64,000 bases of DNA from Acidimicrobiales bacterium. Lineage in GTDB: Bacteria > Actinomycetota > Acidimicrobiia > Acidimicrobiales > Aldehydirespiratoraceae. The stretch spans positions 3,614,263 through 3,678,262 of the forward strand of contig JAWPML010000001.1 of NCBI GenBank assembly GCA_033344915.1. The letters are read 5' to 3'. The position numbers and the translations under genes are program-made. Numbering within the stretch: the stretch's first letter is position 1; every line of letters starts with the position of its first letter. This document shows, piece after piece, positions 1 through 64,000 of this stretch. The notes below the pieces were generated by a model. It had not been told where the DNA came from. It saw only the letters and a list, made by a program, of their open reading frames with translations, and did no database searches.

Positions 1-1075
1 GATAGTCCGGGATCGAGGCTCTCGGGACGACGACGTCGATGATGTCGTTGGCGCCGTGCTCCTTCGCGACCCAGAACGCCTTCTCGCGTGCCTCGAGCAC
101 CTGCGCGCCGGCGGCCGAGGGGAGGACGTAGACGTCCATCGCGCCGGCTTCGCTCACCAGCTCGCCGGCCCGCTCGATGTCGGCCTGGAGGCGGTCGTCC
201 TCGGCGGACTCCAGCACGACGAGCAGGTAGGCGAGCGCCTTCTCCTTGATGTCGTCGGGCATCCCGAGATCGAGGCCGATCGATTCCGACGTCGCCTGCA
301 TCGCCATTGCGTCGACGTACTCGAGCATCAGCGGTACGAGCCCCGCCTGGAGGATCCCGGGGACGGCCTCGGTGACCTCGGCGAGCGTCTCGAACGGTGC
401 GAGCACCGTGGCCTTGTGTTCGAGCCGGGGTACGACCTTGAGCGTGGCCTCGGTCACCACCGCGAGGGTGCCCTCGGAGCCGATGATGAGCTGGCCGATG
501 TCGTAGCCGGTCGTGAACTTCACGTACTTGCCACCGGACCGGATGACCTCGCCGGTCGGGAGCACGGCCTCGATCCCGAGGACCTGATGGCGGGTGACGC
601 CGTACTTCACGGCCCGCATCCCACCTGCGTTCGTGGCGACGTTGCCGCCGAGCGACGCCGATTCCTCGCCGGGCAGGATCGGGTAGACGAGGCCGTGCGG
701 CGCCAGTGCCTCGTCGAGTTGACCGAGGGTGACGCCGGGCTGCACGACGGCGACATGGTTGGCCGGGTCGACCTCGATGACGTCCGCCATGCGCTCGAAG
801 CTGAGCAGGATGCCGTCGGGCTCGGGCACCGCTCCGCCGGACAGCCCGGTGCCCGCGCCGCGTGCGGTGACCGGCACCCGCAGCTCGTTCGCCAACGTGA
901 GGATCTGGCTGACCTCGGCGGTCGACGTGGGCTTGAGCACCACCGCGGGCATGACACCGTCGACGTTCACGCACTCGTCGTGGGTGTAGTCCTCGGAGAT
1001 GTCGCCGCCGGTGAGTACCTGGTCGGCGCCGAGCGAGAGCTGGTCGATGAGCTGTGCGGCGGTCATGGCCGTCAT
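1..1075 (-). CDS. FAD-linked oxidase, GlcD/D-lactate dehydrogenase type (3' end outside window)
   Basis: Flavoprotein of the FAD_binding_4 family, which oxidises 2-hydroxy acids such as glycolate, D-lactate or related acids to 2-oxo acids. About 358 residues are visible. The FAD-binding signature is clear: RGAGTGLSGGA near residue 75, then PGEESASLGGNVATNAGG and a GSEGTLAVVTEATLKV segment. The start was read at 1075, where ATG overlaps the stop of the upstream Lrp-type regulator gene (ATGA), so the two are co-transcribed. The gene runs off the left edge, so the C-terminal FAD-oxidase domain is incomplete. The neighbouring phenylalanine/tyrosine catabolism genes make an aromatic 2-hydroxy acid a possible substrate, but this is inference. 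Confidence 0.85.
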   Translation of the reverse strand, partial: MTAMTAAQLIDQLSLGADQVLTGGDISEDYTHDECVNVDGVMPAVVLKPTSTAEVSQILTLANELRVPVTARGAGTGLSGGAVPEPDGILLSFERMADVIEVDPANHVAVVQPGVTLGQLDEALAPHGLVYPILPGEESASLGGNVATNAGGMRAVKYGVTRHQVLGIEAVLPTGEVIRSGGKYVKFTTGYDIGQLIIGSEGTLAVVTEATLKVVPRLEHKATVLAPFETLAEVTEAVPGILQAGLVPLMLEYVDAMAMQATSESIGLDLGMPDDIKEKALAYLLVVLESAEDDRLQADIERAGELVSEAGAMDVYVLPSAAGAQVLEAREKAFWVAKEHGANDIIDVVVPRASIPDY

Positions 1076-1542
1076 GCTTCCAGGGAGCTCGCGATCGGTC
1101 CAGGGCCGGCGACCGCCGGCTCGTCGAGCAGCACGACCGTCTGCGCGGCGGTGACCGACGGAACGGCGTGGAGCTGTACGAGCACGACGTCGCGCAGCTC
1201 GGCGAGGTCACGGCACCGCACCCGCAGCAGGATGTCGAACGGGCCCGTCGCGAGACCGACCCACTCCACGCTCGGCATCTCCGCCAGCTGGGTCTGGGCG
1301 TCGCGCCAGTTCTCCTGTGCGACGTTCACCATCACGAGCGCGGCGACGTGGAGACCGCACCGCTCGGGGTCGACAATCGCCGTGAACCCGCGGATCACGC
1401 CGTCGTCGACGAGGCGGTCGAAGCGGGTGTAGGCCGTGGCCCGGGCGATGCCCAGTCGTTCGGCGAGGGCCGGGATCGACCGACGGCCGTCACGGCGGAG
1501 CTCGTCGATCATCCGGCGATCGATCTCGTCCAGCTCGCTCAT
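1072..1542 (-). CDS. Lrp/AsnC family transcriptional regulator
   Basis: About 156 residues. An N-terminal winged helix-turn-helix (LDEIDRRMIDELRRDGR, then SIPALAERLGIARATAYTR) is followed by a C-terminal RAM/AsnC-type ligand-binding domain (ATGPFDILLRVRC). These regulators oligomerise and usually sense amino acids. I chose the ATG at 1542 (MSELDEID), where the family normally begins, over the ATG at 1584 further upstream. The gene is divergent from the phenylalanine hydroxylase gene with about 96 bp between them, so it probably controls the phenylalanine/tyrosine degradation genes. Its 3' end overlaps the FAD oxidase start by 4 bp. Confidence 0.9.
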   Translation of the reverse strand: MSELDEIDRRMIDELRRDGRRSIPALAERLGIARATAYTRFDRLVDDGVIRGFTAIVDPERCGLHVAALVMVNVAQENWRDAQTQLAEMPSVEWVGLATGPFDILLRVRCRDLAELRDVVLVQLHAVPSVTAAQTVVLLDEPAVAGPGPIASSLEA

Positions 1543-1547
1543 CGGCT

Positions 1548-1586
1548 GATCATCTTTCCGAAGGCAACAGATCCAGACGATCATCT
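1548..1586. promoter_or_regulatory. Putative Lrp/AsnC operator, paired direct repeats
   Basis: The sequence GATCATCT occurs at 1548-1555 and again at 1579-1586, a spacing of 31 bp or about three helical turns. Both lie in the divergent intergenic region between the Lrp-type regulator and the phenylalanine hydroxylase gene. Lrp-family proteins wrap DNA and bind phased sites. Assignment is by position and repeat only. Confidence 0.4.
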
Positions 1587-1638
1587 AATACTTCAGGTCA
1601 GAACGAACACAACACCGCCGATCACCCATACTCGAACC

Positions 1639-2481
1639 ATGATCGTCTCCGCCCAGGAACGCGTCTCTGAAGCCGACGAGCGCTACGCACAGCGCCGCGC
1701 CGCGATCGCGATCCGAGCCGCCGGGCCCGGCCGGCCCCCGAAGCCGATCGACTACACGGAGACCGAGAACGCGGTGTGGGCCGTGGTCGCCGACGCGCTG
1801 TCGGAGGCCTGGGCCGAGCACGGTGCGGCGGCCGCCCGGGCCGGTCTCCGGGCCCTTGCGCTCGACCCCCGTTGCGTGCCCCAGCTCGCCGAGGTCACCG
1901 CACGGCTCGAGCCGATCAGCGGGTTCCGCTTCGAGGCCGTCCCGGGTCTCGTCGAGCCGGCGACGTTCTTCGGCCACCTGGCCGACGGCGTCTTCCTCTC
2001 GACCCAGTACGTCCGCTGGGAGGGCAGCCCGCTCTACACGCCGGAGCCGGACGTGATCCACGAGGTCTTCGGCCACGCCCACATGCTCACCGATCCGATC
2101 ATCGCCGGTCTCCACCGCCGGGCCGGTGCGGCGTACCGGCGGGTGAGCGACCCCGACGCCCGGCAGTTCGTGGCCGATGTCTTCTGGTTCTCGGCCGAGT
2201 TCGGCGTCGTCCGTGAGGACGGGGAGTGGAAGGCCTACGGCGCCGGCCTGCTCAGCTCGATCGGCGAGCTCGCCCAGTTCTCCACCGCGGCGTCGATCGT
2301 GCCCCTCGACATCGCGGCCATGGGGACCCTGCCCTACGACATCGACCACTACCAACCGACGCTGTTCGGCGCGGCGTCGCTCGACGAGGTGGCCGAGGTC
2401 GTCGGTGGCTTCTTCGACACGTGCACGAACCGATCGATCGCCGAGCTACGCGAGAGCGCGAGCCGGACCACGAGGAGCTGA
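1639..2481 (+). CDS. phhA: Phenylalanine 4-monooxygenase (biopterin-dependent aromatic amino acid hydroxylase)
   Basis: Converts L-phenylalanine to L-tyrosine using O2 and a reduced pterin. The protein is 280 residues, the normal size of the single-domain bacterial enzyme without an ACT regulatory domain. The iron-binding signature PDVIHEVFGHAHML is at about residues 137-150 and supplies the two histidine ligands. The third ligand is the glutamate in VFWFSAEFGV near residue 187. Translation starts at the ATG at 1639. The next gene, HPPD, begins 2 bp after the stop, so phenylalanine, tyrosine and homogentisate steps lie on one transcript. No pterin-recycling dehydratase gene is seen nearby. 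Confidence 0.93.
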   Translation: MIVSAQERVSEADERYAQRRAAIAIRAAGPGRPPKPIDYTETENAVWAVVADALSEAWAEHGAAAARAGLRALALDPRCVPQLAEVTARLEPISGFRFEAVPGLVEPATFFGHLADGVFLSTQYVRWEGSPLYTPEPDVIHEVFGHAHMLTDPIIAGLHRRAGAAYRRVSDPDARQFVADVFWFSAEFGVVREDGEWKAYGAGLLSSIGELAQFSTAASIVPLDIAAMGTLPYDIDHYQPTLFGAASLDEVAEVVGGFFDTCTNRSIAELRESASRTTRS

Positions 2482-2483
2482 CG

Positions 2484-3605
2484 ATGACGATGACCGCGAC
2501 GAACGCCACAGCGCCGGCCGCCCGCCTCCAGGGGTGGGACTCGATCGAGATGTGGGTCGGGAACGCGCGGGCCACCGCCGGTTTCCTCAGTGCGGCGTTC
2601 GGCTTTTCGATCACCGCCTACGCGGGCCCGGAGACCGGTGTCGCCGATCGGGCGTCCTACCTCCTGGAGCAGGGTGCGGTGCGCATCGTCGTCACGGCCG
2701 GGCTCGACCCCGAGTCCGAGATCTGGACCCACGTGCGCGCCCATGGTGACGGCGCCCACGACCTCGCCTTCGTCGTGGACGACACCGAGGCGACCTTCGC
2801 GGCGGCCGTCGCCCGCGGTGCCCGCCCGGTGCGCGAGCCCTACGTCCTCGAGGACGAGCACGGAGTGCTGCGGCTCTCCGCCGTGGGCACCTACGGCGAG
2901 ACGAAGCACACCTTCGTCGACCGGCGCGACTACCGGGGCGCGTACTGCCCGGGGTTCTCGTCCACCGGGGTACCCGTCTCGCACGGGTTGCCCGAGGTCG
3001 GGCTCACCGCGGTGGACCATGTGGTCGGCAACGTCGAGAAGGGTCGCCTGGACGAATGGGTCGCGTTCTACGAGGAGGTCATGGGGTTCACCCAGCTGCG
3101 CCACTTCGACGAGTCGCAGATCGCCACCCGCTACTCGGCGTTGCGGTCGACGGTCGTCACGAACGGCCACGGCGTGGTGATGCCGCTCAACGAACCGGCC
3201 GACGGACTGAAGCGGAGCCAGATCCAGGAGTACCTCGACACCTACCGCGGGCCCGGCGTGCAGCACATCGCCATGGCCACGGACGACATCATCTCGACGA
3301 TCGCCGCCCTGCGTCAGCGCGGCGTGCGCTTCCTCGAGGCCAACGACGACTACTTCGCCGACGTGCGGGTGCGGCTCGACCATCTCGACCTGCCGTGGGA
3401 TGCGCTCCAGCAGCTCGGCATCCTCGTCGACGACGAACCGGACGGACATCTGCTCCAGCTCTTCACCGAACCGGTGACCGACCGGCCGACCCTCTTCTTC
3501 GAGATCATCCAACGAGGCGGGGCGGTGGGCTTCGGCGAGGGCAACTTCAAGGCGCTGTTCGAGTCGATCGAGCGTGAGCAGCAGCGCCGGGGCAACCTTG
3601 ACTGA
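2484..3605 (+). CDS. hpd: 4-hydroxyphenylpyruvate dioxygenase
   Basis: Fe(II) enzyme converting 4-hydroxyphenylpyruvate to homogentisate, the second visible step of tyrosine breakdown. 373 residues, as expected. Two vicinal-oxygen-chelate halves are present. The metal triad can be read as the His in VDHVVGNV (about 178), the His in GVQHIAMATDD (about 261) and the Glu in FFEIIQRGG (about 340). The start is the ATG at 2484, 2 bp after the phenylalanine hydroxylase stop; a second in-frame ATG follows at 2490. The aminotransferase that would make the substrate is not in the window. Confidence 0.95.
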   Translation: MTMTATNATAPAARLQGWDSIEMWVGNARATAGFLSAAFGFSITAYAGPETGVADRASYLLEQGAVRIVVTAGLDPESEIWTHVRAHGDGAHDLAFVVDDTEATFAAAVARGARPVREPYVLEDEHGVLRLSAVGTYGETKHTFVDRRDYRGAYCPGFSSTGVPVSHGLPEVGLTAVDHVVGNVEKGRLDEWVAFYEEVMGFTQLRHFDESQIATRYSALRSTVVTNGHGVVMPLNEPADGLKRSQIQEYLDTYRGPGVQHIAMATDDIISTIAALRQRGVRFLEANDDYFADVRVRLDHLDLPWDALQQLGILVDDEPDGHLLQLFTEPVTDRPTLFFEIIQRGGAVGFGEGNFKALFESIEREQQRRGNLD

Positions 3606-3624
3606 TCGTCGGAGAGGCTGAACT

Positions 3625-4785
3625 GTGCCGCACTACCAACGAGTCGGCCACGTCCCGGCGAAGCGCCATGTCGACCATCGCGACGCGGACGGCGAGCGGC
3701 TGGCAGAGGAGCTGATCGGCCGCCACGGGTTCTCCGGCGAGTCGACGCTGATGTACCACCGGCGTTCGCCCTCGGCGGTGACGGCGATCCGGCCCGCGCC
3801 CGAGGTCGAGCCCGTGACGGCGTCGGTCGAGGTGCCGCTTCGGCCCCATCATCTCCGGCCCTCCGAGCTCGTCGCGCCCGCGGGCGGGGCCGATCCCGTG
3901 CTCGGGCGCCGAGCGCTGCTGCGCAATGCGGACGTGACCCTCGCGTGGGTCGCGGCGGACACCGACAGCGCCCTCACCCGGTCGGTGATCGGCGACGAGA
4001 TCGTCTTCGTGCAGCAGGGCTCTGCTGTGCTGGAGTCGGTCGTCGGCCCGCTCGCCGTCGGGCCCGGCGACTATGTCGTCGTGCCGTCCGGCATCACCCA
4101 TCGCTGGGCTGACGTCGCCGACCTGCGGGCGTTGGTGATCGCCACGACCGGGGTCGTCTCGGTGCCGGACCGGTACCTGTCCCCCCAGGGCCAGTTCCTC
4201 GAACACGCACCGTTCTGCGAGCGCGACCTGCGGGTGCCGAACGAGCCGATGCAATGCGAGGGCGAGGACGTGGACGTGCTCGTGCGCTCGGTCGGGGGCG
4301 GCACGTGGCACACCCACGCGCACCACCCGTTCGATGTTGTCGGCTGGGACGGTTGCGTCTACCCGTGGGCGCTGAACATCCGCGACTTCGAGCCGATCGT
4401 CGGCAGCATCCACCAGCCGCCACCGGTCCACCAGACCTTCGCGGCCCCCGGCATCGTGGTGTGCTCGTTCGTCCCCCGACCCTTCGACTTCCATCCCGAA
4501 GCCATCAAGGTGCCGTACCACCACGCCAACGTCGACAGCGACGAGGTGCTGTTCTACGCGGACGGCGACTTCATGAGCCGACGGGGTTCGGGGATCGGCC
4601 GGGAGTCGATCTCGTTCCACCCGGCCGGCTTCGTCCACGGGCCGCAACCCGGCAGCGTCGAGGCGTCGGTCGACGTCGAGCGCACCGAGGAGACGGCGGT
4701 CATGGTCGACACCTTCCGACCGCTCGAGATGACCGACGCGGCGCGGTCGGTGTCCGACCCCGACTATCCGTCGACCTGGAGCTGA
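3625..4785 (+). CDS. hmgA: Homogentisate 1,2-dioxygenase
   Basis: Opens the homogentisate ring to maleylacetoacetate. 386 residues with a two-cupin fold. The iron-site region has WHTHAHHPFDVVGWDG near residue 230 and the typical HPAGFVHGP segment near residue 332. The GTG start at 3625 lies 19 bp after hpd, with a GGAGAGG-like ribosome site just upstream. It closes the run PAH-HPPD-HGO. Maleylacetoacetate isomerase and fumarylacetoacetase are not visible here and must be encoded elsewhere if the pathway is complete. Confidence 0.93.
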   Translation: MPHYQRVGHVPAKRHVDHRDADGERLAEELIGRHGFSGESTLMYHRRSPSAVTAIRPAPEVEPVTASVEVPLRPHHLRPSELVAPAGGADPVLGRRALLRNADVTLAWVAADTDSALTRSVIGDEIVFVQQGSAVLESVVGPLAVGPGDYVVVPSGITHRWADVADLRALVIATTGVVSVPDRYLSPQGQFLEHAPFCERDLRVPNEPMQCEGEDVDVLVRSVGGGTWHTHAHHPFDVVGWDGCVYPWALNIRDFEPIVGSIHQPPPVHQTFAAPGIVVCSFVPRPFDFHPEAIKVPYHHANVDSDEVLFYADGDFMSRRGSGIGRESISFHPAGFVHGPQPGSVEASVDVERTEETAVMVDTFRPLEMTDAARSVSDPDYPSTWS

Positions 4786-4795
4786 CGAACCGGCG

Positions 4796-5974
4796 TCAGG
4801 CGACCCGGGCCTCGGGCCAGAGCTTGAGGAAGTTCTCGGTGTAGAAGCGGTCCCGCGTGGCTTCGCTGCGGTCGCCGAGGCTCGTCTCGAACCGGCCGAT
4901 CGGGTCTCGGCCGCCCTCGGTGTGGGGGTAGTCGCTGGAGAACAGGTAGAGGTCGTCGTGGGTCTCGTCGATGAGCCGCCCGACGTCCTCGAAGACGAAC
5001 GGTGTGAACCCCATCTGGGAGCGCAGGGTCTCGGTTGCGGTGCGTTCGATCTCGGCCAGGTACTTGTCGACCTTGCTCCAGCTGCGGATCAGCCGGTCGA
5101 GGCGGTCGAGCATCGACGGCACCCAGCCCGCGCCGAGTTCGACCGCGGCGCCCCGCAGGTCCGGGAACGCCTCGAACACGCCGTCGATCAGCATCATCGA
5201 CACCCAGGTCTCCGGCGCGTGGTGCATGACCGCGTAGTCCCGGGCCCGCACGTTCTCGCCGCCGCCGAGCCAGTCCTTCGCCGCGGCACGACCGTTGTTC
5301 GCCCACCCGGGATCGAGCTGGAGTGGCGCGCCGCCGACGTGGAGGACGAACGGCGTGCCGCTCTCGGCGAGTCGCGCCCAGAACGGATGCAGGTCGACAT
5401 GACCGGGCGACCGGTCGCCGACGAGGCCGTGCGGCACCCAGATGGCCTCGAGGCCGGCGTCGAGCGCGAAGTCGAGTTCGGTGATGGCCTCGTCGACGTC
5501 GTGGAGGGGCACGACCCCGACGCCCATGAGTCGGTCGTCCTCGGCGCAGAACTCACCCATCGCCCGGTTGTGGGCGCGGGTGGCGCCGTAGCGGAGGCGG
5601 GGGGACATGGTCTCGCTCGGGTGGAAGATCGGCTTGACGCTGTGCGTCGCGAACACCAGTTGCTTGGCGAACCCGAGCATGTCCATCGCGGTCGAGCGCT
5701 CCTCGCGGTCGAAGGCCCCCAGCGCCTGGATCTCCTTCGACTCGGCGATCAGCTGATCGCCCATCGCGACCTGCGCCTCGACGTGCTCGGGCGTGTGGCC
5801 GCCCTGCTCCACGAGCACCGCGACCTCGTCGTCGGTGACGATGGACGTGTGGTAGCTGACCGGCTGGAGCTCGGCGGCGACGTCGGGATCCGCGTGGTCG
5901 AGCAGGAACCGTGGCAGCTCCATGATGTGGCTGTCGGCGTCGTAGAACTTCCGACCGGGCGGTGCATAGGCCAT
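4796..5974 (-). CDS. Amidohydrolase family protein (COG2159 type)
   Basis: 392 residues, a metal-dependent TIM-barrel hydrolase/decarboxylase of the amidohydrolase-2 family. The N-terminal metal motif is read in FYDADSHIMELPRF and the C-terminal one in LFSSDYPHTEGG. Related enzymes include 2-amino-3-carboxymuconate semialdehyde decarboxylase and many uncharacterised actinobacterial homologues, so the substrate is unknown. It converges on hmgA with 10 bp between stops. Its start is only 33 bp from the divergent phosphoenolpyruvate carboxylase start. Confidence 0.8.
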   Translation of the reverse strand: MAYAPPGRKFYDADSHIMELPRFLLDHADPDVAAELQPVSYHTSIVTDDEVAVLVEQGGHTPEHVEAQVAMGDQLIAESKEIQALGAFDREERSTAMDMLGFAKQLVFATHSVKPIFHPSETMSPRLRYGATRAHNRAMGEFCAEDDRLMGVGVVPLHDVDEAITELDFALDAGLEAIWVPHGLVGDRSPGHVDLHPFWARLAESGTPFVLHVGGAPLQLDPGWANNGRAAAKDWLGGGENVRARDYAVMHHAPETWVSMMLIDGVFEAFPDLRGAAVELGAGWVPSMLDRLDRLIRSWSKVDKYLAEIERTATETLRSQMGFTPFVFEDVGRLIDETHDDLYLFSSDYPHTEGGRDPIGRFETSLGDRSEATRDRFYTENFLKLWPEARVA

Positions 5975-6007
5975 GCGCGACGTTACGTCGTGTGCGAGTG
6001 TTCGGCC

Positions 6008-8755
6008 ATGGGCCCTGCCACCGAGAAGCCTGCCACCGAGAAGTCGAACGATGAGCCGCTCGACGCGCTCGACGCCGAGCTGCGGGGCGACATCCGGCGG
6101 CTGGGCGCCCAGCTCGGCGACGCGCTCGTCCGCCAGCACGGACAGCAGCTGCTCGACCGGGTGGAGGGGGTGCGGGCGATCGCCCGTGAGCTGCGCCGGG
6201 ATCACGCGTCCACCAAGGAACTGGCGGATGTGCTCGGCGACGTCGGGCTCGTCGACGCGATCCATCTCGTGCGGGCCTTCACCGTCTACTTCCATCTCGC
6301 CAACACCGCCGAGCAGGTCCATCGCATCGACGAGCTGAAGTCGGCACGGGCCCAGGACCGGCGCTTCCCCGAGACGGTCGCCCGGCTGCAGGCGCTCGGC
6401 CACGACGATCAGGCGATCCTCGACGCGGCGCGCACGCTCGACCTCCGTCCCGTCTTCACCGCGCACCCGACCGAGGCGTCGCGCCGCTCGATCCTCGACA
6501 AGCTGGCGGAGATCGCCGCGCTGATCGAGGAACGGGGGGACGTACGGGCCAGCGACACCGATCGGCGGCGGATCGATCGTCGTGTGGACGAACTCGTCGA
6601 CGCGATCTGGCTCACCGACGAGCTCCGCCGCGCCCAGCCGACGCCGGAGGACGAAGCCCGTTCGATTCTCTACTTCCTCGGCGAGATGGTGGTCGACGGG
6701 TTGCCGGAGCTGCTCGCCGACGTGGACGTGGCGCTCGGCGACCTCGGGGGCGGCATCGATGCACGCGTGCCGATCCGTTTCGGCTCGTGGGTCGGCGGCG
6801 ATCGCGACGGGAACCCGAACGTCACGCCCGACACCACGACCGGCGTGTTGGAGTTCCAGCGCAGTCGTGCGCTGCGCATCCTCATCGCCGAGATCGAGGA
6901 CCTGTCCGCCGAGCTCTCGGTGGGGACGGCCGTCACCGGGATCAGCGAGGACCTCGCCGCCCAGCTCGAGGTCGACCACGAGACGTTCCCGACGGTGACG
7001 GCGCGCTTTCGGGCCCTCAGCGCGGGCGAGCCCTACCGCCAGCGGTGCGCGGTGATGCACGAGCGGCTGCTCCGCGCCGTCGGCGACGCGCCGGGCCCGC
7101 TCGCGTACCAGCGGCCGAGCGAACTGCTCGCCGACATCGACCAGATGGCCGAATCGCTGGCCGCCAACGGCGGGGAACTGCTCGCTCGCGGCCGCGTGGC
7201 TCGCGTGCGGCGGATCGTCGACACGATCGGCTTTCATCTGGCGACCCTCGACATCCGCCAGCACGCCCGCATCCTCCATGAAGCGCTGGCCGAGCGGTTC
7301 GCCCCGCTGGACGTCGACTACGCGTCTCTGAGCCGGGACGAACGGACCGCCCTACTCGCGGACGAGCTCGACAGCCGTCGTCCGTTGGCGCCTCCGACCT
7401 CGGATGCGTCGCCCACGATCGAGCTGTTCGACGTGATCCGGCACGGCCTCGACCGCGCCGGCGACGAGGTCATCAAGAGCGTGATCGTGTCGATGACCGA
7501 GGGCGTCGACGACGTGCTCGCCCCGGCGGTGCTGGCGCGGGAGGTCGGCCTCGTGGACATCCCGGGCGGTGTTGCCCGGGTCGGATTCGTCCCCCTCTTC
7601 GAGACGATCGGCGATCTCCGGGCCTGTGGCGACGTGCTCCGCGAGCTGCTCGCCGTGCCCGCGTATCGCCGTCTGGTCGAGCTGCGCGGCGATGTTCAGG
7701 AGGTGATGGTCGGCTACTCGGATTCCAACAAGGACGGCGGCATCACCACCTCGCAGTGGGAGATCCACAAGGCGTTGCGGGAGATCGCCGCCGTCTCCGA
7801 CGAGACCGGTGTGCGGGTCATGGTGTTCCACGGCCGGGGTGGCACGGTCGGCCGTGGCGGCGGCCCGACCAATGCGGCGATCCTCGGCCAGCCGGCCGGT
7901 TCGGTCAACGGGTCGATGAAGATCACCGAGCAGGGCGAGGTGATCGCCGACAAGTACGGCCTTCCCCGGCTCGCCCAGCGCAACCTGGACCTCGCACTGT
8001 CGGCGGTACTCGAAGCGACGGTCGATCATCGCTCTCCCCGCCACGACAGGGCGACGGTCGGCGCATGGAACGACGTGATGGAGCTGATGTCCGAGTCGGC
8101 GTTCGGCGCGTATCGGGCGTTCCTCGAACGGCCCGGACTCGTCGAGTACTTCACCACCTCCACGCCGGTGGAGGAGCTGGCCGAGATGAACATCGGTTCC
8201 CGGCCGGCCCGGCGGACGACGACCGGGGCAGGGCTCGACGGGCTCCGTGCCATCCCGTGGGTGTTCGGTTGGACGCAATCGCGACAGATCATCCCCGGGT
8301 GGTTCGGCGTGGGCACCGCCCTCGCCACCGCTCGCGACGCCGGCCACGGCGACCGCCTGTCGGAGATGTTCGCCGAGTGGCAGTTCTTCGGCACGTTCCT
8401 GTCGAACGTGGAGATGACGCTCGCGAAGACCGACCTGGCGATCGCCCGCAACTATGTCGACCGGCTGGTCGATCCGTCGCTGCATCACCTCTTCGACGAG
8501 GTGGTGGCGGAGCACGACCGAACGGTCGCCGAACTCGGTGCGCTGACCGGCCAGGACCTGCTCGGCGCCCTTCCGGTCCTGCAACGCACGCTCGCCGTGC
8601 GCGACGTCTACCTCGACCCGATCAACCTGCTCCAGGTCGAGCTGCTGGCCCGCAGCCGCGCCGCGGACCCCGACAGCCCCGATGCCGCCCGCCTCCAGCG
8701 AGCCCTGCTTCTCACCGTCAACGGCGTCGCCGCCGGTCTCCGCAACACCGGCTGA
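6008..8755 (+). CDS. ppc: Phosphoenolpyruvate carboxylase
   Basis: Carboxylates phosphoenolpyruvate to oxaloacetate, replenishing the TCA cycle. 915 residues, full length for the family. Signature motifs: FTAHPTEASRRS (catalytic His), GSWVGGDRDGNPNV, VMVGYSDSNKDGG, FHGRGGTVGRGGGP, and the C-terminal LRNTG that contributes to inhibitor binding. The open frame extends far upstream, but the ATG at 6008 (MGPATEKPATEKS) is the natural start, because the family core begins shortly after and the divergent amidohydrolase occupies the upstream DNA. The stop codon overlaps the palindromic repeat at 8755-8810, which could act as a terminator. Confidence 0.97.
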   Translation: MGPATEKPATEKSNDEPLDALDAELRGDIRRLGAQLGDALVRQHGQQLLDRVEGVRAIARELRRDHASTKELADVLGDVGLVDAIHLVRAFTVYFHLANTAEQVHRIDELKSARAQDRRFPETVARLQALGHDDQAILDAARTLDLRPVFTAHPTEASRRSILDKLAEIAALIEERGDVRASDTDRRRIDRRVDELVDAIWLTDELRRAQPTPEDEARSILYFLGEMVVDGLPELLADVDVALGDLGGGIDARVPIRFGSWVGGDRDGNPNVTPDTTTGVLEFQRSRALRILIAEIEDLSAELSVGTAVTGISEDLAAQLEVDHETFPTVTARFRALSAGEPYRQRCAVMHERLLRAVGDAPGPLAYQRPSELLADIDQMAESLAANGGELLARGRVARVRRIVDTIGFHLATLDIRQHARILHEALAERFAPLDVDYASLSRDERTALLADELDSRRPLAPPTSDASPTIELFDVIRHGLDRAGDEVIKSVIVSMTEGVDDVLAPAVLAREVGLVDIPGGVARVGFVPLFETIGDLRACGDVLRELLAVPAYRRLVELRGDVQEVMVGYSDSNKDGGITTSQWEIHKALREIAAVSDETGVRVMVFHGRGGTVGRGGGPTNAAILGQPAGSVNGSMKITEQGEVIADKYGLPRLAQRNLDLALSAVLEATVDHRSPRHDRATVGAWNDVMELMSESAFGAYRAFLERPGLVEYFTTSTPVEELAEMNIGSRPARRTTTGAGLDGLRAIPWVFGWTQSRQIIPGWFGVGTALATARDAGHGDRLSEMFAEWQFFGTFLSNVEMTLAKTDLAIARNYVDRLVDPSLHHLFDEVVAEHDRTVAELGALTGQDLLGALPVLQRTLAVRDVYLDPINLLQVELLARSRAADPDSPDAARLQRALLLTVNGVAAGLRNTG

Positions 8756-8810
8756 GAAAGTACGGGGGTCTGACCCCCATACTTTCTGGGGTCAGACCCC
8801 CGTACTTTCT
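8755..8810. repeat. Palindromic GGGGTCTGACCCC-type repeat element
   Basis: Two 23-nt arms (8755-8777 and 8788-8810) form a perfect inverted repeat with a 10-nt centre. Each arm contains a further near-palindrome, GGGGTCTGACCCC or its complement, and ends in an AGAAAGTAC/GTACTTTCT flank. The centre repeats the ACTTTCT sequence. The element sits between convergent ppc and the amidase gene, so transcripts from either side could fold into a strong hairpin. A smaller relative is at 15516-15549. This looks like a dispersed REP-like element rather than a simple terminator. Confidence 0.75.
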
Positions 8811-8823
8811 CCTTGGGGCGCGA

Positions 8824-9798
8824 TCATGTGGCGAGTTTGGCGAACTCGTCGGCGATGAGCTGGCTCACGCCCTGCTGGTGGGTGGCTCGCCAGTCGCGCC
8901 AGGGGAAGATCGGCTCCCAGCGGTGGAGCTGCTCGAAGCTCACCGTGGCGGCGACGATCTCCTCGCCGTCACCCCCGGCCTGGGCGAGGACGCGGCTGAA
9001 GCGGGGGAAGGCCGGTCCGGCGATCGTGGAATGGCCGAGCATGTCTGCGGCGCGACCGCCGTCGACGTTGCCCGCCGCGTAGGACGAACTGCCGACGTCC
9101 TCACCGCCGACATGGTTCGAGCTCGCGACATAGGCCAGGTTCTCCTGGGCGCGCACGCAGGTGGTCTGCGTCATGTAGTCGAGCTTGCCCGGCCCGGCGA
9201 ACGTGCCGCAGCTGTTCAGGATGATGCGGGCGCCCTTGGCGCACAGGATCCGGGTCAGCTCGGGATTGAACCAGAAGTCGTAACAGATCTGCAGGCCGAC
9301 GGGTCCGTAGCGTGTCTCGAACACGGGCACCTCGGTGCCGTTGCGGAACGTGACGCCCTCGGTCACCCACGGGAGCGACCCGAGATGCACCTTGCGGTAT
9401 GTGCCCTGGATTCCCTCGGGCCCGACGAACGCGGCTGCGTTGTAGAGGATCTCCGGGTCATCGGGGTCACGTTCGACCATGCCGACCGACACGTACAGAT
9501 CGTGTTCGGCGCACAGGGCGGCGATCCGCTCGGTGGAGGGTCCGGGCACCGTCTCGGCCAGGTCGTGGTGGTAGTCGCAGTGCTCGGCGCCCTGTCGGCA
9601 GGCGCTGCAACCGCCGAGCCCGACGAGGGCTTCCTCCGGGAACACGAGGATGTCGATGCCCTGGGTACCGGCCTCGCGGATGTTCGCCTCGATCTTGGCG
9701 AGCGTCGCCGCCTTGTCGCCGCGGACACTGGTGAAGTTGACGACGCCGATGGTGCAGGTCGTCTCGTAGTCGGCGTAGCGCTCGGGGATGAGGCTCAT
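8824..9798 (-). CDS. Carbon-nitrogen hydrolase (nitrilase/amidase superfamily)
   Basis: 324 residues. The Glu-Lys-Cys triad of the superfamily is readable: Glu in LVFPEEALVGLGG, Lys in TYRKVHLGSLPW and Cys in LQICYDFWFNPE. Members cleave nitriles or amides, or condense amines with acyl groups; the exact activity cannot be told. The ATG at 9798 overlaps the stop of the upstream dioxygenase (ATGA). It is the last gene of the seven-gene operon and is followed by the palindromic repeat. Confidence 0.85.
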   Translation of the reverse strand: MSLIPERYADYETTCTIGVVNFTSVRGDKAATLAKIEANIREAGTQGIDILVFPEEALVGLGGCSACRQGAEHCDYHHDLAETVPGPSTERIAALCAEHDLYVSVGMVERDPDDPEILYNAAAFVGPEGIQGTYRKVHLGSLPWVTEGVTFRNGTEVPVFETRYGPVGLQICYDFWFNPELTRILCAKGARIILNSCGTFAGPGKLDYMTQTTCVRAQENLAYVASSNHVGGEDVGSSSYAAGNVDGGRAADMLGHSTIAGPAFPRFSRVLAQAGGDGEEIVAATVSFEQLHRWEPIFPWRDWRATHQQGVSQLIADEFAKLAT

Positions 9799-10628
9799 GC
9801 GTCGGGTCCCTTTGGTTCGTCGCCCGCGATGGTCAGCCGGTGCATGATGCGGCGCGAGGTGTAGTCGGGCACCGCGTAGTGCTGGACGGCGCGGTTGTCC
9901 CACATCGTGAGGTCACCCTCCGTCCAGCGATGGCGGCACTGCCATGCGGGGGATCCGATGTGCGTGAGCAGCATCGTGAGGAGTGCGTCGGACTCCGCCT
10001 CGGTGACGCCGTCGATCGCGGTGGTGAAGTTGCCGTTGACGAACAACGCGGTGCGGCCGGTCTCGGGGTGGATCCGGGCGACCGGATGATGGACCGGTGG
10101 GTAGGTGGCCTGCATCGCCGCGAGGTCGACGTCGGCGTTGCCGTCCGCGATCGCCCTGGTCAGCGTCTTGGTCAGATCGTGGGTGGCGGTCAGCGGGGAC
10201 AGCATCTCCTGCATCGCGGGGGAGAGGGCGTCCCATGCCGCATACATGTCGGCGAAGCAGGTGTCGCCACCGAGTGCGGGCAGCAGAACGGACTGCAGCA
10301 CGGTGTAGGACGGCGGACAGGTGACGTAGGTGTTGTCCGTGTGCCACGCGTCGGCACCCTGGCCCTTCGGTGCTTCCTGGTCCAGGACCGTCATCTCCGG
10401 ATGGTCGGGGTGCTTCGGCCCGAACGCGGCGATGTCGATGTCGCCGAGTCGCTTCGCGAACGCGAGATGCTCGCTCGGGGTCAGGTGCTGATCGGCGAGG
10501 AAGAGCACCTTGTGGTCGTTGATCGCGGCACGGACCGCGGCGATGTCGTCATCGGTCGCGTCCGCGACGCGCATGCCCGACACGCGCGCACCGAGGCCCG
10601 GTGTGACCGGCTCCACCACGAGGGTCAT
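9795..10628 (-). CDS. TauD/TfdA-family 2-oxoglutarate-dependent dioxygenase
   Basis: 277 residues. Fe(II)/2-oxoglutarate oxygenase fold with the HxD pair in AWHTDNTYVTCPP near residue 97 and the distal His in RRIMHRLTIAGD near the C-terminus. Family members hydroxylate taurine, 2,4-D, alkyl sulfates or similar acids, often releasing a heteroatom group. The ATG at 10628 overlaps the previous gene's stop and its own stop overlaps the amidase start, so translation is probably coupled. Substrate unknown. Confidence 0.88.
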   Translation of the reverse strand: MTLVVEPVTPGLGARVSGMRVADATDDDIAAVRAAINDHKVLFLADQHLTPSEHLAFAKRLGDIDIAAFGPKHPDHPEMTVLDQEAPKGQGADAWHTDNTYVTCPPSYTVLQSVLLPALGGDTCFADMYAAWDALSPAMQEMLSPLTATHDLTKTLTRAIADGNADVDLAAMQATYPPVHHPVARIHPETGRTALFVNGNFTTAIDGVTEAESDALLTMLLTHIGSPAWQCRHRWTEGDLTMWDNRAVQHYAVPDYTSRRIMHRLTIAGDEPKGPDA

Positions 10629-11140
10629 GTCAGCTCTCCGATCTCGCGGAGCTTCGCTTCGACTGCATCGGCCAGCGTCGCTCCGTCGGTCGCATCCACC
10701 TGCTCGGCGAACTCGGTCGCGCCCACATGGCGCAGCATGTCCGGGAGCCGGGTGCGCAGCTGGGTGAGCGTCCACGGAACCATCGCGCCGTGGGCGACGA
10801 TGTCGAAGTGGACGAGGGTGTTCGTGCCGGCCGCCTTGTCGACATAGTGGTAGTGGGGCTCGTCGAGGAACATGTCGAAGCGGATGTGTTCGAACCCGTC
10901 ACTCGGGTCGACGATGTGCAAGGACACGCCCTCGTCGGTGAAGCCGCCCTCGGGGGAGGTCTCCCGCAACTCCTCCAGGTGCTCGGTGTCGGCGTAGATC
11001 TCCTCGAGCCCGGCCGGGTCGACCTTGCGGTACTCCACGCCGATGCGCACGGCGCCGAGGTCGAGCCAGTCGGTGCTGTCGGGGTCCGGTGGTGCGGGCG
11101 GGATGTTGTAGGTCGTGCCGACCCGGCTCATGGCTTCCAT
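10625..11140 (-). CDS. Conserved hypothetical protein of the amidohydrolase/TauD operon
   Basis: 171 residues (or 168 from the ATG at 11131, MSRVG). I do not recognise a family. No signal peptide or membrane segment is apparent; the protein is acidic. It has a mixed N-terminal part with HIRFDMFLDEPHYHYVDK, rich in aromatics and histidines, and a helical C-terminal third. It starts 1 bp after the stop of the upstream amidohydrolase and overlaps the TauD start by 4 bp, which argues for a role in the same reaction series, perhaps as a small subunit. Confidence 0.7.
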   Translation of the reverse strand: MEAMSRVGTTYNIPPAPPDPDSTDWLDLGAVRIGVEYRKVDPAGLEEIYADTEHLEELRETSPEGGFTDEGVSLHIVDPSDGFEHIRFDMFLDEPHYHYVDKAAGTNTLVHFDIVAHGAMVPWTLTQLRTRLPDMLRHVGATEFAEQVDATDGATLADAVEAKLREIGELT

Positions 11141-11141
11141 C

Positions 11142-11999
11142 TCAACCTCCGACTCGGTGGGGAATGCGGGTGAAGACGCGGCGGGCGTTTCCCTGCCGCA
11201 GAGCTTCCTTCGTGGCGCCGTCGACGTCGAGCGCGTCGAGCTGCGTCTGCACGTGGAGATGTCCGGTGAGCGGGTAACCCGTGCCGAACAGCACCTTCTC
11301 GCGGCCGGCGCCGCCGATGAACTCGAGCAGTTCGTCCGGCCAGCGCGCGGGGGGATGCGTCGCCGTGCCGATCACGACGTTGGCATGGGTCGTGGCCATC
11401 TCGATCGTCTCGGTGAGCCAGGGGATGCCGAGGTGCGAGAGCACGAAGGTGACATCCGGATGGGCCTCGGCCGGTCCCGCGATCGCGGCGGGATGCCCGA
11501 GTTCGTGATCGCGATGCCCTCCCGACCGACCGGCCTGCACCACGAACGGCACGCCGTGTTGCTGGGCGAGCGCGTAGTAGGGGGCGTAGGCCGGGGCGTC
11601 GAACGGGTGGTCCCAGCTGTGGGTGTGGGAGTGGAGGCCGAGGCACCACGCCGACTCGAGTGCGTCGCGGGCGGCATCGAGATCGGCCGGGTCGTCGGGG
11701 CTGACACTCCAGAGGCCGAGGAAGCGGCCGGGGTGGGCCGCCGCGAGCTGGTGCATCTCGATCGGGCGCAGGGCGTAGTGGGCGAACTCGTCGAGGCCGG
11801 CATCGGTGGGGAGCTCACACACCGGCATGATCAGGGTCGTGATCGCGCCGCGGTTCATGCGGGCGACCATGCCGGCCGCGTCGACGAAGGTGTCCTCCTC
11901 GCGGGCGCCGAGCCGGATGGTGAGCGCGTCGTCCTCGATGACCCGGCGCCAGAGTGGCTCCCGGTCGGGCGTGAACGCGTTGCACCAGTAGTCGATCAT
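11142..11999 (-). CDS. Amidohydrolase-fold protein with altered metal motifs
   Basis: 285 residues of the amidohydrolase-2 type. The barrel regions are recognisable (PVCELPTDAGLDEFAHYALRP is the substrate-side region; FVVQAGRSGGHRDHELG and TFVLSHLGIPW are inner strands). The usual N-terminal DxH metal motif reads MIDYWCNAF instead, and the usual C-terminal SDYPH reads GTGYPLTG, so two standard metal ligands are absent. It may be a divergent or non-hydrolytic homologue paired with the intact copy three genes earlier. The ATG at 11999 overlaps the ligase stop (ATGA). Confidence 0.75.
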   Translation of the reverse strand: MIDYWCNAFTPDREPLWRRVIEDDALTIRLGAREEDTFVDAAGMVARMNRGAITTLIMPVCELPTDAGLDEFAHYALRPIEMHQLAAAHPGRFLGLWSVSPDDPADLDAARDALESAWCLGLHSHTHSWDHPFDAPAYAPYYALAQQHGVPFVVQAGRSGGHRDHELGHPAAIAGPAEAHPDVTFVLSHLGIPWLTETIEMATTHANVVIGTATHPPARWPDELLEFIGGAGREKVLFGTGYPLTGHLHVQTQLDALDVDGATKEALRQGNARRVFTRIPHRVGG

Positions 12000-13375
12000 C
12001 GAGCGTCTTCGAAACGGATGAGCTTCGCGACGGTGCCGAATCCGGTCAGCTTGTCGAGGGCGCCGGGGGCGACGACCTCGACGCCGATCTTCACGCCGAC
12101 GACCTGGTGGAGGCGCTCGGCCGCTGCGGCTTCGACGGCGGCGAACTCGGTGGCCGGCCGGTCGCTCACGACGAGCACCGTCATCTCGTCGCGGTTGCCC
12201 TCGCGGGTCGCGCGCACGAAGTAGTCGTCGGTGACGCCGTCGACCGCGGTCACGATCTCGCCGAGCGCTTCGGGCCAGATGTTGACGCCCCGGAGCTTCA
12301 CCATGTTGTCGCCCCGTCCGGCGAACGGCGCCATCTTGCGGAGCCACGATCCGCACGCGCACTGACCGGCGGGGAGGAGGGTGGACAGATCCATGATGTT
12401 GTAGCGGAACTGGGGCGAGCCGGTCTTGTAGATCTCGGTGATGCAGATCGCGCCCTGTTCGCCGTCGGGCAGCGGCTCGCCGGTTTCGACGTCCACGATC
12501 TGCACGATGAAGGCGTCCTCGAAGATGTGCATGCCGCCGCCGGCCGGGCACTCGATTGCCACCCACTGCACCTCGTGGAACCCGTAGCTGTCGTAGACCG
12601 GCAGGCCGAAGGTCTCCGTGAGTCGCTCCTTGTCGCCGATGTTCGGCAGCGCAGTGAGCTGGAGGTCGGTGGCCGGGTCGAGCCCCATATCGCGGGCGGT
12701 GTCGGCGAGATGGAGGAGGTAGTCGCCGGTCGTCAGGATCGCTTTGGCGCCGTACTGCACGGCGAGTTCGATCTGCTTGCGGGTGGGGGTGACGTTGCCG
12801 GTGCCCGTCGTGAGGACGACACAGTTCAGCCAGCGGTACAGCGCCTCGTCCATCGCGTGGGCGCCGTTGTGGGTGGAGTACGCCCAGGCGTTGATGACCA
12901 CGTCGCCCGGTTCGATGCCCTGCATGTGCAGCGCCCGCGCCATGAGGATGGCGCCGGCCTCGCGATCCCAGGTCGTGTAGAGCGTGGGTCGAGATGTGCC
13001 GGTCGTGCCGCCCGACATGTAGACCCGCATGGGTTCGTCAAGGGCCTGGTCGACCGTGACGCCCTGGTAGTCGCCGTAGGGCGGGTGGGCCTCGATCGAC
13101 TCACGGATGTCGTCCACCGTGTAGGCGGGGAAGCGGTGGAGGTCGTCGAGCGACGTGATGTCGTCGGGGCCGACGCCGGCCGCGTCCCACCGGCGGCGGA
13201 AGAACGGCACCTCGTAGGCGGTGCGGGCGCGAGCCTGCACGCGTTCGAGCTGCTTCGTCGCGATGGTGTCCGGATCGTCGAGGTACGACGACGCCAGATA
13301 CTCGGGCGGCGGTGGTAGCTGGGCCGTGAGCGCGTCGTAGTCGACGGCCTGGTGCGGCCGGCGGAACCCGTTCAT
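11996..13375 (-). CDS. AMP-dependent acyl-CoA ligase, phenylacetate-CoA ligase (PaaK) like
   Basis: 459 residues. An adenylate-forming enzyme that activates a carboxylic acid as an acyl-AMP, then usually a CoA thioester. The phosphate loop is MSGGTTGTSRPTLY near residue 117. The acyl-AMP region has YDSYGFHEVQW, and the hinge and C-terminal domain have GRGDNMVKLRGVNIWPEAL. A CACG pair near residue 345 resembles the metal-binding cysteines of PaaK/coenzyme F390 synthetase-like enzymes. Both ends overlap neighbouring amidohydrolase genes by 4 bp. It implies the operon handles a free acid that is activated, but no CoA-dependent step follows in the operon. Confidence 0.82.
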   Translation of the reverse strand: MNGFRRPHQAVDYDALTAQLPPPPEYLASSYLDDPDTIATKQLERVQARARTAYEVPFFRRRWDAAGVGPDDITSLDDLHRFPAYTVDDIRESIEAHPPYGDYQGVTVDQALDEPMRVYMSGGTTGTSRPTLYTTWDREAGAILMARALHMQGIEPGDVVINAWAYSTHNGAHAMDEALYRWLNCVVLTTGTGNVTPTRKQIELAVQYGAKAILTTGDYLLHLADTARDMGLDPATDLQLTALPNIGDKERLTETFGLPVYDSYGFHEVQWVAIECPAGGGMHIFEDAFIVQIVDVETGEPLPDGEQGAICITEIYKTGSPQFRYNIMDLSTLLPAGQCACGSWLRKMAPFAGRGDNMVKLRGVNIWPEALGEIVTAVDGVTDDYFVRATREGNRDEMTVLVVSDRPATEFAAVEAAAAERLHQVVGVKIGVEVVAPGALDKLTGFGTVAKLIRFEDAR

Positions 13376-14550
13376 GCGGTCTCGAGCTCGGTGGCCTCGA
13401 TGAACTCGGTCGGCAGCATCTCCTCGGGGAAGCGGTACAGGTCGACCGCGTTGTCCCACATGATCGTCCGCTTGCTCTCCTCGCTGATCAGGTCGGGCTC
13501 GAGGTCGAGGAAGTACTGGACGGTGCCGGGGAACTTCGAGTCGGGGTGGGGGAAGTCGCTCTCCCACACGATGCGCGTGTCGCCCATCCAGCGGATGACG
13601 TCGGCGACGAACGGGTCCTCGCACTCGGTGCTGATCCAGCAGTTGCGCTTGAAGTACTCGGTGGCGTTCATCGTGAGTTCGGGGAACTCCTTCTCCCCGG
13701 CCATCTCGAGGTGCTCGTCGATGCGGTGGAGCCAGCTCGGCAGCCAACCGCAGCCGGCTTCCATGTAGGCGACGCGGAGCTTCGGGAAGCGTTCGAACAC
13801 ACCCTGGACGATCATCGAGAGGCACGCGTTCTGCGCCTCGTGCCAGTGCACGGCGGTGTGCCACTCGGTGAACGTGTCGAAGCGATCGGCACCTTCGGTC
13901 TGGGCGTTGAGCCCCATGAACTCGTGGGTGGCGAACGCACAGTCGAGATCCTGGAGGAGCTCGTAGATCGGGTCGTAGTAGCGATCGCCCAGGTTGCGCT
14001 TGTTCATGTAGTCGGGGCGGGTCCAGAAGCAGCGGATGCCGAGCTCGTCGTAGGCGTACTGGATCTCCTCGACGGCGCGGCTGACGTCGGTGAGGGGGAC
14101 CGGACCGCTCGTGACGACGCGTCCACCCGATGCCTCGGTCATCTCCGCGCCCCAGCGGTTGTAGGCGCGGGCCATGGCGGCCTGGAGCTCGGGGTCGATG
14201 CCGTCGAGCCACATGTCGTACTCGGGTCCGTAGATGACGCAGAAGTCGATGCCGTCGATGGCGAGCGACTCGGCGACGCGGTCACCGGTGAAGCCGAGGT
14301 CGACGATCTCGCCGTACTTCCCGCGCATGTCCTCCGTCGTCCAGCCGATCGCCTTCTGGAACTGGCCGTAGAGCGAGGTGAGGTGCTGGGTCCAGCGGCC
14401 GTCGACCGTGACGGGGTTGTAGGTGTCGAGTCCGGCGGGGGCTCGCCGGCTGACACGATGGCGGAACTTCTCGGGCAGGTAGGTCTGCCAGAGGTCCGCC
14501 GGGTAGATGACGTGGGCGTCCGCGTCGAAGACCTTGAATCCGTTACGCAT
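13372..14550 (-). CDS. Amidohydrolase family protein (COG2159 type)
   Basis: 392 residues. An intact metal-dependent amidohydrolase: VFDADAHVIYPADLW at the N-terminus supplies the DxH pair, and RIVWESDFPHPDSKFP near residue 335 supplies the C-terminal Asp. Internal THEFMG and YMEAGCGWLP motifs match the family. It is preceded by the cupin gene and overlaps the ligase start by 4 bp. Length and motif order are close to the amidohydrolase at 4796-5974, so the two may be paralogues acting on similar acids. Confidence 0.82.
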   Translation of the reverse strand: MRNGFKVFDADAHVIYPADLWQTYLPEKFRHRVSRRAPAGLDTYNPVTVDGRWTQHLTSLYGQFQKAIGWTTEDMRGKYGEIVDLGFTGDRVAESLAIDGIDFCVIYGPEYDMWLDGIDPELQAAMARAYNRWGAEMTEASGGRVVTSGPVPLTDVSRAVEEIQYAYDELGIRCFWTRPDYMNKRNLGDRYYDPIYELLQDLDCAFATHEFMGLNAQTEGADRFDTFTEWHTAVHWHEAQNACLSMIVQGVFERFPKLRVAYMEAGCGWLPSWLHRIDEHLEMAGEKEFPELTMNATEYFKRNCWISTECEDPFVADVIRWMGDTRIVWESDFPHPDSKFPGTVQYFLDLEPDLISEESKRTIMWDNAVDLYRFPEEMLPTEFIEATELETA

Positions 14551-14553
14551 CGG

Positions 14554-14961
14554 TCAGTTAGCTCCTGGGTCGTTGGTTGCGTTGAAGTCGGTGGCGGCGT
14601 CAGCGGCGCGCACCACGAGGAATCGGACACCGTCGTCGCCGACGGTGAATCCGTAGAGGTGGCCTCCGGGGATGACGGCGGTGTCGCCGGTGCCGAGCAC
14701 GGTGCCGTCGCTGACGATGATGCTTCCCTCGAGGATCGTCATGTGCTCGGCGATGTCGTGCGTGTGCGGCGGCACCTCGAACCCGGGCGGCATCTCGGAG
14801 ATGTGCGAGTGGAAGCCGTGTTGGCCGGTCGTGAGCCGGCTCCGCCGGGCGCCGACGTCGTCGGCCTCGGCAGCGAGGGCGGCGACCTCGGCCTTCTGGT
14901 CCGCCTTCGTTTCCCACTCCAGGGTGGGGAGATGGCGGAAGATGGGTCCGGTTGCGTTCAT
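14554..14961 (-). CDS. Cupin-domain protein
   Basis: 135 residues. A single cupin barrel with the metal motif PPHTHDIAEHMTILEGS near residue 64 and a second motif around GDTAVIPGGHLYGF. Small cupins of this kind act as dioxygenases, isomerases or sensors. It is the first gene of the seven-gene operon and sits opposite a MarR-family regulator, with the promoter in the 42-bp gap between them. Substrate unknown. Confidence 0.8.
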   Translation of the reverse strand: MNATGPIFRHLPTLEWETKADQKAEVAALAAEADDVGARRSRLTTGQHGFHSHISEMPPGFEVPPHTHDIAEHMTILEGSIIVSDGTVLGTGDTAVIPGGHLYGFTVGDDGVRFLVVRAADAATDFNATNDPGAN

Positions 14962-14972
14962 GGGTCCATAAT

Positions 14973-14988
14973 TGTCTATGTACAGACA
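14973..14988. promoter_or_regulatory. Putative MarR operator
   Basis: Inverted repeat TGTCT-N6-AGACA (14973-14977 and 14984-14988) in the AT-rich 42-bp gap between the divergent cupin operon and the marR-like gene. Position and symmetry suit a MarR dimer repressing both promoters. The assignment is by context only. Confidence 0.5.
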
Positions 14989-15003
14989 TTCTGCAAGTAG
15001 AGT

Positions 15004-15510
15004 ATGTTCATCGACGTGAACTCACCGACGACGCACCTGCCCGACTATGTGCTCGACCCGTCGCCGCTCGCGCTCTTCACCCGGCTCCAGCGGGTCGGCT
15101 TGCATCTCGAGCGGCTCCAGGCGGAGGCCATGGAACAGATCGGGATGTCGTTCCCGGACTACACGCTCCTGGCGACGCTGCATCGGGAGACGGCGCCGCA
15201 CCAGCTCCCGGTGAGTCGGCTCGCGGAGTTGGTCCTGCGCCCGATGGGGAGCATCACCCAGGTCGTGGACCGCCTCGAGAACACGGGGCTCGTGCGCCGC
15301 GCGGTCGATCCGTCCGACCGGCGCCGTGTCCTCGTCGAGTTGACCGAGGCCGGCATCGACCTCGCCGTTCGCGGCGACCGTGCGTACCGGATCTCGCGCC
15401 AGCGGGTGCTCGACACCCTCTCCGACGCCGACATCGCGCGGATCGACGGCGCCCTCTCCGAGCTCCTCGCCGCCCTCGAGGCCGACCAAGTCGCCACCGA
15501 CCCCGCCTGA
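15004..15510 (+). CDS. MarR-family transcriptional regulator
   Basis: 168 residues. Winged helix-turn-helix with the family core LPVSRLAELVLRPMGSITQVV and the wing sequence VDPSDRRRVLVELTEAG. The N-terminal and C-terminal helices would form the dimer interface. It is divergent from the seven-gene amidohydrolase/ligase operon, with a clear inverted repeat between them, so it probably represses that operon until a small aromatic or acid ligand binds. Confidence 0.9.
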   Translation: MFIDVNSPTTHLPDYVLDPSPLALFTRLQRVGLHLERLQAEAMEQIGMSFPDYTLLATLHRETAPHQLPVSRLAELVLRPMGSITQVVDRLENTGLVRRAVDPSDRRRVLVELTEAGIDLAVRGDRAYRISRQRVLDTLSDADIARIDGALSELLAALEADQVATDPA

Positions 15511-15515
15511 AGATT

Positions 15516-15549
15516 GGACGCGGGGTGGGACGCGGGGTCTGACCCCGGT
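15516..15549. repeat. Partial copy of the GGGGTCTGACCCC repeat with a tandem GGACGCGGGGT
   Basis: GGACGCGGGGT occurs twice in tandem (15516-15526 and 15528-15538). The second copy runs into the palindromic core GGGGTCTGACCCC at 15534-15546. The same 13-base core forms the arms of the element at 8755-8810. It lies just after the marR-like gene. Confidence 0.6.
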
Positions 15550-15563
15550 GTCTCAACTCCCGG

Positions 15564-16787
15564 GTGAAGTACCGTCGCGCGGTGACGTCGGACGTCGATC
15601 GCATCGCCGAGTTGTGCACGGGCGTGCTCAACCAGAACTGGCGCGAGGGTGAGCAGGACGGGCGGACGTACGGCTTCAGTTCCCCGTCGCCGGGCCGCTA
15701 CGACTGGCAGTGGTACTGGGATTCCTGCTTCCACGCGATCATCTGGCGTCGCCTCGATCCGGCTCGGTCCCGGCTCGAACTCGAGACGCTGCTCGACTCC
15801 TCGCGGGACGGCTTCATCGGCCACATCACGTTCCTCGGTCGTCCCCTCAACCTCGAGCGGGCGATCCGCTACAACGTCGCCACCCGTCATGCGCCGAACA
15901 CCTCCACGATCCAGCCGCCCCTGCTCGCCTGGGCCTGGTCGATCGCCGTCGGTGACCCACGGGAGGAACCCCGCATCGCCGAGCATCACGACTGGCTGAA
16001 GGCGAACCGCGACCTCGAGGGGGACAACCTCCTGTGGCTCATCCAACCCGACGAGTCCGGGCTCGACGCGTCACCCAAGTTCGATCATGTGTGGGGATGG
16101 CGGGCCCAGGGCCGCCGCCTCTTCCCGACCCTCATCCACGGCAACCGTCGGCGCGGGTTCGACGCCCATCGGATCGCGGCGGACGGTCGACCGGTCGTGT
16201 GTGAGGTCGTCACGAACGTGCTCTGGTCACTCGCGGAGCAGGCGTTGGGGAACCCGTCGCCGACGCCGGCGTTGGTCGACCGTCTGTGGAACGACGGTCT
16301 CGGCCGCTTCATGGACGACGTGCGCCATCCCGTCCGCCCCCGCGTCGCGAAGGCCGACGTCCCGTTCACCTGGGACACGCTGGCGCCGCTCGCCCTGCCC
16401 GATCTGCCCGAGGAGATCGGCCACCGACTCGTCAACGAGGTGTTGTTGGACGAGGACCGTTTCTGGAGCGGCGTCCCCTTGGCGTCGGTCGCGCTCGACG
16501 ACCCGGCCCACACGAGCCGTGACCACTACTGGGGCCTGCGCCGCTACTGGCGGGGGCCGAGCTGGGTGAACGCGGCGTGGTTCGCGTGGATGGGACTCCG
16601 CCGTCTCGGCTACGAGCGCGAGGCCGCCGACCTGCGTGACCGGCTCGTGGCCGTCGTCCTCGGGGAGGGTCTCCGGGAGTACTACGACGCCCGTTCGGGG
16701 GAGGGCATGGGCGCGGTCGACTTCGGCTGGTCGTCGCTCGTCTGGGAGATCGTCGATCCCCGCCCCTTTCCAACTCATATCGACTGA
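15564..16787 (+). CDS. MGH1-like glycoside hydrolase (GH63-related, (alpha/alpha)6 barrel)
   Basis: 407 residues. The N-terminal YDWQWYWDSCFHA motif, in which an Asp serves as acid, and the C-terminal half with YWRGPSWVNAAWFAWMGL and GAVDFGWSSLVWE are typical of mannosylglycerate hydrolase/GH63-like glucosidases and trehalase-fold enzymes. It probably hydrolyses a small glycoside or compatible solute. Start is the GTG at 15564. No signal peptide, so cytoplasmic. It stands alone between the marR gene and an AhpD-like gene. Confidence 0.8.
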   Translation: MKYRRAVTSDVDRIAELCTGVLNQNWREGEQDGRTYGFSSPSPGRYDWQWYWDSCFHAIIWRRLDPARSRLELETLLDSSRDGFIGHITFLGRPLNLERAIRYNVATRHAPNTSTIQPPLLAWAWSIAVGDPREEPRIAEHHDWLKANRDLEGDNLLWLIQPDESGLDASPKFDHVWGWRAQGRRLFPTLIHGNRRRGFDAHRIAADGRPVVCEVVTNVLWSLAEQALGNPSPTPALVDRLWNDGLGRFMDDVRHPVRPRVAKADVPFTWDTLAPLALPDLPEEIGHRLVNEVLLDEDRFWSGVPLASVALDDPAHTSRDHYWGLRRYWRGPSWVNAAWFAWMGLRRLGYEREAADLRDRLVAVVLGEGLREYYDARSGEGMGAVDFGWSSLVWEIVDPRPFPTHID

Positions 16788-16790
16788 TAT
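16777..16790. promoter_or_regulatory. Small inverted repeat before the AhpD-like gene
   Basis: ATATC-GACT-GATAT lies 12 bp before the ATG of the next gene and overlaps the stop codon of the glycosidase. It is an AT-rich spot in GC-rich DNA, so an operator or promoter element is plausible. No binding protein can be named. Confidence 0.3.
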
Positions 16791-16802
16791 AGGTTCGGGT
16801 CC

Positions 16803-17354
16803 ATGACGGACTACGAGAACCGGCAGAACTGGGACCTCGACGCCTGGCCCGAGATGTACGGGAAGCTGAAGGAGTTGCAGGTCATGATCTTCCTGGCGCC
16901 GCCGGGGCCGGAGCTCAACTTCATGGTGTTCACCGTCGCCAGCCTGACCTCCGGCTGTCGGCACTGCCAGGCCCACGGGGGCTACGGCCTGCACTCCTTC
17001 GGGGTCCCGACGGAGAAGATCCAGGCGCTGTGGAGCTTCGAATCCGCTGACGCGTTCGACGACCGTGAGCGGGCCGCCCTGCGCTTCGCCGTCGCCGCGT
17101 CGTCGGCCCCCAACGCCGTCACGCCCGAGCACCACGCCGAGCTGCGGACCCACTTCAGCGACGAAGAGGCGCGAGCCATCCTCGGCGTCGTGTCGCTCGC
17201 CGGATTCATGAACCGCTACAACGACTCGCTGCGAACGGTCACCGACCGCGAGTCCACCGAGTGGGCGGCCGAACATCTGGGCCCGCTCGGCTGGGACATC
17301 GGCCCGCACGTCGGTGCCGCGCACGAGCAGCGATCCGGACCGCCGGGTCGCTGA
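16803..17354 (+). CDS. Carboxymuconolactone decarboxylase/AhpD-like protein
   Basis: 183 residues, all-helical AhpD-like fold. The redox motif CRHCQAHGGYGLHSFG near residue 50 has the CxxC pair and downstream His of the AhpD class, so a peroxidase or thiol-oxidoreductase function fits better than muconolactone decarboxylation, which lacks the Cys pair. The C-terminal half carries EARAILGVVSLAGFMNRYNDSL, the usual family end. ATG start at 16803, 15 bp after the glycosidase stop. Confidence 0.82.
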   Translation: MTDYENRQNWDLDAWPEMYGKLKELQVMIFLAPPGPELNFMVFTVASLTSGCRHCQAHGGYGLHSFGVPTEKIQALWSFESADAFDDRERAALRFAVAASSAPNAVTPEHHAELRTHFSDEEARAILGVVSLAGFMNRYNDSLRTVTDRESTEWAAEHLGPLGWDIGPHVGAAHEQRSGPPGR

Positions 17355-17476
17355 GCGCCGCGCGACTGACACCACGGAGCGCGGCGGTCCCCACACACTC
17401 CGCGCATGGATTTCTGGCTCCGGCGGCGGTTTCGATCGTAGGATCGCGGCCCGGGGAAGGTTGGGGGCGGTTCGCG

Positions 17477-19537
17477 ATGGGCGCACGACGAGGAACACGG
17501 CACCGGCCGCTGCTGCTCGCGTCGGTGATGCTGGCGCTCGCGGTCACCGGCTCGTTCACCGCGTACGCGGGAGCGCTCGGCGTCGCCGCCGGCCCGTCCC
17601 TCGCGATGGAGACAGCCGTCGACGTCGCCCCGCCCGAAACGACGACGATCGACTTCGAGTCCGGTCTCATCCCCGGGCAGATGATCGTGGGCAGTCTTCC
17701 CGATGGCGCCGGCATCGACGGGCCCGCGATCGGAACCGTCAGCATCGGCGGCGTCGCCGGCTTTCCGATGATCTTCGATTCCACCTGCGGCGGAAGCGCG
17801 GAAACCTGCGAGGGCGTGAGTCCTCAGCTGTACGCACCATCGCTCGGTCAGTCGCTCATCCTGGCGAAATGGCGGCAGGGCCAGGGACAGGTCATCACCG
17901 GTGACTCGGCGGCCACGATCACCGTCGGCTTCGCCCAGCCGATGCAGGTGCACACGTTCACCCTCCACGAGCTCGAGGACGGCGATCCTGTCGCGACCCT
18001 TTTCGACCCGGACGGCGCGATCGTCGCCACCCAGTCGATCTTCAACCACACGACGCCCACGGCGTTCGCCGCGCCCAGCCCCGACGCCTGGCTGAACGTC
18101 GCCACCATCCGTTTCCATCTCGACGGCTCGGGTTCCCTCGACGACATCGTGGTGTCGCCGATGCCTGACTGCGGTAGCGGTGCGATCTGGGACGGCACGG
18201 CGTGCGTCACGGACTGTGATGCGGACCCCGACGGACCCGGGTGTCCCTGTCCGGAGGGCGAGGAGCGCGTCGGTGAGTCGTGTGTGCCGGACTGCGGGGC
18301 GGACGAGCTGCGGGATGGTTCGGGTGTGTGCCGCCCGCGCTGTGAGGTCGACCCCGATGGACCCGATTGCCCGGTGGAGGACCCGTGCGATGCGGACCCC
18401 GACGGGGCGGGGTGCCCGTGTCCGGACAGTGACGAGGTGCGGGACGCGAATGGTGACTGCCCGACGGTCGATCCCTGTGACGCGGATCCGGATGGGCCCA
18501 CGTGTCCGTGTCCCGCCGGCGAGGAGCGGATCGGCGGATCATGTGTGCCGGTCTGCGGGGCGGACGAGTTGCGTGATGGTTCCGGTTCGTGTCGGCCGCG
18601 TTGCGAGCTCGATCCGGGCCTGTCCTGTGGTGGCGACGACGGCGATGACGGGGACGACGGGGACGACGGAACCGACGACGGCACGGATGGAACCGACGGC
18701 GACGATGACGGTGACGGCGGAACCGACGGCACGGATGGCAGCGACGGCGACGATGGCACCGACGGTGATGACGGTGATGACGGTGATGACGGCGACGGCG
18801 GCACGGACGGAACCGACGGCACGGATGGAACCGACGGCACGGATGGAGCCGACGGCGATGACGGTGACGACGGAACCGAAACCAGCGACGGCGATGACGG
18901 AACCGACGGCACGGATGGCGATGACGGCACCGGCGACGACGGCACCGGCGACGACGGAACCGGCGATGACGGCACGGGGGACGACGGTGACGGAGGCGAG
19001 GAGGCGCCGGCCGACTATCGCCTGCTCGCGTTCCTCGACGACAACGACGCGGAACCCGGCCCGAGCGCCTCGGGGCCCGACGACATCGTCTACAGCCTGT
19101 TCGTCGTGGACGACGGACCGCGCCCGGCGGGGGCGATCACGATCACCGCGGAGATTCCGCTGGCGGCCGTCGACTTCGATCTGCGCGAGCTCCCCGAGAT
19201 GTGCGAAGGCACGGCGAAGCGGATCGAGTGTGCCGTCGACTTCAGCGAGACGCCCGAGCTCTTCGCCTCGACCATGCCGGCCCCCCGCTCGACCTCCCGG
19301 GTGTTGACCACCGAGCTCGAGGTCACCGCGGTCGACGGCGCCGGCATGGCGATCGACGTCCGCAAGCCGGTCGAACCTTCGGCGCTCTCCCAGTTCGCCG
19401 GCGGGAGCGACGATCCCTTCGACGACGCCCGCAAGCAGCAGGTGCTCGTGTTCCTTCTCTGCGTCATCGCCCTGCTGCTCATGCTGATCATCGCCCGCCA
19501 GCCGACCGTCCAGGGCACCGCCGCGTCCGATGCCTAG
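17477..19537 (+). CDS. Secreted, C-terminally membrane-anchored Cys-rich protein with an Asp/Gly/Thr repeat tract
   Basis: 686 residues. An N-terminal signal segment (PLLLASVMLALAVTGSFTAYAG) precedes a beta-rich domain of about 190 residues beginning TTIDFESGLIPG. Then comes a Cys-rich part with repeated DADPDGPGCPCP and CGADELRDGSG units. Residues about 387-505 are an almost pure DGTDG/DGDDG repeat tract, acidic and probably calcium-binding or a spacer. A small beta domain follows, ending in a hydrophobic anchor (VLVFLLCVIALLLMLIIA) and a short tail. It looks like a surface stalk protein. The ATG at 17477 was chosen because the signal follows. It overlaps the DUF4062 gene by 8 bp. Confidence 0.8.
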   Translation: MGARRGTRHRPLLLASVMLALAVTGSFTAYAGALGVAAGPSLAMETAVDVAPPETTTIDFESGLIPGQMIVGSLPDGAGIDGPAIGTVSIGGVAGFPMIFDSTCGGSAETCEGVSPQLYAPSLGQSLILAKWRQGQGQVITGDSAATITVGFAQPMQVHTFTLHELEDGDPVATLFDPDGAIVATQSIFNHTTPTAFAAPSPDAWLNVATIRFHLDGSGSLDDIVVSPMPDCGSGAIWDGTACVTDCDADPDGPGCPCPEGEERVGESCVPDCGADELRDGSGVCRPRCEVDPDGPDCPVEDPCDADPDGAGCPCPDSDEVRDANGDCPTVDPCDADPDGPTCPCPAGEERIGGSCVPVCGADELRDGSGSCRPRCELDPGLSCGGDDGDDGDDGDDGTDDGTDGTDGDDDGDGGTDGTDGSDGDDGTDGDDGDDGDDGDGGTDGTDGTDGTDGTDGADGDDGDDGTETSDGDDGTDGTDGDDGTGDDGTGDDGTGDDGTGDDGDGGEEAPADYRLLAFLDDNDAEPGPSASGPDDIVYSLFVVDDGPRPAGAITITAEIPLAAVDFDLRELPEMCEGTAKRIECAVDFSETPELFASTMPAPRSTSRVLTTELEVTAVDGAGMAIDVRKPVEPSALSQFAGGSDDPFDDARKQQVLVFLLCVIALLLMLIIARQPTVQGTAASDA
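18637..18990 (+). repeat. Tandem low-complexity coding repeat (Asp-Gly-Thr)
   Basis: About 350 bases of short units of the form GAYGGNACSGAY, translated as DGTDG, DGDDG and TGDDG. Unit length varies by three or six bases, so the tract can expand or contract without breaking the frame. It is inside the surface protein gene. The reverse strand also stays open across it, which is a side effect of the repeat. Confidence 0.85.
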
Positions 19538-20780
19538 GCGTCCGAAGGTGTTCGTCAGCTCGTCGATGGCGGAGCTCGTGGACGAACGTCAGGTGGTCGG
19601 CGGCGTGTGCGACGAGCTCCACCTCGACTCGTTCCTGTACGAGGACGACGCCGTCGCCAGCCCTGATCCGCCGGTCGTCGCCTGGGAACGCGACCTGGCG
19701 GACTCCGACCTGCTCATCGGGATCCTGTGGAAGCAGTTCGGCCGGTGGACGGAGAAGGAGATCCTGTTCGCGATGGAGAGCAGCATCCCGGTCCTGCTGT
19801 TCGTCAAGACCGAGGACATCGACGGTGACGGCGTGCCCGACATCGTCACGAAGGAGGTGGAGGCGTTCGTCAGCGGCCACAACGACGTGCAGACGGGCAT
19901 CGCCGACGCGCGGTTCGCGTCGCTCGAGGAGCTCGAACGCAAGGTGCGCAACTCGATCCTCGACCTCCAGGCGCTGGCGCTGTCGTTCAAGCGCAACGCG
20001 CTGATGGACGAAGGCGCTCCGGTGCACGGCCGCGGCCGGGCCGCGGCGGTGCCGTCGGGTCCCCACGGGGCACTCGTGTCCGAGGCGAAGGGGCCGGGGG
20101 GTGCGCGCAAGGCGGACGAGGCGATCCGCCGACTGAAGCGACACCGCGGCCTGTTCTTCGGGCGTGCCGTCGACCGCGAGATCGTGGCCGACCTCATCGA
20201 CCAGGACGAGCCGTTCGTCGCCGTGAAGGGCGATCCGGAGATCGGGCGGGAGACGCTCTTCCAGGTGCTCGCCAACGAGGAGCTGGTGGATCGCTACGCC
20301 GACGGCGCGGGGATCATCCCGGACGTGGCGAGCGGCGACACCGCCGAAGACCTGCGCCACGCGATCTGGGAGGCGTTCCACGAGTCGGGTGCGTTGGGGG
20401 CGGACGAAGAACGCGAACTGGCCGACCTCGAGAGTCTCAATGCGATGATCGCCCTCCTCGATGTCGACCTCGACGACGAGGTCGTCGACGAGGTGACCGA
20501 GATGCTGCCGTCGTCGGTGCTCGCGGCGACGATGCCGGCCGGAGCCGAACTCGACCGCTTCGTGCACGAGCTGCAACCCATCCTCGAGACCGAGGCCCTC
20601 GTCGAGGCGTTCTCGTTCTACTCGAAGGTCGAGGTGCCGCCGGAGCTCACGGAGGCGGTCGCCGAACGATGCCGGGCCACGGGTGGCGCGCCGGCCGACG
20701 TGAAGAAGCTGTGCCAATCGGCGTTGGCCGAGCTGAAGCGGACATCGCTCGAGAACTGGCTCGAGGGCACGCCGGCATGA
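19530..20780 (+). CDS. DUF4062-domain protein with a degenerate STAND-type P-loop
   Basis: 416 residues, cytoplasmic. Residues 1-90 (KVFVSSSMAELVDER, then DSDLLIGILWKQFG) match DUF4062, a TIR-like fold often fused to STAND NTPases. Around residue 208, LFFGRAVDREIVADLI resembles the FVGRexE entry of a STAND ATPase. The P-loop that should follow reads VKGDPEIGRETLF, lacking the GxxGxGK[ST] lysine, so ATP binding is doubtful. The remaining 170 residues are helical and acidic. ATG at 19530 overlaps the previous gene by 8 bp; the next gene overlaps by 4 bp. Confidence 0.75.
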   Translation: MPRRPKVFVSSSMAELVDERQVVGGVCDELHLDSFLYEDDAVASPDPPVVAWERDLADSDLLIGILWKQFGRWTEKEILFAMESSIPVLLFVKTEDIDGDGVPDIVTKEVEAFVSGHNDVQTGIADARFASLEELERKVRNSILDLQALALSFKRNALMDEGAPVHGRGRAAAVPSGPHGALVSEAKGPGGARKADEAIRRLKRHRGLFFGRAVDREIVADLIDQDEPFVAVKGDPEIGRETLFQVLANEELVDRYADGAGIIPDVASGDTAEDLRHAIWEAFHESGALGADEERELADLESLNAMIALLDVDLDDEVVDEVTEMLPSSVLAATMPAGAELDRFVHELQPILETEALVEAFSFYSKVEVPPELTEAVAERCRATGGAPADVKKLCQSALAELKRTSLENWLEGTPA

Positions 20781-21667
20781 CGACACCGACCACGTTCGCG
20801 CCGAACGACCCGGATCTCGTCGCCGTGGGGGTGCAGTGGGCGGCGACCGCGGACAACAGCGAGATCTTCATCGACCGTGCCTTCGTGCGGTGGCTGATCG
20901 CGGAGCTGGAGGAGCGACGGGACTGGGCGACGGTGATCGCGGTCGCCCGCGACACCGAGCAGGCGATGGCCCAGGCCGGCCGGTGGGGCACCTGGCGGTC
21001 GATCCTCGAGTCGGCTCGCGGCGCGGCCATCGCGGCCGACGACCGGACGGCGCTCGGCTGGGCGACCCATCAGCTGGGAACCCGCAACCTGCTGCGCGAC
21101 GACCTCGGCGCGGCCCGTGCCGATCTGCACGCGGCCCTGGCGACCCGCGAAGCGATCGGCGATCTCGGTGGTATCGCGGCCACCCGCCACAACCTGCGCA
21201 TCCTCCCGCTCGCCCTGGCCGGCGTGATGACCCTCCTGACGCTCCTCGTCGGGTTGGTCGCCATGCTGATCCCGTCGTTCGATCACCCGGAGGTGCCCGA
21301 GCCGGAGTGGATTCTCGACATCACCGACGAGGTCGTGACCCTCGAGGAACTCCAGGATCCCGCCTTCCGAATCCGCCTGCTCAACCTGGGCACCGTGGCC
21401 CTCGAGGATCTGGACGTGCGCTCGGAGGACGAGAGCGTGCCGGTCACCGGCGACCTCGGCGCCTGTGGCACCTCCATCCCGATCCGCCAGGAGCCGGACT
21501 CGACCGGTGCGTGCCTGCTCGCGCTCGACGTGAGCGCGGTGACCGAGGACGACCTTCCCCTGGTCGTCGACGTGATCTTCTCCCACAGCCGGGCGGCCAC
21601 GGACGGGGTCGACTCGATCGCGAGTCAGATCGGTGACAGCCGCGTGCTCATCCGCTCGGGCGGCTGA
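20777..21667 (+). CDS. TPR-like repeat protein with one membrane segment and an extracellular domain
   Basis: 296 residues. The N-terminal 140 residues are helical repeats resembling the TPR array at the end of STAND proteins (GRWGTWRSILESARGAA and LGAARADLHAALATREAIGD). One membrane segment (LALAGVMTLLTLLVGLVAMLI, about 145-165) is followed by an outside domain of about 125 residues with two cysteines. It looks like a membrane-tethered partner of the DUF4062 protein, as if a DUF4062-STAND-TPR protein had been split in two. No ATPase motif. Confidence 0.7.
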   Translation: MTTPTTFAPNDPDLVAVGVQWAATADNSEIFIDRAFVRWLIAELEERRDWATVIAVARDTEQAMAQAGRWGTWRSILESARGAAIAADDRTALGWATHQLGTRNLLRDDLGAARADLHAALATREAIGDLGGIAATRHNLRILPLALAGVMTLLTLLVGLVAMLIPSFDHPEVPEPEWILDITDEVVTLEELQDPAFRIRLLNLGTVALEDLDVRSEDESVPVTGDLGACGTSIPIRQEPDSTGACLLALDVSAVTEDDLPLVVDVIFSHSRAATDGVDSIASQIGDSRVLIRSGG

Positions 21668-21682
21668 CCGTCCCGTCGGTGC

Positions 21683-22153
21683 TCAGCGCGCCACGGCGCC
21701 GATCGCCCACACGAAGAGCCAGGCCAGCACCACCGCGCCGTGGGTGAGCGAGACCTCGCGGCTGTAGCGCCAGATCCGACCCTGCCAGGCGAACCGCAGG
21801 AGGTAGGCCGCGACGGTCACGCCGGTCACCATGCCGACCATCGCGAGCCAGAACTGGGTGTGGCGGAACCAGGCGTCCGGCTGCTCACAGACGACCCGGG
21901 GATCGGCCGACCCGCACGGGTCGTACCACTCGGTCGCGGTCAGGAACCACCGCCACCCGACGAACACGATGACCAGGCTCAGCAGGGCGCTGACCCGCTG
22001 CGCGGTGCGGTGGGAGCGGATCCGGATCTCGTAGCGCTTCTTGACCCGTCCGCGTCGCGTCGTCCCGACGGGGACGCCGACGAGCAGCGTGCGTTTCCGG
22101 TCGGGGACCTCGTCGACGGCGGTGGCGTCGACACGGCGCGGGTTCGCCCTCAT
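21683..22153 (-). CDS. Small integral membrane protein, unknown function
   Basis: 156 residues from the ATG at 22153; a GTG at 22180 would add nine residues but has little to support it. A basic N-terminus ([20 protein letters not shown]) is followed by three membrane segments ([36 protein letters not shown] and [15 protein letters not shown]). Two cysteines lie in the loop after the first segment. No family recognised. Convergent with the three-gene unit before it, 15 bp between stops. Confidence 0.6.
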
Positions 22154-22233
22154 GGTCCCCCTCCCACCGTCGCGTCGCACGGGTCGTGCCGGTTCATTTT
22201 GGGTCAGCCGGGCCGAGTTCGCCAGAATCGGGC

Positions 22234-23112
22234 ATGTCCGACTTCGACGCGACGCCGCTCACCAAGTCCTTCGCCACCGTCCACGGCAAGCAGATGGCGT
22301 ACCACGAGCGCGGTGCGGGTGACGCGATCGTCTTCCTGCACGGCAACCCGACGTCGTCGTATCTGTGGCGCAACATCGTTCCGCACGTCGCGGATCGCGG
22401 CCGCTGCATCGTGCCCGATCTGATCGGGCAGGGGGACTCCGACAAGCTCGACGACACCGGACCGGGCTCGTACCGCTTCGTCGATCATCGCCACCATCTC
22501 GACGGGCTCCTCGGCCAACTCGATCTCGGTGACGACATCACGTTCGTGATCCACGACTGGGGCTCGGCGCTCGGCTTCGACTGGGCGAACCGCCATCGCG
22601 AGCGGGTCGCCGGCATCGCGTTCATGGAGGCGATCGTGCGTCCGGTGACCTGGGACGAGTGGCCCGAAGCGGCGACCGGGATCTTCCAGGGGTTCCGCTC
22701 ACCGGCCGGTGAGGAGATGGTCATCGAGAAGAACCTGTTCGTCGAGGCGGTGCTGCCCGCGTCGATCCTGCGCACGCTCACCGACGAGGAGCACGACGAG
22801 TACCGGCGCCCCTTCCTCGAGCCGGAGCACCGGCGCCCGACCCTGACCTGGCCGCGCGAGATCCCCCTGGAAGGCGAGCCCGCCGATGTCGTCGAGATCG
22901 TGCAGAGCTATGCCGACTGGATGGCCGAATCGGACCTGCCGAAGCTCTTCGTCAACGCCGACCCCGGTGCGATCCTCACGGGCCCGCAGCGCGAATTCGT
23001 GCGGACCTGGCCCAACCTCACCGAGGTCACCGTCGCCGGCAACCACTTCATCCAGGAGGACAGCCCCCACGAGATCGGCGCCGCCCTCGCGGCCTGGATG
23101 GACGCGCGGTAG
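22234..23112 (+). CDS. dhaA: Haloalkane dehalogenase
   Basis: 292 residues, alpha/beta hydrolase. Hydrolyses carbon-halogen bonds to alcohols. The active site is readable: [12 protein letters not shown] gives the halide-binding Asn, [12 protein letters not shown] gives the nucleophile Asp followed by the halide-binding Trp, the Glu in FMEAIVRP is the subfamily II acid, and the His is in [14 protein letters not shown]. The order and residues match haloalkane dehalogenase subfamily II. It may also act as an epoxide or other hydrolase, but the HDW plus HGNPTSS combination favours dehalogenation. It stands alone. Confidence 0.9.
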
Positions 23113-23122
23113 GCCGGTCCGG

Positions 23123-24322
23123 TCAGTCGCCGTTCTCGTCCGGGATCGGCTCGTCGGGCAGCGGTTGGATCCGCCGGTGGCGGCGGCGGCGCTCCGGGAT
23201 CATGTCGCGCATCGATTCGAGCTTGCCGAAGCACAGGAGCCGATCGTCGGCCTCGAGCTCCCGGTCCTGTCGCGGGTTGGGGATCACGGTGGTGCCCCGG
23301 TTGAGCGTGAGGATCTGGATGTCCCGCTCGCGCAGCCCCGAATCGGCGATCGTCGTGCCGACGAGGTCGGCGCCCTCGCGTACATGGAGTTCGGCGACGC
23401 CGTAGCCCGTGCTGACGCTGAGTCGCTGGCGCACGTCGAGCTCCGGGAAGTTCACCTGGTTCGCGATGTAGTCGATGATGGCGCCGGCGATGTCGAGCGA
23501 TGTCGCCGCCTCGATGCCTTCGAGTCCGGGTGAGCTGTTCACCTCCATCACGAGCGGTCCGTCGTCCCCCTCGAGCATGTCGACGCCGGCCACCCGCAGG
23601 CCCATGATCTGGGCGGACTGCACGGCCGTGCGTTCGTACTCGGGATCGAGCTCCACCGCCTCGGCGCGCCCGCCCCGGTGCACGTTGCTGCGGAACTCGT
23701 CGCCGCTGGCGACCCGGCGCATCGCGGCCACGACGCGGTCGCCGATCACGAACGCCCGGATGTCGCGTCCCTTCGACTCCGCGATGAAGCGCTGGATGAG
23801 CACGTTCTGCTTGGCGGACTGGAGCGTCTCGATGACGGCCCCGGCCACGCGGTCATCGGGGGCCAGGATGACGCCGATGCCCTGGGTGCCCTCGAGCAGC
23901 TTGATGACGACCGGGGCGCCGCCGACGCGTTCGATCGCGGCGGGGACGTCCGAGCGGTCGCGCACGAACGACGTCGCGGGGATGCCGATGTCGTGGCGGG
24001 ACAGGATCTGCGTCGCCCGCAGCTTGTCGCGGGAGTTGCCGATGCCGTTGGCGGTGTTGGGCGTGTAGACGTCCATCTGCTCGAACTGGCGCACGACGGC
24101 CATGCCGAAGTACGTGATCGACGCGCCCACGCGGGGGAGCACCGCGTCATAGTCGCTGAGCTGCTTGCCCCGGTACTGGAGATCGGGTTCGGCGTGGGAG
24201 AGATCGATCGCGAACCGCATCGTGTCCAGCACGCGAATCGTGTGGCCGCGGTCGAGCGCAGCGGCTCGCAGTCGTTGGGTGCTGTAGGAACGTGGGGCGC
24301 GGCTCAGGATGGCAAGTTTCAT
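23123..24322 (-). CDS. rimK: RimK-type ATP-grasp ligase with C-terminal TrkA-C-like domain
   Basis: 399 residues. ATP-grasp enzymes of this type attach amino acids, often glutamate, to a carboxylate on a protein or small molecule. Residues 1-290 hold the ligase: APVVIKLLEGTQGIGVIL is the ATP-grasp loop and VMEVNSSPGLEGIE the metal-binding end. Residues about 300-375 are a TrkA-C/RCK-C-like domain (VAELHVREGADLVGTTIADS), an added module seen in a subset of RimK homologues. The start overlaps the preceding deacylase stop by 4 bp. It is last in a four-gene operon. Confidence 0.85.
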   Translation of the reverse strand: MKLAILSRAPRSYSTQRLRAAALDRGHTIRVLDTMRFAIDLSHAEPDLQYRGKQLSDYDAVLPRVGASITYFGMAVVRQFEQMDVYTPNTANGIGNSRDKLRATQILSRHDIGIPATSFVRDRSDVPAAIERVGGAPVVIKLLEGTQGIGVILAPDDRVAGAVIETLQSAKQNVLIQRFIAESKGRDIRAFVIGDRVVAAMRRVASGDEFRSNVHRGGRAEAVELDPEYERTAVQSAQIMGLRVAGVDMLEGDDGPLVMEVNSSPGLEGIEAATSLDIAGAIIDYIANQVNFPELDVRQRLSVSTGYGVAELHVREGADLVGTTIADSGLRERDIQILTLNRGTTVIPNPRQDRELEADDRLLCFGKLESMRDMIPERRRRHRRIQPLPDEPIPDENGD

Positions 24323-25293
24323 GGGGACCCCTCGGGATCTCGTTGTTCGGCGATGTGGATGAGTGCGTCGCCGCGATGGACGACGGGCGATTCGGTGCGG
24401 CCGATGATCCAGCCAGCGTGGCGGGCGACGACCTTCTTCTCGGTGCTGCCGATCGCGTCGCCGACCACCCCGACCTGGTCGCCGGCCTCGACATGATCCC
24501 CGAGTTCGGCGGAGAGTCGGGCCAGGCCGCTCATGGGGGAGCGCACCCAGCGGGATGCGGCCAACTCGATCGTGCTCGTGCGTTTGCCCATTCGCCCGGC
24601 GGGGGTGACCTTCAGGTGGGCGAGCACCCGGCGCACGCCCTGCACCCCGACCTCGATGGCCTGCTGATCGAAGCGCCACGACTCGCCGGCCTCGTAGAGC
24701 AGCACGCGGGCATCGGAACGGACGGCGGCTTCGCGCAGCGAGCCATCGCGCAGCCTCGCGTGCAGCGAGAAGGGCGCCCCGAAGGCGGTGGTCAGCTCGC
24801 GGGTGAGCTCGTCGGTGAGGTCGGCGCGGATCTGCGGGATGTTGTGGCGGTGGTCGGAGCCGGTGTGCAGGTCGATCCCGACGTCGCTCTTGCGCACGAT
24901 CTCGGTCATGAACGCGTGAGCGAACCGCGACGCGAGCGAGCCGGTCGCCGTGCCCGGGAAGGATCGGTTCAGGTCACGGCGATCGGGCATGTAGCGGTCG
25001 CCGGTGGCGAAGCCGGGCACGTTGACGACCGGCACGGCGAGCACCGTGCCGCGCATTTTCGTGGGATCCAGCCTCGTCATGACTTGACGGATGATCTCCA
25101 CCCCGTTGACCTCGTCGCCGTGCAACGCGGCACTCAGCCACACGACCGGACCGTTGAGCCGGCCGTGGAAGGCCACGACCGGGATCGCCATCCAACCGCC
25201 GGAGGGCAGCTGTGCGGGCCGCAACTCGAGTTCGTGGCGTTCGCCGGGGACGAGTTCGGTGCCGGCGATCTCGAGGGATGTGCGTTTGGTCAT
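24319..25293 (-). CDS. Succinylglutamate desuccinylase/aspartoacylase family protein
   Basis: 324 residues, zinc carboxypeptidase-like fold. Metal-site motif ALHGDEVNGVEI supplies His and Glu near residue 57, and GIDLHTGSDHRHNIPQ supplies the second His. The C-terminal 70 residues (RSPMSGLARLSAELGDHVEAG) are the biotinyl-like domain common in this subgroup. Such genes regularly accompany RimK and the small protease found here, so it probably removes or trims an amide-linked group. Start ATG at 25293 overlaps the protease stop. Confidence 0.85.
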   Translation of the reverse strand: MTKRTSLEIAGTELVPGERHELELRPAQLPSGGWMAIPVVAFHGRLNGPVVWLSAALHGDEVNGVEIIRQVMTRLDPTKMRGTVLAVPVVNVPGFATGDRYMPDRRDLNRSFPGTATGSLASRFAHAFMTEIVRKSDVGIDLHTGSDHRHNIPQIRADLTDELTRELTTAFGAPFSLHARLRDGSLREAAVRSDARVLLYEAGESWRFDQQAIEVGVQGVRRVLAHLKVTPAGRMGKRTSTIELAASRWVRSPMSGLARLSAELGDHVEAGDQVGVVGDAIGSTEKKVVARHAGWIIGRTESPVVHRGDALIHIAEQRDPEGSP

Positions 25294-25763
25294 GGTGCCT
25301 CCGCGCCGCGAAACGAGGTGGCCGGGTCGACCAGGAAGTGGCGCCGGAGCGCTTGTCGACCGATCAGCATGCGAAAGCCCATCTCGTCGCGGTTGGTCAG
25401 CGTCAACTCGATGGTCTTGGTGACACCGGCGAGCTGAAGACTCGTTCGGATCACCGGCCGGATCTCTGTCCGACCGTTGGAGCTGCGGATGCGTCGACGG
25501 TCGACGACATCGCACTCGACGGTGGCCATGCCGATCCGGTTGCGTTGGCGCGGCCGGATCTCGAAACGGACCCGGTCGCCTCCGTCGATCTCGACGAGGC
25601 CGATCGCGTGGAGCGCGGACGTGCGCGCGCCGGTGTCGACCTTGGCCTTCACGCCGGTGACCCCGAGGTCGGGGAGGTCGATCCACTCGCGCCAGCCGAT
25701 GACGACGGGGTCGATGCGCTTGCGGGCGCGCTTCTTGGGTCGGGATGGCTTCGAGGGGGTCAT
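25290..25763 (-). CDS. RimK-associated retropepsin-like protease (DUF785 type)
   Basis: 157 residues. Known in databases as ATP-dependent zinc protease, a single-domain retroviral-type aspartic protease homologue. The active-site triplet is in VDTGARTSALHA near residue 42. An Arg/Lys-rich tail at the N-terminus precedes VVIGWREWIDLPDLG, the usual start of the domain. It overlaps the TetR gene upstream and the deacylase downstream by 4 bp. Its role with RimK is not established; processing of a RimK-made conjugate is a guess. Confidence 0.85.
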   Translation of the reverse strand: MTPSKPSRPKKRARKRIDPVVIGWREWIDLPDLGVTGVKAKVDTGARTSALHAIGLVEIDGGDRVRFEIRPRQRNRIGMATVECDVVDRRRIRSSNGRTEIRPVIRTSLQLAGVTKTIELTLTNRDEMGFRMLIGRQALRRHFLVDPATSFRGAEAP

Positions 25764-26377
25764 GGTGTGAGGGCGGGAGTGAGATCGGGCCGCTCGATGC
25801 CGGAGACGATGAAGTCGAGCAGGGCGGCGAAGCTCTCGTCGGTTTCCTGGGGGTTGACGAAGGCGCCGGACGCTTCGAGGGTGACGAACCCGTGGATCGA
25901 ACTCCGGATCACCCGGGCGGCGTGGACCGCGGCGTCGCCGGTGTAGCCCCACGGTTCGACGATGCGAGACAGCACGGTGGTGATCGTCTCGTGCGGACCC
26001 GTGCGGCCCTCCGATTCCCGTCCGGCGGGAAGGAGCAGGCTCGCGTACTGCCCGGGGTGGTGGCCGGCGAAATCGCGGTAGGCGATCGCAACCGCCCGCA
26101 AGGCGTCGCCGCCGGACCGGGCGACCGCGGCGTCGAGCAGCGAGTCGGCGAGGTTGCGGGCGGCCTGATCGGAGATGTCGCGGAACAGCCCGTCGACCCC
26201 GTCGACGTGGTTGTACAACGCCGATGGCTGCACCCCGAGGTCATCGGCAACCCGGGCCAACACGACCTCGTCGAGCCCGTCACGATCGGCGACGGCGATG
26301 GCGCTGGCGATCACCTCGCTGTGGTCTATTCGTTGCTTTGCCACGGCGGGAGTGTAGCCGATGAAACTGAGTGACAT
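25760..26377 (-). CDS. TetR-family regulator of the RimK operon
   Basis: 205 residues from ATG 26377. A GTG at 26344 (VAKQRIDHSEV) fits the family start better and would move the leader out of the coding region. Helix-turn-helix: LARVADDLGVQPSALYNHVDG. The C-terminal region (AYRDFAGHHPGQYASLLLP, then RSSIHGFVTLEA) is the WHG type. It overlaps the protease gene by 4 bp, so it is the first gene of the operon and probably represses itself and the divergent gene at 26408. Confidence 0.88.
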   Translation of the reverse strand: MSLSFIGYTPAVAKQRIDHSEVIASAIAVADRDGLDEVVLARVADDLGVQPSALYNHVDGVDGLFRDISDQAARNLADSLLDAAVARSGGDALRAVAIAYRDFAGHHPGQYASLLLPAGRESEGRTGPHETITTVLSRIVEPWGYTGDAAVHAARVIRSSIHGFVTLEASGAFVNPQETDESFAALLDFIVSGIERPDLTPALTP

Positions 26378-26379
26378 TC

Positions 26380-26396
26380 ATACTTTGGTGAAGTAT
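26380..26396. promoter_or_regulatory. Putative TetR operator
   Basis: ATACTT-TGGTG-AAGTAT, a perfect inverted repeat with a 5-bp spacer, lies in an AT-rich gap between the TetR gene and the divergent gene starting at 26408. It is centred about 20 bp before that GTG, so binding would block at least one promoter. Confidence 0.6.
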
Positions 26397-26407
26397 CATC
26401 ACCAACT

Positions 26408-26965
26408 GTGAACACTCTTCTCAGATCGGAGCGCAGGGTGCCATCACGTCGCCCACCGCGAATCCACCGGACGATCGAGCACGAAGCGACGATCCATCGA
26501 CGCTTCGCCGATGTCCTCGAGATCGTCGAGCGTCACTGCCCGCAGATGTTGCATGTGGGCACGGTCGCCGCCGACCGTGCCGCGTGCGTGCTCGCCCCCG
26601 AGTTCGGCGCGCTCGAACACTTCGATCCCGACGAGAAGCTCGTGGTCGTCATCCTCGACGACGCGTCCGCGATGAGTGCCCGTCACTGTGCGGTGGAGTT
26701 CGTCTGGCAGGCCGATCGCGATGCCCGGCTGCTCGCCAACGTCAGTTGTCGGCTGGACTTCCGGGCCCTCGACTCGGGCGGGCAGCGGGCCACGACCGAG
26801 GTGCGGCTCCACGCCGAGTACGACCCGCCGCAGCGGCACCGCGGGTCCTCCGACAAGATCCTGCTCGGACGGCGGGTGGTTCGTGCTGCGCTGGACAGCC
26901 TGCTCGACGAGATCGTCCGGTTCGTCGAGAACTACGAGGAGACGATCGAGCTGCGGCTCGCCTGA
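26408..26965 (+). CDS. Hypothetical protein divergent from the RimK operon
   Basis: 185 residues from the GTG at 26408. No family recognised. No signal peptide or membrane segment. A central beta-rich part (KLVVVILDDAS, AVEFVWQADRDARLLANVS, TTEVRLHAEYDPP) and a helical end (ALDSLLDEIVRFVENYEETIEL) would suit an SRPBCC-like or similar alpha+beta fold, but that is weak. It shares the TetR operator region with the RimK operon, so it may belong to the same regulon. Confidence 0.6.
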   Translation: MNTLLRSERRVPSRRPPRIHRTIEHEATIHRRFADVLEIVERHCPQMLHVGTVAADRAACVLAPEFGALEHFDPDEKLVVVILDDASAMSARHCAVEFVWQADRDARLLANVSCRLDFRALDSGGQRATTEVRLHAEYDPPQRHRGSSDKILLGRRVVRAALDSLLDEIVRFVENYEETIELRLA

Positions 26966-27124
26966 TCACGCACGGGTCGGGGCGTCGGCCAACCGGTCGT
27001 GGAGTCGGTCGCGCAACTCCGTTGGATCGAGCTCGGTCCAACTACGGCGCCGGCGGGTGGCGACCACCGCCCCGGCCGTCACCCCGGCGACTCCCGCGAG
27101 TCCGATCAGCTTCCAGATGCGCAT
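26966..27124 (-). CDS. Small single-pass membrane protein
   Basis: 52 residues from the ATG at 27124. One hydrophobic segment (LIGLAGVAGVTAGAVVA) is followed by an RRRR stop-transfer cluster and a charged cytoplasmic tail. An upstream in-frame ATG at 27259 would give 97 residues but overlaps the divergent 27150 gene. Function unknown. Confidence 0.5.
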   Translation of the reverse strand: MRIWKLIGLAGVAGVTAGAVVATRRRRSWTELDPTELRDRLHDRLADAPTRA

Positions 27125-27149
27125 CGCCCCATAGGGTAGGACGGGGACG

Positions 27150-27785
27150 ATGAGCGAGACGATGACGCTTGCCGCCGCGGCCGCGGCAACGAGTACCGGC
27201 GACGTCTGGCTCTTCCGCGGGAAGAGTCCGGCCGACCGGGCCATCCGGCTCTTCACCAACAGTCCCGTGAACCATGTGTCGATGGTCGTCGCGCTCGACG
27301 ACCTCCCGCCGCTCCTCTGGCACGCCGAGCTCGGTCAGTCGCTGACCGACGTGTGGACGGCCACCCGGCACCGCGGTGCGCAACTCCACCGGCTCGAACA
27401 CGCGGTGTCGGTGTGGGTGCACACCTACGGCCAGAAGGCCTGGTTCCGCCAGATCGATCGCACCGTCACCCCCGAGATGGAGGACACGATCCTCGCGACC
27501 GTGGCGGAGTTCTCCGGCCGCGCGTTCCCCCGCACGGGGGCGCTCGCGAAGCGGTGGCTGCTCGGCCGGATCCGACGGGGCGTGCCGCTCGAGGATCTCT
27601 ATTGTGCGGAGCTCGTCGCCACGACCTACGAGCGCATCGGCCTGCTGGAAGCGCGGCGCCCGGCGAACTGGTACGACCCCGGGAAGTTCTGGAGCGGTGA
27701 TCGACTCGATCTCGTCGGGGCCACCCTCGGACCCGAGATCCAGATCACCGACATCCCGCCCCCGCCCGGCGACGACCAGCGCTGA
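27150..27785 (+). CDS. Permuted papain-like (NlpC/P60 superfamily) enzyme
   Basis: 211 residues. The order of catalytic residues is permuted: His in PVNHVSMVVALD near residue 44 comes first and Cys in LEDLYCAELVATTY near residue 154 last, as in the YiiX/YaeF and poxvirus G6R group. Such enzymes cleave amide or ester bonds in lipids or peptides. The N-terminal DVWLFRGKSPADRAIRLFT segment is the family start. No clear signal peptide, so likely cytoplasmic. Confidence 0.75.
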   Translation: MSETMTLAAAAAATSTGDVWLFRGKSPADRAIRLFTNSPVNHVSMVVALDDLPPLLWHAELGQSLTDVWTATRHRGAQLHRLEHAVSVWVHTYGQKAWFRQIDRTVTPEMEDTILATVAEFSGRAFPRTGALAKRWLLGRIRRGVPLEDLYCAELVATTYERIGLLEARRPANWYDPGKFWSGDRLDLVGATLGPEIQITDIPPPPGDDQR

Positions 27786-27802
27786 CGCGCCCGCGTCCGG
27801 CG

Positions 27803-29167
27803 TCAGTGCGACGCAGCGAGTTCCACGATCACGTCGGCGGCCCGGGCGGCGTCGGCGACGGTGGTCTTCCACGACGACACGCTGATCCGCATCGCGGCCT
27901 CGCCCCGCCACTGGGTCGGTCCGCACCAGATCCGTCCGTCGGCTGCGATCGTGGCGAGCAGGCGCTCGGTCGTCGGCCCGTCGCGGAAGCGCACGAGCAC
28001 CTGGTTGAGCACCACGTCGTTGAGCACCGCGAACCCCTCCTCGTCGCTCAGACGATCGGCGATGGCAACCGCGCCGGCGCACGACTCCTGGACGAGCGCG
28101 GCGACGCCCTCGCGGCCGAGCGTGCGCAGGACCGCCCACACCTCGATCTGGCGGGCCCGCTGCGACGACTGCGGTGTGTGGTGCATCGCCTCGAACGCAT
28201 CGGCCGGTGGCAGGTAGCCCGCCACGGAGGCGAACGTCCGCCGCAGCGCACCGGGCCGCTGGACGAACGCGATGCCGCAGTCGTAGGTGACGTTGAGCCA
28301 CTTGTGCGCATCGGTCGCGAGCGAGTCCGCCCGGGTGAGCCCCTGCACCAGCTCGGCGCGGGTCGGGTCGGCGAGGGCCCACAAGCCGAACGCGCCGTCG
28401 ACATGGAGCCAGCCGTCACGCGCAGCAGTCCAGTCGGCGATCGCGTCGAACGGGTCGAAGGCGCCCGTGTTGACCTCGCCGGCCTGGGCGCACACGAGGA
28501 TCGGGCCGTCGGCGGGGTCGAGATCGGGGAGTGCGTCGGCCCGGAGCCGGCCCTCGGCGTCGGCCGGGACCGACACGATGCGCTCGCTGCCGAGCCCGAC
28601 GAAGCCGAGGGACTTACGCAGCGTGGAATGGGCCTGGGCCCCGGTGACGACCTGGATCGGCGGGGCACCGAACAGCCCTTGTGTCGGAGCGTCCCACCCG
28701 GCGTCGGCCAGGAGCGCGTCGCGGGCGGCGGCGAGGCAGGAGGCATTGGCGACCGTGGCTCCGGTGACGTAGGCGACGTCGGTGTCGCCCGCGAGACCGA
28801 GCAGGTCGATCAACCAGCCGCGGGTGACGTCGTAGAGTGCGGACGCAACCGGCGACATGACCGGCAGCGCCGCGTTCTGGTCCCAGGCGGCGGTGAGCAT
28901 CGCGGCGCCGAGCGCGGCGGGGTGGGTCGCGCCGGTGACGAAGCCGTAATAGTCGGGCCCGGTGTTGGCCACGGTTGCCGGGCCACCGACCTCGGCGAGC
29001 AGTTCGAGGGTGGCGCCCGGATCGCCCGGTCCGTCGGGCAGCGGACCGGCGAGGCGCTCGAGCGCGGCGACCGCCTCGTCGTCGGGGAACACCCGCCTCC
29101 CGTCGACCGAGGCGGCGTGGTCGAGCGCCCGTTCCGCCGCCGCCCGCACTGCTAGGAGTTCGTCCAT
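27803..29167 (-). CDS. Pyridoxal-phosphate-dependent decarboxylase (group II, aromatic/glutamate type)
   Basis: 454 residues. A decarboxylase-fold PLP enzyme that releases CO2 from an amino acid, commonly an aromatic one or glutamate. The Schiff-base Lys is in SLATDAHKWLNVTYD near residue 290. AYVTGATVANASCLAAAR matches the cofactor phosphate region, and WLHVDGAFGLWA holds the Asp that binds the pyridine nitrogen. Which amino acid is used cannot be read. It is convergent with the permuted papain-like gene. Confidence 0.85.
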   Translation of the reverse strand: MDELLAVRAAAERALDHAASVDGRRVFPDDEAVAALERLAGPLPDGPGDPGATLELLAEVGGPATVANTGPDYYGFVTGATHPAALGAAMLTAAWDQNAALPVMSPVASALYDVTRGWLIDLLGLAGDTDVAYVTGATVANASCLAAARDALLADAGWDAPTQGLFGAPPIQVVTGAQAHSTLRKSLGFVGLGSERIVSVPADAEGRLRADALPDLDPADGPILVCAQAGEVNTGAFDPFDAIADWTAARDGWLHVDGAFGLWALADPTRAELVQGLTRADSLATDAHKWLNVTYDCGIAFVQRPGALRRTFASVAGYLPPADAFEAMHHTPQSSQRARQIEVWAVLRTLGREGVAALVQESCAGAVAIADRLSDEEGFAVLNDVVLNQVLVRFRDGPTTERLLATIAADGRIWCGPTQWRGEAAMRISVSSWKTTVADAARAADVIVELAASH

Positions 29168-29214
29168 GTCCGCATCATGGCACCGCGGACGAGCCGACGA
29201 CGGGCCGACGGTGC

Positions 29215-29922
29215 TCAGACGGTGCCGGCATACAGCACCGCCCCGGTCGGCTGGTCCGACCCGCCGGCGGGCTCGATCGTGACGCCGAAGCCACCGCCGT
29301 CGATGTCGTCGACGTCGAGCACCGCCCGCAGCACGCCGTTGTCGTCGGGACGGAACAACCCCGCGGGGGCGACGCCCTCGTCGAGCAGGAACCAGAGCTC
29401 GTAGATGAATCCGGGTCCGGGGTCGGCGAGTCCGTTGCCGATGACGACGACCTGATCGAGCGCGGCCGACCAGACGACCCGGATTTCACCGTCGTCGCCC
29501 TCGAGGGAGAGCACGACCGCGTCGGGCTCGCCGAGGACCCGTTCGAAGTCGTCGGTTCCGCTGGTGCCGCGGAGCGACACGGCGAAGCCGACGATGGCGA
29601 TCACGGCGGCTGCCGCGGCGGCGAGGAAGCCCGCTCGGCGGGTGCGGTTCCGGCGCCGGTCGGCGAGGTCGACGACGCGGTCGGGAACGATCGGGGGAAT
29701 CTGACGGGTCTGGGCGATCTCGGCCATCACCCGGTCGCCGAGACCGGCGGGGGCGGGCGCGGCGTCGGCGGAGGCGAGGACGGCCGCCGTCTCGCGATAG
29801 TCGACGACGTCGGACGAGCAGATGTCGCACGTCGGGTAGTGGGCCTCGAACGCGGCGCGCTCGTCGTCGTCCAGCGCGTCCAACGCGTACGCCGCGGCGA
29901 GGTGGTGCAGGTCGGCGTTCAT
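29215..29922 (-). CDS. rskA: Anti-sigma-K factor (RskA-like)
   Basis: 235 residues. An N-terminal zinc-associated anti-sigma domain has HHLAAAYALDALDDD then HYPTCDICSSDV (His and CxxC). One membrane segment follows near residue 100 (AGFLAAAAAAVIAIVGFAV), then a periplasmic RskA C-terminal domain (FIYELWFLLDEGVAPAGLF). It should hold the partner sigma factor at the membrane until cleaved. It overlaps the sigma gene stop by 4 bp. Confidence 0.9.
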   Translation of the reverse strand: MNADLHHLAAAYALDALDDDERAAFEAHYPTCDICSSDVVDYRETAAVLASADAAPAPAGLGDRVMAEIAQTRQIPPIVPDRVVDLADRRRNRTRRAGFLAAAAAAVIAIVGFAVSLRGTSGTDDFERVLGEPDAVVLSLEGDDGEIRVVWSAALDQVVVIGNGLADPGPGFIYELWFLLDEGVAPAGLFRPDDNGVLRAVLDVDDIDGGGFGVTIEPAGGSDQPTGAVLYAGTV

Positions 29923-30518
29923 GACGTCACTCCCATCGTGTCTCGTAGTTTGATCAGGCCATCGCGGATACGCGTCTTCGCGGTTCCCTCGGCGACATCG
30001 AGGAGGACGGCGACCTCCCGGTAGGTGTGGCCGCCGTAGTAGGCCAGGGTCACCGCCTCGCGTTGTGTGTCGCTGAGATCGATGAGCGCTCGGCGGACCC
30101 GCTCGCGCTCGAGACTGTCGCCCACCTGCTCGCTGACGGAGTCGTACTCGATGGTGGCGGTCTGGTTGTCACGGTCCTCGCGATCGCGACGGGACTGCTC
30201 GGACCGCACCCGGTCGACCGCCCGGCGGTGCGCGATCGTCGTGGCCCAGGCTCGTGCGGTCCCCTTGCCGGCGTCGAATCGCGGGGCGAGCCTCCACAGC
30301 TCGACGAAGACCTCCTGCGCGACCTCCTCGGCCATCGCCCGGTCCCGCACCACCCGCAGGACGGTGCCGTAGACCAGCGCGGAGGCGGACTCGTAGAAGC
30401 GTCCGAACGCCGCTTCGCTCCCGCGACCGGCCTCCCGCAGCGCGTCGGTCATCAGATCGGCCTCCGCGTCAGGGGGGTCGACCGCGCGCAGGCGACGGAG
30501 GGGGTTCATCTCGTTCAT
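29919..30518 (-). CDS. sigK: ECF sigma factor, SigK type
   Basis: 199 residues. Region 2 (FYESASALVYGTVLRVVRD, then EVAQEVFVELWRLAP) and region 4 (LSDTQREAVTLAYYGGHTYRE, then GTAKTRIRDGLIKLRD) are clear. The ATG at 30518 (MNEMNPLRRL) was chosen; 30509 is possible. The pair with RskA and the adjacent molybdopterin oxidoreductase and fasciclin genes match the composition of the mycobacterial SigK locus. Divergent from the oxidoreductase with 112 bp between them, a likely place for its own target promoter. Confidence 0.9.
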   Translation of the reverse strand: MNEMNPLRRLRAVDPPDAEADLMTDALREAGRGSEAAFGRFYESASALVYGTVLRVVRDRAMAEEVAQEVFVELWRLAPRFDAGKGTARAWATTIAHRRAVDRVRSEQSRRDREDRDNQTATIEYDSVSEQVGDSLERERVRRALIDLSDTQREAVTLAYYGGHTYREVAVLLDVAEGTAKTRIRDGLIKLRDTMGVTS

Positions 30519-30630
30519 TGTCGCTCGCCGGCGGCGTTGGGCATGACCACCGTTCGGAGCGGGCGGGGGGTCGGATTGGATTTCCTCGGACACGACCCAT
30601 CCGCAGGTCCGCCGGCGTCGAACCCCCGCC

Positions 30631-32223
30631 ATGACCTCCACCGACCGCCCGAGTGACGCCGAGTTCCGATCCCCCGTGTTCGCTCGCCCCGGTTGGGTGG
30701 GCGTCGTCGCCGCGGCCGCCGGCGGGCTGTCCGCTGCCGCGGTCGGCCTGGGAGCCGGTGAAGTCGTCGCCGGCCTGAGCTCGAACCTGCGCTCGCCGAT
30801 CCTCGACGTCGGTGACCGGGTCGTCGACCGGGTGCCGTCGTGGGCGAAGGACCTCGCGATCGACTGGTTCGGGACGAACGACAAGATCGCGCTCCTGGTC
30901 GGCATCGCCGCTCTCCTCGCCCTCTACGCCGCCGTCGTGGGCGTGGTCGGGCTCCGGCGCTCCCGCCGTCTCGGCATCGCGGGCATCGCCCTGTTCGGGG
31001 TGCTCGGCACGCTCGCCTCGCTCGGCGCGCGGACCGGGGCGGAGCTCCAGTCGCCGCTGCCGAGCATCGTCGGCAGCGTCGTGGCCGCGACCGCGCTGTG
31101 GTGGCTGGGCCGGCCGTCCCCGGTCCGATCCCGCGGGACCGCCGGGACCGTGCGCCATCCGAGTGAGCGTCGGCGCTTCCTCGCCCAGACGGGCGTGTTG
31201 GCGGTGTCGGCCGCCGTGCTCGGTTCGATCGGCCGCAAGCTCGAGGCCCGCTTCAGCGCGGCCGACTCGCGTGCCGCGATCACCCTGCCCCGGCCGGACG
31301 TGCCGGCCCCCGCCGTGCCCGCCGGCGCGCAGGCCGAGGGCGCGGCGTCGCTCTTCACACCGAACGCGACGTTCTACCGGATCGACACCGCCCTGACGGT
31401 GCCGCAGGTGCCCGCCGAGGGCTGGGAACTGCGGATCCGCGGTCTCGTCGAGCGCGAGCTCCGCCTGTCCTACAACGATCTGCTCACCCGCTCGGTCGAG
31501 GAGCACGACATCACGCTCACGTGCGTGTCGAACACGATCGGCGGCGATCTGATCGGCAACGCCCGCTGGATCGGCGTCCGCCTCGACGATCTGCTCGCCG
31601 AGGCCGGGATCGATCCGGCCGCGGACCAGATCGTCGGCCGGTCGGTGGACGGCTACACCTGCGGGTTCCCGGTCGCCGCCCTCGATGGTCGCAACGCCCT
31701 CGTGGCGGTCGGCATGAACGGTGAACCCCTGCCGCTCGAGCACGGCTTCCCGGCGCGGCTGATCGTGCCCGGGATCTACGGCTACGCGTCGGCCACGAAA
31801 TGGCTGACGGAGATCGAGCTCACGACGTTCGACGACTTCGATCACTACTGGGTGCCGCGGGGCTACGCGGCTCAGGCACCGATCAAGATGCAGAGCAGGA
31901 TCGATCGACCGCGGGGCCTGGACCGCATCCCGCCCGGTCCCTTCGTGATCGGTGGCGTCGCGTGGGCCCAGCCCACCGGCATCGATCGCGTCGAGGTGAA
32001 GATCGACGACGGCGACTGGCTCCCTGCCGAGATGGCCGCCGAGGTCAACGGCTCCACCTGGCGCCAGTGGTCCACCACATGGGACGCCACTCCCGGCCGC
32101 CACACCGTCGAAGTCCGCGCCATCGACAACACCGGAGCAATCCAGACCGACGAGCGCTCCGAACCACTGCCGGACGGAGCATCCGGACACCACACCGTCG
32201 TCGTTCTCGTCGACGAGTCGTGA
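30631..32223 (+). CDS. Membrane-anchored molybdopterin oxidoreductase (sulfite oxidase family)
   Basis: 530 residues. Four membrane segments occupy residues about 20-165. RRFLAQTGVLAVSAAVLG at about 179 then gives an internal twin-arginine-like signal that leads the catalytic domain outside. The molybdenum ligand Cys is in ITLTCVSNTIGG near residue 297, followed by the dimerisation (Mo-co_dimer) domain ending in HHTVVVLVDES. The architecture of TM domain plus SUOX-like domain is common in Actinobacteria. It probably oxidises or reduces an oxygenated sulfur or methionine-type substrate in the cell envelope. Likely in the SigK regulon. Confidence 0.87.
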   Translation: MTSTDRPSDAEFRSPVFARPGWVGVVAAAAGGLSAAAVGLGAGEVVAGLSSNLRSPILDVGDRVVDRVPSWAKDLAIDWFGTNDKIALLVGIAALLALYAAVVGVVGLRRSRRLGIAGIALFGVLGTLASLGARTGAELQSPLPSIVGSVVAATALWWLGRPSPVRSRGTAGTVRHPSERRRFLAQTGVLAVSAAVLGSIGRKLEARFSAADSRAAITLPRPDVPAPAVPAGAQAEGAASLFTPNATFYRIDTALTVPQVPAEGWELRIRGLVERELRLSYNDLLTRSVEEHDITLTCVSNTIGGDLIGNARWIGVRLDDLLAEAGIDPAADQIVGRSVDGYTCGFPVAALDGRNALVAVGMNGEPLPLEHGFPARLIVPGIYGYASATKWLTEIELTTFDDFDHYWVPRGYAAQAPIKMQSRIDRPRGLDRIPPGPFVIGGVAWAQPTGIDRVEVKIDDGDWLPAEMAAEVNGSTWRQWSTTWDATPGRHTVEVRAIDNTGAIQTDERSEPLPDGASGHHTVVVLVDES

Positions 32224-32269
32224 CCGGCCCCCTCCACAACCAACCTCTCCACAAGAAAGAGCAACCCCC

Positions 32270-33460
32270 ATGCGTACCCCGAAGAAGTCCCCCCGAGTGA
32301 AGCGGAGCCACCGGCTCATCGCCCTGCTCGCCGCCTGCAGCCTGCTGTTCGCCGCCTGCAGCGATGACGACACCGACACGACCACCGATCCCGCGCCGGT
32401 CGACAACGCCGACGGCGGTGACGACATGGCCGGGGACGACATGGGAGACATGGACGCCGACATGCTCGGTGCCTTCGGTCCCGCGTGTGGCGCCGTCCCC
32501 GCCGACGGTGAGGGTTCCTTCGCGGGCATGGCGGACGACACCGCGGCCACGGCCGCGTCGGCCAACCCGCTGCTGAGCACGCTCGTGTCCGCCGTGGTCG
32601 AAGCCGATCTCGTCGACACGTTGAACAGCGACGGTCCGTTCACGATCTTCGCCCCGACGAACGATGCGTTCGCCGCGATCCCCGCGGACATCCTCGACGC
32701 GGTGCTCGCCGACAAGGACCTCCTGACCAGCGTGCTCACCTATCACGTGATCGGTGGCCAGTCCTCCGGTGCCGCCGATCTCGGCGCTGCCGGCTCGGCC
32801 GCAACGGTCGAGGGTGGCGATGTCACCTTCGGTGCCGACGGCACGGTCGTCAACGACGCCAACGTGGTCTGCTCCGACGTCTCGGTCGCCAACGGCACCG
32901 TGCACATCATCGATTCGGTCCTGCTGCCGCAGGTCGCCCTCGATGCGATCGCCACGCTTACGGGTGGTAGCGAGGACGCGATGCTCGGCGCCAACGGCGT
33001 CGCCTGCAGCGCCGTCCCGACCGACGGTGAGGGTTCCTTCGCCGGCATGGCGGACGACACCGCGGCCACGGCCGCCTCGGCCAACCCGCTGCTGAGCACG
33101 CTCGTGACCGCAGTGGTCGAAGCGGATCTCGTCGACACGTTGAACAGCGACGGTCCGTTCACGATCTTCGCCCCGACCAACGATGCGTTCGCCGCCATCC
33201 CCGAGGACGATCTCAACGCCGTCCTCGCCGACATCGACACGCTCACCAGCATCCTCACCCTCCACGTGATCGCCGGCGAGCAGATGAGCTCGGCTGACCT
33301 CGTGGAGGCCGGTTCGGCCACCACCGTCAACGGTGCGGACCTCATGTTCGCCGCCGATGGCGATGCGGTCACGGTGAACGGCGTGGCGACCACCATCTGC
33401 CAGGACGTGCCGACGGCCAACGCCACCGTGCACATCATCGACGCCGTGCTGCTTCCCTGA
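32270..33460 (+). CDS. Lipoprotein with two fasciclin (FAS1) domains
   Basis: 396 residues. N-terminal lipobox LFAACS near residue 25 after a basic signal; an acidic Asp/Met-rich linker; then FAS1 domains at about 80-225 and 255-396. Both carry DTLNSDGPFTIFAPTNDAFA, NGTVHIIDSVLLP or close variants. The two repeats are almost identical over some 190 bp of DNA, so the duplication is recent or kept homogeneous. Related to mycobacterial MPT70/MPT83, which SigK controls. Adhesion or redox-linked surface role is likely. Confidence 0.92.
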   Translation: MRTPKKSPRVKRSHRLIALLAACSLLFAACSDDDTDTTTDPAPVDNADGGDDMAGDDMGDMDADMLGAFGPACGAVPADGEGSFAGMADDTAATAASANPLLSTLVSAVVEADLVDTLNSDGPFTIFAPTNDAFAAIPADILDAVLADKDLLTSVLTYHVIGGQSSGAADLGAAGSAATVEGGDVTFGADGTVVNDANVVCSDVSVANGTVHIIDSVLLPQVALDAIATLTGGSEDAMLGANGVACSAVPTDGEGSFAGMADDTAATAASANPLLSTLVTAVVEADLVDTLNSDGPFTIFAPTNDAFAAIPEDDLNAVLADIDTLTSILTLHVIAGEQMSSADLVEAGSATTVNGADLMFAADGDAVTVNGVATTICQDVPTANATVHIIDAVLLP

Positions 33461-33501
33461 CCCCTCCACACGGGTAGCGCGGCCCTCCCCGGGGGAGGGC
33501 G

Positions 33502-33540
33502 AGCGGGCAGGCCTTTCCTTCCAGGGGGCCTGCCCGCTTT
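33502..33540 (+). terminator. Strong hairpin terminator after the fasciclin gene
   Basis: AGCGGGCAGGCC (33502-33513) pairs perfectly with GGCCTGCCCGCT (33527-33538) across a 13-nt loop and is followed by TTT. A second inverted repeat at 33482-33500 (GCCCTCCCC/GGGGAGGGC) lies just before it. The pair separates the fasciclin gene from the convergent transporter. Confidence 0.75.
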
Positions 33541-33557
33541 CGCGCGTGTCGCGCGAT

Positions 33558-36122
33558 TCAGTCGGCCGGCCGGACGGGGCGTTGCCAGACGTCGGGGTCC
33601 AGGTCGGTCTTCCCCCGGTCGGCGCGGAGCTCGGCCGCCTGCGTCTCGAGCGTCGCGCAGCGGGCGCGGGCGTCGACGTAGCGGCGGTACGCCGCAGCCG
33701 CGTCGCGGTCGATGTCTTCGAGGCGGGTCTCCATCGTTTCTCGGTCCGTTCCCTCGTCGGCGCGGTCGAGCTGCACCCGAAGCGACTCGGCCTCCACGAG
33801 CAGGCGGGCCGCCTCGGCATCGAGATCGGCGACCCACCGGCGGGCCTGTTCGGCCTGGTCCTCGGCGTGGGCGAGGGCGGCGAGATCCGCGTCGTCCGGC
33901 TCGGCGTCGAGCTCGACCTCCTCGGAGGCGAGAATCATCACCGCCAGCGGCAGGCTCTCGACGAGCATGCCGAGCGGCGTCTCGAACGGCCCGATCGCCG
34001 CGCCGTGGCGAACCCGGAGCGGGGCGAGCGCCAGGGTCGCCGCCCCGAGCGCGGTGGTGAACGCGGCCGGCGTGGGATCGACGGGGCGGACCTCGGCGGA
34101 GATGCGGGCCTGGTCGAGGAGTTGGGCGACCCGTTCGGGCTCGTGGGCGTCGTCGCCGCTGGGCACGTGGACGATCACCCGGGCGGCGGCCCAATCCGGG
34201 CTGCGCTGACAGAGCCAACCGAGCAGGGTGATGAGCTGGCCGACCTGGTCGTCACTCCACCACAACGCGATCGTGCGGTCGGCCGGAGCGGTTGCCTCGA
34301 AGCGCGTCCAGGCGTCGTCGCGGACGTTGACGACCGCGACGTTGGCGCCGAACCGCTGGCTCTGTTGCAGCATGGATCCGTAGGCCTTGCGATCGGCCTC
34401 GGAGCCACGCAGGTCGCGCACCCCGAACACGGTCAGGTTCGGTTTCAGGTTTCCGATGCCGTGCGTCTGGACGAGCGCCTGCACCCCGGAGGCGTCGTCC
34501 TGCACCGTGATCACCCGGGCGAACGCGCCGGGGACGACCTCTCCGACCTCGGCCCGCAGGTCGGCCTCGATCTCGCGGGCCTGACGCCGCCAGATCGGGC
34601 CCGTTCCCTCGAGGATGCGCACCGCGGTGAGGAACCCCGAGCCGCCCTCGAGCCACGACGAGATGGTCATCATCCGCCGTCGGCTCGTCGGATCGCGAGG
34701 GACGAAGGCGAGGATGCAGGGCCGCCAGTCGCGTGATCCGACCGGTTCCTCGGCGAGCGACTGGAGATGGTGGCGAGCCCGTGTGTAGTGGTGAGCGCCG
34801 GAGCTGTCGACCCAACGGTCGGGGACGTCGCGCTGGCCGAGATAGGCGTAGAGGAGCAGGAGCACCAGGCCCGCGAGCACGCCGGCGGTCGGATTGATGG
34901 CGAGGATCGCGCCACCACACGCGAGGGTGCCCGCGAGGCTCGCCCGATGATCCCCCCACCGGAAGCGGGGCCGGAACGAGGTGCTCCCGGCCCGCATCTC
35001 GTAGTAGGTGGCGTAGTTGATCATCCCGTAGCTCGCGAGGAAGAACATCGAGATCAGCGGCGCGATCGCGTTCAGGTCGCCGGCCGCGACGGTGATGAGC
35101 GCGATGACGAGGCTGATGCCGAGGGCGCGCCGGGGGTTGCTCGCGGGGCCGGCGCCGACGGCGAAGACCTCGAGGCGGGGCAGGACCCGATCCTCGCCGA
35201 GGCGCTGGAGGACCCGCGGCCCGCCGAGCGTGGAGGCCAACGCGGACGAGAGCGTCGCCGCGAGCACGCCGACGAGCATCGTCCATCCGGCGACGGACAG
35301 GTCCCCCATGATGGTGGACGTCTCGGCTGCCAGCGTGGCGAGCGGTGTCGTGCCGGCGAGGAGGAACATCGCCCCCAGGTAGACCACGGTCGACAGGCCG
35401 ACGGCGGCGAAGGTGCCCCGTGTGATCGACTGGCTCGGGTTGCGCAGGTCGCCGGACATCGCGACGCCCTGACTGAAGCCCGTGACGGCCGGGAAGAAGA
35501 TCGCGAACGCCTCCCAGAAGCCGACGCCGCTGTCCGGCGCGCCCCAGCTGTCGGCGAGACGATCGGTGTCGAAGTCGCCGGCCGCCCCGAAGAAGAAGGA
35601 CACGAGAGCGATGATGAGGAGCGCCATCACGAGGTACTGGAGTCGCGTGGCGAGGTCGGCGCCGACGTAGCCGATGGCGCCGAGGACCAGCACGAGACCC
35701 GCCGCGATCAGCCGGATCGCAAGTTGGTTGTCGTGACCGAGCGCGGCGATGACCGCCTCGGCGAAGCCGATCGCGTAGAACGCGATCGACACCGAGATGG
35801 CGAGATAGAGCACGATGCCGACCGCGCCACCGAACTCGATGCCGAGCGTGCGCGAGATGAGGAAGTACTCGCCGCCCCCGCCGACCCGCATGTTCGTCGC
35901 GACGACGGCCAGCGAGATGCTCGTCAGCACCGACACCGAGGTGGCGAGGGCGAGGATGAGCAGCCCCTTGGTGAGCCCGACGGACCCCACCACGTAGGCG
36001 ACGCGCAGGAACAGGACGAGGCCGAGGATCGTGAGGATGCTCGGCGTGAACACGCCGCCGAAGGTTCCGAGCGTGCCCAGGGTCGGCGACGCAGGTGCCG
36101 CTCCGTTGTTGCGTCCGGTCAT
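33558..36122 (-). CDS. Amino acid permease / cation-chloride cotransporter-like protein
   Basis: 854 residues. Twelve or so membrane segments fill residues 1-475, starting with PSILTILGLVLFLRVAYVVG and continuing through MSGDLRNPSQSITRGTFAA, the segment conserved in APC/SLC12 transporters. The C-terminal 380 residues are cytoplasmic: an SLC12-like alpha/beta domain (ILAFVPRDPTSRRR, TVFGVRDLRGSEAD, IALWWSDDQVGQL) and finally a coiled-coil region (AEQARRWVADLDAEAARLL). The layout resembles cation-chloride cotransporters more than plain amino acid permeases. Substrate unproven. Confidence 0.8.
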   Translation of the reverse strand: MTGRNNGAAPASPTLGTLGTFGGVFTPSILTILGLVLFLRVAYVVGSVGLTKGLLILALATSVSVLTSISLAVVATNMRVGGGGEYFLISRTLGIEFGGAVGIVLYLAISVSIAFYAIGFAEAVIAALGHDNQLAIRLIAAGLVLVLGAIGYVGADLATRLQYLVMALLIIALVSFFFGAAGDFDTDRLADSWGAPDSGVGFWEAFAIFFPAVTGFSQGVAMSGDLRNPSQSITRGTFAAVGLSTVVYLGAMFLLAGTTPLATLAAETSTIMGDLSVAGWTMLVGVLAATLSSALASTLGGPRVLQRLGEDRVLPRLEVFAVGAGPASNPRRALGISLVIALITVAAGDLNAIAPLISMFFLASYGMINYATYYEMRAGSTSFRPRFRWGDHRASLAGTLACGGAILAINPTAGVLAGLVLLLLYAYLGQRDVPDRWVDSSGAHHYTRARHHLQSLAEEPVGSRDWRPCILAFVPRDPTSRRRMMTISSWLEGGSGFLTAVRILEGTGPIWRRQAREIEADLRAEVGEVVPGAFARVITVQDDASGVQALVQTHGIGNLKPNLTVFGVRDLRGSEADRKAYGSMLQQSQRFGANVAVVNVRDDAWTRFEATAPADRTIALWWSDDQVGQLITLLGWLCQRSPDWAAARVIVHVPSGDDAHEPERVAQLLDQARISAEVRPVDPTPAAFTTALGAATLALAPLRVRHGAAIGPFETPLGMLVESLPLAVMILASEEVELDAEPDDADLAALAHAEDQAEQARRWVADLDAEAARLLVEAESLRVQLDRADEGTDRETMETRLEDIDRDAAAAYRRYVDARARCATLETQAAELRADRGKTDLDPDVWQRPVRPAD

Positions 36123-36219
36123 CGAACGACGTGGATCTCGCGCTGACGGGCCCCGGGCATGCACGGAAGATACGCGATGGCGCGCACTCCCGACGCGCGG
36201 ACGGTCGGCGCCCGCGGTT

Positions 36220-37281
36220 TCAGGCCACGATGATGACGGCCTTGCCCCGGATCCGACCGGCCGCGAGATCGTCGATCGCGGTCGCGGCCTCGGCGAGTGG
36301 GTAGGTGCGGTCCACGGGTGCCTCGACCTCGCCGGCGTCGATCAGGTCGCGCAGCGGCTTCCACCGATCGGCGCCCTCGTCGCTCATGAACATGACCAGC
36401 CGCTGCGAGACGAACGGCGAGATGGCGGCGGCCCGGATCGACCGGCCGAATCCGCCCGTGAGCTTGTTGCCGCCCTCACCGCCGACGACGACCAACGTCC
36501 CCTCCGGTGTGAGTGCCTTGCGGAGCCGACGCAGCGGGTTGCGTCCGCCGGTGTCGATGATGAGATCGAACGGTTCCTCGGCGGTGAAGTCGTCGGTGGC
36601 GTAGTCGAGGGCCACGTCGGCGCCGAGCCCGCGGACGTGGTCGGCCTTGGCCGCGCTGGCCACGCCAGTGACGTGGAGCCCGTGGGCATGGGCGATCTGG
36701 GTGGCGAAGCTGCCGACCCCGCCGGACGCGCCCAGGATCAGCACCCGCTGGCCCGGCTTGGCCGCGCCGGCATCGAGCACCGCCTGGGCGGCGGTCGAAC
36801 CGGAGACGGCGATCGTCGCAGCCTGCTCCGGGGTGAGCCTCTCGGGGCGATGGGCGAGCTTGCTCGCCTTCGCGGTGGCGTACTCGGCGAGTGTGCCCAT
36901 GCCGATGCCGTAGACCTCGTCTCCCTCCGCGAAGCCGGTCACGTCGGCGCCGATCCCGACGACCGTGCCCGCCAGGTCGAGCCCGGGCACCGTCTGCTTG
37001 GGCCGGCGGATGCCGAACCCGGCGAGGCGGACCAGGTAGGGGAGCCCGGTCATCAGGTGCCAGGTGCCGCGGTCGACGCCGGCTGCCTTGACGCGCACGA
37101 GCACCTCGTCGGCGTCGATGGTCGGACGCTCGATCTCGGCCACCTCGAGCACGTCGGCGGCGCCGTACCGGTGCTGGACGATCGCTTGCATGGTCTCACG
37201 CTCCGGGGATGTGGCGGTGGTGGATGCCGCGGCGGCGATCGACGCGGCCGAGGCTGCGGTCGTGGCGGTTGTAGCAGACAT
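36220..37281 (-). CDS. NADP-dependent zinc-free alcohol dehydrogenase/quinone oxidoreductase
   Basis: 353 residues from ATG 37281, but the domain begins at MQAIVQHRYGAADVLEVAEI, so the ATG at 37191 (323 residues) may be the true start. The extra N-terminus is Ala/Thr-rich. Medium-chain dehydrogenase with the nucleotide-binding motif LILGASGGVGSFATQIA near residue 180 and no catalytic zinc cysteines. It probably reduces quinones or enones. Divergent from a TetR gene across a double operator, so it is a detoxification gene induced by its ligand. Confidence 0.87.
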   Translation of the reverse strand: MSATTATTAASAASIAAAASTTATSPERETMQAIVQHRYGAADVLEVAEIERPTIDADEVLVRVKAAGVDRGTWHLMTGLPYLVRLAGFGIRRPKQTVPGLDLAGTVVGIGADVTGFAEGDEVYGIGMGTLAEYATAKASKLAHRPERLTPEQAATIAVSGSTAAQAVLDAGAAKPGQRVLILGASGGVGSFATQIAHAHGLHVTGVASAAKADHVRGLGADVALDYATDDFTAEEPFDLIIDTGGRNPLRRLRKALTPEGTLVVVGGEGGNKLTGGFGRSIRAAAISPFVSQRLVMFMSDEGADRWKPLRDLIDAGEVEAPVDRTYPLAEAATAIDDLAAGRIRGKAVIIVA

Positions 37282-37303
37282 GAGTGTTCCTTGCGTTTCA
37301 CTT

Positions 37304-37349
37304 CGTACTTAGTATGGTTGTGTTCGTGCATCCAACCGTACTAAGTACG
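37304..37349. promoter_or_regulatory. Paired TetR operators
   Basis: Two 17-nt arms (37304-37320 and 37333-37349) are reverse complements with one mismatch, separated by 12 bp. Each contains its own small palindrome, TACTTAGTA and TACTAAGTA. This lies between the oxidoreductase and the divergent TetR gene, and looks like two dimer sites. Confidence 0.7.
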
Positions 37350-37351
37350 TC

Positions 37352-38068
37352 ATGTCAAGTGGAACGTCCGCTCGGGTGGCAGCGATGGAGGTCGCGATGA
37401 ACGCGACACAACCAGCGAAGGCGCCGCGACCCCGCCTCAACCGCGAGGTGGTGATCGCCGGCGCGGTGGAGGTCGCCGACGAGATCGGGGTCCATCCGCT
37501 CACGCTGCGAAAGCTCGCCGCCCACCTCGGTGTGAAACCGATGTCGATCTACCACCATGTCGCGAACAAGGACGAGATCCTCGACGGGATGGTCGACGCC
37601 GTCTTCGCCGAGATTCACACGCCGGCCGCCGACGGCGACTGGCGCACCGAGATGGGCACCCGGGCCCGGTCGGCGCGGGAGGCCCTGCGCCGCCACCCCT
37701 GGGCGACCGCCATGCTCGACTCGCGGGCGAACCCGGGGCCGGAGAGCCTTCGCCACAACGACGCCGTCATCGGTTGTCTGCGGGCGAACGGGTTCGATAC
37801 GGCGCTCGTGGCCCACGCCGCCGCGGTGCTCGACGCGTTCATCTTCGGGTTCGCCATCCAGGAGGCGTCGCTTCCCGGGCAGGGCGGCGAGGAACTGGTC
37901 GAGCTGGCCGACCACCTGATGGCCCGGTTCGCCGCCGACTACCCGAATCTCGCGTGGTTCACGGCCGAGCACGTCACCCAGCCCGGCTATCACTTCGGCG
38001 CGGAGTTCGAACGGGGGCTGGAGCTCGTCCTTGGCGGCATCGCCGCCCGACTCGGCGCCGGTTCGTGA
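37352..38068 (+). CDS. TetR-family regulator of the adjacent oxidoreductase
   Basis: 238 residues from 37352; in-frame ATGs at 37385 and 37397 (MNATQPAK) are more likely because the operator runs up to 37349. Helix-turn-helix: LRKLAAHLGVKPMSIYHHVAN. The C-terminal domain with VLDAFIFGFAIQEASLPG is TetR_C type. It represses the divergent oxidoreductase by inference from the operators. The next gene starts at the overlapping TGATG. Confidence 0.88.
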   Translation: MSSGTSARVAAMEVAMNATQPAKAPRPRLNREVVIAGAVEVADEIGVHPLTLRKLAAHLGVKPMSIYHHVANKDEILDGMVDAVFAEIHTPAADGDWRTEMGTRARSAREALRRHPWATAMLDSRANPGPESLRHNDAVIGCLRANGFDTALVAHAAAVLDAFIFGFAIQEASLPGQGGEELVELADHLMARFAADYPNLAWFTAEHVTQPGYHFGAEFERGLELVLGGIAARLGAGS

Positions 38069-38448
38069 TGGCCGGGTGGAACCTGGCGCTCCGATTCCTG
38101 CTCGAGCTCGCCGCGCTCGTCGGGATCGCGATGCTGGCGTGGGACGCGGGTGATGGCGTCGTGGGTGTCGTTGCCGTGGTGATCGCCCCCGTTCTCGCCG
38201 CCACGGCGTGGGGGGTGTTCAACGTGCCCGGCGATCCGAGCCGGTCCGGTCGTGCGCCCGTCGTCGTCCATGGGTTGGTGCGCCTGGCCATCGAGCTGGC
38301 GATCCTCGGGCTCGGGACATGGGGACTCTGGACGGCGTCACCGCTGCTCGGCGTCGTCGTCGCCGTGCTCGTCGTCTTCCACTACGTCGTGTCGTGGCGC
38401 CGCGTCACGTGGTTGCTCGGCCCGGTCCGCGCCCGCGGAGCGAGCTAG
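38068..38448 (+). CDS. YrdB-like membrane protein (DUF2568)
   Basis: 126 residues with four predicted membrane segments (LRFLLELAALVGIAMLAW, VVGVVAVVIAPVLAATAWG, LAIELAILGLGTWGL and LLGVVVAVLVVFHYVVSW). The GVFNVPGDPSRSG loop between the second and third is typical of the DUF2568 family. Function unknown. The ATG overlaps the TetR stop by one base. Confidence 0.75.
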   Translation: MAGWNLALRFLLELAALVGIAMLAWDAGDGVVGVVAVVIAPVLAATAWGVFNVPGDPSRSGRAPVVVHGLVRLAIELAILGLGTWGLWTASPLLGVVVAVLVVFHYVVSWRRVTWLLGPVRARGAS

Positions 38449-38519
38449 CGCCGGCTGGTGCTGCGGCGGTTGTTGGCGAAGTCGAGGACGAGGCAGCGTC
38501 TGCGTAGTTGACTGGCTCC

Positions 38520-38996
38520 GTGGACGACGTGCGACTCGAGGCGATCGATTCGAGCAACTGGCGAGAGGCGCTCGACGTACGGGTGCGCGACGACCAGCTC
38601 GCCTTCGTCGCCGATCATCAGCCCGTCGCCCTCGTCATCCTGGCCAAGTCCTACGTTCGCCCCGGCGGCCGCTCGTGGGAACCCCTTCTCGTGCGAGACC
38701 AGGCTGGGTCGGTCGTCGGCGTCCTGGCCATCGAGCACGGCGAACGCACCTGCGAGTTGCGGAACGTCGCGATCGACCAGGACTCACAGGGTCGTGGTCT
38801 CGGCACCGCAGCGGCACGCGCCGTCATCGAGTGGGTGCGTCGACCGGGTGGGCACTGCCGCGAGCTGGCGGTCTCGGCCCACCCGGACAACACCGCGGCA
38901 CGCCGTGCCTATCGTGCGGCCGGCTTCGGATGGAGCGGCGAGCGCCGCGACGGCGAACCCCTGATGCGGCTCCTCGTGGACCGACCTGCCGAATAG
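38520..38996 (+). CDS. GNAT-family N-acetyltransferase
   Basis: 158 residues from the GTG at 38520 (a TTG at 38508 is also in frame). The acetyl-CoA loop is IDQDSQGRGLGTAAARAVIEW near residue 87, and the family end is SAHPDNTAARRAYRAAGF. The N-terminal half DDQLAFVADHQPVALVILAKS resembles spermidine acetyltransferase-like (BltD) members. Substrate uncertain. About 70 bp follow the DUF2568 gene. Confidence 0.85.
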   Translation: MDDVRLEAIDSSNWREALDVRVRDDQLAFVADHQPVALVILAKSYVRPGGRSWEPLLVRDQAGSVVGVLAIEHGERTCELRNVAIDQDSQGRGLGTAAARAVIEWVRRPGGHCRELAVSAHPDNTAARRAYRAAGFGWSGERRDGEPLMRLLVDRPAE

Positions 38997-39027
38997 CCGG
39001 ACGGCGACCGGATGTGGGCGGTGAGAC

Positions 39028-39507
39028 TCAGCCGGCGCCGACGGGTGGGCCCTGCACCTCGCAGGCGTAGTCGGCCCCGTGGCGCATCAGCTTCTCGATG
39101 TCGGGAGGGGACGGCTCGGGTAGGCCGTCGTGGGTGGCCGGCTCACCAGCGGCAATGTGGAACCCCTCGAATCCGCCGGGTGTGTTGATCTCGAGCAGCC
39201 GCGTGCCCTCCTCCTCGACGCGGAAGGCGTGGGGCACGCCCCGGGAGAGGAAGACGGCCTCACCGGCCTCGAGAACCTGCTCGGTTCGGTCACCCATCGG
39301 GTCGAGCCATGCAGTGATCTTGCCGTCGATCACGTGCAACGTCTGGTCCTCACGCTCGTGGAGATGAACCGGCGTTCCGTAGCCCAGTCGGTGGGTCTGC
39401 TTGCACACCGACAGCGTTCCGCCGGTGTCGGCGGCGGAGACGAGCACCTCCATCAAGAAGCCGTCGAACCAGTACTTCTTGCCCGTCGGGTTCTCGGTCA
39501 CGGTCAT
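39028..39507 (-). CDS. Cupin-domain protein
   Basis: 159 residues. A single cupin barrel with a metal motif in GTPVHLHEREDQTLHVIDG near residue 45, followed by SRGVPHAFRVEEEGTRLLEI. The C-terminus (SPPDIEKLMRHGADYACEVQ) resembles quercetinase-like or other single-cupin proteins. It is divergent from a TetR gene, whose operator lies between the two, so it is probably repressed by that regulator. Confidence 0.82.
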   Translation of the reverse strand: MTVTENPTGKKYWFDGFLMEVLVSAADTGGTLSVCKQTHRLGYGTPVHLHEREDQTLHVIDGKITAWLDPMGDRTEQVLEAGEAVFLSRGVPHAFRVEEEGTRLLEINTPGGFEGFHIAAGEPATHDGLPEPSPPDIEKLMRHGADYACEVQGPPVGAG

Positions 39508-39590
39508 GGCATTGTCCTCTCGGTCCGGCCTCGCAGCGGGGTCGTTCGTGAGACGACTGTATCATGAAGTGGGTGCTTCGCAAGACACGA

Positions 39591-39605
39591 ATCTCATGAT
39601 GAGAT
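39591..39605. promoter_or_regulatory. Putative TetR operator
   Basis: ATCTCA-TGA-TGAGAT, a perfect inverted repeat, lies 13 bp before the TetR GTG start and between it and the divergent cupin gene. It sits in an AT-rich stretch that also looks like the promoter. Confidence 0.6.
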
Positions 39606-39617
39606 AGGATTCTCACA

Positions 39618-40250
39618 GTGGCAGCCCGGCTCAAACAGAAGGCGCGAACCCGTCAGGCGCTCGTCGACGGGGCATCGCAGCTCCTCGACAAGGGCATGGC
39701 CGACCCATCGATGGAGGAGATCGCGGCCGCCGCCGACGTGAGCAGGGCCACCGCGTACCGGTACTTCGACTCTGCGGCCGATGTCGTCTGGCAGGTCCTC
39801 TCCGATCGTGTTCTGACCGACATCGACGAGGCCATGGTGCGCGCCGGAAGCGACCTCATCGCCAGAGTCCTCGCCGCAGAGGACGCCATCAACGGCTACC
39901 TGTTCTCCGACCCCGACGGCGCCCGGGCCTACGAGCGGGCCATGCTCGACCGGAGTATCCGAGGCATCGGAACCGAGTTCGACCGCGCCGCCCGGCGCCT
40001 GCGCTACATCGACGTCGCCCTCGAACCCGTCGTGGACCAGCTCGAGAGCTCCGACTTCCGACGGGTGCGGCACGCGCTCGCCCTCGCCATGGGATCCCAG
40101 GCCGTCCCCGCAATGCTCGACACGTGCCGACTCGATGTCACCGATGCCCGAGACGCGACCCGGTTCGTCTGTCAGACGATCGCGGAAGAGGCCGTCCGGC
40201 TCGCCGATCGGCCACGGGGACAGGCCCACCGGTCGACGCTCGACGGGTAG
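39618..40250 (+). CDS. TetR-family regulator
   Basis: 210 residues from the GTG at 39618. Helix-turn-helix: IAAAADVSRATAYRYFDSAAD near residue 35. The C-terminal ligand domain has no specific family features. It faces the cupin gene across the operator at 39591-39605. No other likely target is near, apart from the tRNA gene downstream. Confidence 0.88.
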   Translation: MAARLKQKARTRQALVDGASQLLDKGMADPSMEEIAAAADVSRATAYRYFDSAADVVWQVLSDRVLTDIDEAMVRAGSDLIARVLAAEDAINGYLFSDPDGARAYERAMLDRSIRGIGTEFDRAARRLRYIDVALEPVVDQLESSDFRRVRHALALAMGSQAVPAMLDTCRLDVTDARDATRFVCQTIAEEAVRLADRPRGQAHRSTLDG

Positions 40251-40280
40251 CCGCGCAACCGCGCTGACATGGGCAATCGG

Positions 40281-40351
40281 AGCGGGTGACGAGAATCGAA
40301 CTCGCGTTCTCAGCTTGGGAAGCTGATGTTCTACCATTGAACTACACCCGC
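40281..40351 (-). tRNA. tRNA-Gly (anticodon CCC)
   Basis: 71 nt with a complete cloverleaf on the minus strand. The acceptor arms GCGGGTG and CACCCGC pair perfectly. The D loop has GTTCAATGGTAGAAC, the anticodon stem is TCAGC/GCTGA with loop TTCCCAA giving anticodon CCC, and the T arm has GAGTTCGATTCTC. CCA is not encoded. It reads GGG codons. Confidence 0.95.
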
Positions 40352-40391
40352 AGTGGCGCCGATCGTAGCGCCCCCGCCGGCCACGACGACA

Positions 40392-40523
40392 CGCAATCTC
40401 TGGACACGAAAGTGTCGCCGAACCCCCGTTTCGCGCCCCCCACCCGCAATCTCTGGTCAGGAAAGTGTCGAATTCGCCCCGTTCGTCGCCGTGCGTTCGA
40501 CCCTTTCGTGACCAGAGATTGCG
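40392..40523. repeat. Three copies of a 26-nt repeat, two direct and one inverted
   Basis: Consensus CGCAATCTCTGG, then two to four variable bases, then GAAAGNGTCG. Copies are at 40392-40417, 40445-40470 and, inverted, at 40498-40523. The second and third form a long hairpin with a 27-nt loop. A further CCAGAGATT fragment is at about 40531-40541. They fill the gap between the tRNA-Gly and the histidine kinase. Likely a small dispersed repeat. Confidence 0.75.
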
Positions 40524-40561
40524 GGTGCGGGGGCCCAGAGATTCCTCTCGGGGGGCGGCGG

Positions 40562-41563
40562 TCAGGGGGTGAGGGGGGAGCGCCAGAGGACGGTGGTGCC
40601 GCCGTCGGGGTGGCGTTCGACGGAGAAGCGGCCGTTCGCCATGCGGGCCCGGTCGGCCATGTTCGTGTGGCCGCTTTGGCGCGTCGGCACGGCGGGGATG
40701 CCGATGCCGTCGTCGCTCACCTCCACGGTGACGTGTCCATCGGTGGCGTTCACCTCGATGGAGGCGGCGTCGGCGTCGGCGTGGCGGGCGACGTTCGTGA
40801 GGCTCTCCCGCGCCACCGCGAGGATGTGTTCCTGGAGCGACTCCGGAACCTGGTCGACCGGGCCGACGAAGGCCACGGAGGGCTCGAAGCCGAGCGACGG
40901 GATCAGGCTGGTGGCGATCTCCACGACCTTGCTGCGGAAGTCGTCCCGGTCGCGGGGGTCCGAGCGCAGGCCGAAGATGAGCTGACGGATCGAGCGGATG
41001 ACGTCGTCGAGCTTCTCGACCCCGGCCTCCATCCGATCGGCCTGTTCGGGATCGCTCATCCCCCCCACCGATGCCTGCAGTGACATCCCGAGCGCGAACA
41101 GCTCCTGGATGACGTTGTCGTGCATGTCCTTGGCGATGCGTTCGTGGTCCTCGGCGAGGATGCGCCGCCGGGCCGATTCGATCTGGCGTTCCTCCGCGGC
41201 AACGGCATCGGTCACGTCGCGGACGGCGGCGATCACGAGATCGTCACCGAGCGGCGACAACGAGATCTGCACGGGGAACAGACTGCCGTCGGCGTGACGG
41301 GCCTCGAGGCGTTGCCCGGATCCCATCGCTCGACGCCGCGGCGCGGCGTGGAAGTCGGCACGCAGTTCCCGATGGTGCCCGGCGACCGACTCGGGGAGCA
41401 GCGCCTCCACCGTCATCTCGTTGAGCCCCTCGCGGTAGCCGAAGAGCAACTCGGCCTGGAGGTTGGCGAGCTGGATCCTGCCCGCGGCGTCCACGAGCAG
41501 CATCGCGTCGGGCACGCTCTCCCACACGCCGCGGGCGTCGAGGCCGTCGAGCGACTCGGTCAC
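40562..41563 (-). CDS. PAS-domain sensor histidine kinase (HisKA_3)
   Basis: 333 residues from the GTG at 41563. A PAS domain spans residues 10-125 (VPDAMLLVDAAGRIQLANLQ). The dimerisation and phosphoacceptor region is HERIAKDMHDNVIQELFALG near residue 140, with the DMHDN box of the NarX/DesK class. A C-terminal HATPase (LTNVARHADADAASIE, EVSDDGIGIP) completes it. No heme-binding GAF as in DosS/DosT is visible. Likely partner of the NarL-type regulator at 42139. Confidence 0.9.
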   Translation of the reverse strand: MTESLDGLDARGVWESVPDAMLLVDAAGRIQLANLQAELLFGYREGLNEMTVEALLPESVAGHHRELRADFHAAPRRRAMGSGQRLEARHADGSLFPVQISLSPLGDDLVIAAVRDVTDAVAAEERQIESARRRILAEDHERIAKDMHDNVIQELFALGMSLQASVGGMSDPEQADRMEAGVEKLDDVIRSIRQLIFGLRSDPRDRDDFRSKVVEIATSLIPSLGFEPSVAFVGPVDQVPESLQEHILAVARESLTNVARHADADAASIEVNATDGHVTVEVSDDGIGIPAVPTRQSGHTNMADRARMANGRFSVERHPDGGTTVLWRSPLTP

Positions 41564-41693
41564 CCCGCCACCGTAGTGCCCGCCGGGTCTGCACCCCTCG
41601 GGACCTTCGACCCTTCGCCGTGGGGCGGATCTGCGAGACGGTGGCCTGCATCCCGTCGTTGGGCGGGCGATCCGTCCGGAAGGGGGCCGACCA

Positions 41694-42122
41694 ATGTGGC
41701 GAGAACGCATCTCGGCCGAGCCGAGCGCATGGCGCGGCACCGCCAACGGACCTCGCGTGCTGGTCGAGCACCACGATCCCAACGTCGGTCTCGCGGTCGG
41801 CGACCTCCTCGCGTCGGAGGGCTACGAGGTGGCGACCTGTGGTGGCCCGGCCGACCGGCGGCCCTGCCCCCTGTCGCGGGGGGACCGGTGTGGCCGGACC
41901 GCGGAGGCCGATGTGGTGCTGTTCGGCCTGGAGGTCGAGGACGAGCTCGATCGTGACGTCCTCGCGAGACTCAAGACCGCGATGCCCGACACGCCGATCG
42001 TCGTCGAGATCCCCACCGCCCGAGTGCCCCTCTACGCGGCGGAACTGGACGGCTGCGTCACGGTTCCCCGACCGATGACCCGCGACGCGTTGCTCGAGGC
42101 CATCGAGCGGTCACTTCGCTGA
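41694..42122 (+). CDS. Degenerate receiver-like protein lacking the phospho-acceptor Asp
   Basis: 142 residues. The beta-alpha pattern of a response-regulator receiver is visible (RVLVEHHDPNVGLAVGDLLAS, then ADVVLFGLEVED, then TPIVVEIPTARVPLYAAE and PRPMTRDALLEAIERSL). The usual DD pair is replaced by EHHD, and the Asp expected near DVVLFGLE is absent, so phosphorylation looks impossible. It lies between kinase and regulator on the opposite strand, tail to tail with the regulator gene (16 bp). Confidence 0.7.
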   Translation: MWRERISAEPSAWRGTANGPRVLVEHHDPNVGLAVGDLLASEGYEVATCGGPADRRPCPLSRGDRCGRTAEADVVLFGLEVEDELDRDVLARLKTAMPDTPIVVEIPTARVPLYAAELDGCVTVPRPMTRDALLEAIERSLR

Positions 42123-42138
42123 CGTCGCCACCGGCGAG

Positions 42139-42792
42139 TCAGTCGTACTTGCGACGCTGCCGTTCCTCGAGCCGGGCGGCCAGCGCCGCGGCCTCGGTGC
42201 GGCGGACGAGCCCGAGTTTCGCGAGCACGCTCGACACATAGTTCTTGACCGTCTTCTCGGCGATGTACATCTGTTCGCCGATCTCGCGGTTCGACAGACC
42301 CTGGCCGATGTGGTCGAAGACCTGTCGCTCCTTGTCGGTGAGCGTCTCGATGGCGCCCGCCTCGGTGTCGCGGAGGCGCTGCATCGCCATGCGGGTCTCG
42401 GCGGCGTCGAGGAGCTGGGCCCCGGCCGCGACCTTGCGGATCGACTCGATGAGATCGTTGCCGCGCACCTGCTTGAGCACGAATCCGGCGGCGCCGGCGA
42501 GCGCCGCGTCGACGAGGGCTTCATCGTCCTCGAAGGACGTGAGCATCAGGCACTGGCATTCGGGCCGGGCGCTGCGGATCTCGCGGCAGGCGTTGATGCC
42601 GTTGCCGGCGTCGTCGCCCAGGCGCACGTCCAGCACCGCGACGTCGACCTCCTGGGCCACGACGGTCCGCACGATCTCCTCCGCCGTGGACGCCTGCCCG
42701 ACGACCTCCATGTCGTCGTTCGCGTTGACGAGTTCGGCGACGCCGTGACGGACGATCTCGTGATCGTCGAGAAGGGCGACGCGGATCGACAT
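42139..42792 (-). CDS. NarL/DevR-type response regulator
   Basis: 217 residues. Receiver with LLDDHEIVRHGV, phospho-Asp in VDVAVLDVRLGDDAG near residue 54 and Lys in GAAGFVLKQVRG. LuxR-type helix-turn-helix: LTDKERQVFDHIGQGLSNREI, then EKTVKNYVSSVLAKLGL. It is close to mycobacterial DosR (DevR). It is 35 bp downstream of the universal stress protein gene and probably on the same transcript from the palindrome at 44203. Confidence 0.9.
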   Translation of the reverse strand: MSIRVALLDDHEIVRHGVAELVNANDDMEVVGQASTAEEIVRTVVAQEVDVAVLDVRLGDDAGNGINACREIRSARPECQCLMLTSFEDDEALVDAALAGAAGFVLKQVRGNDLIESIRKVAAGAQLLDAAETRMAMQRLRDTEAGAIETLTDKERQVFDHIGQGLSNREIGEQMYIAEKTVKNYVSSVLAKLGLVRRTEAAALAARLEERQRRKYD

Positions 42793-42827
42793 GGGTGGAG
42801 TCTCGCGCAGGCGAGGTGGCCCGTCGC

Positions 42828-43730
42828 TCAGCCGGGGATGACCGCGATCGGGCACTTCGGCTTGTGGATGAGCGCCGTCGTGGTCGAGCCGAGGAAGAAG
42901 TGGGGGAGACCGGTGCGGCCGCGGCGACCGACGATCAGGAGATCGGAGACCTCGGATCGGCTCAGCAGCACCCATCGGGGGTCGCCCTCGGAGATCTGGC
43001 GGATGACGCGGGTCTCATCGATCCCGAGCTCGGCGCACACCTTGTCGGCGGCCTCGTTGACGATGGCCTGCGCGGCGGCCTTGAGCGCGCGGATGTCGAA
43101 CCGGTTCACGCCGTACAGGATCGGCCCGTCGACCGGCGTCTGCCAGGCGGTGATCGCGGAGATCTCGGCGTCGTCGGGCGAGTTCGTCAACGCCCACCGG
43201 AGGGCGTCGAGCGAGTGGTCCGAGCCATCGACCCCGACCACGATGCGCTCGCTCGTCTCCGAGGGGACCGGCGCGTCGCGGACAGGGACGATGACGAGAG
43301 GGACCGGCGAGTGATCGGCGCAATGGCGACCGACAGAGCCGATCACATTGCTCCGGACCGGTCCGCGGCTCCGTGTGCCGACCACCAGGAGTTCGGCATC
43401 ACGGGCCACGTCGACGAGGACCGTGCCCGGATCTCCTCGTCTGACGTCGACGGGTTCGTGGGGAACGTCGGCGAGGTCCTCCACACAACTCTCGGCGGCT
43501 TCGCGTGCGGCGAGCGCCATCTCCTCCACGGGCGGCGCCGCGGCCGCCCCGAAGGGGAGTGGTGCCCAGGTGGCGAGCGGGTAGTCCCACGTGTGGACCG
43601 GGCGGACGGGGCCGAACCGATCGGTCCGTGCCGCCGCCCAGGCGAGCGCGGCCGCGGAGGCTTCACCGCCGTCGACCCCGACGACGATGCCGTGGCGTTC
43701 GGCGGCGGCGATGGGCTGGGATTCGTTCAT
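42828..43730 (-). CDS. Universal stress protein, tandem Usp domains
   Basis: 300 residues, two Usp domains. Each has the ATP-binding GxxG-9x-G(S/T) type motif: GTRSRGPVRSNVIGSVGRH in the first and GRRGRTGLPHFFLGSTT in the second. Tandem Usp proteins of this kind are numerous in the mycobacterial DosR dormancy regulon. It overlaps the upstream PNPOx-like gene by 4 bp and precedes the DosR-like gene, so all three are probably expressed under the same conditions. Confidence 0.92.
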   Translation of the reverse strand: MNESQPIAAAERHGIVVGVDGGEASAAALAWAAARTDRFGPVRPVHTWDYPLATWAPLPFGAAAAPPVEEMALAAREAAESCVEDLADVPHEPVDVRRGDPGTVLVDVARDAELLVVGTRSRGPVRSNVIGSVGRHCADHSPVPLVIVPVRDAPVPSETSERIVVGVDGSDHSLDALRWALTNSPDDAEISAITAWQTPVDGPILYGVNRFDIRALKAAAQAIVNEAADKVCAELGIDETRVIRQISEGDPRWVLLSRSEVSDLLIVGRRGRTGLPHFFLGSTTTALIHKPKCPIAVIPG

Positions 43731-44167
43731 GACGACACGTCCTGTTCTCCGGCCGGTGCCTGGATACGGCGCCCGGTCACACGTTCGGGGGTGATGCGCA
43801 GCACTCGATGCTTGACGCCCGACGCCCAGGGGTCGGTGTCGACCTGGGCGTCGTGGAGCACGTCGTCGAGCTTGGTCGACTCATGGGCCACGCCGTGGAC
43901 CACGACCGACCAGCCGCAATGGTTCAGCTCGTCCAGATCGTCGATCTCGAACGCGACCAGCTCGCCCATCAACGCCGCGGCGAGCTTGGTGCCCTCGGCG
44001 GTTCGGACCACGATGTCGCCGTCGACGATCCGATAGTTGACCGGGAAGATGTCGGGCTGGTGGCCCACGGCGACGACGAGCCGGCCGATCACGTGGTTCC
44101 CCAGGCGCGCCCAGCACTCACCCTCGTCCATCGTCTCGAGGGAGGTCGGCGGGAGGCTGGAGGTCAT
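43727..44167 (-). CDS. Pyridoxamine 5'-phosphate oxidase-like (split-barrel flavin) protein
   Basis: 146 residues. Pyridox_ox_2/PNPOx split barrel with CWARLGNHVIGRLVVAVGH and IFPVNYRIVDGDIVVRTAEGT near the start. Small members bind FMN, F420 or heme, and one group appears in the DosR regulon. ATG at 44167. The DosR-like palindrome at 44203-44216 is 35 bp upstream. It leads the PNPOx-Usp-regulator unit. Confidence 0.85.
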   Translation of the reverse strand: MTSSLPPTSLETMDEGECWARLGNHVIGRLVVAVGHQPDIFPVNYRIVDGDIVVRTAEGTKLAAALMGELVAFEIDDLDELNHCGWSVVVHGVAHESTKLDDVLHDAQVDTDPWASGVKHRVLRITPERVTGRRIQAPAGEQDVSS

Positions 44168-44202
44168 GGAACCATGATCGGGCTCGCGCCGCGGCCGGCC
44201 CA

Positions 44203-44216
44203 GGGACCTAGGTCCC
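44203..44216. promoter_or_regulatory. Putative DosR/DevR box
   Basis: GGGACCTAGGTCCC is a perfect 14-bp palindrome. It keeps the GGGAC...GTCCC halves of the mycobacterial DosR box. It lies 35 bp upstream of the PNPOx-like gene and on the far side 57 bp upstream of thymidine kinase. The position suits activation of the minus-strand unit. The box is read by eye. Confidence 0.6.
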
Positions 44217-44273
44217 GTTGGCGTCGCCGCGACCGATGCCGGATCGGGACAGCCCGTGTAGGGTCGCCGGTCG

Positions 44274-44999
44274 ATGGCGCAGCTGCGATTCACCTTCGGG
44301 ACGATGGGGTCGGGGAAGTCCACCCAGGCCCTCCAGATCCATCACAATCTGCGCGCCCGCGGGCTCACGACGATCCTCACAACGCAGCTCGATCGGGCCG
44401 AAGGGCGGGTGTCGAGCCGACTCGGTGTCTCCGCCGAAGCCGAGATCGCGGATCCCGGCACCGATCTCTTCGAGATGGTCCGGCGTCGCATGGCGCGGCT
44501 CGGCAGCGTGGATGCCGTGATCTGCGACGAGGTGCAGTTCTACACGCCGAGTCAGTGCGAACAGCTGGCTCGTGTCGTGGACGATCTCGCCGTCGACGTC
44601 TACGCCTTCGGTCTGCTGACCAGCTTCCAGGGCCAACTCTTCCCCGGCACGGCCCGGATGCTCGAGCTCGCGGACGAGCGCACCGAGATCCAGGTCGAGG
44701 CCCGCTGCTGGTGCGGCTCCCGTGCCACCCACAACGCCCGCTTCGTCGACGGCGAGCAGGTCGTGTCCGGCCAGCTGAAGGTCGTCGGCGACACCTCCGG
44801 CCCCGCGTCGGGCGAGGTCACCTACGACCTGCTCTGTCGTGCCCACTGGATGGACGGCGCCCGCCGCGCCCGCGGCAGCCAACTCGAACTGCTCGACGCC
44901 GACGACGCCCGCACCCCGAACGCCGATGAGGACCACAGCGGCCCGGTCGAGGTCGATCCCGCCGCCGTCCCGACTCCCCTGAAAGCCAACGACCGTTGA
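44274..44999 (+). CDS. tdk: Thymidine kinase
   Basis: 241 residues. Phosphorylates thymidine for dTTP salvage. P-loop [12 protein letters not shown] near residue 9; [17 protein letters not shown] holds the Walker B-like Asp and the Glu-Gln pair; the zinc-ribbon cysteines are at [14 protein letters not shown] and, further on, YDLLCRAHW. The C-terminal tail is longer than usual and disordered-looking. It overlaps dcd by 4 bp, both in pyrimidine deoxynucleotide supply. Confidence 0.93.
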
Positions 45000-45562
45000 T
45001 CCTCTCCGACCGCACGATCCGCGAGCAGCTCGACGCCGGCCGCATCGTCATCGACCCACTCGACCCGAAGGGCCTCCAGCCCTCCTCGGTCGACCTCCGA
45101 CTCGACCGCTGGTTCCGCGTCTTTCGCAACCACACGATGAGCCACATCGACGTGAAGTCGAACCTCGAGGAGCTCACCCAGCTCGTCGAGGTCGCCGAGG
45201 ATGAGGCCTTCATCCTCCATCCCGGCGAGTTCGTGCTCGGCAGCACGCTCGAGCGGGTCGCGGTGCCCGACGACCTGGTCGCCCGCCTCGAGGGCAAGTC
45301 CAGCCTGGGCCGCCTCGGCCTGCTCATCCACTCGACGGCCGGGTTCGTCGACGCGGGGTTCGACGGTCAGCTCACGCTCGAGCTGAGCAATGTCGCCAAC
45401 CTGCCGATCACGCTCTACCCGAACATGAAGATCGGCCAGATCTCGTTCCAGCAGATGACCACCGCCGCCGACGTGCCCTACGGCACGGGGCCGCTGCGAT
45501 CGAAGTACAAGCACCAGCGGGGCCCCATGCCCAGCCGGTACTGGGAGAACTTCGAGGAGTGA
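44996..45562 (+). CDS. dcd: dCTP deaminase (possibly bifunctional dCTP deaminase/dUTPase)
   Basis: 188 residues. Trimeric dUTPase-fold enzyme. The N-terminus is [18 protein letters not shown]; substrate motifs are [34 protein letters not shown] (with the Glu that activates water), and [20 protein letters not shown]. Actinobacterial Dcd enzymes often yield dUMP directly. The start is the TTG at 44996, overlapping the tdk stop (TTGA). Confidence 0.95.
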
Positions 45563-45567
45563 ACGGC

Positions 45568-45591
45568 GTTGTCCACAGTGCTGTGGACAAC
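45568..45591. promoter_or_regulatory. Two inverted DnaA-box-like 9-mers in one palindrome
   Basis: TTGTCCACA at 45569-45577 and its complement at 45582-45590, together with flanking bases, form a perfect 24-bp palindrome. TTGTCCACA is the actinobacterial DnaA box. It lies between convergent dcd and crgA and could also act as a hairpin. See the finding on DnaA boxes. Confidence 0.55.
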
Positions 45592-45602
45592 CGGCGGAAT
45601 CT

Positions 45603-45887
45603 TCAGCGGTACTGCGTGGCGGTGACGATGCCGCCCAGGATCATGCCGAGGCCGAGCAGAAGGATCGGATTCGACGTGTCCCAGATCGAGCCCACATAGT
45701 TCAGCAGGATCACGGCGACGCCGAGGCCCAACAGGCCGAACATCAGGACCGGCACCCAGAGTGGGCTCGGGGGGAGGTCCTCGTGGCCCGTGTGGGAGAC
45801 CGTCTCGGGTGTGTACCCCTCCGGGCGGGTGCCCTTCGGTGTGACCCGGCCCCCGGAGACGCGGCGCTTGTTCGGCTTCTGCGACAT
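45603..45887 (-). CDS. crgA: Cell division protein CrgA
   Basis: 94 residues. A soluble, basic N-terminal part (QKPNKRRVSGGRVTPKGTRP) precedes two membrane segments (WVPVLMFGLLGLGVAVILLNYV and NPILLLGLGMILGGIVTATQYR), the CrgA layout. CrgA recruits septum proteins in actinobacteria. The family is restricted to Actinobacteria, which supports the taxonomic guess. Confidence 0.85.
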   Translation of the reverse strand: MSQKPNKRRVSGGRVTPKGTRPEGYTPETVSHTGHEDLPPSPLWVPVLMFGLLGLGVAVILLNYVGSIWDTSNPILLLGLGMILGGIVTATQYR

Positions 45888-45942
45888 GAGATGATCCTAC
45901 TGGATTACATCAATGTGATTATCCCCCGACTTACACACAGCC

Positions 45943-45951
45943 TGTGGACAA
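45943..45951 (-). promoter_or_regulatory. DnaA-box-like 9-mer upstream of crgA
   Basis: TTGTCCACA on the minus strand (TGTGGACAA on plus). It lies 55 bp upstream of the crgA ATG, in the AT-rich gap that also holds that promoter, and just past the zinc-ribbon gene's end. Confidence 0.5.
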
Positions 45952-45954
45952 CCC

Positions 45955-46206
45955 CTATTCGATGGGCGCGACGAGGTCCATGTCCTCGAGGCAGTGGCGC
46001 GGGGGTTCGGGGTCCTCGTGGGGGGCGATGGTCATGCGCACTTCCGCACCACAGAGACTGCAGCGGTAGGCGATCTTGACCTTGCGGAGCTCCCCGGACG
46101 GCGGCGGCTCCGGCACGGGCCGGGCCAGGCCCCGCAGCATCGCCAGGCCGGCGCGGAAGATGATGAGCCCGACGGCGACCGCGACGATCACGTTGAACAC
46201 CTGCAC
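45955..46206 (-). CDS. Small membrane-anchored zinc-ribbon protein
   Basis: 83 residues. One membrane segment (FNVIVAVAVGLIIFRAGLAML) at the N-terminus, then a Pro-rich linker and a zinc-ribbon-like patch YRCSLCGAEVR with a later PPRHCLED. Function unknown. It starts about 10 bp after the degenerate thiolase gene's stop. Confidence 0.7.
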   Translation of the reverse strand: MQVFNVIVAVAVGLIIFRAGLAMLRGLARPVPEPPPSGELRKVKIAYRCSLCGAEVRMTIAPHEDPEPPRHCLEDMDLVAPIE

Positions 46207-46215
46207 GACGAAAGC

Positions 46216-47334
46216 CTACGGGCAAGCCAGGATCGTCACGGCCGCGCCGGTCGGGCCGAAGGCGACGCACCCGACCACGTCGCCCGCGCCCGCGTGACCA
46301 ACGCCGTCGACGACGAGTCGGAGTTCCTCGGCCGCGGCGGTGTCGCCGACCGCCAGTGCGCCACCGGCGATGTTGACGCGCTCCGGATCGAGACCGGCTC
46401 GCTCGATGACGAGAAGGGTCGCCGCCGCGGTCGGTTCGGCGACCTCCCAGCGGGTGATCGCGGTGAGCGGGAGCCCGGCGCTCTGGAGCGCGACGCGGAT
46501 CGCCGCCGCGGCATCGCCCGTCGGGTCGAGAGGATGGCCGGCCGATCGAGCGCGGGCGGTGATCCGCGGTCGGCCCTCGGCCTCGGCGGTGGTGAGCTCG
46601 ATCACGGTCACGCCGTCGGCGGGTGGGGAGAAGGTGAATCCGGTGACCGTCCCGGCCGGATCGAAGCTCGGCGGCATCGCCGCCGGATCCTCCGGTGGCA
46701 CCCGCAGCACATCAGCGGTGATCGGGGTGCCCCGCTGGATCGCGGCGCGTTCACCGGGGCGAGCGTCGACCGGCTCGATCGTCGCGGGGGCGAGCAGTCC
46801 CCGCCGCTCGTGACTCCCGGTCGTCCACTCGTCCTGCTCGGTCCGACCGATGCCGGCCGCGGTCGCGGCTCGATCAGCGGCCGCCGGAGCGGGCAGCAGG
46901 CCGCCCTCCCCTTCGACGCGCGTCGCCGGACCGTCGCCCCACGGGCGACCGTAGGTGCGGGCGAGCGCCGAGGCGCCCGGCGCGACGACCGACGCGCTGC
47001 ACACGCCGACGACCACCGCGCGGCCGATGTCGCCCGCCTCGAGGGCGGCGCAGGCGGCATGAAGGGCGGCCGTGCCACTCGTCTCGCCCCGGTCGACGAC
47101 GGTGCCACCGATGCGATCCGGCCATCCGGCGGTGAGGATCGCGGCCCGGGCCATGTCCGCGCCCTGGGCTCCGACCGGCTCGGTGCAACCGAGCCAGACC
47201 TCGTCGATGATCGCGGGGTCGGCGACGGTCGCGTTCATCAGCGTCGCCGCCAGATCGACCGGGTGCCACCCGCCGAGCGCGCCGTCGGTGCCGGCGAAGG
47301 GGCTGCGACGAGCGGCGGCGATGCGGACGGGCAC
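46216..47334 (-). CDS. Thiolase-fold protein lacking catalytic residues
   Basis: 372 residues. Sequence layout is that of an acetyl-CoA acetyltransferase: MPVRIAAARRSPFAGTDGAL at the start, DEVWLGCTEP, and NIAGGALAVGDTAAAE. The nucleophile Cys motif (NxxCxSG) reads DRGETSGTAA, and the GHP His motif reads GDT. The third motif retains a Cys (GCVAFGPTG). Probably not an active thiolase; perhaps a regulator or a lipid-transfer protein related to SCP2-thiolases. Confidence 0.8.
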   Translation of the reverse strand: MPVRIAAARRSPFAGTDGALGGWHPVDLAATLMNATVADPAIIDEVWLGCTEPVGAQGADMARAAILTAGWPDRIGGTVVDRGETSGTAALHAACAALEAGDIGRAVVVGVCSASVVAPGASALARTYGRPWGDGPATRVEGEGGLLPAPAAADRAATAAGIGRTEQDEWTTGSHERRGLLAPATIEPVDARPGERAAIQRGTPITADVLRVPPEDPAAMPPSFDPAGTVTGFTFSPPADGVTVIELTTAEAEGRPRITARARSAGHPLDPTGDAAAAIRVALQSAGLPLTAITRWEVAEPTAAATLLVIERAGLDPERVNIAGGALAVGDTAAAEELRLVVDGVGHAGAGDVVGCVAFGPTGAAVTILACP

Positions 47335-47407
47335 GGCGGCAGTCTCCTACACTGCCGCAGCAGACGGGGAGCCGAGCACGCGCTCACCGGTTCGAGGGAG
47401 GAGCGTC

Positions 47408-47932
47408 ATGAACGACGCAGACTGGGTTGATCTCGCGCTCGCGATCGCGCGGGTGTGGATGGGCGGGATGATGTTCGCCCACGGTTACCGCCATGTGGAG
47501 TCCGTGCGGAGCGGCCCGGGGATGGCCGACTGGTTCGAGAGCCTCGGCCTGAAGAACGGCCCGCTGCAGGCGTGGAGCGTCACGATCACCGAGCTGGTGT
47601 TCGGCGCCATGTTGGTGGTCGGGCTGCTCACGCCGCTCGCCTACGCCGGCACCGCTTCGATCGTGCTCGTCGCGCTGGTCACCGCCCATCGCAACAACGG
47701 TTTCTTCATAAACAACCCCGGCCAGGGCTGGGAGTATGTGGCGACGATCGCGGTGCTGTCGATCGCCCTCGGCGGCCTCGGCCCCGGATCGTGGTCGATC
47801 GACGACGCGCTCGAGCTGGACTTCGTCTTCGAACCGAGCACGGCCCTGCCGCTCACCGCCGCCGTTGCGATCGGCGGCACGGTGTTGTTCCTCGCCACCT
47901 TCTGGCGGCCGCCGGCGTCGACCGACGGCTGA
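47408..47932 (+). CDS. DoxX-family membrane protein
   Basis: 174 residues, four membrane segments. RVWMGGMMFAHGYRHVESVR in the first, then ITELVFGAMLVVGLLTPLAY, a loop with HRNNGFFINNPGQGWEY, and the last segment. DoxX proteins link to thiosulfate:quinone oxidoreductase or redox homeostasis. The GFFINNPGQGWEY loop is typical of the actinobacterial group. Confidence 0.85.
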   Translation: MNDADWVDLALAIARVWMGGMMFAHGYRHVESVRSGPGMADWFESLGLKNGPLQAWSVTITELVFGAMLVVGLLTPLAYAGTASIVLVALVTAHRNNGFFINNPGQGWEYVATIAVLSIALGGLGPGSWSIDDALELDFVFEPSTALPLTAAVAIGGTVLFLATFWRPPASTDG

Positions 47933-47935
47933 TCC

Positions 47936-48547
47936 TCAGCCCAACTCGTCGAAACAGTTGACGGCGCCTTCGGGCAGGCGCTGCGCGCACGTCCGGCCGA
48001 ACTCCTCGTAGCCGCTACCGGCCGGCGCGGTCGCCGCGAGCTCGTCGCACACGAGGTTGTTGCCCGACGCGCACGAGTCCCACAGGAGGTCGAACACCTC
48101 GTCGTCGCCGTAGGTGAACACGTCGTCGGCTGCGGCCGATTCGTTGGCGAGACACTCGGCCACCGCTCCGGCCGCATCGTCCGCTTCGAGATGTTCGAGC
48201 GCACAGATCGCCTCCGCCTGGGTCATGACGGTCCCCTCCGACGCGGCCGCGACGATGAAGGCCTCGACGAACGCCGGGATGCGGGTGAGGTCGTCGATGC
48301 ATCCGACGGTGACGCCGATGAGCTCGGTGTCCTCCTCCGCCGTGATCTCGTCGTCGAGGATCGCGCTCGGCGCGATGCCCGTCCCGATCAGGCCCTCGAG
48401 CACGCAGCGATGCTCGGCATCGCTCAACTCGGCGTCGATCAGTCGGGCGATGGCTTCGTTCTGTTCCGGTGTCGCGGCCCGGCCGTCGTCGCCGCAGCCG
48501 GCCAGGGCCATGGCGAACGCGAGACCGAGGGCGAGGACGCGGCTCAC
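47936..48547 (-). CDS. Secreted lipoprotein, unknown function
   Basis: 203 residues from the GTG at 48547. Signal with lipobox ALAGCGDD near residue 18. The mature part is helical with seven cysteines, in paired patterns (EHRCVLEGLIG, GCIDDLTR, AICALEHLE, AECLANES, DSCASGNNLVCDEL, RTCAQR and NCFDEL), typical of acidimicrobial Cys-rich lipoproteins. It overlaps the MOSC gene stop by 4 bp, in GTGA form. Confidence 0.75.
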   Translation of the reverse strand: MSRVLALGLAFAMALAGCGDDGRAATPEQNEAIARLIDAELSDAEHRCVLEGLIGTGIAPSAILDDEITAEEDTELIGVTVGCIDDLTRIPAFVEAFIVAAASEGTVMTQAEAICALEHLEADDAAGAVAECLANESAAADDVFTYGDDEVFDLLWDSCASGNNLVCDELAATAPAGSGYEEFGRTCAQRLPEGAVNCFDELG

Positions 48548-49245
48548 GCGGGCCGCAGCTCGTCGCCGACCCGCACGGTGCCGCCCCGCACCACGAGGGC
48601 ACCGACCGCGAGCCTCGTCTCCCGCTCGTTGTTGATGGCACGCAGGACGTCGAGATCGCGGCCGAGCCCCGGCTGGGGGCGCGTGACGATGACGCAGCGA
48701 TCGATCTGTTTCATCACGCCGAGCCGCACCTCGCCGAGATCGACCTCCCGGCCGACGAGCTCGTCCTCGCCGTCGCCGTCGAGGATGACGTTGGTGCGGA
48801 ACCGTCGCCGGTCCCAGGCCCCCAGGGTCGATGTGGACACCAGCGAGACCCGGCTGACGGTGCTGTCGTGCCACGCGTCACCCGGGCCCTGCCAGCTCAC
48901 CCAGTCCTCGTCGTTCTCGAAGTCCAGGGGAACCTCGTAGGTGCCACCGTCCTGCCCGGCGGCACACGCGAGCGTGACCGGGCGACCGAGCCAGTCGGAG
49001 AGCTCGGCGCTGGTGCGGAGCTCGTCGCCCGCCTCGGTGCTGACGACCGGCTCACCGTCCTCGATCCGGGCGTTCGCCATCAGCAGCTGTGGTTCGCGCC
49101 GCGCCGTGAGGACGTTGCCGGTGGCGTCGTCGACGAGCCCCCAGCCCCGGTCGTGGGTGATGCCGAAGTCGCCGATGGTCGCCTCCTGCAGCTGCTCGCC
49201 ACCGATCGACTTGATGGGGAATCGCCAGATGTCCAGGACGCGCAT
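48544..49245 (-). CDS. MOSC-domain protein
   Basis: 233 residues. MOSC_N (VLDIWRFPIKSIGGEQLQEA) and the MOSC barrel with RFRTNVILDGDGEDELVGRE and the conserved Cys in QIDRCVIVTRPQPGLGRDLD. Such proteins carry sulfur for molybdenum cofactor or drive reductive reactions with it. ATG at 49245. The 264-bp upstream gap holds four hairpins. Confidence 0.85.
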   Translation of the reverse strand: MRVLDIWRFPIKSIGGEQLQEATIGDFGITHDRGWGLVDDATGNVLTARREPQLLMANARIEDGEPVVSTEAGDELRTSAELSDWLGRPVTLACAAGQDGGTYEVPLDFENDEDWVSWQGPGDAWHDSTVSRVSLVSTSTLGAWDRRRFRTNVILDGDGEDELVGREVDLGEVRLGVMKQIDRCVIVTRPQPGLGRDLDVLRAINNERETRLAVGALVVRGGTVRVGDELRPA

Positions 49246-49270
49246 TGCGGCGACGGTAGCGGCTGGACGC

Positions 49271-49400
49271 GACGACGCCCGGTCGGCTGGGAACCGGGCG
49301 TCGTCAGTGGCGTCATTACCTGGATGGGACCCGGCGTCGATTCGCAGCGTGTCCCATCCAGGGAGTCTGGTTGCCGAGGTGTGTCGTCCGTCACCTCGGC
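49271..49400. other. Three successive strong hairpins in the MOSC/cyclase intergenic region
   Basis: Stems of 13 bp (49271-49283 with 49293-49305), 12 bp (49319-49330 with 49351-49362), and 9 bp (49373-49381 with 49392-49400), all perfect. A fourth, CTGGGGA/TCCCCAG, is at 49455-49472. No ORF fits. Readable from either strand; it could be the leader of the MOSC gene or of the cyclase gene, or a small RNA. Confidence 0.5.
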
Positions 49401-49443
49401 GGAGAGCCAGTGTGGATCCCACGGACGGCGGTCGTCAAGCGCG

Positions 49444-49517
49444 ATATCCACACCCTGGGGAGTTCTCCCCAGCGGAAACCTCGTTCATCCACAGGCCGAA
49501 GGGGGAAATGTGGACAA
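49444..49517. promoter_or_regulatory. DnaA-box-like cluster before the cyclase gene
   Basis: One perfect TTGTCCACA (minus strand, 49509-49517) and two one-mismatch copies, ATATCCACA at 49444-49452 and TCATCCACA at 49485-49493, on plus. The perfect copy overlaps the GTG start of the cyclase gene, so protein bound here could affect its translation or transcription. Confidence 0.45.
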
Positions 49518-50376
49518 TCGTCGCCGTCTGGTCGTCTCCCCTACACTTTCGGAGGTGCTCGGCCGCTGGGTGTCCCACGCCCTCATCTATCTCTCGGTGT
49601 GCTCCACGATCTCGCTGATCTGGGTGCTGCTGACGGACGGCACGGCCGACGACCTGAAGGACTACGCCGCGACGCCCGGCGATGCCCTGACGCTCAGCTT
49701 CTGGCCTGTCTGGTTCTGGCTGCTGTGGGGCACGGTGCTGGCGATGCACCTCGCGCTGGTGGTCGGCCGGCTGATCCCGGGCCGCCGGCGGCGTCGTCAT
49801 CGGGCGATCCACACGCCCGGCGTGCGTCATGTGGTGGCGATGTTCACCGATCTCTCCGGGTCGACATCGGTGAACGAGCGGATCGGCGACGACGCCTGGG
49901 CCGAGCTCGTCGCCGATCATCGGCGGCTCGTCCGCCGGGTCACCTCCGAGCACGGCGGGCGGGAGGTCGGTACGCAGGGCGACGGCTTTTTCGTGCGCTT
50001 CTCGGAATCCGCGCCGGCGATCGCGTGCGCGACCGCCATCCAGGAGCGGTCGAAAGCACAACGAGACGAGGGGTCGGACCTGCCCCCGGTGCGCATCGGG
50101 ATCCACCAGGGCGACGCCGTTCATGATCGCGACGACGTGCTCGGGCAGGTCGTCAACGTCGCCGCCCGCCTGCTCGAGATCGCCGCGCCCGACGAGATCC
50201 TGATCACCGAGCCGGTGGCGGACGGCACCCCGACCGAACTGCTGGAGGATCGGGGGTTGGTGCAGCTCAAGGGCATGTCGCAACCGCGCCATGTCCTCGC
50301 CCTGCGCTGGGACCCCTCCGCGCCGCTGAAGCCGCCCCAACGGGCCCGTCGTCCCGCCCGCCGCCGGCGCGCGTGA
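49510..50376 (+). CDS. Two-TM-domain class III adenylate/guanylate cyclase
   Basis: 288 residues from the GTG at 49510. Residues 1-90: two membrane segments (ALIYLSVCSTISLIWVLL and FWPVWFWLLWGTVLAMHLALV) in the 2TM-domain arrangement, with GRWVSHALIY before the first. The catalytic domain has MFTDLSGSTSVNERIGD with the metal-binding Asp, GTQGDGFFVRF, and GQVVNVAARL. It makes cAMP or cGMP at the membrane. The C-terminal tail is basic (ARRPARRRRA). Confidence 0.85.
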   Translation: MDNRRRLVVSPTLSEVLGRWVSHALIYLSVCSTISLIWVLLTDGTADDLKDYAATPGDALTLSFWPVWFWLLWGTVLAMHLALVVGRLIPGRRRRRHRAIHTPGVRHVVAMFTDLSGSTSVNERIGDDAWAELVADHRRLVRRVTSEHGGREVGTQGDGFFVRFSESAPAIACATAIQERSKAQRDEGSDLPPVRIGIHQGDAVHDRDDVLGQVVNVAARLLEIAAPDEILITEPVADGTPTELLEDRGLVQLKGMSQPRHVLALRWDPSAPLKPPQRARRPARRRRA

Positions 50377-50440
50377 GCCGCAGGATCCGGCCGGATCAGG
50401 GCCGCGCGGCCCTTGCGGCTCCGACACGGACTGTGTGACC

Positions 50441-52759
50441 ATGTCCACTCTGCGTGGCGATGGGAGACCGGGCGTGCGAAGGAGACTGACGGCGCTGGTC
50501 GTGGCTCTCGCCGTGGGCACCACCGGCCTCGCCGCGGCGGCGTCCGCCGCCGAGCCCCCGCCGGCGGTCGAGGTCGACGGGGTCGCCCCGGCGCCCCTGT
50601 TCACGACCGACGACGCGCACGTCATCACGCTGTTCGGCCGGAATCTGGCCGAGGTCACCGCGGCGCGGGTGGACGGTATGTCCCTCTGGGGGGCGATGGA
50701 CGGCGACGACCTCCGGGTGTTGGTTCCGGCTCGACCCTCGCCCGGGCCCGTCGCGCTGGAGCTCGACCATCCCGGCGGCCTCGAGACCGTGACACTCGAC
50801 TATGTGGTCGATCCGGCGACGCTCGTCCCCGGGGCGCCCTCCGGGGTCGAGGCGGTCGCCGGTGACGGCGAGGCGATGGTGTTCTGGGACCCACCCACGC
50901 CCAACGGCGGACCGCCCGTCGCGACCTACACCGTCACGGCCAGCCCGGGCGGCGCGTCGTGTCAGTCGATCGATCCGATGTGCACCGTGAGCGGGCTCGA
51001 CAACTGGACGCGCTACCGCTTCCGGGTCCGGGCGACCAACGCCGCCGGGCAGGGTCCGATCTCCGACTTCAGTGACTGGGTCACGCCCGAGGGCCTGCCG
51101 GCGATACCCGGCGATGTCGAGATCGCCGAGGGCTTCCTGACGTTCACCGGCGACACGAACGACGACTCGATCGAGGAATATGTCGTGGAGTACCGCGAAC
51201 TCGAGACCGCGGCGGACTTCGTCGATCCCCTGTCGGCCCAGTCGACGCACGGGCCCCTCCTGCCGGCGATCGTGAACGGTGACGCCGTCGCCATCGGCGA
51301 TCACCGCTACACGACCAAGACGTTCGGCGTCGACAACGACCGGCTGCAGTTCGAGTGCGGCGGCGTCCTGATCGATCCGGCGTGGATGCTGACGGCCGCC
51401 CACTGCACCGAGTACCAGCCGACCGGCACCTACTACCGCGACGTCGACTATCTGTCCGTCGTCTACGGCGCGACCGACTGGACCGTCGGGTCCGGCGACG
51501 ACGACCACGTGCGGTTCAGCGACGCGATCTTCCGGCACCCCGACTACAACCGGAACTCCTACGAGAACGACATCGCCCTGGTGCGCCTCGAGGAGCCGGT
51601 CAACGAGCAACTCGCCGACACGATCCCGCTGTGGGACGTGGGCACCGGCCCACCGGACGGATCGCCGGCCTACGTGACCGGCTGGGGCGCGACGCGGACG
51701 GCGGGCTCGACGGTCGAGGAGCTGCGCGGCGCCGAGGTCGAGATCGACGACGACTGTGCGTTCTGGTCGGACTTCGGCGACTGGCGCGATGACGTCTACC
51801 TGTGCGCCTCCGCGGCGCCCACCGCGTTCTGCCAGGGCGACAGCGGCGGCCCGCTCGTCGTGAACCACGAGGGTGTCGTCACGCTCGCCGGCCTCGTCTC
51901 GTTCAACAGCACGGCCGGGTGTGCCCAGGGCCCGGACATCGCCGACGTGTACACCCGGGTGTCGATGTACATCGACTGGATCGAGAGTCGCACCGGGCCG
52001 CTGTGGAACACCTTCACCGTCGACCCTGCCGACCTGGGTGATCCCGTCGAACTGGAGGATCTCCGCCGCATGGCCACCTACGCCGTGCGGGTGCGGGCGG
52101 TCAATCCGGCCGGCGAAAGCGCGGTGGCCCAGACGACGTTCGATGTGGACTGGGCGCTGATCCTCGGCCCCGAGCAGATCGGTGTCGATTGCACCGAGAC
52201 GCAGATGCATCCGCTGCTCGATGTGCCGTTCGACTCGTTTGCGTTCGATTCCGTCGGCTGCATCTACCAGCTCGGCGTGACCACCGGGACCTCGCCCACC
52301 ACCTACTCCCCGGACGCCACGGTGATCCGCGGGCACATGGCGCTCTTCCTGAGCCGCTTCTACAAGACGGTCACCGGCCAGCCGTGTGTGGGTGCGCATC
52401 CGTTCGACGACGTGTCGCTCACCTCCGACATCGGCAAGGCGGTCGGCTGCATCTACTCGCTCGGGGTCACCGAGGGGACGGGGCCAAGCACGTTCTCGCC
52501 GGATCAGTACGTGACCCGCGAGGAGATGGCTGCGTTCATCGCCCGGCTCTACCGGATCATCACCGGCGACGAGTGCGGATCGGCGCCGGGGTTCCCCGAC
52601 GTGGTGCGCTGGTCGTTCGCCTACCGCGACATCGGCTGCCTCGTGGACCTGGCGATCACGGAGGGCACGTCACCGACGACGTACTCGCCGAAGGACCCGG
52701 TGACCCGCGCCCAGATGGCCGCCTTCCTCGAGCGTCTCTATCTCGCCCTGACGACCTGA
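50441..52759 (+). CDS. Secreted trypsin-like protease with IPT, fibronectin-III and three SLH domains
   Basis: 772 residues from ATG 50441 (a GTG at 50435 is also in frame). Signal peptide, IPT/TIG domain (about 40-115), FN3 domain (130-210), a second FN3 domain beginning at 220 that is interrupted by a trypsin domain (about 276-515) and resumes to about 565. The triad is His in LTAAHCTEY, Asp in NDIALVRLEE and Ser in CQGDSGGPLV. Three SLH-type repeats from about 590 (FDSVGCIYQLGVTTGTSPTTY and similar) anchor it to the wall. Probably extracellular and surface-bound. Confidence 0.9.
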   Translation: MSTLRGDGRPGVRRRLTALVVALAVGTTGLAAAASAAEPPPAVEVDGVAPAPLFTTDDAHVITLFGRNLAEVTAARVDGMSLWGAMDGDDLRVLVPARPSPGPVALELDHPGGLETVTLDYVVDPATLVPGAPSGVEAVAGDGEAMVFWDPPTPNGGPPVATYTVTASPGGASCQSIDPMCTVSGLDNWTRYRFRVRATNAAGQGPISDFSDWVTPEGLPAIPGDVEIAEGFLTFTGDTNDDSIEEYVVEYRELETAADFVDPLSAQSTHGPLLPAIVNGDAVAIGDHRYTTKTFGVDNDRLQFECGGVLIDPAWMLTAAHCTEYQPTGTYYRDVDYLSVVYGATDWTVGSGDDDHVRFSDAIFRHPDYNRNSYENDIALVRLEEPVNEQLADTIPLWDVGTGPPDGSPAYVTGWGATRTAGSTVEELRGAEVEIDDDCAFWSDFGDWRDDVYLCASAAPTAFCQGDSGGPLVVNHEGVVTLAGLVSFNSTAGCAQGPDIADVYTRVSMYIDWIESRTGPLWNTFTVDPADLGDPVELEDLRRMATYAVRVRAVNPAGESAVAQTTFDVDWALILGPEQIGVDCTETQMHPLLDVPFDSFAFDSVGCIYQLGVTTGTSPTTYSPDATVIRGHMALFLSRFYKTVTGQPCVGAHPFDDVSLTSDIGKAVGCIYSLGVTEGTGPSTFSPDQYVTREEMAAFIARLYRIITGDECGSAPGFPDVVRWSFAYRDIGCLVDLAITEGTSPTTYSPKDPVTRAQMAAFLERLYLALTT

Positions 52760-52774
52760 GGTCGGCGGCCTCGA

Positions 52775-53383
52775 TCAGTCGACCGGATCGATGGCGGCCG
52801 CGACGACGCTGAGCACGTCGACGCCGCGGTGCAGGATCTCGTCCGTGCCGAACTGCACGGCGGCGAGCAGCATCGAGACGAAGATGTTGACGATGCCGCC
52901 GCCGATCGGTTCGGGGTCGATGTCGGCGCGGATCAGTCCGGCCTCCTGATCGGCGCGGATGCGGGCGACGACGGCGAGGCGGAGGTCCTCCATCGCGGGG
53001 AGATCGACGACCCGGTCGGCCACGTCGGGTTCCTTCCCGGCGAGGATCCGGTGGGCGAGGGGGTGGTGGTCGAGCGCTTCGAGGAGCGTGAGGATCAGCG
53101 TGGTCCGCCAGGCGTCATCGCCGGGCGTTTCGAGAACCGACGAGACGCCGCAGTGGATGAGGTCGGCGACATCGGCGTCGAGCGCAGCGAGGAACAGGGC
53201 CTTCTTGTTGTCGAAGTAGGCGTAGGCGAGCGTGCCGCTCACGTCGGCATCACGGGCGATGTCGGCCACCGAGGTCGCCCGGAAGCCGTCACGGCCGAAC
53301 CGGTCCACGGCGATGCGCAGGATCTCGGCGCGGGTCTGGGCGCCCTTCTCGGTGAGTTCGGTCGGAGTCTCGGCGGCAACCAC
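52775..53383 (-). CDS. TetR-family regulator
   Basis: 202 residues from GTG 53383. Helix-turn-helix: VADIARDADVSGTLAYAYFDNK. The C-terminal domain is the common ligand-binding one, with no specific subfamily seen. It is divergent from the metal-dependent hydrolase gene at 53445 with 61 bp between. A weak inverted repeat TTGAG...CTCAA at about 53402-53427 may be its site. Confidence 0.88.
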   Translation of the reverse strand: MVAAETPTELTEKGAQTRAEILRIAVDRFGRDGFRATSVADIARDADVSGTLAYAYFDNKKALFLAALDADVADLIHCGVSSVLETPGDDAWRTTLILTLLEALDHHPLAHRILAGKEPDVADRVVDLPAMEDLRLAVVARIRADQEAGLIRADIDPEPIGGGIVNIFVSMLLAAVQFGTDEILHRGVDVLSVVAAAIDPVD

Positions 53384-53444
53384 GTGACGAGTGTAACAGA
53401 CTTGAGGGATTGACCAATATTCTCAATTCCGCTACTTTGAAGGA

Positions 53445-54314
53445 ATGCCCTCCACGGAATCCCCCAGTCGGACCATCGTCACGCGCCGCATCTCCTTCGA
53501 GGAGACGGTGCAGAGCCTGCCGAAGCACTTCGCGGAGGACGGCGATCTGATCGGCAGCCATCTCGTCGCCGTGCTCTCCTCGGTGTTCCCCGACGGCGAG
53601 GACTACTTCGTGCGCTCGGTGCGCCACTTCCGCGACGAGATCACCGATCCGGAGCTGAAGCGCCAGGTCGCGGGCTTCATCGGCCAGGAGGCGGTCCACG
53701 GTCGCGAACACCGCATGCTCAACGAGCGTCTCGATGAGCTCGGCTACCCGGCGAAGCGCATCGAACGCTTCGTTCGCTGGGGGCTGGGATTCCGCGAGCG
53801 GGTGTCGTCGCCCAAGGCCAACCTCGCCACGACCGCCGCTCTGGAGCACTACACCGCGACGCTCGCCGAGGTCCTCATGCGCGAGGAGGTCACCCGTCGT
53901 GCCCTCGGCGCGCCGGAGATGCAGGACGTCTTCCTCTGGCACGCGCTCGAGGAGTGCGAGCACAAGGCCGTCGCCTTCGACGTGTACAAGGCCGTCGGCG
54001 GCACCGAGCGCATGCGCCGGGTCGTGATGAACATGATCACGTTCCAGTTCATCTTCGGGATCGGCACCCAGACGATCTTCTCGGTGCTGCGCGACCGCGA
54101 GACCTACCGGCGGGGCCGACTGCGCACGAGCATCCGCCGTCTCCGGGAGAACCCGTTGTTCACCCGCGACGTGTGGCGGCGACTGCGGGACTACAACCGG
54201 CCCGATTTCCACCCGGACGACCACGAGACCGACGAACTCCTCGAGGAGTGGCGCACCGCCCTGTTCGGCGAGCACGGTCGGCTGAACCACATGGTCGCGG
54301 GCGCGGCCGCCTGA
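53445..54314 (+). CDS. Predicted metal-dependent hydrolase (PF10118, COG3687)
   Basis: 289 residues, helical, ferritin-like. Iron-type ligands are visible in GFIGQEAVHGREHRMLN near residue 80 and FLWHALEECEHKAVAFDVY near residue 165, an ExxH...ExxH pattern. Function unproven; it is often next to TetR regulators in Actinobacteria, as here. Confidence 0.85.
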   Translation: MPSTESPSRTIVTRRISFEETVQSLPKHFAEDGDLIGSHLVAVLSSVFPDGEDYFVRSVRHFRDEITDPELKRQVAGFIGQEAVHGREHRMLNERLDELGYPAKRIERFVRWGLGFRERVSSPKANLATTAALEHYTATLAEVLMREEVTRRALGAPEMQDVFLWHALEECEHKAVAFDVYKAVGGTERMRRVVMNMITFQFIFGIGTQTIFSVLRDRETYRRGRLRTSIRRLRENPLFTRDVWRRLRDYNRPDFHPDDHETDELLEEWRTALFGEHGRLNHMVAGAAA

Positions 54315-54349
54315 GCCGCGACGGCCCGCGGCCGGGTACCGTCCCGGCC

Positions 54350-54727
54350 ATGTCCGAGCCCTGCCCCTGCGGGGGCGCGTCGTTCGACGACTGTTGTGGA
54401 CCGATCCTCGCCGGGTCGCCGGCCGCCACCGCCGAGCAGCTGATGCGGTCCCGCTTCACGGCCTTCGCCCGTGGCGACGCGGCGCACCTCGCCGCAACCT
54501 GGGCGACGCACCGGCAGCCGACGACGATTCGGCTCGATCCGGACCGTCGGTGGACGGCGCTCGAGATCGTGGACACCGCGGGGGGCCGGCAGCTGGACAC
54601 GACGGGCGTCGTCGAGTTCCGCGCGTCCTACGTCGGCGGCGACGGGCCCGGGGTCGTCGCCGAGCGGTCCCGGTTCGCCCGGGAGGCCGGACGGTGGGTC
54701 TACGTGGACGCGGTCAGCCGTTCCTGA
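54350..54727 (+). CDS. YchJ-like protein with SEC-C zinc motif
   Basis: 125 residues. N-terminal CPCGGASFDDCCGPILAG (SEC-C-like zinc motif), AEQLMRSRFTAFARGDAAHLAATW, and the C-terminal NTF2-like half. UPF0225/YchJ type. Function unknown. Confidence 0.85.
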   Translation: MSEPCPCGGASFDDCCGPILAGSPAATAEQLMRSRFTAFARGDAAHLAATWATHRQPTTIRLDPDRRWTALEIVDTAGGRQLDTTGVVEFRASYVGGDGPGVVAERSRFAREAGRWVYVDAVSRS

Positions 54728-54766
54728 GGCCTGCGATCCGCTGGCACGCCGTGGGATGCTCGCGGG

Positions 54767-55243
54767 ATGGACGAACTCACCGACACCGCGCCCGCCTTCG
54801 TCGAGATGGCCCACCGGATCGTGTGGTGCACGGTCGCCACCGTCGATCCGGCCGGCGGCGTGCGGACCCGCATCCTCCATCCGATCTGGGAGTGGGACGG
54901 TGAGCAGCTCACCGGCTGGATCGCCACCGCGCCGACACCGATCAAGGTCCGTGGCATCGACGCCGACCCGCACGTGTCGCTCACCTACTGGGAGCCGGCG
55001 CAGGACACGTGCACGGCCGACTGCCGGGTCTCGTGGATCGACGACCGCGAGCGTGAGACCTTGTGGGCCCGCTTCGCCGATGGTCCCGAACCGGTCGGCT
55101 ACGACCCTGCGATCATCCCGCCGTGGGCCGACGGTCCGTCGTCGCCCGCGTTCTCCGGCTGGCGACTCGAGCCGTACCGCCTTCGGGTGATGCCCGGCTC
55201 GGCGATGCTCGACGGTCAGGGCCTGCTGCTCTGGCGCGAGTGA
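54767..55243 (+). CDS. PNPOx-like flavin-binding protein
   Basis: 158 residues. Split barrel fold with VWCTVATVDPAGGVRTRILHP at residues 19-39, PTPIKVRGIDADPHVSLTYWE in the middle and LEPYRLRVMPG at the end. The subfamily may use F420 or FMN. It overlaps the alpha/beta hydrolase gene by one base (TGATG). Confidence 0.82.
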   Translation: MDELTDTAPAFVEMAHRIVWCTVATVDPAGGVRTRILHPIWEWDGEQLTGWIATAPTPIKVRGIDADPHVSLTYWEPAQDTCTADCRVSWIDDRERETLWARFADGPEPVGYDPAIIPPWADGPSSPAFSGWRLEPYRLRVMPGSAMLDGQGLLLWRE

Positions 55244-55980
55244 TGGCCCGTCCCATCGTCCTCGTCCACGGCGCCTGGCACGGACCGTGGTGCTGGGACG
55301 CATGGGCCGCGCGGTTCCGAGCCGAGGGCCATGACGTCGTCACGGTGACCCTCCCGGCCCATGATCGACCGGGCGACCAGCGACGTCTGTGGCACTCGAT
55401 GGGGAGCTACGTCCGTGCGGTCGGCGAGGCAGTCGACGCGGCCGGCCCGGACGCGATCCTGCTCGGCCACTCGATGGGCGGGTTGATCAGCCAACGGGTC
55501 GCCGAGACCCGTCGCCTCGCTGGTGTCGTACTGCTCGCCTCCGTTCCGCGGTTCGGCGTCGGCCCGTTCGTCGGTCGGCTGTCGTTGCGGGCGCCGGGCC
55601 GGGTGGCACGGGTCTTCGGCACCCTCAGCCTGTGGCCGATGGTCGAAACGGAGGAGCTGGTGCGCGAGTCCTTCTATTCCGCCGCCGCGCCGGAGGAGAC
55701 GGTGGCGGGCACGGCCGAGCGGCTCCAGAACGAATCGGTGCCGGCCACCCTCAGCATGACCTTCCGCTGGCCGCGGCCCGGCCGCGTGACATCGCCGGTG
55801 CTCGTCGTCTCGGGTGGGCTCGACACGATCTTCCCCCTGGCGGGTCAGCGCCGGCTCGCGGCCGCCTACGACGCCGAGCATCGCGTGATGGCCGGCTCGG
55901 GCCACAACGTGATGATGGACGTCGAGCGTGACGCCGCGGCGCAACACGTCCTGGACTGGATCGGCCGACTCGGAGGATGA
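55243..55980 (+). CDS. Alpha/beta hydrolase
   Basis: 245 residues. Small alpha/beta hydrolase with oxyanion region VLVHGAWHGPWCWDAWA, nucleophile elbow LLGHSMGGLISQRV near residue 74, and the catalytic His in GSGHNVMMD. Similar to plant methyl-ester hydrolase-like proteins of Actinobacteria. Substrate unknown. ATG at 55243. Confidence 0.88.
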   Translation: MARPIVLVHGAWHGPWCWDAWAARFRAEGHDVVTVTLPAHDRPGDQRRLWHSMGSYVRAVGEAVDAAGPDAILLGHSMGGLISQRVAETRRLAGVVLLASVPRFGVGPFVGRLSLRAPGRVARVFGTLSLWPMVETEELVRESFYSAAAPEETVAGTAERLQNESVPATLSMTFRWPRPGRVTSPVLVVSGGLDTIFPLAGQRRLAAAYDAEHRVMAGSGHNVMMDVERDAAAQHVLDWIGRLGG

Positions 55981-56066
55981 ACGTCGTTCGGGAGGCCCGC
56001 GCTACGTCGCGCCGCGGCTGACCCGGGGGGAGCTCCCTTTTTCATCGCCTGCGTTAGGGTGCGCGG

Positions 56067-57734
56067 GTGCGAGTTCGCCACGTCATTCCCACGGTCGGGC
56101 CGTCGGCTCCCGCCGATCTCGTGGCCGCTCAGGAGATGACCCTCCGCTCGGTCGAGCGGGCCGTGCGGTGTGCTGATCCGAGCCTCGATGTGGACGTGCG
56201 GGCCGTGCACTTCCCCGACGAACCCGTCGACGCGCCCTGGCTCACCGACATGCCCATCCTCGACCGTTCGATCCTCGACCTCGGCGAGTTCGTGCGTCCC
56301 CGCCGGCTGCCGCTGCTGCCCGATGTGCTGGCCGGATTCGGTGATCCCGACGACTACGACGTCGCCGTACTCACCAATGTCGACATCGCCGTGCAGCCGC
56401 TGTTCTACGACCTGGTCCAGAGCATCACCGGGGACGGCTACGACGCCTTCTCGATCACTCGCCGGACCGTGCAGCCGGCGTTCGGCGGCAGCTCACTCGC
56501 ACGGTTGGCGGCGACCGAGGGCACCGTCCATCCCGGTCACGACTGTTTCGTGATGTCATCTGCGCTCGTGGCGCGGATGGATCCCGGCGATGCGGCACTC
56601 GGGGTGCGCTGGGTCGGGCGGACGCTGCTGTGGCAGCTCCAGTTGTGTGCGTCGCGGTATCGCACCTTCGGCGATCTCCACGCGACCTTCCACATCGGCG
56701 ACGACCGGGTGTGGGTCGACCCGGACCTGGCCGACTACGACCGCTACAACATTGCGGTGGCGCGTCGGCTCGTGGAGCGGCTGCTCGAGGAGCACGGCCG
56801 TGCCCGGGTCTCGCGGTTGGTGAGCGTCGCGCCGTTCCTCGATGCGATCGACGACGGTGGCGAGGTCGTCACCCGGCCGGCACGAGAGACCACCTTCCCC
56901 GTCGGCGCCCGGCCGCCCGCCGGGGGAGCCCAGCGCCTCATCTTCTCCGCCAACGCCGGTCGGTCGGGGTCCGAGTATCTTGCGGAGCTGCTCGGCTCGT
57001 CGCCCACTGCGGACGGCGGCCACGAACGCGAACCGACGATGACGGGTCCCTGGTGGCGCCGAACCCTCTACGAGGACCCCCGCCTTTCCTACGCGGACCG
57101 GCGGGTGAAGACGGACATCATCCGGGGCGAGCTGGACACGATGCTGCCCGGCCGGGCCTACGTCGACACGTCGCACATGTTCGTGAAGACCTTCGCCGAC
57201 GTGGTGTTCGACGACTTTCCCCACGACCTCATCTCGGTGGTCGTCCTCCGTCGTGATCCTCTGGAGGTCGCCCGGAGCTACTTCGAGCTCGACTTCTGCG
57301 GCATCCGTTCGCGGCCGTGGATCGACTGGTTCGGCGTGCCGACCGCGCCGTTCGCGGCGTTTCGCGCCGAACCCGAGGAGATCACCGACCAGTTCGATCT
57401 CATCTTCAGCGCCCTGGTGGACTTCGAGATGCGGACGGCCGCGTTGCGGGCGGTCACCCCGGCCGTGCGGTGGGTCGACGCGAAACTCGACGAGATCACG
57501 ACGGTCGATGGTGCCGGCGAGCTCTTCGATGCCCTCGGCCTCCGTCCGCCCGCGGATCTGGAGGCGGCGGTGAGCCGGCGGGTCAACGTCCGGAGCCGGC
57601 GAAAATCGGAGCTCGAGCAGCCCGTCGACCTCGGCTATGTGAGCGACCGGGCGGAGGACTTCTTCAACCGGTTCGACCATCGCGAGGAGGTCCAGCTGTT
57701 CCGGCGGCTCCACTGGACGGCGGTGGCGGCGTGA
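56067..57734 (+). CDS. Two-domain protein: GT-A-like N-terminus plus sulfotransferase C-terminus
   Basis: 555 residues from the GTG at 56067. Residues 1-230: an N-terminal domain resembling nucleotide-sugar transferases (HVIPTVGPSAPADLVAAQEM; VAVLTNVDIAVQPLFYDLV, an NxD-like motif in place of DxD). Residues 285-555: a PAPS-dependent sulfotransferase with the 5'-phosphosulfate loop FSANAGRSGSEYLAELL (about 291) and 3'-phosphate site VVVLRRDPLEVARSYFEL (about 390). The combination of the two folds suggests one protein adding a sugar and sulfate, or binding a glycan while sulfating it. It begins the cluster and overlaps the next gene by 4 bp. Confidence 0.75.
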   Translation: MRVRHVIPTVGPSAPADLVAAQEMTLRSVERAVRCADPSLDVDVRAVHFPDEPVDAPWLTDMPILDRSILDLGEFVRPRRLPLLPDVLAGFGDPDDYDVAVLTNVDIAVQPLFYDLVQSITGDGYDAFSITRRTVQPAFGGSSLARLAATEGTVHPGHDCFVMSSALVARMDPGDAALGVRWVGRTLLWQLQLCASRYRTFGDLHATFHIGDDRVWVDPDLADYDRYNIAVARRLVERLLEEHGRARVSRLVSVAPFLDAIDDGGEVVTRPARETTFPVGARPPAGGAQRLIFSANAGRSGSEYLAELLGSSPTADGGHEREPTMTGPWWRRTLYEDPRLSYADRRVKTDIIRGELDTMLPGRAYVDTSHMFVKTFADVVFDDFPHDLISVVVLRRDPLEVARSYFELDFCGIRSRPWIDWFGVPTAPFAAFRAEPEEITDQFDLIFSALVDFEMRTAALRAVTPAVRWVDAKLDEITTVDGAGELFDALGLRPPADLEAAVSRRVNVRSRRKSELEQPVDLGYVSDRAEDFFNRFDHREEVQLFRRLHWTAVAA

Positions 57735-58441
57735 AACCGATCTGGTTCGTGTATCACGTCCCCAAGACCGGGGGGCAGTCGATCCGCGACCACCTGGCGT
57801 CCGAGTTGACGCACGAGGTCGACTATCTGCACCTCGGCAAATGGGACCGCCCCGAGCCACTGACGATCGACGACCTCGCCGCGATGTCCGACGCGGAGCG
57901 GGCCGAGCTGCGAGCGATCAGCGGTCATCCCGTCGAGCGACCCATGGCGCAGTTCTTTCCCGGCCGGCCGTTGCGGGAGGTCGTGATCCTGCGCGAGCCC
58001 GCCGCCCGGCTGGTGTCGCTCTACAACTTCAACATGACCATGTGGGCGCAGCGGGGCAAGGCCGTGATCGGATTCGAGGAGTTTCTCGACACCCTCCCGC
58101 CGAACCAGATGACGGCGAAGCTCACGGGGTGTTTCGGGTTCGAGCGGCTCCGCTTCCGTCTCGACGATCTCCTCTACGAGCTCAGTCAGCTCTGGCTCGT
58201 CGGACGGACCGAGAACCTCGACGCGCTTCTGCCCCTGTTGTTCGCCGGGATGGAGGTCAGCACCGAGCTCGCCGGACGGTCGAACGTGACCGGTGTCCAC
58301 ATCGAGAAGCGGCTCGAACTCACCCCGGACCTGGCCGCCGATCTCCGAGCCCGCAACCCGACCGACGTGAAGCTCTACGCGGCCGTCGAGCGGCTCGAAC
58401 GCGCCTGCATCGCCCGGCTCCGCGGGGCTGGGCCGCCCTGA
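57731..58441 (+). CDS. Sulfotransferase (Sulfotransfer_2 type)
   Basis: 236 residues from the GTG at 57731. 5'-phosphosulfate loop FVYHVPKTGGQSIRDHL near the N-terminus and 3'-phosphate site REVVILREPAARLVSLYNF at about residue 80. The arrangement is close to carbohydrate 2-O and heparan-type sulfotransferases (Sulfotransfer_2, PF03567). It transfers sulfate from PAPS to a sugar hydroxyl, probably at the membrane or in the cytoplasm; no signal peptide. Overlaps the upstream gene (GTGA). Confidence 0.82.
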   Translation: MKPIWFVYHVPKTGGQSIRDHLASELTHEVDYLHLGKWDRPEPLTIDDLAAMSDAERAELRAISGHPVERPMAQFFPGRPLREVVILREPAARLVSLYNFNMTMWAQRGKAVIGFEEFLDTLPPNQMTAKLTGCFGFERLRFRLDDLLYELSQLWLVGRTENLDALLPLLFAGMEVSTELAGRSNVTGVHIEKRLELTPDLAADLRARNPTDVKLYAAVERLERACIARLRGAGPP

Positions 58442-58502
58442 CGCTCCTGCGCTAGATTCCCGCCGAGCCCGGTACGTCGATCGCCCGAGGGCACGAGACC
58501 CC

Positions 58503-58961
58503 ATGACTTCCCACATCGACCGCATGCGGACCCGAAATGTTCGCGCGGTCCTCCAGATCGGCGCGGCTGCTGGTGTCGTCGCCGCAGTCGGGCTCGCGTT
58601 CGTGGATGACGACCTGGCCCGGGCCGGCGCCGTCGCGCTGCTCGGCGGCGTGATTCTCGTCGTCCTGAAGGCCTCGATGGTGGCCGCACAGGCCGCGGCG
58701 ACCGTTCGACCCGTGGCGGCCGCACCTCCGGCCGCGTCGCCGACCGAGGTGCGCGAGTTGCGGGCCGAGCACGAGGCGCTGCTCGCCGAACATCGCCAGT
58801 CCCAGGCGGAGATCGTCGAGCTGCGCGACCGACTCGAGACCGTCACCTCGCTGGCCCGCCGGATCGAGCCGTCGGTGGCGGAGAGCGCGACGCTGCGCCA
58901 CGAGATGACCTACCTCCGCGAAACCGTCGAACGCCTGGACCGCACGAACGGCTCGGGCTGA
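58503..58961 (+). CDS. Membrane protein with C-terminal coiled coil
   Basis: 152 residues. Two hydrophobic segments (VLQIGAAAGVVAAVGLAFV and AVALLGGVILVVLKASMVA) are followed by an Ala/Pro linker and a coiled coil (VRELRAEHEALLAEHRQSQA and later helices) extending to the C-terminus. It may tether the sulfotransferases to the membrane. No enzyme motif. It lies 61 bp after one sulfotransferase gene and 17 bp before the next. Confidence 0.7.
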   Translation: MTSHIDRMRTRNVRAVLQIGAAAGVVAAVGLAFVDDDLARAGAVALLGGVILVVLKASMVAAQAAATVRPVAAAPPAASPTEVRELRAEHEALLAEHRQSQAEIVELRDRLETVTSLARRIEPSVAESATLRHEMTYLRETVERLDRTNGSG

Positions 58962-58978
58962 TCGGGCATGTCGACCCC

Positions 58979-60094
58979 GTGACCTCGGACGCGGTGGGTG
59001 ATGTCGATTTCCTGCTCGCGCGGTTCGAGGAGAACCGGGCTCTTCGGCGCCGGGCGGCCGTCATCGAGGACCTCCGCGAGATCGTGACCCGTGCGCCCGA
59101 CCGGCTCACCGATCGCCTCGTGCTCGCCCGCTACACCGAGCAGCGGGGCGTGCCCGACGAGTCGGGTCGGGTCTTCGACGCCTGTCTCGACGAGCTGTCG
59201 CGCGATGGCCTGCTCGCCGGGCCGCTGATGAGCGCCTTCCTCCGCAACGCCCACTTCGGCGCCGACCCGGCCGTCACGGTCACCCGCATGGAGCGGTTGG
59301 CCGAGGTGTTGGACCTCCTCGCCGACCGACCCGGCCAGAACCCACGGATCATCGCGATTTCCCGGTGCCGCGTCCTGCTGGCCCTCCGCCGCCGTGACCC
59401 GTTCGTCGCCGCCGTCGAGGTCGCGCACGAGCTTGCGCCGTCCAACCGCATGGTGGTCGAGCTCGCGGACCTGGCCGCCCGTTGGAGCGCCCCGACCTTT
59501 CCGGACCGGGAGGCCGGCAAGGTGTTCGTGATCGGCCTCAGCCGTACGGGCACGTCCTCGATGCACCAGGCGCTCGAAGCCTGTGGCCTTCGCAGCGTGC
59601 ACTGGGTCAACCGCCTGACCGGGGCGCTGCCCGACACGTTCGACCACCATCTGTACGACGCGTTCAGCGACATCAACATCAGTGCGAGCTTCGAGTCGCT
59701 CCACGCCCGCTTCCCGTCGGCCCGCTTCATTCTGACGCAGCGCCCGCGGGAGTCGTGGGCGCGCTCGGTTGCGGCGCACTACGGGAACTACGCCGGGATC
59801 ACCGAGCCCCGGGAACTGCTGGCGCCGGCCCACGAGCGGCGCTTCGGTGGTCGCTACGGGGAGATCCATGCGTCGCTGTACGCGAACCATCCGACGTGGG
59901 AGGCGGCGTACGACGCTTTCCACGAGCGGGTCGACGCGTTCTTCGCGGACAAGCCCGGATCGCTGTTGCGGATCTCGGTGACGGAGGGCGAGGGGTGGGA
60001 ATCGATCGGCCCCTTCCTCGACCTCGCCACGCCGGACGTGCCGTTCCCCCATGCCAATGCCGCTCCGGTCGAGCCGGAGCCCGCTCGTGCCTAG
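58979..60094 (+). CDS. Sulfotransferase with an N-terminal helical-repeat domain
   Basis: 371 residues from the GTG at 58979. Residues 1-170 are helical and TPR-like (DLREIVTRAPDRLTDRLVLAR and more). The sulfotransferase part has KVFVIGLSRTGTSSMHQAL at 180-198, the 5'-phosphosulfate loop, and FILTQRPRESWARSVAA at about 249, the 3'-phosphate site. It resembles the NAD-dependent-epimerase-like sulfotransferase family (Sulfotransfer_4). Overlaps the next gene by 8 bp. Confidence 0.8.
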   Translation: MTSDAVGDVDFLLARFEENRALRRRAAVIEDLREIVTRAPDRLTDRLVLARYTEQRGVPDESGRVFDACLDELSRDGLLAGPLMSAFLRNAHFGADPAVTVTRMERLAEVLDLLADRPGQNPRIIAISRCRVLLALRRRDPFVAAVEVAHELAPSNRMVVELADLAARWSAPTFPDREAGKVFVIGLSRTGTSSMHQALEACGLRSVHWVNRLTGALPDTFDHHLYDAFSDINISASFESLHARFPSARFILTQRPRESWARSVAAHYGNYAGITEPRELLAPAHERRFGGRYGEIHASLYANHPTWEAAYDAFHERVDAFFADKPGSLLRISVTEGEGWESIGPFLDLATPDVPFPHANAAPVEPEPARA

Positions 60095-61181
60095 CGAACC
60101 GGATCTCGACGACCCGACCTCACGGGTCCGGAACCTGCGGGTGGCCGGGTCGGAGGCGCTCCGCCGGGGTGACGTGACGGACGCTCGCGCCCTGTTCGAG
60201 GAGGCGCTCGCGACCAAACCGGGTCACGCGGCTGGCCTCGCCGGCCTCGCTCGCTGTGCCCAACGCGATTCGGAGTGGGACACGGCCGCCGACCTGTGGG
60301 GCGCCGCTCGTGCCGCGGCGCCGGGCGCCCGCCATCCGAACTGGCATCGGCGTCACATCACGACCCTGCTCCTGGCGGGTCGCGGCGACGAGGCCCGTCG
60401 CGAGATCGAGGCGTTCTGGGGCGCCACCGATCTGCGTCGCGCGTATCGGGCCGCGACCCGCAACGTCGCCGACGGCACCCACGAGCGCCTGCGGTTCGAC
60501 CATGTTCTCATCGTCACCTACGGGCGGAGCGGGTCGACGCTGCTCCAGGGGATGCTCAACACGATCAACGGCCTGCTGATCCGGGGCGAGAACGGCAACG
60601 TGTTCCACGACTTCTTCCGGGCGGCGCGGGGGCTCGAGGAGAATCGCCATCGTTCGGGAAGCTCGTTCGCGCCCTACTCGGCGTGGTTCGGGATGGCGGA
60701 GATGAGCACGCTGCGCCTGGCCGACGAGCTGCGTCCCACGGCCCGGCGGATGCTGCTCGGCAACGACTTGGACGATCCGGCGGTGCGGGCGATCGGGTTC
60801 AAGGAGATCCGCTACCTGGACGTCCAGGACGACCTCGTCGACTATCTCGCGTTCCTCGAGGATCTCTTCCCGAACACGGCCTTCGTGTTCAACACCCGGG
60901 ATCCGGCCGAGACCGTCGCGAGCGGCTGGTGGGTCGACGAGGATCCCGCCGTCGTATCCGCGCGGATCCACGACCTGCACGACCGGTTCACGGCGTTCGC
61001 GGCGGCGCGGTCGAACTGCTTCTCCATCGACTACCACGACGTCGTGGGCACCACCTCGAGACTGCAGGAGCTGTTCGCCTTCCTCGGCGCCGAGTTCGAC
61101 CAGGCCCGAGCGGACGCCGTGCTCGCCGTGTCGCACAGCTACGGTCCGGACGACCCGGACGACTCCGAGCCCGCGTCATGA
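60087..61181 (+). CDS. Sulfotransferase with an N-terminal TPR-like domain
   Basis: 364 residues from the GTG at 60087 (an ATG at 60051 would overlap the previous gene by 44 bp; the GTG gives the 8-bp overlap also seen at 19530). TPR-like repeats fill 1-125 (AGSEALRRGDVTDARALFEEA, GLAGLARCAQRDSEWDTAAD). The sulfotransferase domain has HVLIVTYGRSGSTLLQGML at 139-157 and FVFNTRDPAETVASGWW at about 265. It overlaps the next gene by 4 bp (ATGA). Confidence 0.82.
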   Translation: MPSEPDLDDPTSRVRNLRVAGSEALRRGDVTDARALFEEALATKPGHAAGLAGLARCAQRDSEWDTAADLWGAARAAAPGARHPNWHRRHITTLLLAGRGDEARREIEAFWGATDLRRAYRAATRNVADGTHERLRFDHVLIVTYGRSGSTLLQGMLNTINGLLIRGENGNVFHDFFRAARGLEENRHRSGSSFAPYSAWFGMAEMSTLRLADELRPTARRMLLGNDLDDPAVRAIGFKEIRYLDVQDDLVDYLAFLEDLFPNTAFVFNTRDPAETVASGWWVDEDPAVVSARIHDLHDRFTAFAAARSNCFSIDYHDVVGTTSRLQELFAFLGAEFDQARADAVLAVSHSYGPDDPDDSEPAS

Positions 61182-61921
61182 AGAGTCGGATCGACTTCCT
61201 CGTCGCGGGCAACCAGAAGTGTGGGACGAACACGTTGCACGACCTCCTCGCCCAGCACCCGACCGTGCGCATGTCGTCCCCGAAGGAGATGCACTACTTC
61301 GACCGTGCGTCGTTCGCCGACTGCGAGGACGCGCACCGCGACTACCACCGACGGGGGTGGGCTGTCGGTGAGGAGGGCCTCGACGAACAGCTTCTCTACG
61401 GGGAGTCCACGCCGAAGTACGTCCTCTTCCGGCCGTCGGGGGAGCCTCGCTACCTCCCGAGGATCCGCGCCTACAACCCCGCCATCAAGCTCGTCGTGCT
61501 GTTCCGCGATCCGGTCGAACGGGCCTACTCGCAGTGGAACATGCTGCGCGATCGGGGCCGCGCGGTGCCGCCCTTCGAGGACATCGTCGACGCCGCGCTC
61601 GATGCCTCCGCCGAGCGCTCGCCCTGGGCGGACGTGATCGACCGGGGTTGCTACGGGCGGGTCGTCTTCAACCTGCTGTCGCTCTTCGCGCCGGAGCGCT
61701 GCTGCTTCGTCAAGGTCGACGACCTCAACCATCAGGTCGACGTCGTCGAACGGTTCCTCGGGATCGAGCCGTTCGACTACGAGCCCCGCTACAGCTACGC
61801 GCTCGAGTACGAGTCGCCCCTCGCGCCGGCGGTGGGGGAACGACTGCGGGGCCACTATCGCGCCGAGATGCACATCTTCAGTCGACTGACCGGCCTCGAC
61901 GTGGACGACTGGGTGAACTGA
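61178..61921 (+). CDS. Sulfotransferase (Sulfotransfer_1, N-sulfotransferase-like)
   Basis: 247 residues. 5'-phosphosulfate loop DFLVAGNQKCGTNTLHDLL near the N-terminus, then KEMHYFDRAS, TPKYVLFRPS, and 3'-phosphate site VVLFRDPVERAYSQWNM at about 105. The pattern is that of PF00685 N-/O-sulfotransferases acting on glycosaminoglycan-like chains. ATG at 61178 overlaps the previous gene stop; the next gene starts on the last base of its stop (TGATG). Confidence 0.85.
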   Translation: MKSRIDFLVAGNQKCGTNTLHDLLAQHPTVRMSSPKEMHYFDRASFADCEDAHRDYHRRGWAVGEEGLDEQLLYGESTPKYVLFRPSGEPRYLPRIRAYNPAIKLVVLFRDPVERAYSQWNMLRDRGRAVPPFEDIVDAALDASAERSPWADVIDRGCYGRVVFNLLSLFAPERCCFVKVDDLNHQVDVVERFLGIEPFDYEPRYSYALEYESPLAPAVGERLRGHYRAEMHIFSRLTGLDVDDWVN

Positions 61922-63708
61922 TGACCTCTGATGTGGTGGGCGTGGAGACCGGAGCGCTGATCGACGAGATCGGGGCCATGGAGGCACGCGGCGACAGTGC
62001 CGCCGCCCTCGACCTGGCACTGACGGCGCTCGAAGGATCGCCGCAGGATCCCGAGCTGATCGCGGTCACCTGCGGTCTGCTCGACTCGTGGGAGCGATTC
62101 GACGAATCGCTGGCCATCGTCGACGGGGCCACGGGTCTCGACCCGCGGCAGGCCGCGGTGCTGCGGGCCGCGACCTACGGCGCGATGAACAGCCTCGGCG
62201 AAGCGCTCGCCCTGTCTCGCGAGATCCACCGGGCCGATCCGACCGATCGTCGGGCGCGGTTCGACTACGTCCGCATGCTCATCCGCACGGGCGAGTTCGA
62301 CGAAGCCGACCGCGAGATCGCCGAGTTCGCGGCGATCCATCCGCGGGGCAATCACTGGAAGCTTCGCATCCACTGCCTCAACGCCCAGCAGCGCCGCTTC
62401 GAGGGGCTGGAGGTCGCGGAGGAGGCGTGGTCGACCCGGCCCGGCAAGGTCGACTGCCTGCGCACGGTGCTGCGTCAGCTCCACAAGTGCATCCAGAAGG
62501 ACCGCAGCGTCGCCGCCCGGCACCGCGCCAAGGAGCTGCTCGACGGGCTCGGGGCGGAACCGGTGGCGGACACCAACTCGTTGCGGCTGTTCATCCGCCT
62601 CGCCGTCAGCCTCGGACGCGATGAGCAGGCGAAGCAGCTGCTCGCGTCGGACACCGCCCGCTCGCGGCCCGGCTACTTCCGCCGCGAACGGGCCTGGGTT
62701 GCGGCCGAGGCCGGGCAGGTCGACGAGGCGCGACGGATCTGGGACGAGATCCGCACGACGGAGCCGGTGCCGACGATCCGCCCGTGCCGCCCGGACGAAC
62801 TCGATCGGCTCGACCGCCATCCCATCCCGGAGCCCGCGGGTGAGATCCGGCTCTTCACCGTGATTCGCAACGAGCGCTGGCGGCTGCCGTGGTTCCTCGA
62901 TCACTACCGGGCGCTCGGCGTCGACCGGTTCTTCTTCGTCGACAACGACTCGACCGACGGCTCCCGGGAGTGGCTCCTGACGCAGCCGGACGTCCACGTC
63001 TTCCACACGACGACGCCCTACGCGATCGGCCGTTCCGGCATGGTCTGGGTGAACCATCTGGTGGGCGCGTTCGCGACCGACGGATGGTTCATGTACGTCG
63101 ATGTCGACGAGGCGCTGGTGTTCGACGGTGTGGAGACGCGGGGGTTGCGCGACCTCACCGCGTACATGGAGCGTGAGGGCCACGACATGGCGACCGGGCA
63201 GATGATCGACATGTTCTCGGTCGAGGAGAACGGCATCCCGGCGGGTGGTTTCGAGCACGACTTCATCGCCCGCTATCCCCACTTCGATCTTTCCTACGAA
63301 CGCACGCCGACCGTGCAGTGCCCCTACTTCTTCACGTCCGGCGGCATCCGCCGGCTCGTCGGGACCGGGGAGAACCAGACCAAGACACCGCTCATCCGTG
63401 GCGGGCGCAACATCCAGTTCCTGTCGAGCAGCCACATCGTGACGCCGGGTGTGGTCTCCGATGCCGAGGTCGCGCTGTTGCACTTCAAGCTCGCTGGTGA
63501 CTATCGCGCCCAGTTCCGCGACGACGGCGAGGCCAACGACCGAGTGGGCGAGTGTCGGCTCCGCTATCAGGCCTACGCGGACTTCTTCGAGTCGTGGGCC
63601 GGTGGAGCGGACGCGGTCGCGTCGTCGTCGACCACCGTTCGCTACGCGTCGAGCCGCTCGCTGGTGGATGTCGGCCTGCTGGCGCCGTTGCCCGACGGGT
63701 CCACATGA
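61921..63708 (+). CDS. TPR protein fused to a glycosyltransferase (Glyco_tranf_2_4 type)
   Basis: 595 residues. TPR-like repeats occupy 1-290. From about residue 309 (IRLFTVIRNERWRLPWFLDHY, then FFFVDNDSTDGSREWLL) the protein is a GT-A glycosyltransferase with the DxD motif in WFMYVDVDEALVF near residue 391. It probably adds a sugar to the acceptor that the neighbouring sulfotransferases decorate. Overlaps both neighbours. Confidence 0.82.
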   Translation: MTSDVVGVETGALIDEIGAMEARGDSAAALDLALTALEGSPQDPELIAVTCGLLDSWERFDESLAIVDGATGLDPRQAAVLRAATYGAMNSLGEALALSREIHRADPTDRRARFDYVRMLIRTGEFDEADREIAEFAAIHPRGNHWKLRIHCLNAQQRRFEGLEVAEEAWSTRPGKVDCLRTVLRQLHKCIQKDRSVAARHRAKELLDGLGAEPVADTNSLRLFIRLAVSLGRDEQAKQLLASDTARSRPGYFRRERAWVAAEAGQVDEARRIWDEIRTTEPVPTIRPCRPDELDRLDRHPIPEPAGEIRLFTVIRNERWRLPWFLDHYRALGVDRFFFVDNDSTDGSREWLLTQPDVHVFHTTTPYAIGRSGMVWVNHLVGAFATDGWFMYVDVDEALVFDGVETRGLRDLTAYMEREGHDMATGQMIDMFSVEENGIPAGGFEHDFIARYPHFDLSYERTPTVQCPYFFTSGGIRRLVGTGENQTKTPLIRGGRNIQFLSSSHIVTPGVVSDAEVALLHFKLAGDYRAQFRDDGEANDRVGECRLRYQAYADFFESWAGGADAVASSSTTVRYASSRSLVDVGLLAPLPDGST

Positions 63709-64000
63709 CGACGCGGGGCCGGTTTCCGGGCCGCAACGCATCGTTCTCGACCGAGCGCGGCTTCGTCTGGCACCGGGTGGCGAAGACCGGCACCCGCAGT
63801 CTGCACGCCCTGCTCGAGGCGGAGGTCGCCGACTACGAGTACCTCATTCGCAAGCAGCCACCGCCTCCGGCGTTCGACGAACTCCTGGCGACGACGTGCT
63901 TCCGTTTCACCTTCGTGCGCAATCCGTGGGATCGGCTGGTCTCGGGGTGGCGGAACAAGTTCGTCACCGGTCGAAAGGCCGAGAGCTTCCTGGCCCAGCT
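63705..64000 (+). CDS. Sulfotransferase (Sulfotransfer_2 type), C-terminus outside the window
   Basis: 98 residues visible. FVWHRVAKTGTRSLHALLE near residue 20 is the 5'-phosphosulfate loop and FTFVRNPWDRLVSGWRNKF near 70 the 3'-phosphate site. It starts at ATG 63705, overlapping the previous gene by 4 bp, so the cluster continues to the right of the window. Confidence 0.85.
   Translation, partial: MTTRGRFPGRNASFSTERGFVWHRVAKTGTRSLHALLEAEVADYEYLIRKQPPPPAFDELLATTCFRFTFVRNPWDRLVSGWRNKFVTGRKAESFLAQ

Follow-up and report, generated by a model that had tools for sequence, protein, structure and literature searches.

The gene at 56067-57734 (+) of the window, which is the whole stretch of 64,000 nucleotides analysed here, was found to be a single open frame of 555 codons with a GTG start and a TGA stop. 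Its product joins a GT-A domain to a sulfotransferase-like domain, as the first-pass annotation had proposed, and the same two parts are joined in an ortholog of equal length and 88% identity (L002:3259-4926) from Acidimicrobiales bacterium DHS20C19. The fusion gene is the first of a same-strand run, within which four genes overlap the preceding gene by 1-44 bases. The parts of the fusion and the genes that follow it are listed below; domain and linker boundaries are our own.

56067..57734, + strand: whole fusion gene, single frame
56067..56816, + strand: N-terminal GT-A domain (N-domain), residues 1-250, assigned from the AlphaFold2 model and GT-A structure matches
56817..56930, + strand: linker, residues 251-288, 74% identity to L002
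56931..57731, + strand: C-terminal sulfotransferase-like domain, residues 289-555, assigned from a profile match to related sulfotransferases (set A6, below)
57731..58441, + strand: sulfotransferase-like neighbour, overlapping the fusion by 4 bases (Sulfotransfer_2, 14.3 bits, below the cut-off of 22)
58503..58961, + strand: small protein of 152 aa, by eye with two hydrophobic stretches and a coiled coil
58979..60094, + strand: sulfotransferase (Sulfotransfer_4, 102.4 bits, cut-off 22.8)
60051..61181, + strand: TPR and Sulfotransfer_3 protein (41.5 bits, cut-off 27)
61178..61921, + strand: sulfotransferase (Sulfotransfer_1, 38.4 bits, cut-off 22)
61921..63708, + strand: TPR and glycosyltransferase protein (Glyco_tranf_2_4, 91.3 bits, cut-off 27.5)
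63552..64000, + strand: sulfotransferase with an uncertain start (Sulfotransfer_2, 38.2 bits, cut-off 22, on 63654-63998), crossing the window end and ending at L022:464

Pairwise comparison of the window gene with L002 (Nei-Gojobori method, own script) gave dN/dS values of 0.095, 0.147, and 0.127 for residues 1-250, the linker 251-288, and residues 289-555, respectively, against 0.158-0.321 in the six other cluster genes compared, the N-domain thus having the lowest value among the parts compared. Both halves of the protein are under purifying selection, and the low dN/dS over all parts indicates that the frame is coding throughout and that the fusion is no sequencing artefact. A chance or artefactual open reading frame was ruled out by these values together with the full-length ortholog. 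The cluster gene order recurs in DHS20C19 with one extra gene inside.

Two minor observations concern this neighbourhood. The small protein at 58503-58961 is encoded by the fastest-changing gene compared (dN/dS 0.321). The extra gene of DHS20C19 (L002:6187-7200, +) and another at L003:1506-3659 (+) contain, by eye, a ParB-like GxHR stretch; such genes lie beside N-domain genes or inside the cluster, gave no Pfam match (two of three scanned), and are absent from the window's cluster.

Fold and signature of the N-terminal domain

Library searches with the fusion gene returned no family from Pfam, either for the whole gene at E up to 1 or for each half separately at E up to 10, and no NCBIfam model over its cut-off (a single stray match had E 0.11); a search of PDB sequences at E up to 10 was likewise empty. 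Structure prediction was informative for the N-terminal half. AlphaFold2 on residues 1-265, run from a 13-row alignment, reached a pLDDT of 86.7 and a pTM of 0.87, and the model retrieved GT-A structures with both Foldseek (E from 1.2e-6) and VIA-align (Z up to 15.0). The best VIA-align matches, tied within one Z unit, were K4 chondroitin polymerase (2z86, residues 432-682; Z 15.0), CgT (5hea; 14.9), 6p61 (14.8), WrtF fucosyltransferase (9omm; 14.4), and SpsA (1h7l; 14.4), aligned over 174-214 residues at 8-10% identity. On the evidence of this model, the N-terminal half has a GT-A fold, as its earlier likening to nucleotide-sugar transferases had anticipated. The GT-A structures named share the fold of the N-domain and differ from it in that the usual motif of their class is DxD instead of N-x-D, and in that none is listed as fused to a sulfotransferase.

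Pyrophosphorylases have a glycine-rich N-terminal signature. A sugar nucleotidyltransferase of this kind would have the same fold, and chains of GDP-mannose pyrophosphorylase appear among the Foldseek matches from rank 13 onwards. However, the signature was not seen in the N-domain, and, judged by title, the 50 VIA-align matches listed are glycan synthases or glycosyltransferases, so that we regard such an identity as very improbable and keep to a glycosyltransferase.

Three conserved elements were mapped onto the domain:

56376..56384, + strand: N104-V105-D106, N-x-D motif in place of DxD, following modelled strand 99-103 (31-row conservation)
56529..56546, + strand: H155-P-G157-H-D159-C160, conserved loop, candidate G-loop and acidic residue
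56691..56693, + strand: H209 of TFHIGDD, candidate metal-binding C-terminal His

GT-A enzymes share the DxD motif, an acidic xED residue, a G-loop, and a C-terminal His (PMC7185993). In the window protein, VLTNVDI corresponds to residues 101-107, and from the modelled strand 99-103 just before the motif, rather than from a superposition, we infer that N-x-D occupies the place of DxD. The T/S-N-x-D motif was followed across 31 aligned members, in which the Asp (D106) is present in all 31 and is preceded at position 104 by Asn in 30 and by Ser in one, the first Asp of DxD being absent from these rows. G157 is likewise invariant (31/31), while H155, D159, C160, and H209 are each present in 30 of the 31 rows. 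The sole exception at N104, H155, D159, C160, and H209 is one and the same fused copy (L039), from the order of a Bacteroidales MAG, which reads SSPD, is without H155, D159, and H209, and has a sulfotransferase half in which no P-loop is seen. This copy is likely a pseudo-enzyme, and the joint loss of these residues where the family decays suggests that they are working parts in the other copies. Its gene (L061:6692-8479, -) has lost motif residues from both halves and is still an open frame of 595 codons.

The first-pass annotation had read the Asn as a sign that the domain may bind a sugar and not transfer it. Such a pseudo-transferase would keep the GT-A fold, bind a glycan or nucleotide-sugar, and present it to the sulfotransferase, a reading consistent with the missing first Asp, with the decayed L039, and with the precedent of pseudo-glycosyltransferases such as COSMC, which is without DxD and xED (PMC7185993). 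Nevertheless, Asn is the norm in stand-alone copies too (30/31), the last Asp is invariant (31/31), the His and the Asp of the other elements are kept in 30 of 31 rows, the N-domain has the lowest dN/dS among the parts compared, and active GT-A families in which DxD is changed or lost are known (PMC7185993). We therefore consider the pseudo-transferase unlikely and the reading of binding without transfer probably wrong: judged from the alignment, NVD is a family signature, N-x-D, rather than a damaged DxD. The motif invites the misreading, and what it marks is the family; it is no evidence of a dead enzyme.

The C-terminal half and its relationship to sulfotransferases

Two candidate PAPS-binding elements were recognised in the sequence of the C-terminal half:

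56946..56981, + strand: SANAGRSGSEYL, residues 294-305, P-loop-like, candidate 5'-phosphosulfate loop of the RxG type
57237..57281, + strand: VVVLRRDPLEVARSY, residues 391-405, candidate 3'-phosphate-binding motif, aligning with VVRHPGDFVRSA of A6

We take VVVLRRDPLEVARSY to resemble the 3'-phosphate motif of sulfotransferases. The best separate relative of this half in the 12 genomes searched, besides the window and L002, was a gene of genome G1242 (E 1.4e-4). This gene and two like it (L055:6702-7547, L056:984-1823, and L021:1392-2231, together forming A6) all pass the cut-off of Sulfotransfer_3 (PF13469; 3/3), and a profile comparison of the window and L002 C-terminal halves (A5) with A6 gave a match of 90% probability and E 1.7e-6 over 183 columns. 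On this profile match the C-terminal half is placed as a divergent relative of the PAPS-type sulfotransferases, below Pfam detection, and its initial assignment to that class is upheld. With the Sulfotransfer_3 enzymes, of which the A6 genes are the nearest, it shares the profile match and the RxG-type 5' loop, and it differs from them in escaping Pfam and in being joined to a GT-A domain; the RXG motif has been described in Sulfotransfer_3 enzymes (PMC11625862). AlphaFold2 on this half, from a two-row alignment, gave a pLDDT of 38.6, and the window protein was not alike to the sulfotransferase adjoining the N-domain gene at locus L005.

A P-loop protein that has lost sulfate transfer or uses another donor would agree with the lack of any Pfam match, PF13469 included, at E up to 10, with a clear likeness limited to the 5' loop (34 residues), and with the decay of such a half in L039. 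The profile match extends across 183 columns, however, the half has a dN/dS of 0.127, and sulfotransferases are encoded by the next genes, all of which makes this reading improbable and favours a sulfotransferase.

The N-domain family and its pairing with sulfotransferases

The 24 relatives of the N-domain were compared with model libraries at E up to 0.01, where one of them gave a weak match to Glycos_transf_2 in Pfam (E 0.0086) and the other 23 gave nothing, where NCBIfam returned beta-lactamase models only, which were taken for chance, and where 13 relatives matched nothing in PHROGs; PDB sequences gave no convincing match. By these searches, the N-domain belongs to a family absent from the Pfam, NCBIfam, and PHROGs models. 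The family was found in Acidimicrobiales, in the class of an Aminicenantes MAG, in Bacteroidales, and on viral contigs. The stand-alone copies, mostly 250-320 residues long, share 28-37% identity with the window domain; they come from a Bacteroidales MAG, an Acidobacteriota MAG, the Aminicenantes MAG (three copies), other genomes of its class, and viral contigs. The 24-copy count includes a part copy cut by a contig end (C874) and leaves out three short G1241 fragments (C233, C341:2773-2883, and C531); the 24-row alignment A3 contains nearly the same set, with viral L006 replacing C874. No second count was made of L043 (the protein of L042), L048 (the contig of L006), or the repeat loci L007-L011 and L014.

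Whole-protein relatives were found in 1 of 296 genomes of the window's own class. Relatives were present in 1 of 396 genomes of its phylum, in 2 of 247 and 1 of 247 genomes of the phyla of G298 and G296, respectively, in 7 of 142 genomes of the class of G298, and in 3 of 198 of the order of G296, in sets that overlap and counts that each include the centre genome. One scan of genome contigs matched 43 stretches, four of which were relatives. Protein searches against phage and plasmid records gave no match, and scans of viral sequences with three queries (the whole protein, its C-terminal half, and the L006 copy) recovered only L006 itself. A distant second N-domain relative on a viral contig (L045:1494-2315, +; E 1.3e-14), also with a TNSD motif, stands outside every count.

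The pairing of N-domains with sulfotransferases is general and recurrent. Across 12 genomes with 24 N-domain copies, PF13469 was matched within 1 kb of 15 copies (0.16 expected) and within 10 kb of 22 (1.05 expected). These expectations are Poisson values calculated with rounded genome sizes, and the copies cannot be treated as independent, since G741 and G1250 nearly duplicate each other and paralogs occur in the same clusters. All 15 close matches lie downstream of the N-domain on the same strand: nine in a separate gene directly after the domain (96-179 bases between matches), four in the same open reading frame, and two with another N-domain gene between. Among the nine copies without PF13469 within 1 kb are the window and L002 copies, where the model misses the protein's own C-terminal half, and two copies, in G296 and G1292, with no PF13469 match on the contig. 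In G1242, three bases separate the stand-alone N-domain gene L055:5844-6698 from the sulfotransferase gene L055:6702-7547, and the window protein is thus the counterpart of two genes that lie side by side elsewhere.

Fusion to a sulfotransferase half was found in six of the 24 copies, namely those of the window, L002, L026, L034, L018/L019, and the decayed L039. By blastp among 21 chosen proteins, with E-values that hold for that small set, the halves of the window protein and L002 were nearest to L055/L056/L021 (best E 1.5e-6), that of L026 to L020:1088-1840 (3.7e-21; weaker likeness to L019, 9.6e-12), those of L034 and L019 to L057:4910 and L005:14240 (about 1e-55 to 1e-57), and that of L039 to L019/L034 (about 1e-50). 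The fused halves thus have their nearest relatives in three different stand-alone sulfotransferases from related clusters, which suggests repeated fusion, in about three events. The N-domain tree requires four changes, with L039 placed uncertainly, and the AU test does not reject a single fusion origin (p 0.20); the case for several fusions comes from the sulfotransferase side, which suggests what the N-domain tree alone does not prove. In two close genomes, proteins of about 970-1000 aa (L019:4847-7858, -, and L062:8169-11078, -) combine the N-domain and Sulfotransfer_3 with a third part of some 300 residues that has no Pfam match, and a similar part ends the neighbour L062:4228-6987.

Predicted role in sulfated-glycan assembly

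The window protein is best explained, with somewhat better than even confidence, as a bifunctional glycosyltransferase-sulfotransferase of sulfated-glycan assembly, both activities being predicted, and the fusion probably helps to build a sulfated sugar polymer. A nucleotide-sugar would serve as donor to the N-terminal GT-A domain, which would transfer the sugar at an N-x-D metal site where H209 assists D106, and the C-terminal domain would place sulfate from PAPS on the same growing glycan. The simplest target of sulfation would be the newly added sugar or an adjacent one, and one chain would thereby couple glycan extension with sulfation. The analysis establishes the fusion itself, the GT-A fold, the conservation of the candidate active-site residues, the relationship to sulfotransferases, and the repeated pairing, whereas activity in both halves, their action on a common glycan, the acceptor, and the donor class are inferred. 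Weighing against this reading are the Pfam-negative C-terminal half with its poorly scored model, the Asn at the first Asp of DxD, the seven or more copies with no adjoining PF13469 match, the AU result, and the lack of any exporter or polymerase recognised by eye near the cluster. PAPS can be made in the window's genome, since an APS kinase is present. The fuller proposal, in which a family outside the Pfam, NCBIfam, and PHROGs models has an N-x-D metal site and is repeatedly fused to different PAPS sulfotransferases, and in which the window protein is truly bifunctional, adding a sugar and sulfating the product in one chain, is put forward tentatively, at slightly below even chances.

Both halves may instead be active on different acceptors or steps, the fusion merely keeping two cluster enzymes together as an operon does neighbours. 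Several genomes hold both as separate adjacent genes, and the fused sulfotransferases are of different lineages, which implies no single acceptor. The same order in every fusion and the recurrence of fusion fit coupled steps better, although they are not decisive, and we give separate acceptors a rather low probability, retaining coupled extension and sulfation as the preferred explanation.

NDST-type enzymes of heparan sulfate likewise join a sulfotransferase domain to another domain that modifies glycans; that domain is a deacetylase, whereas the partner in the window protein is a glycosyltransferase. No description of a glycosyltransferase-sulfotransferase fusion was found in the open-access literature searched, in agreement with the initial remark that the combination is not known from established bifunctional enzymes. 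Each enzyme class is familiar by itself; what is new to the libraries searched is their combination and the family. Glycosyltransferase and sulfotransferase genes share one cluster in xss (synechan) of Synechocystis and in the capsule cluster of Cobetia marina (PMC8205485, PMC11766843). Those clusters are described there as having separate genes and as including polymerisation or export genes, whereas inspection by eye of the surroundings of the window's cluster, covering the ORFs of 50-64 kb and the following 40 kb, revealed no recognisable flippase, polymerase, or exporter. These results assign a fold and a signature to an unannotated glycosyltransferase family and give it a likely setting, namely the sulfated glycans of several bacterial groups and viruses, and the fusion points to single proteins coupling chain growth with sulfation, which would be useful for making defined sulfated polysaccharides.

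Other loci of the family have related gene content. On viral contigs, the N-domain gene of L047 is followed by five tandem Sulfotransfer_2 genes (L047:3111-6365, +), the L044 copy adjoins a GDP-mannose 4,6-dehydratase and a C-methyltransferase, and the L040 copy adjoins an epimerase; the dehydratase, C-methyltransferase, and epimerase speak for nucleotide-sugar chemistry. The Aminicenantes locus encodes an ABC-2 permease, a Wzt-type ATPase, two sulfatases, and a radical-SAM/SPASM protein. The two sulfatases (L021:3450-7801, -), which have N-sulphoglucosamine sulphohydrolase-like C-terminal domains, and the radical-SAM/SPASM protein (L021 2246-3493) are encoded beside N-domain genes. Beside the three-part fusion of L019, a protein of 1060 aa (L019:1654-4836, -) has a family 2 glycosyltransferase domain and a C-terminal NKWYS domain, annotated as putative capsular polysaccharide synthesis and sulfotransferase-like by eye, and is another joined glycan enzyme.
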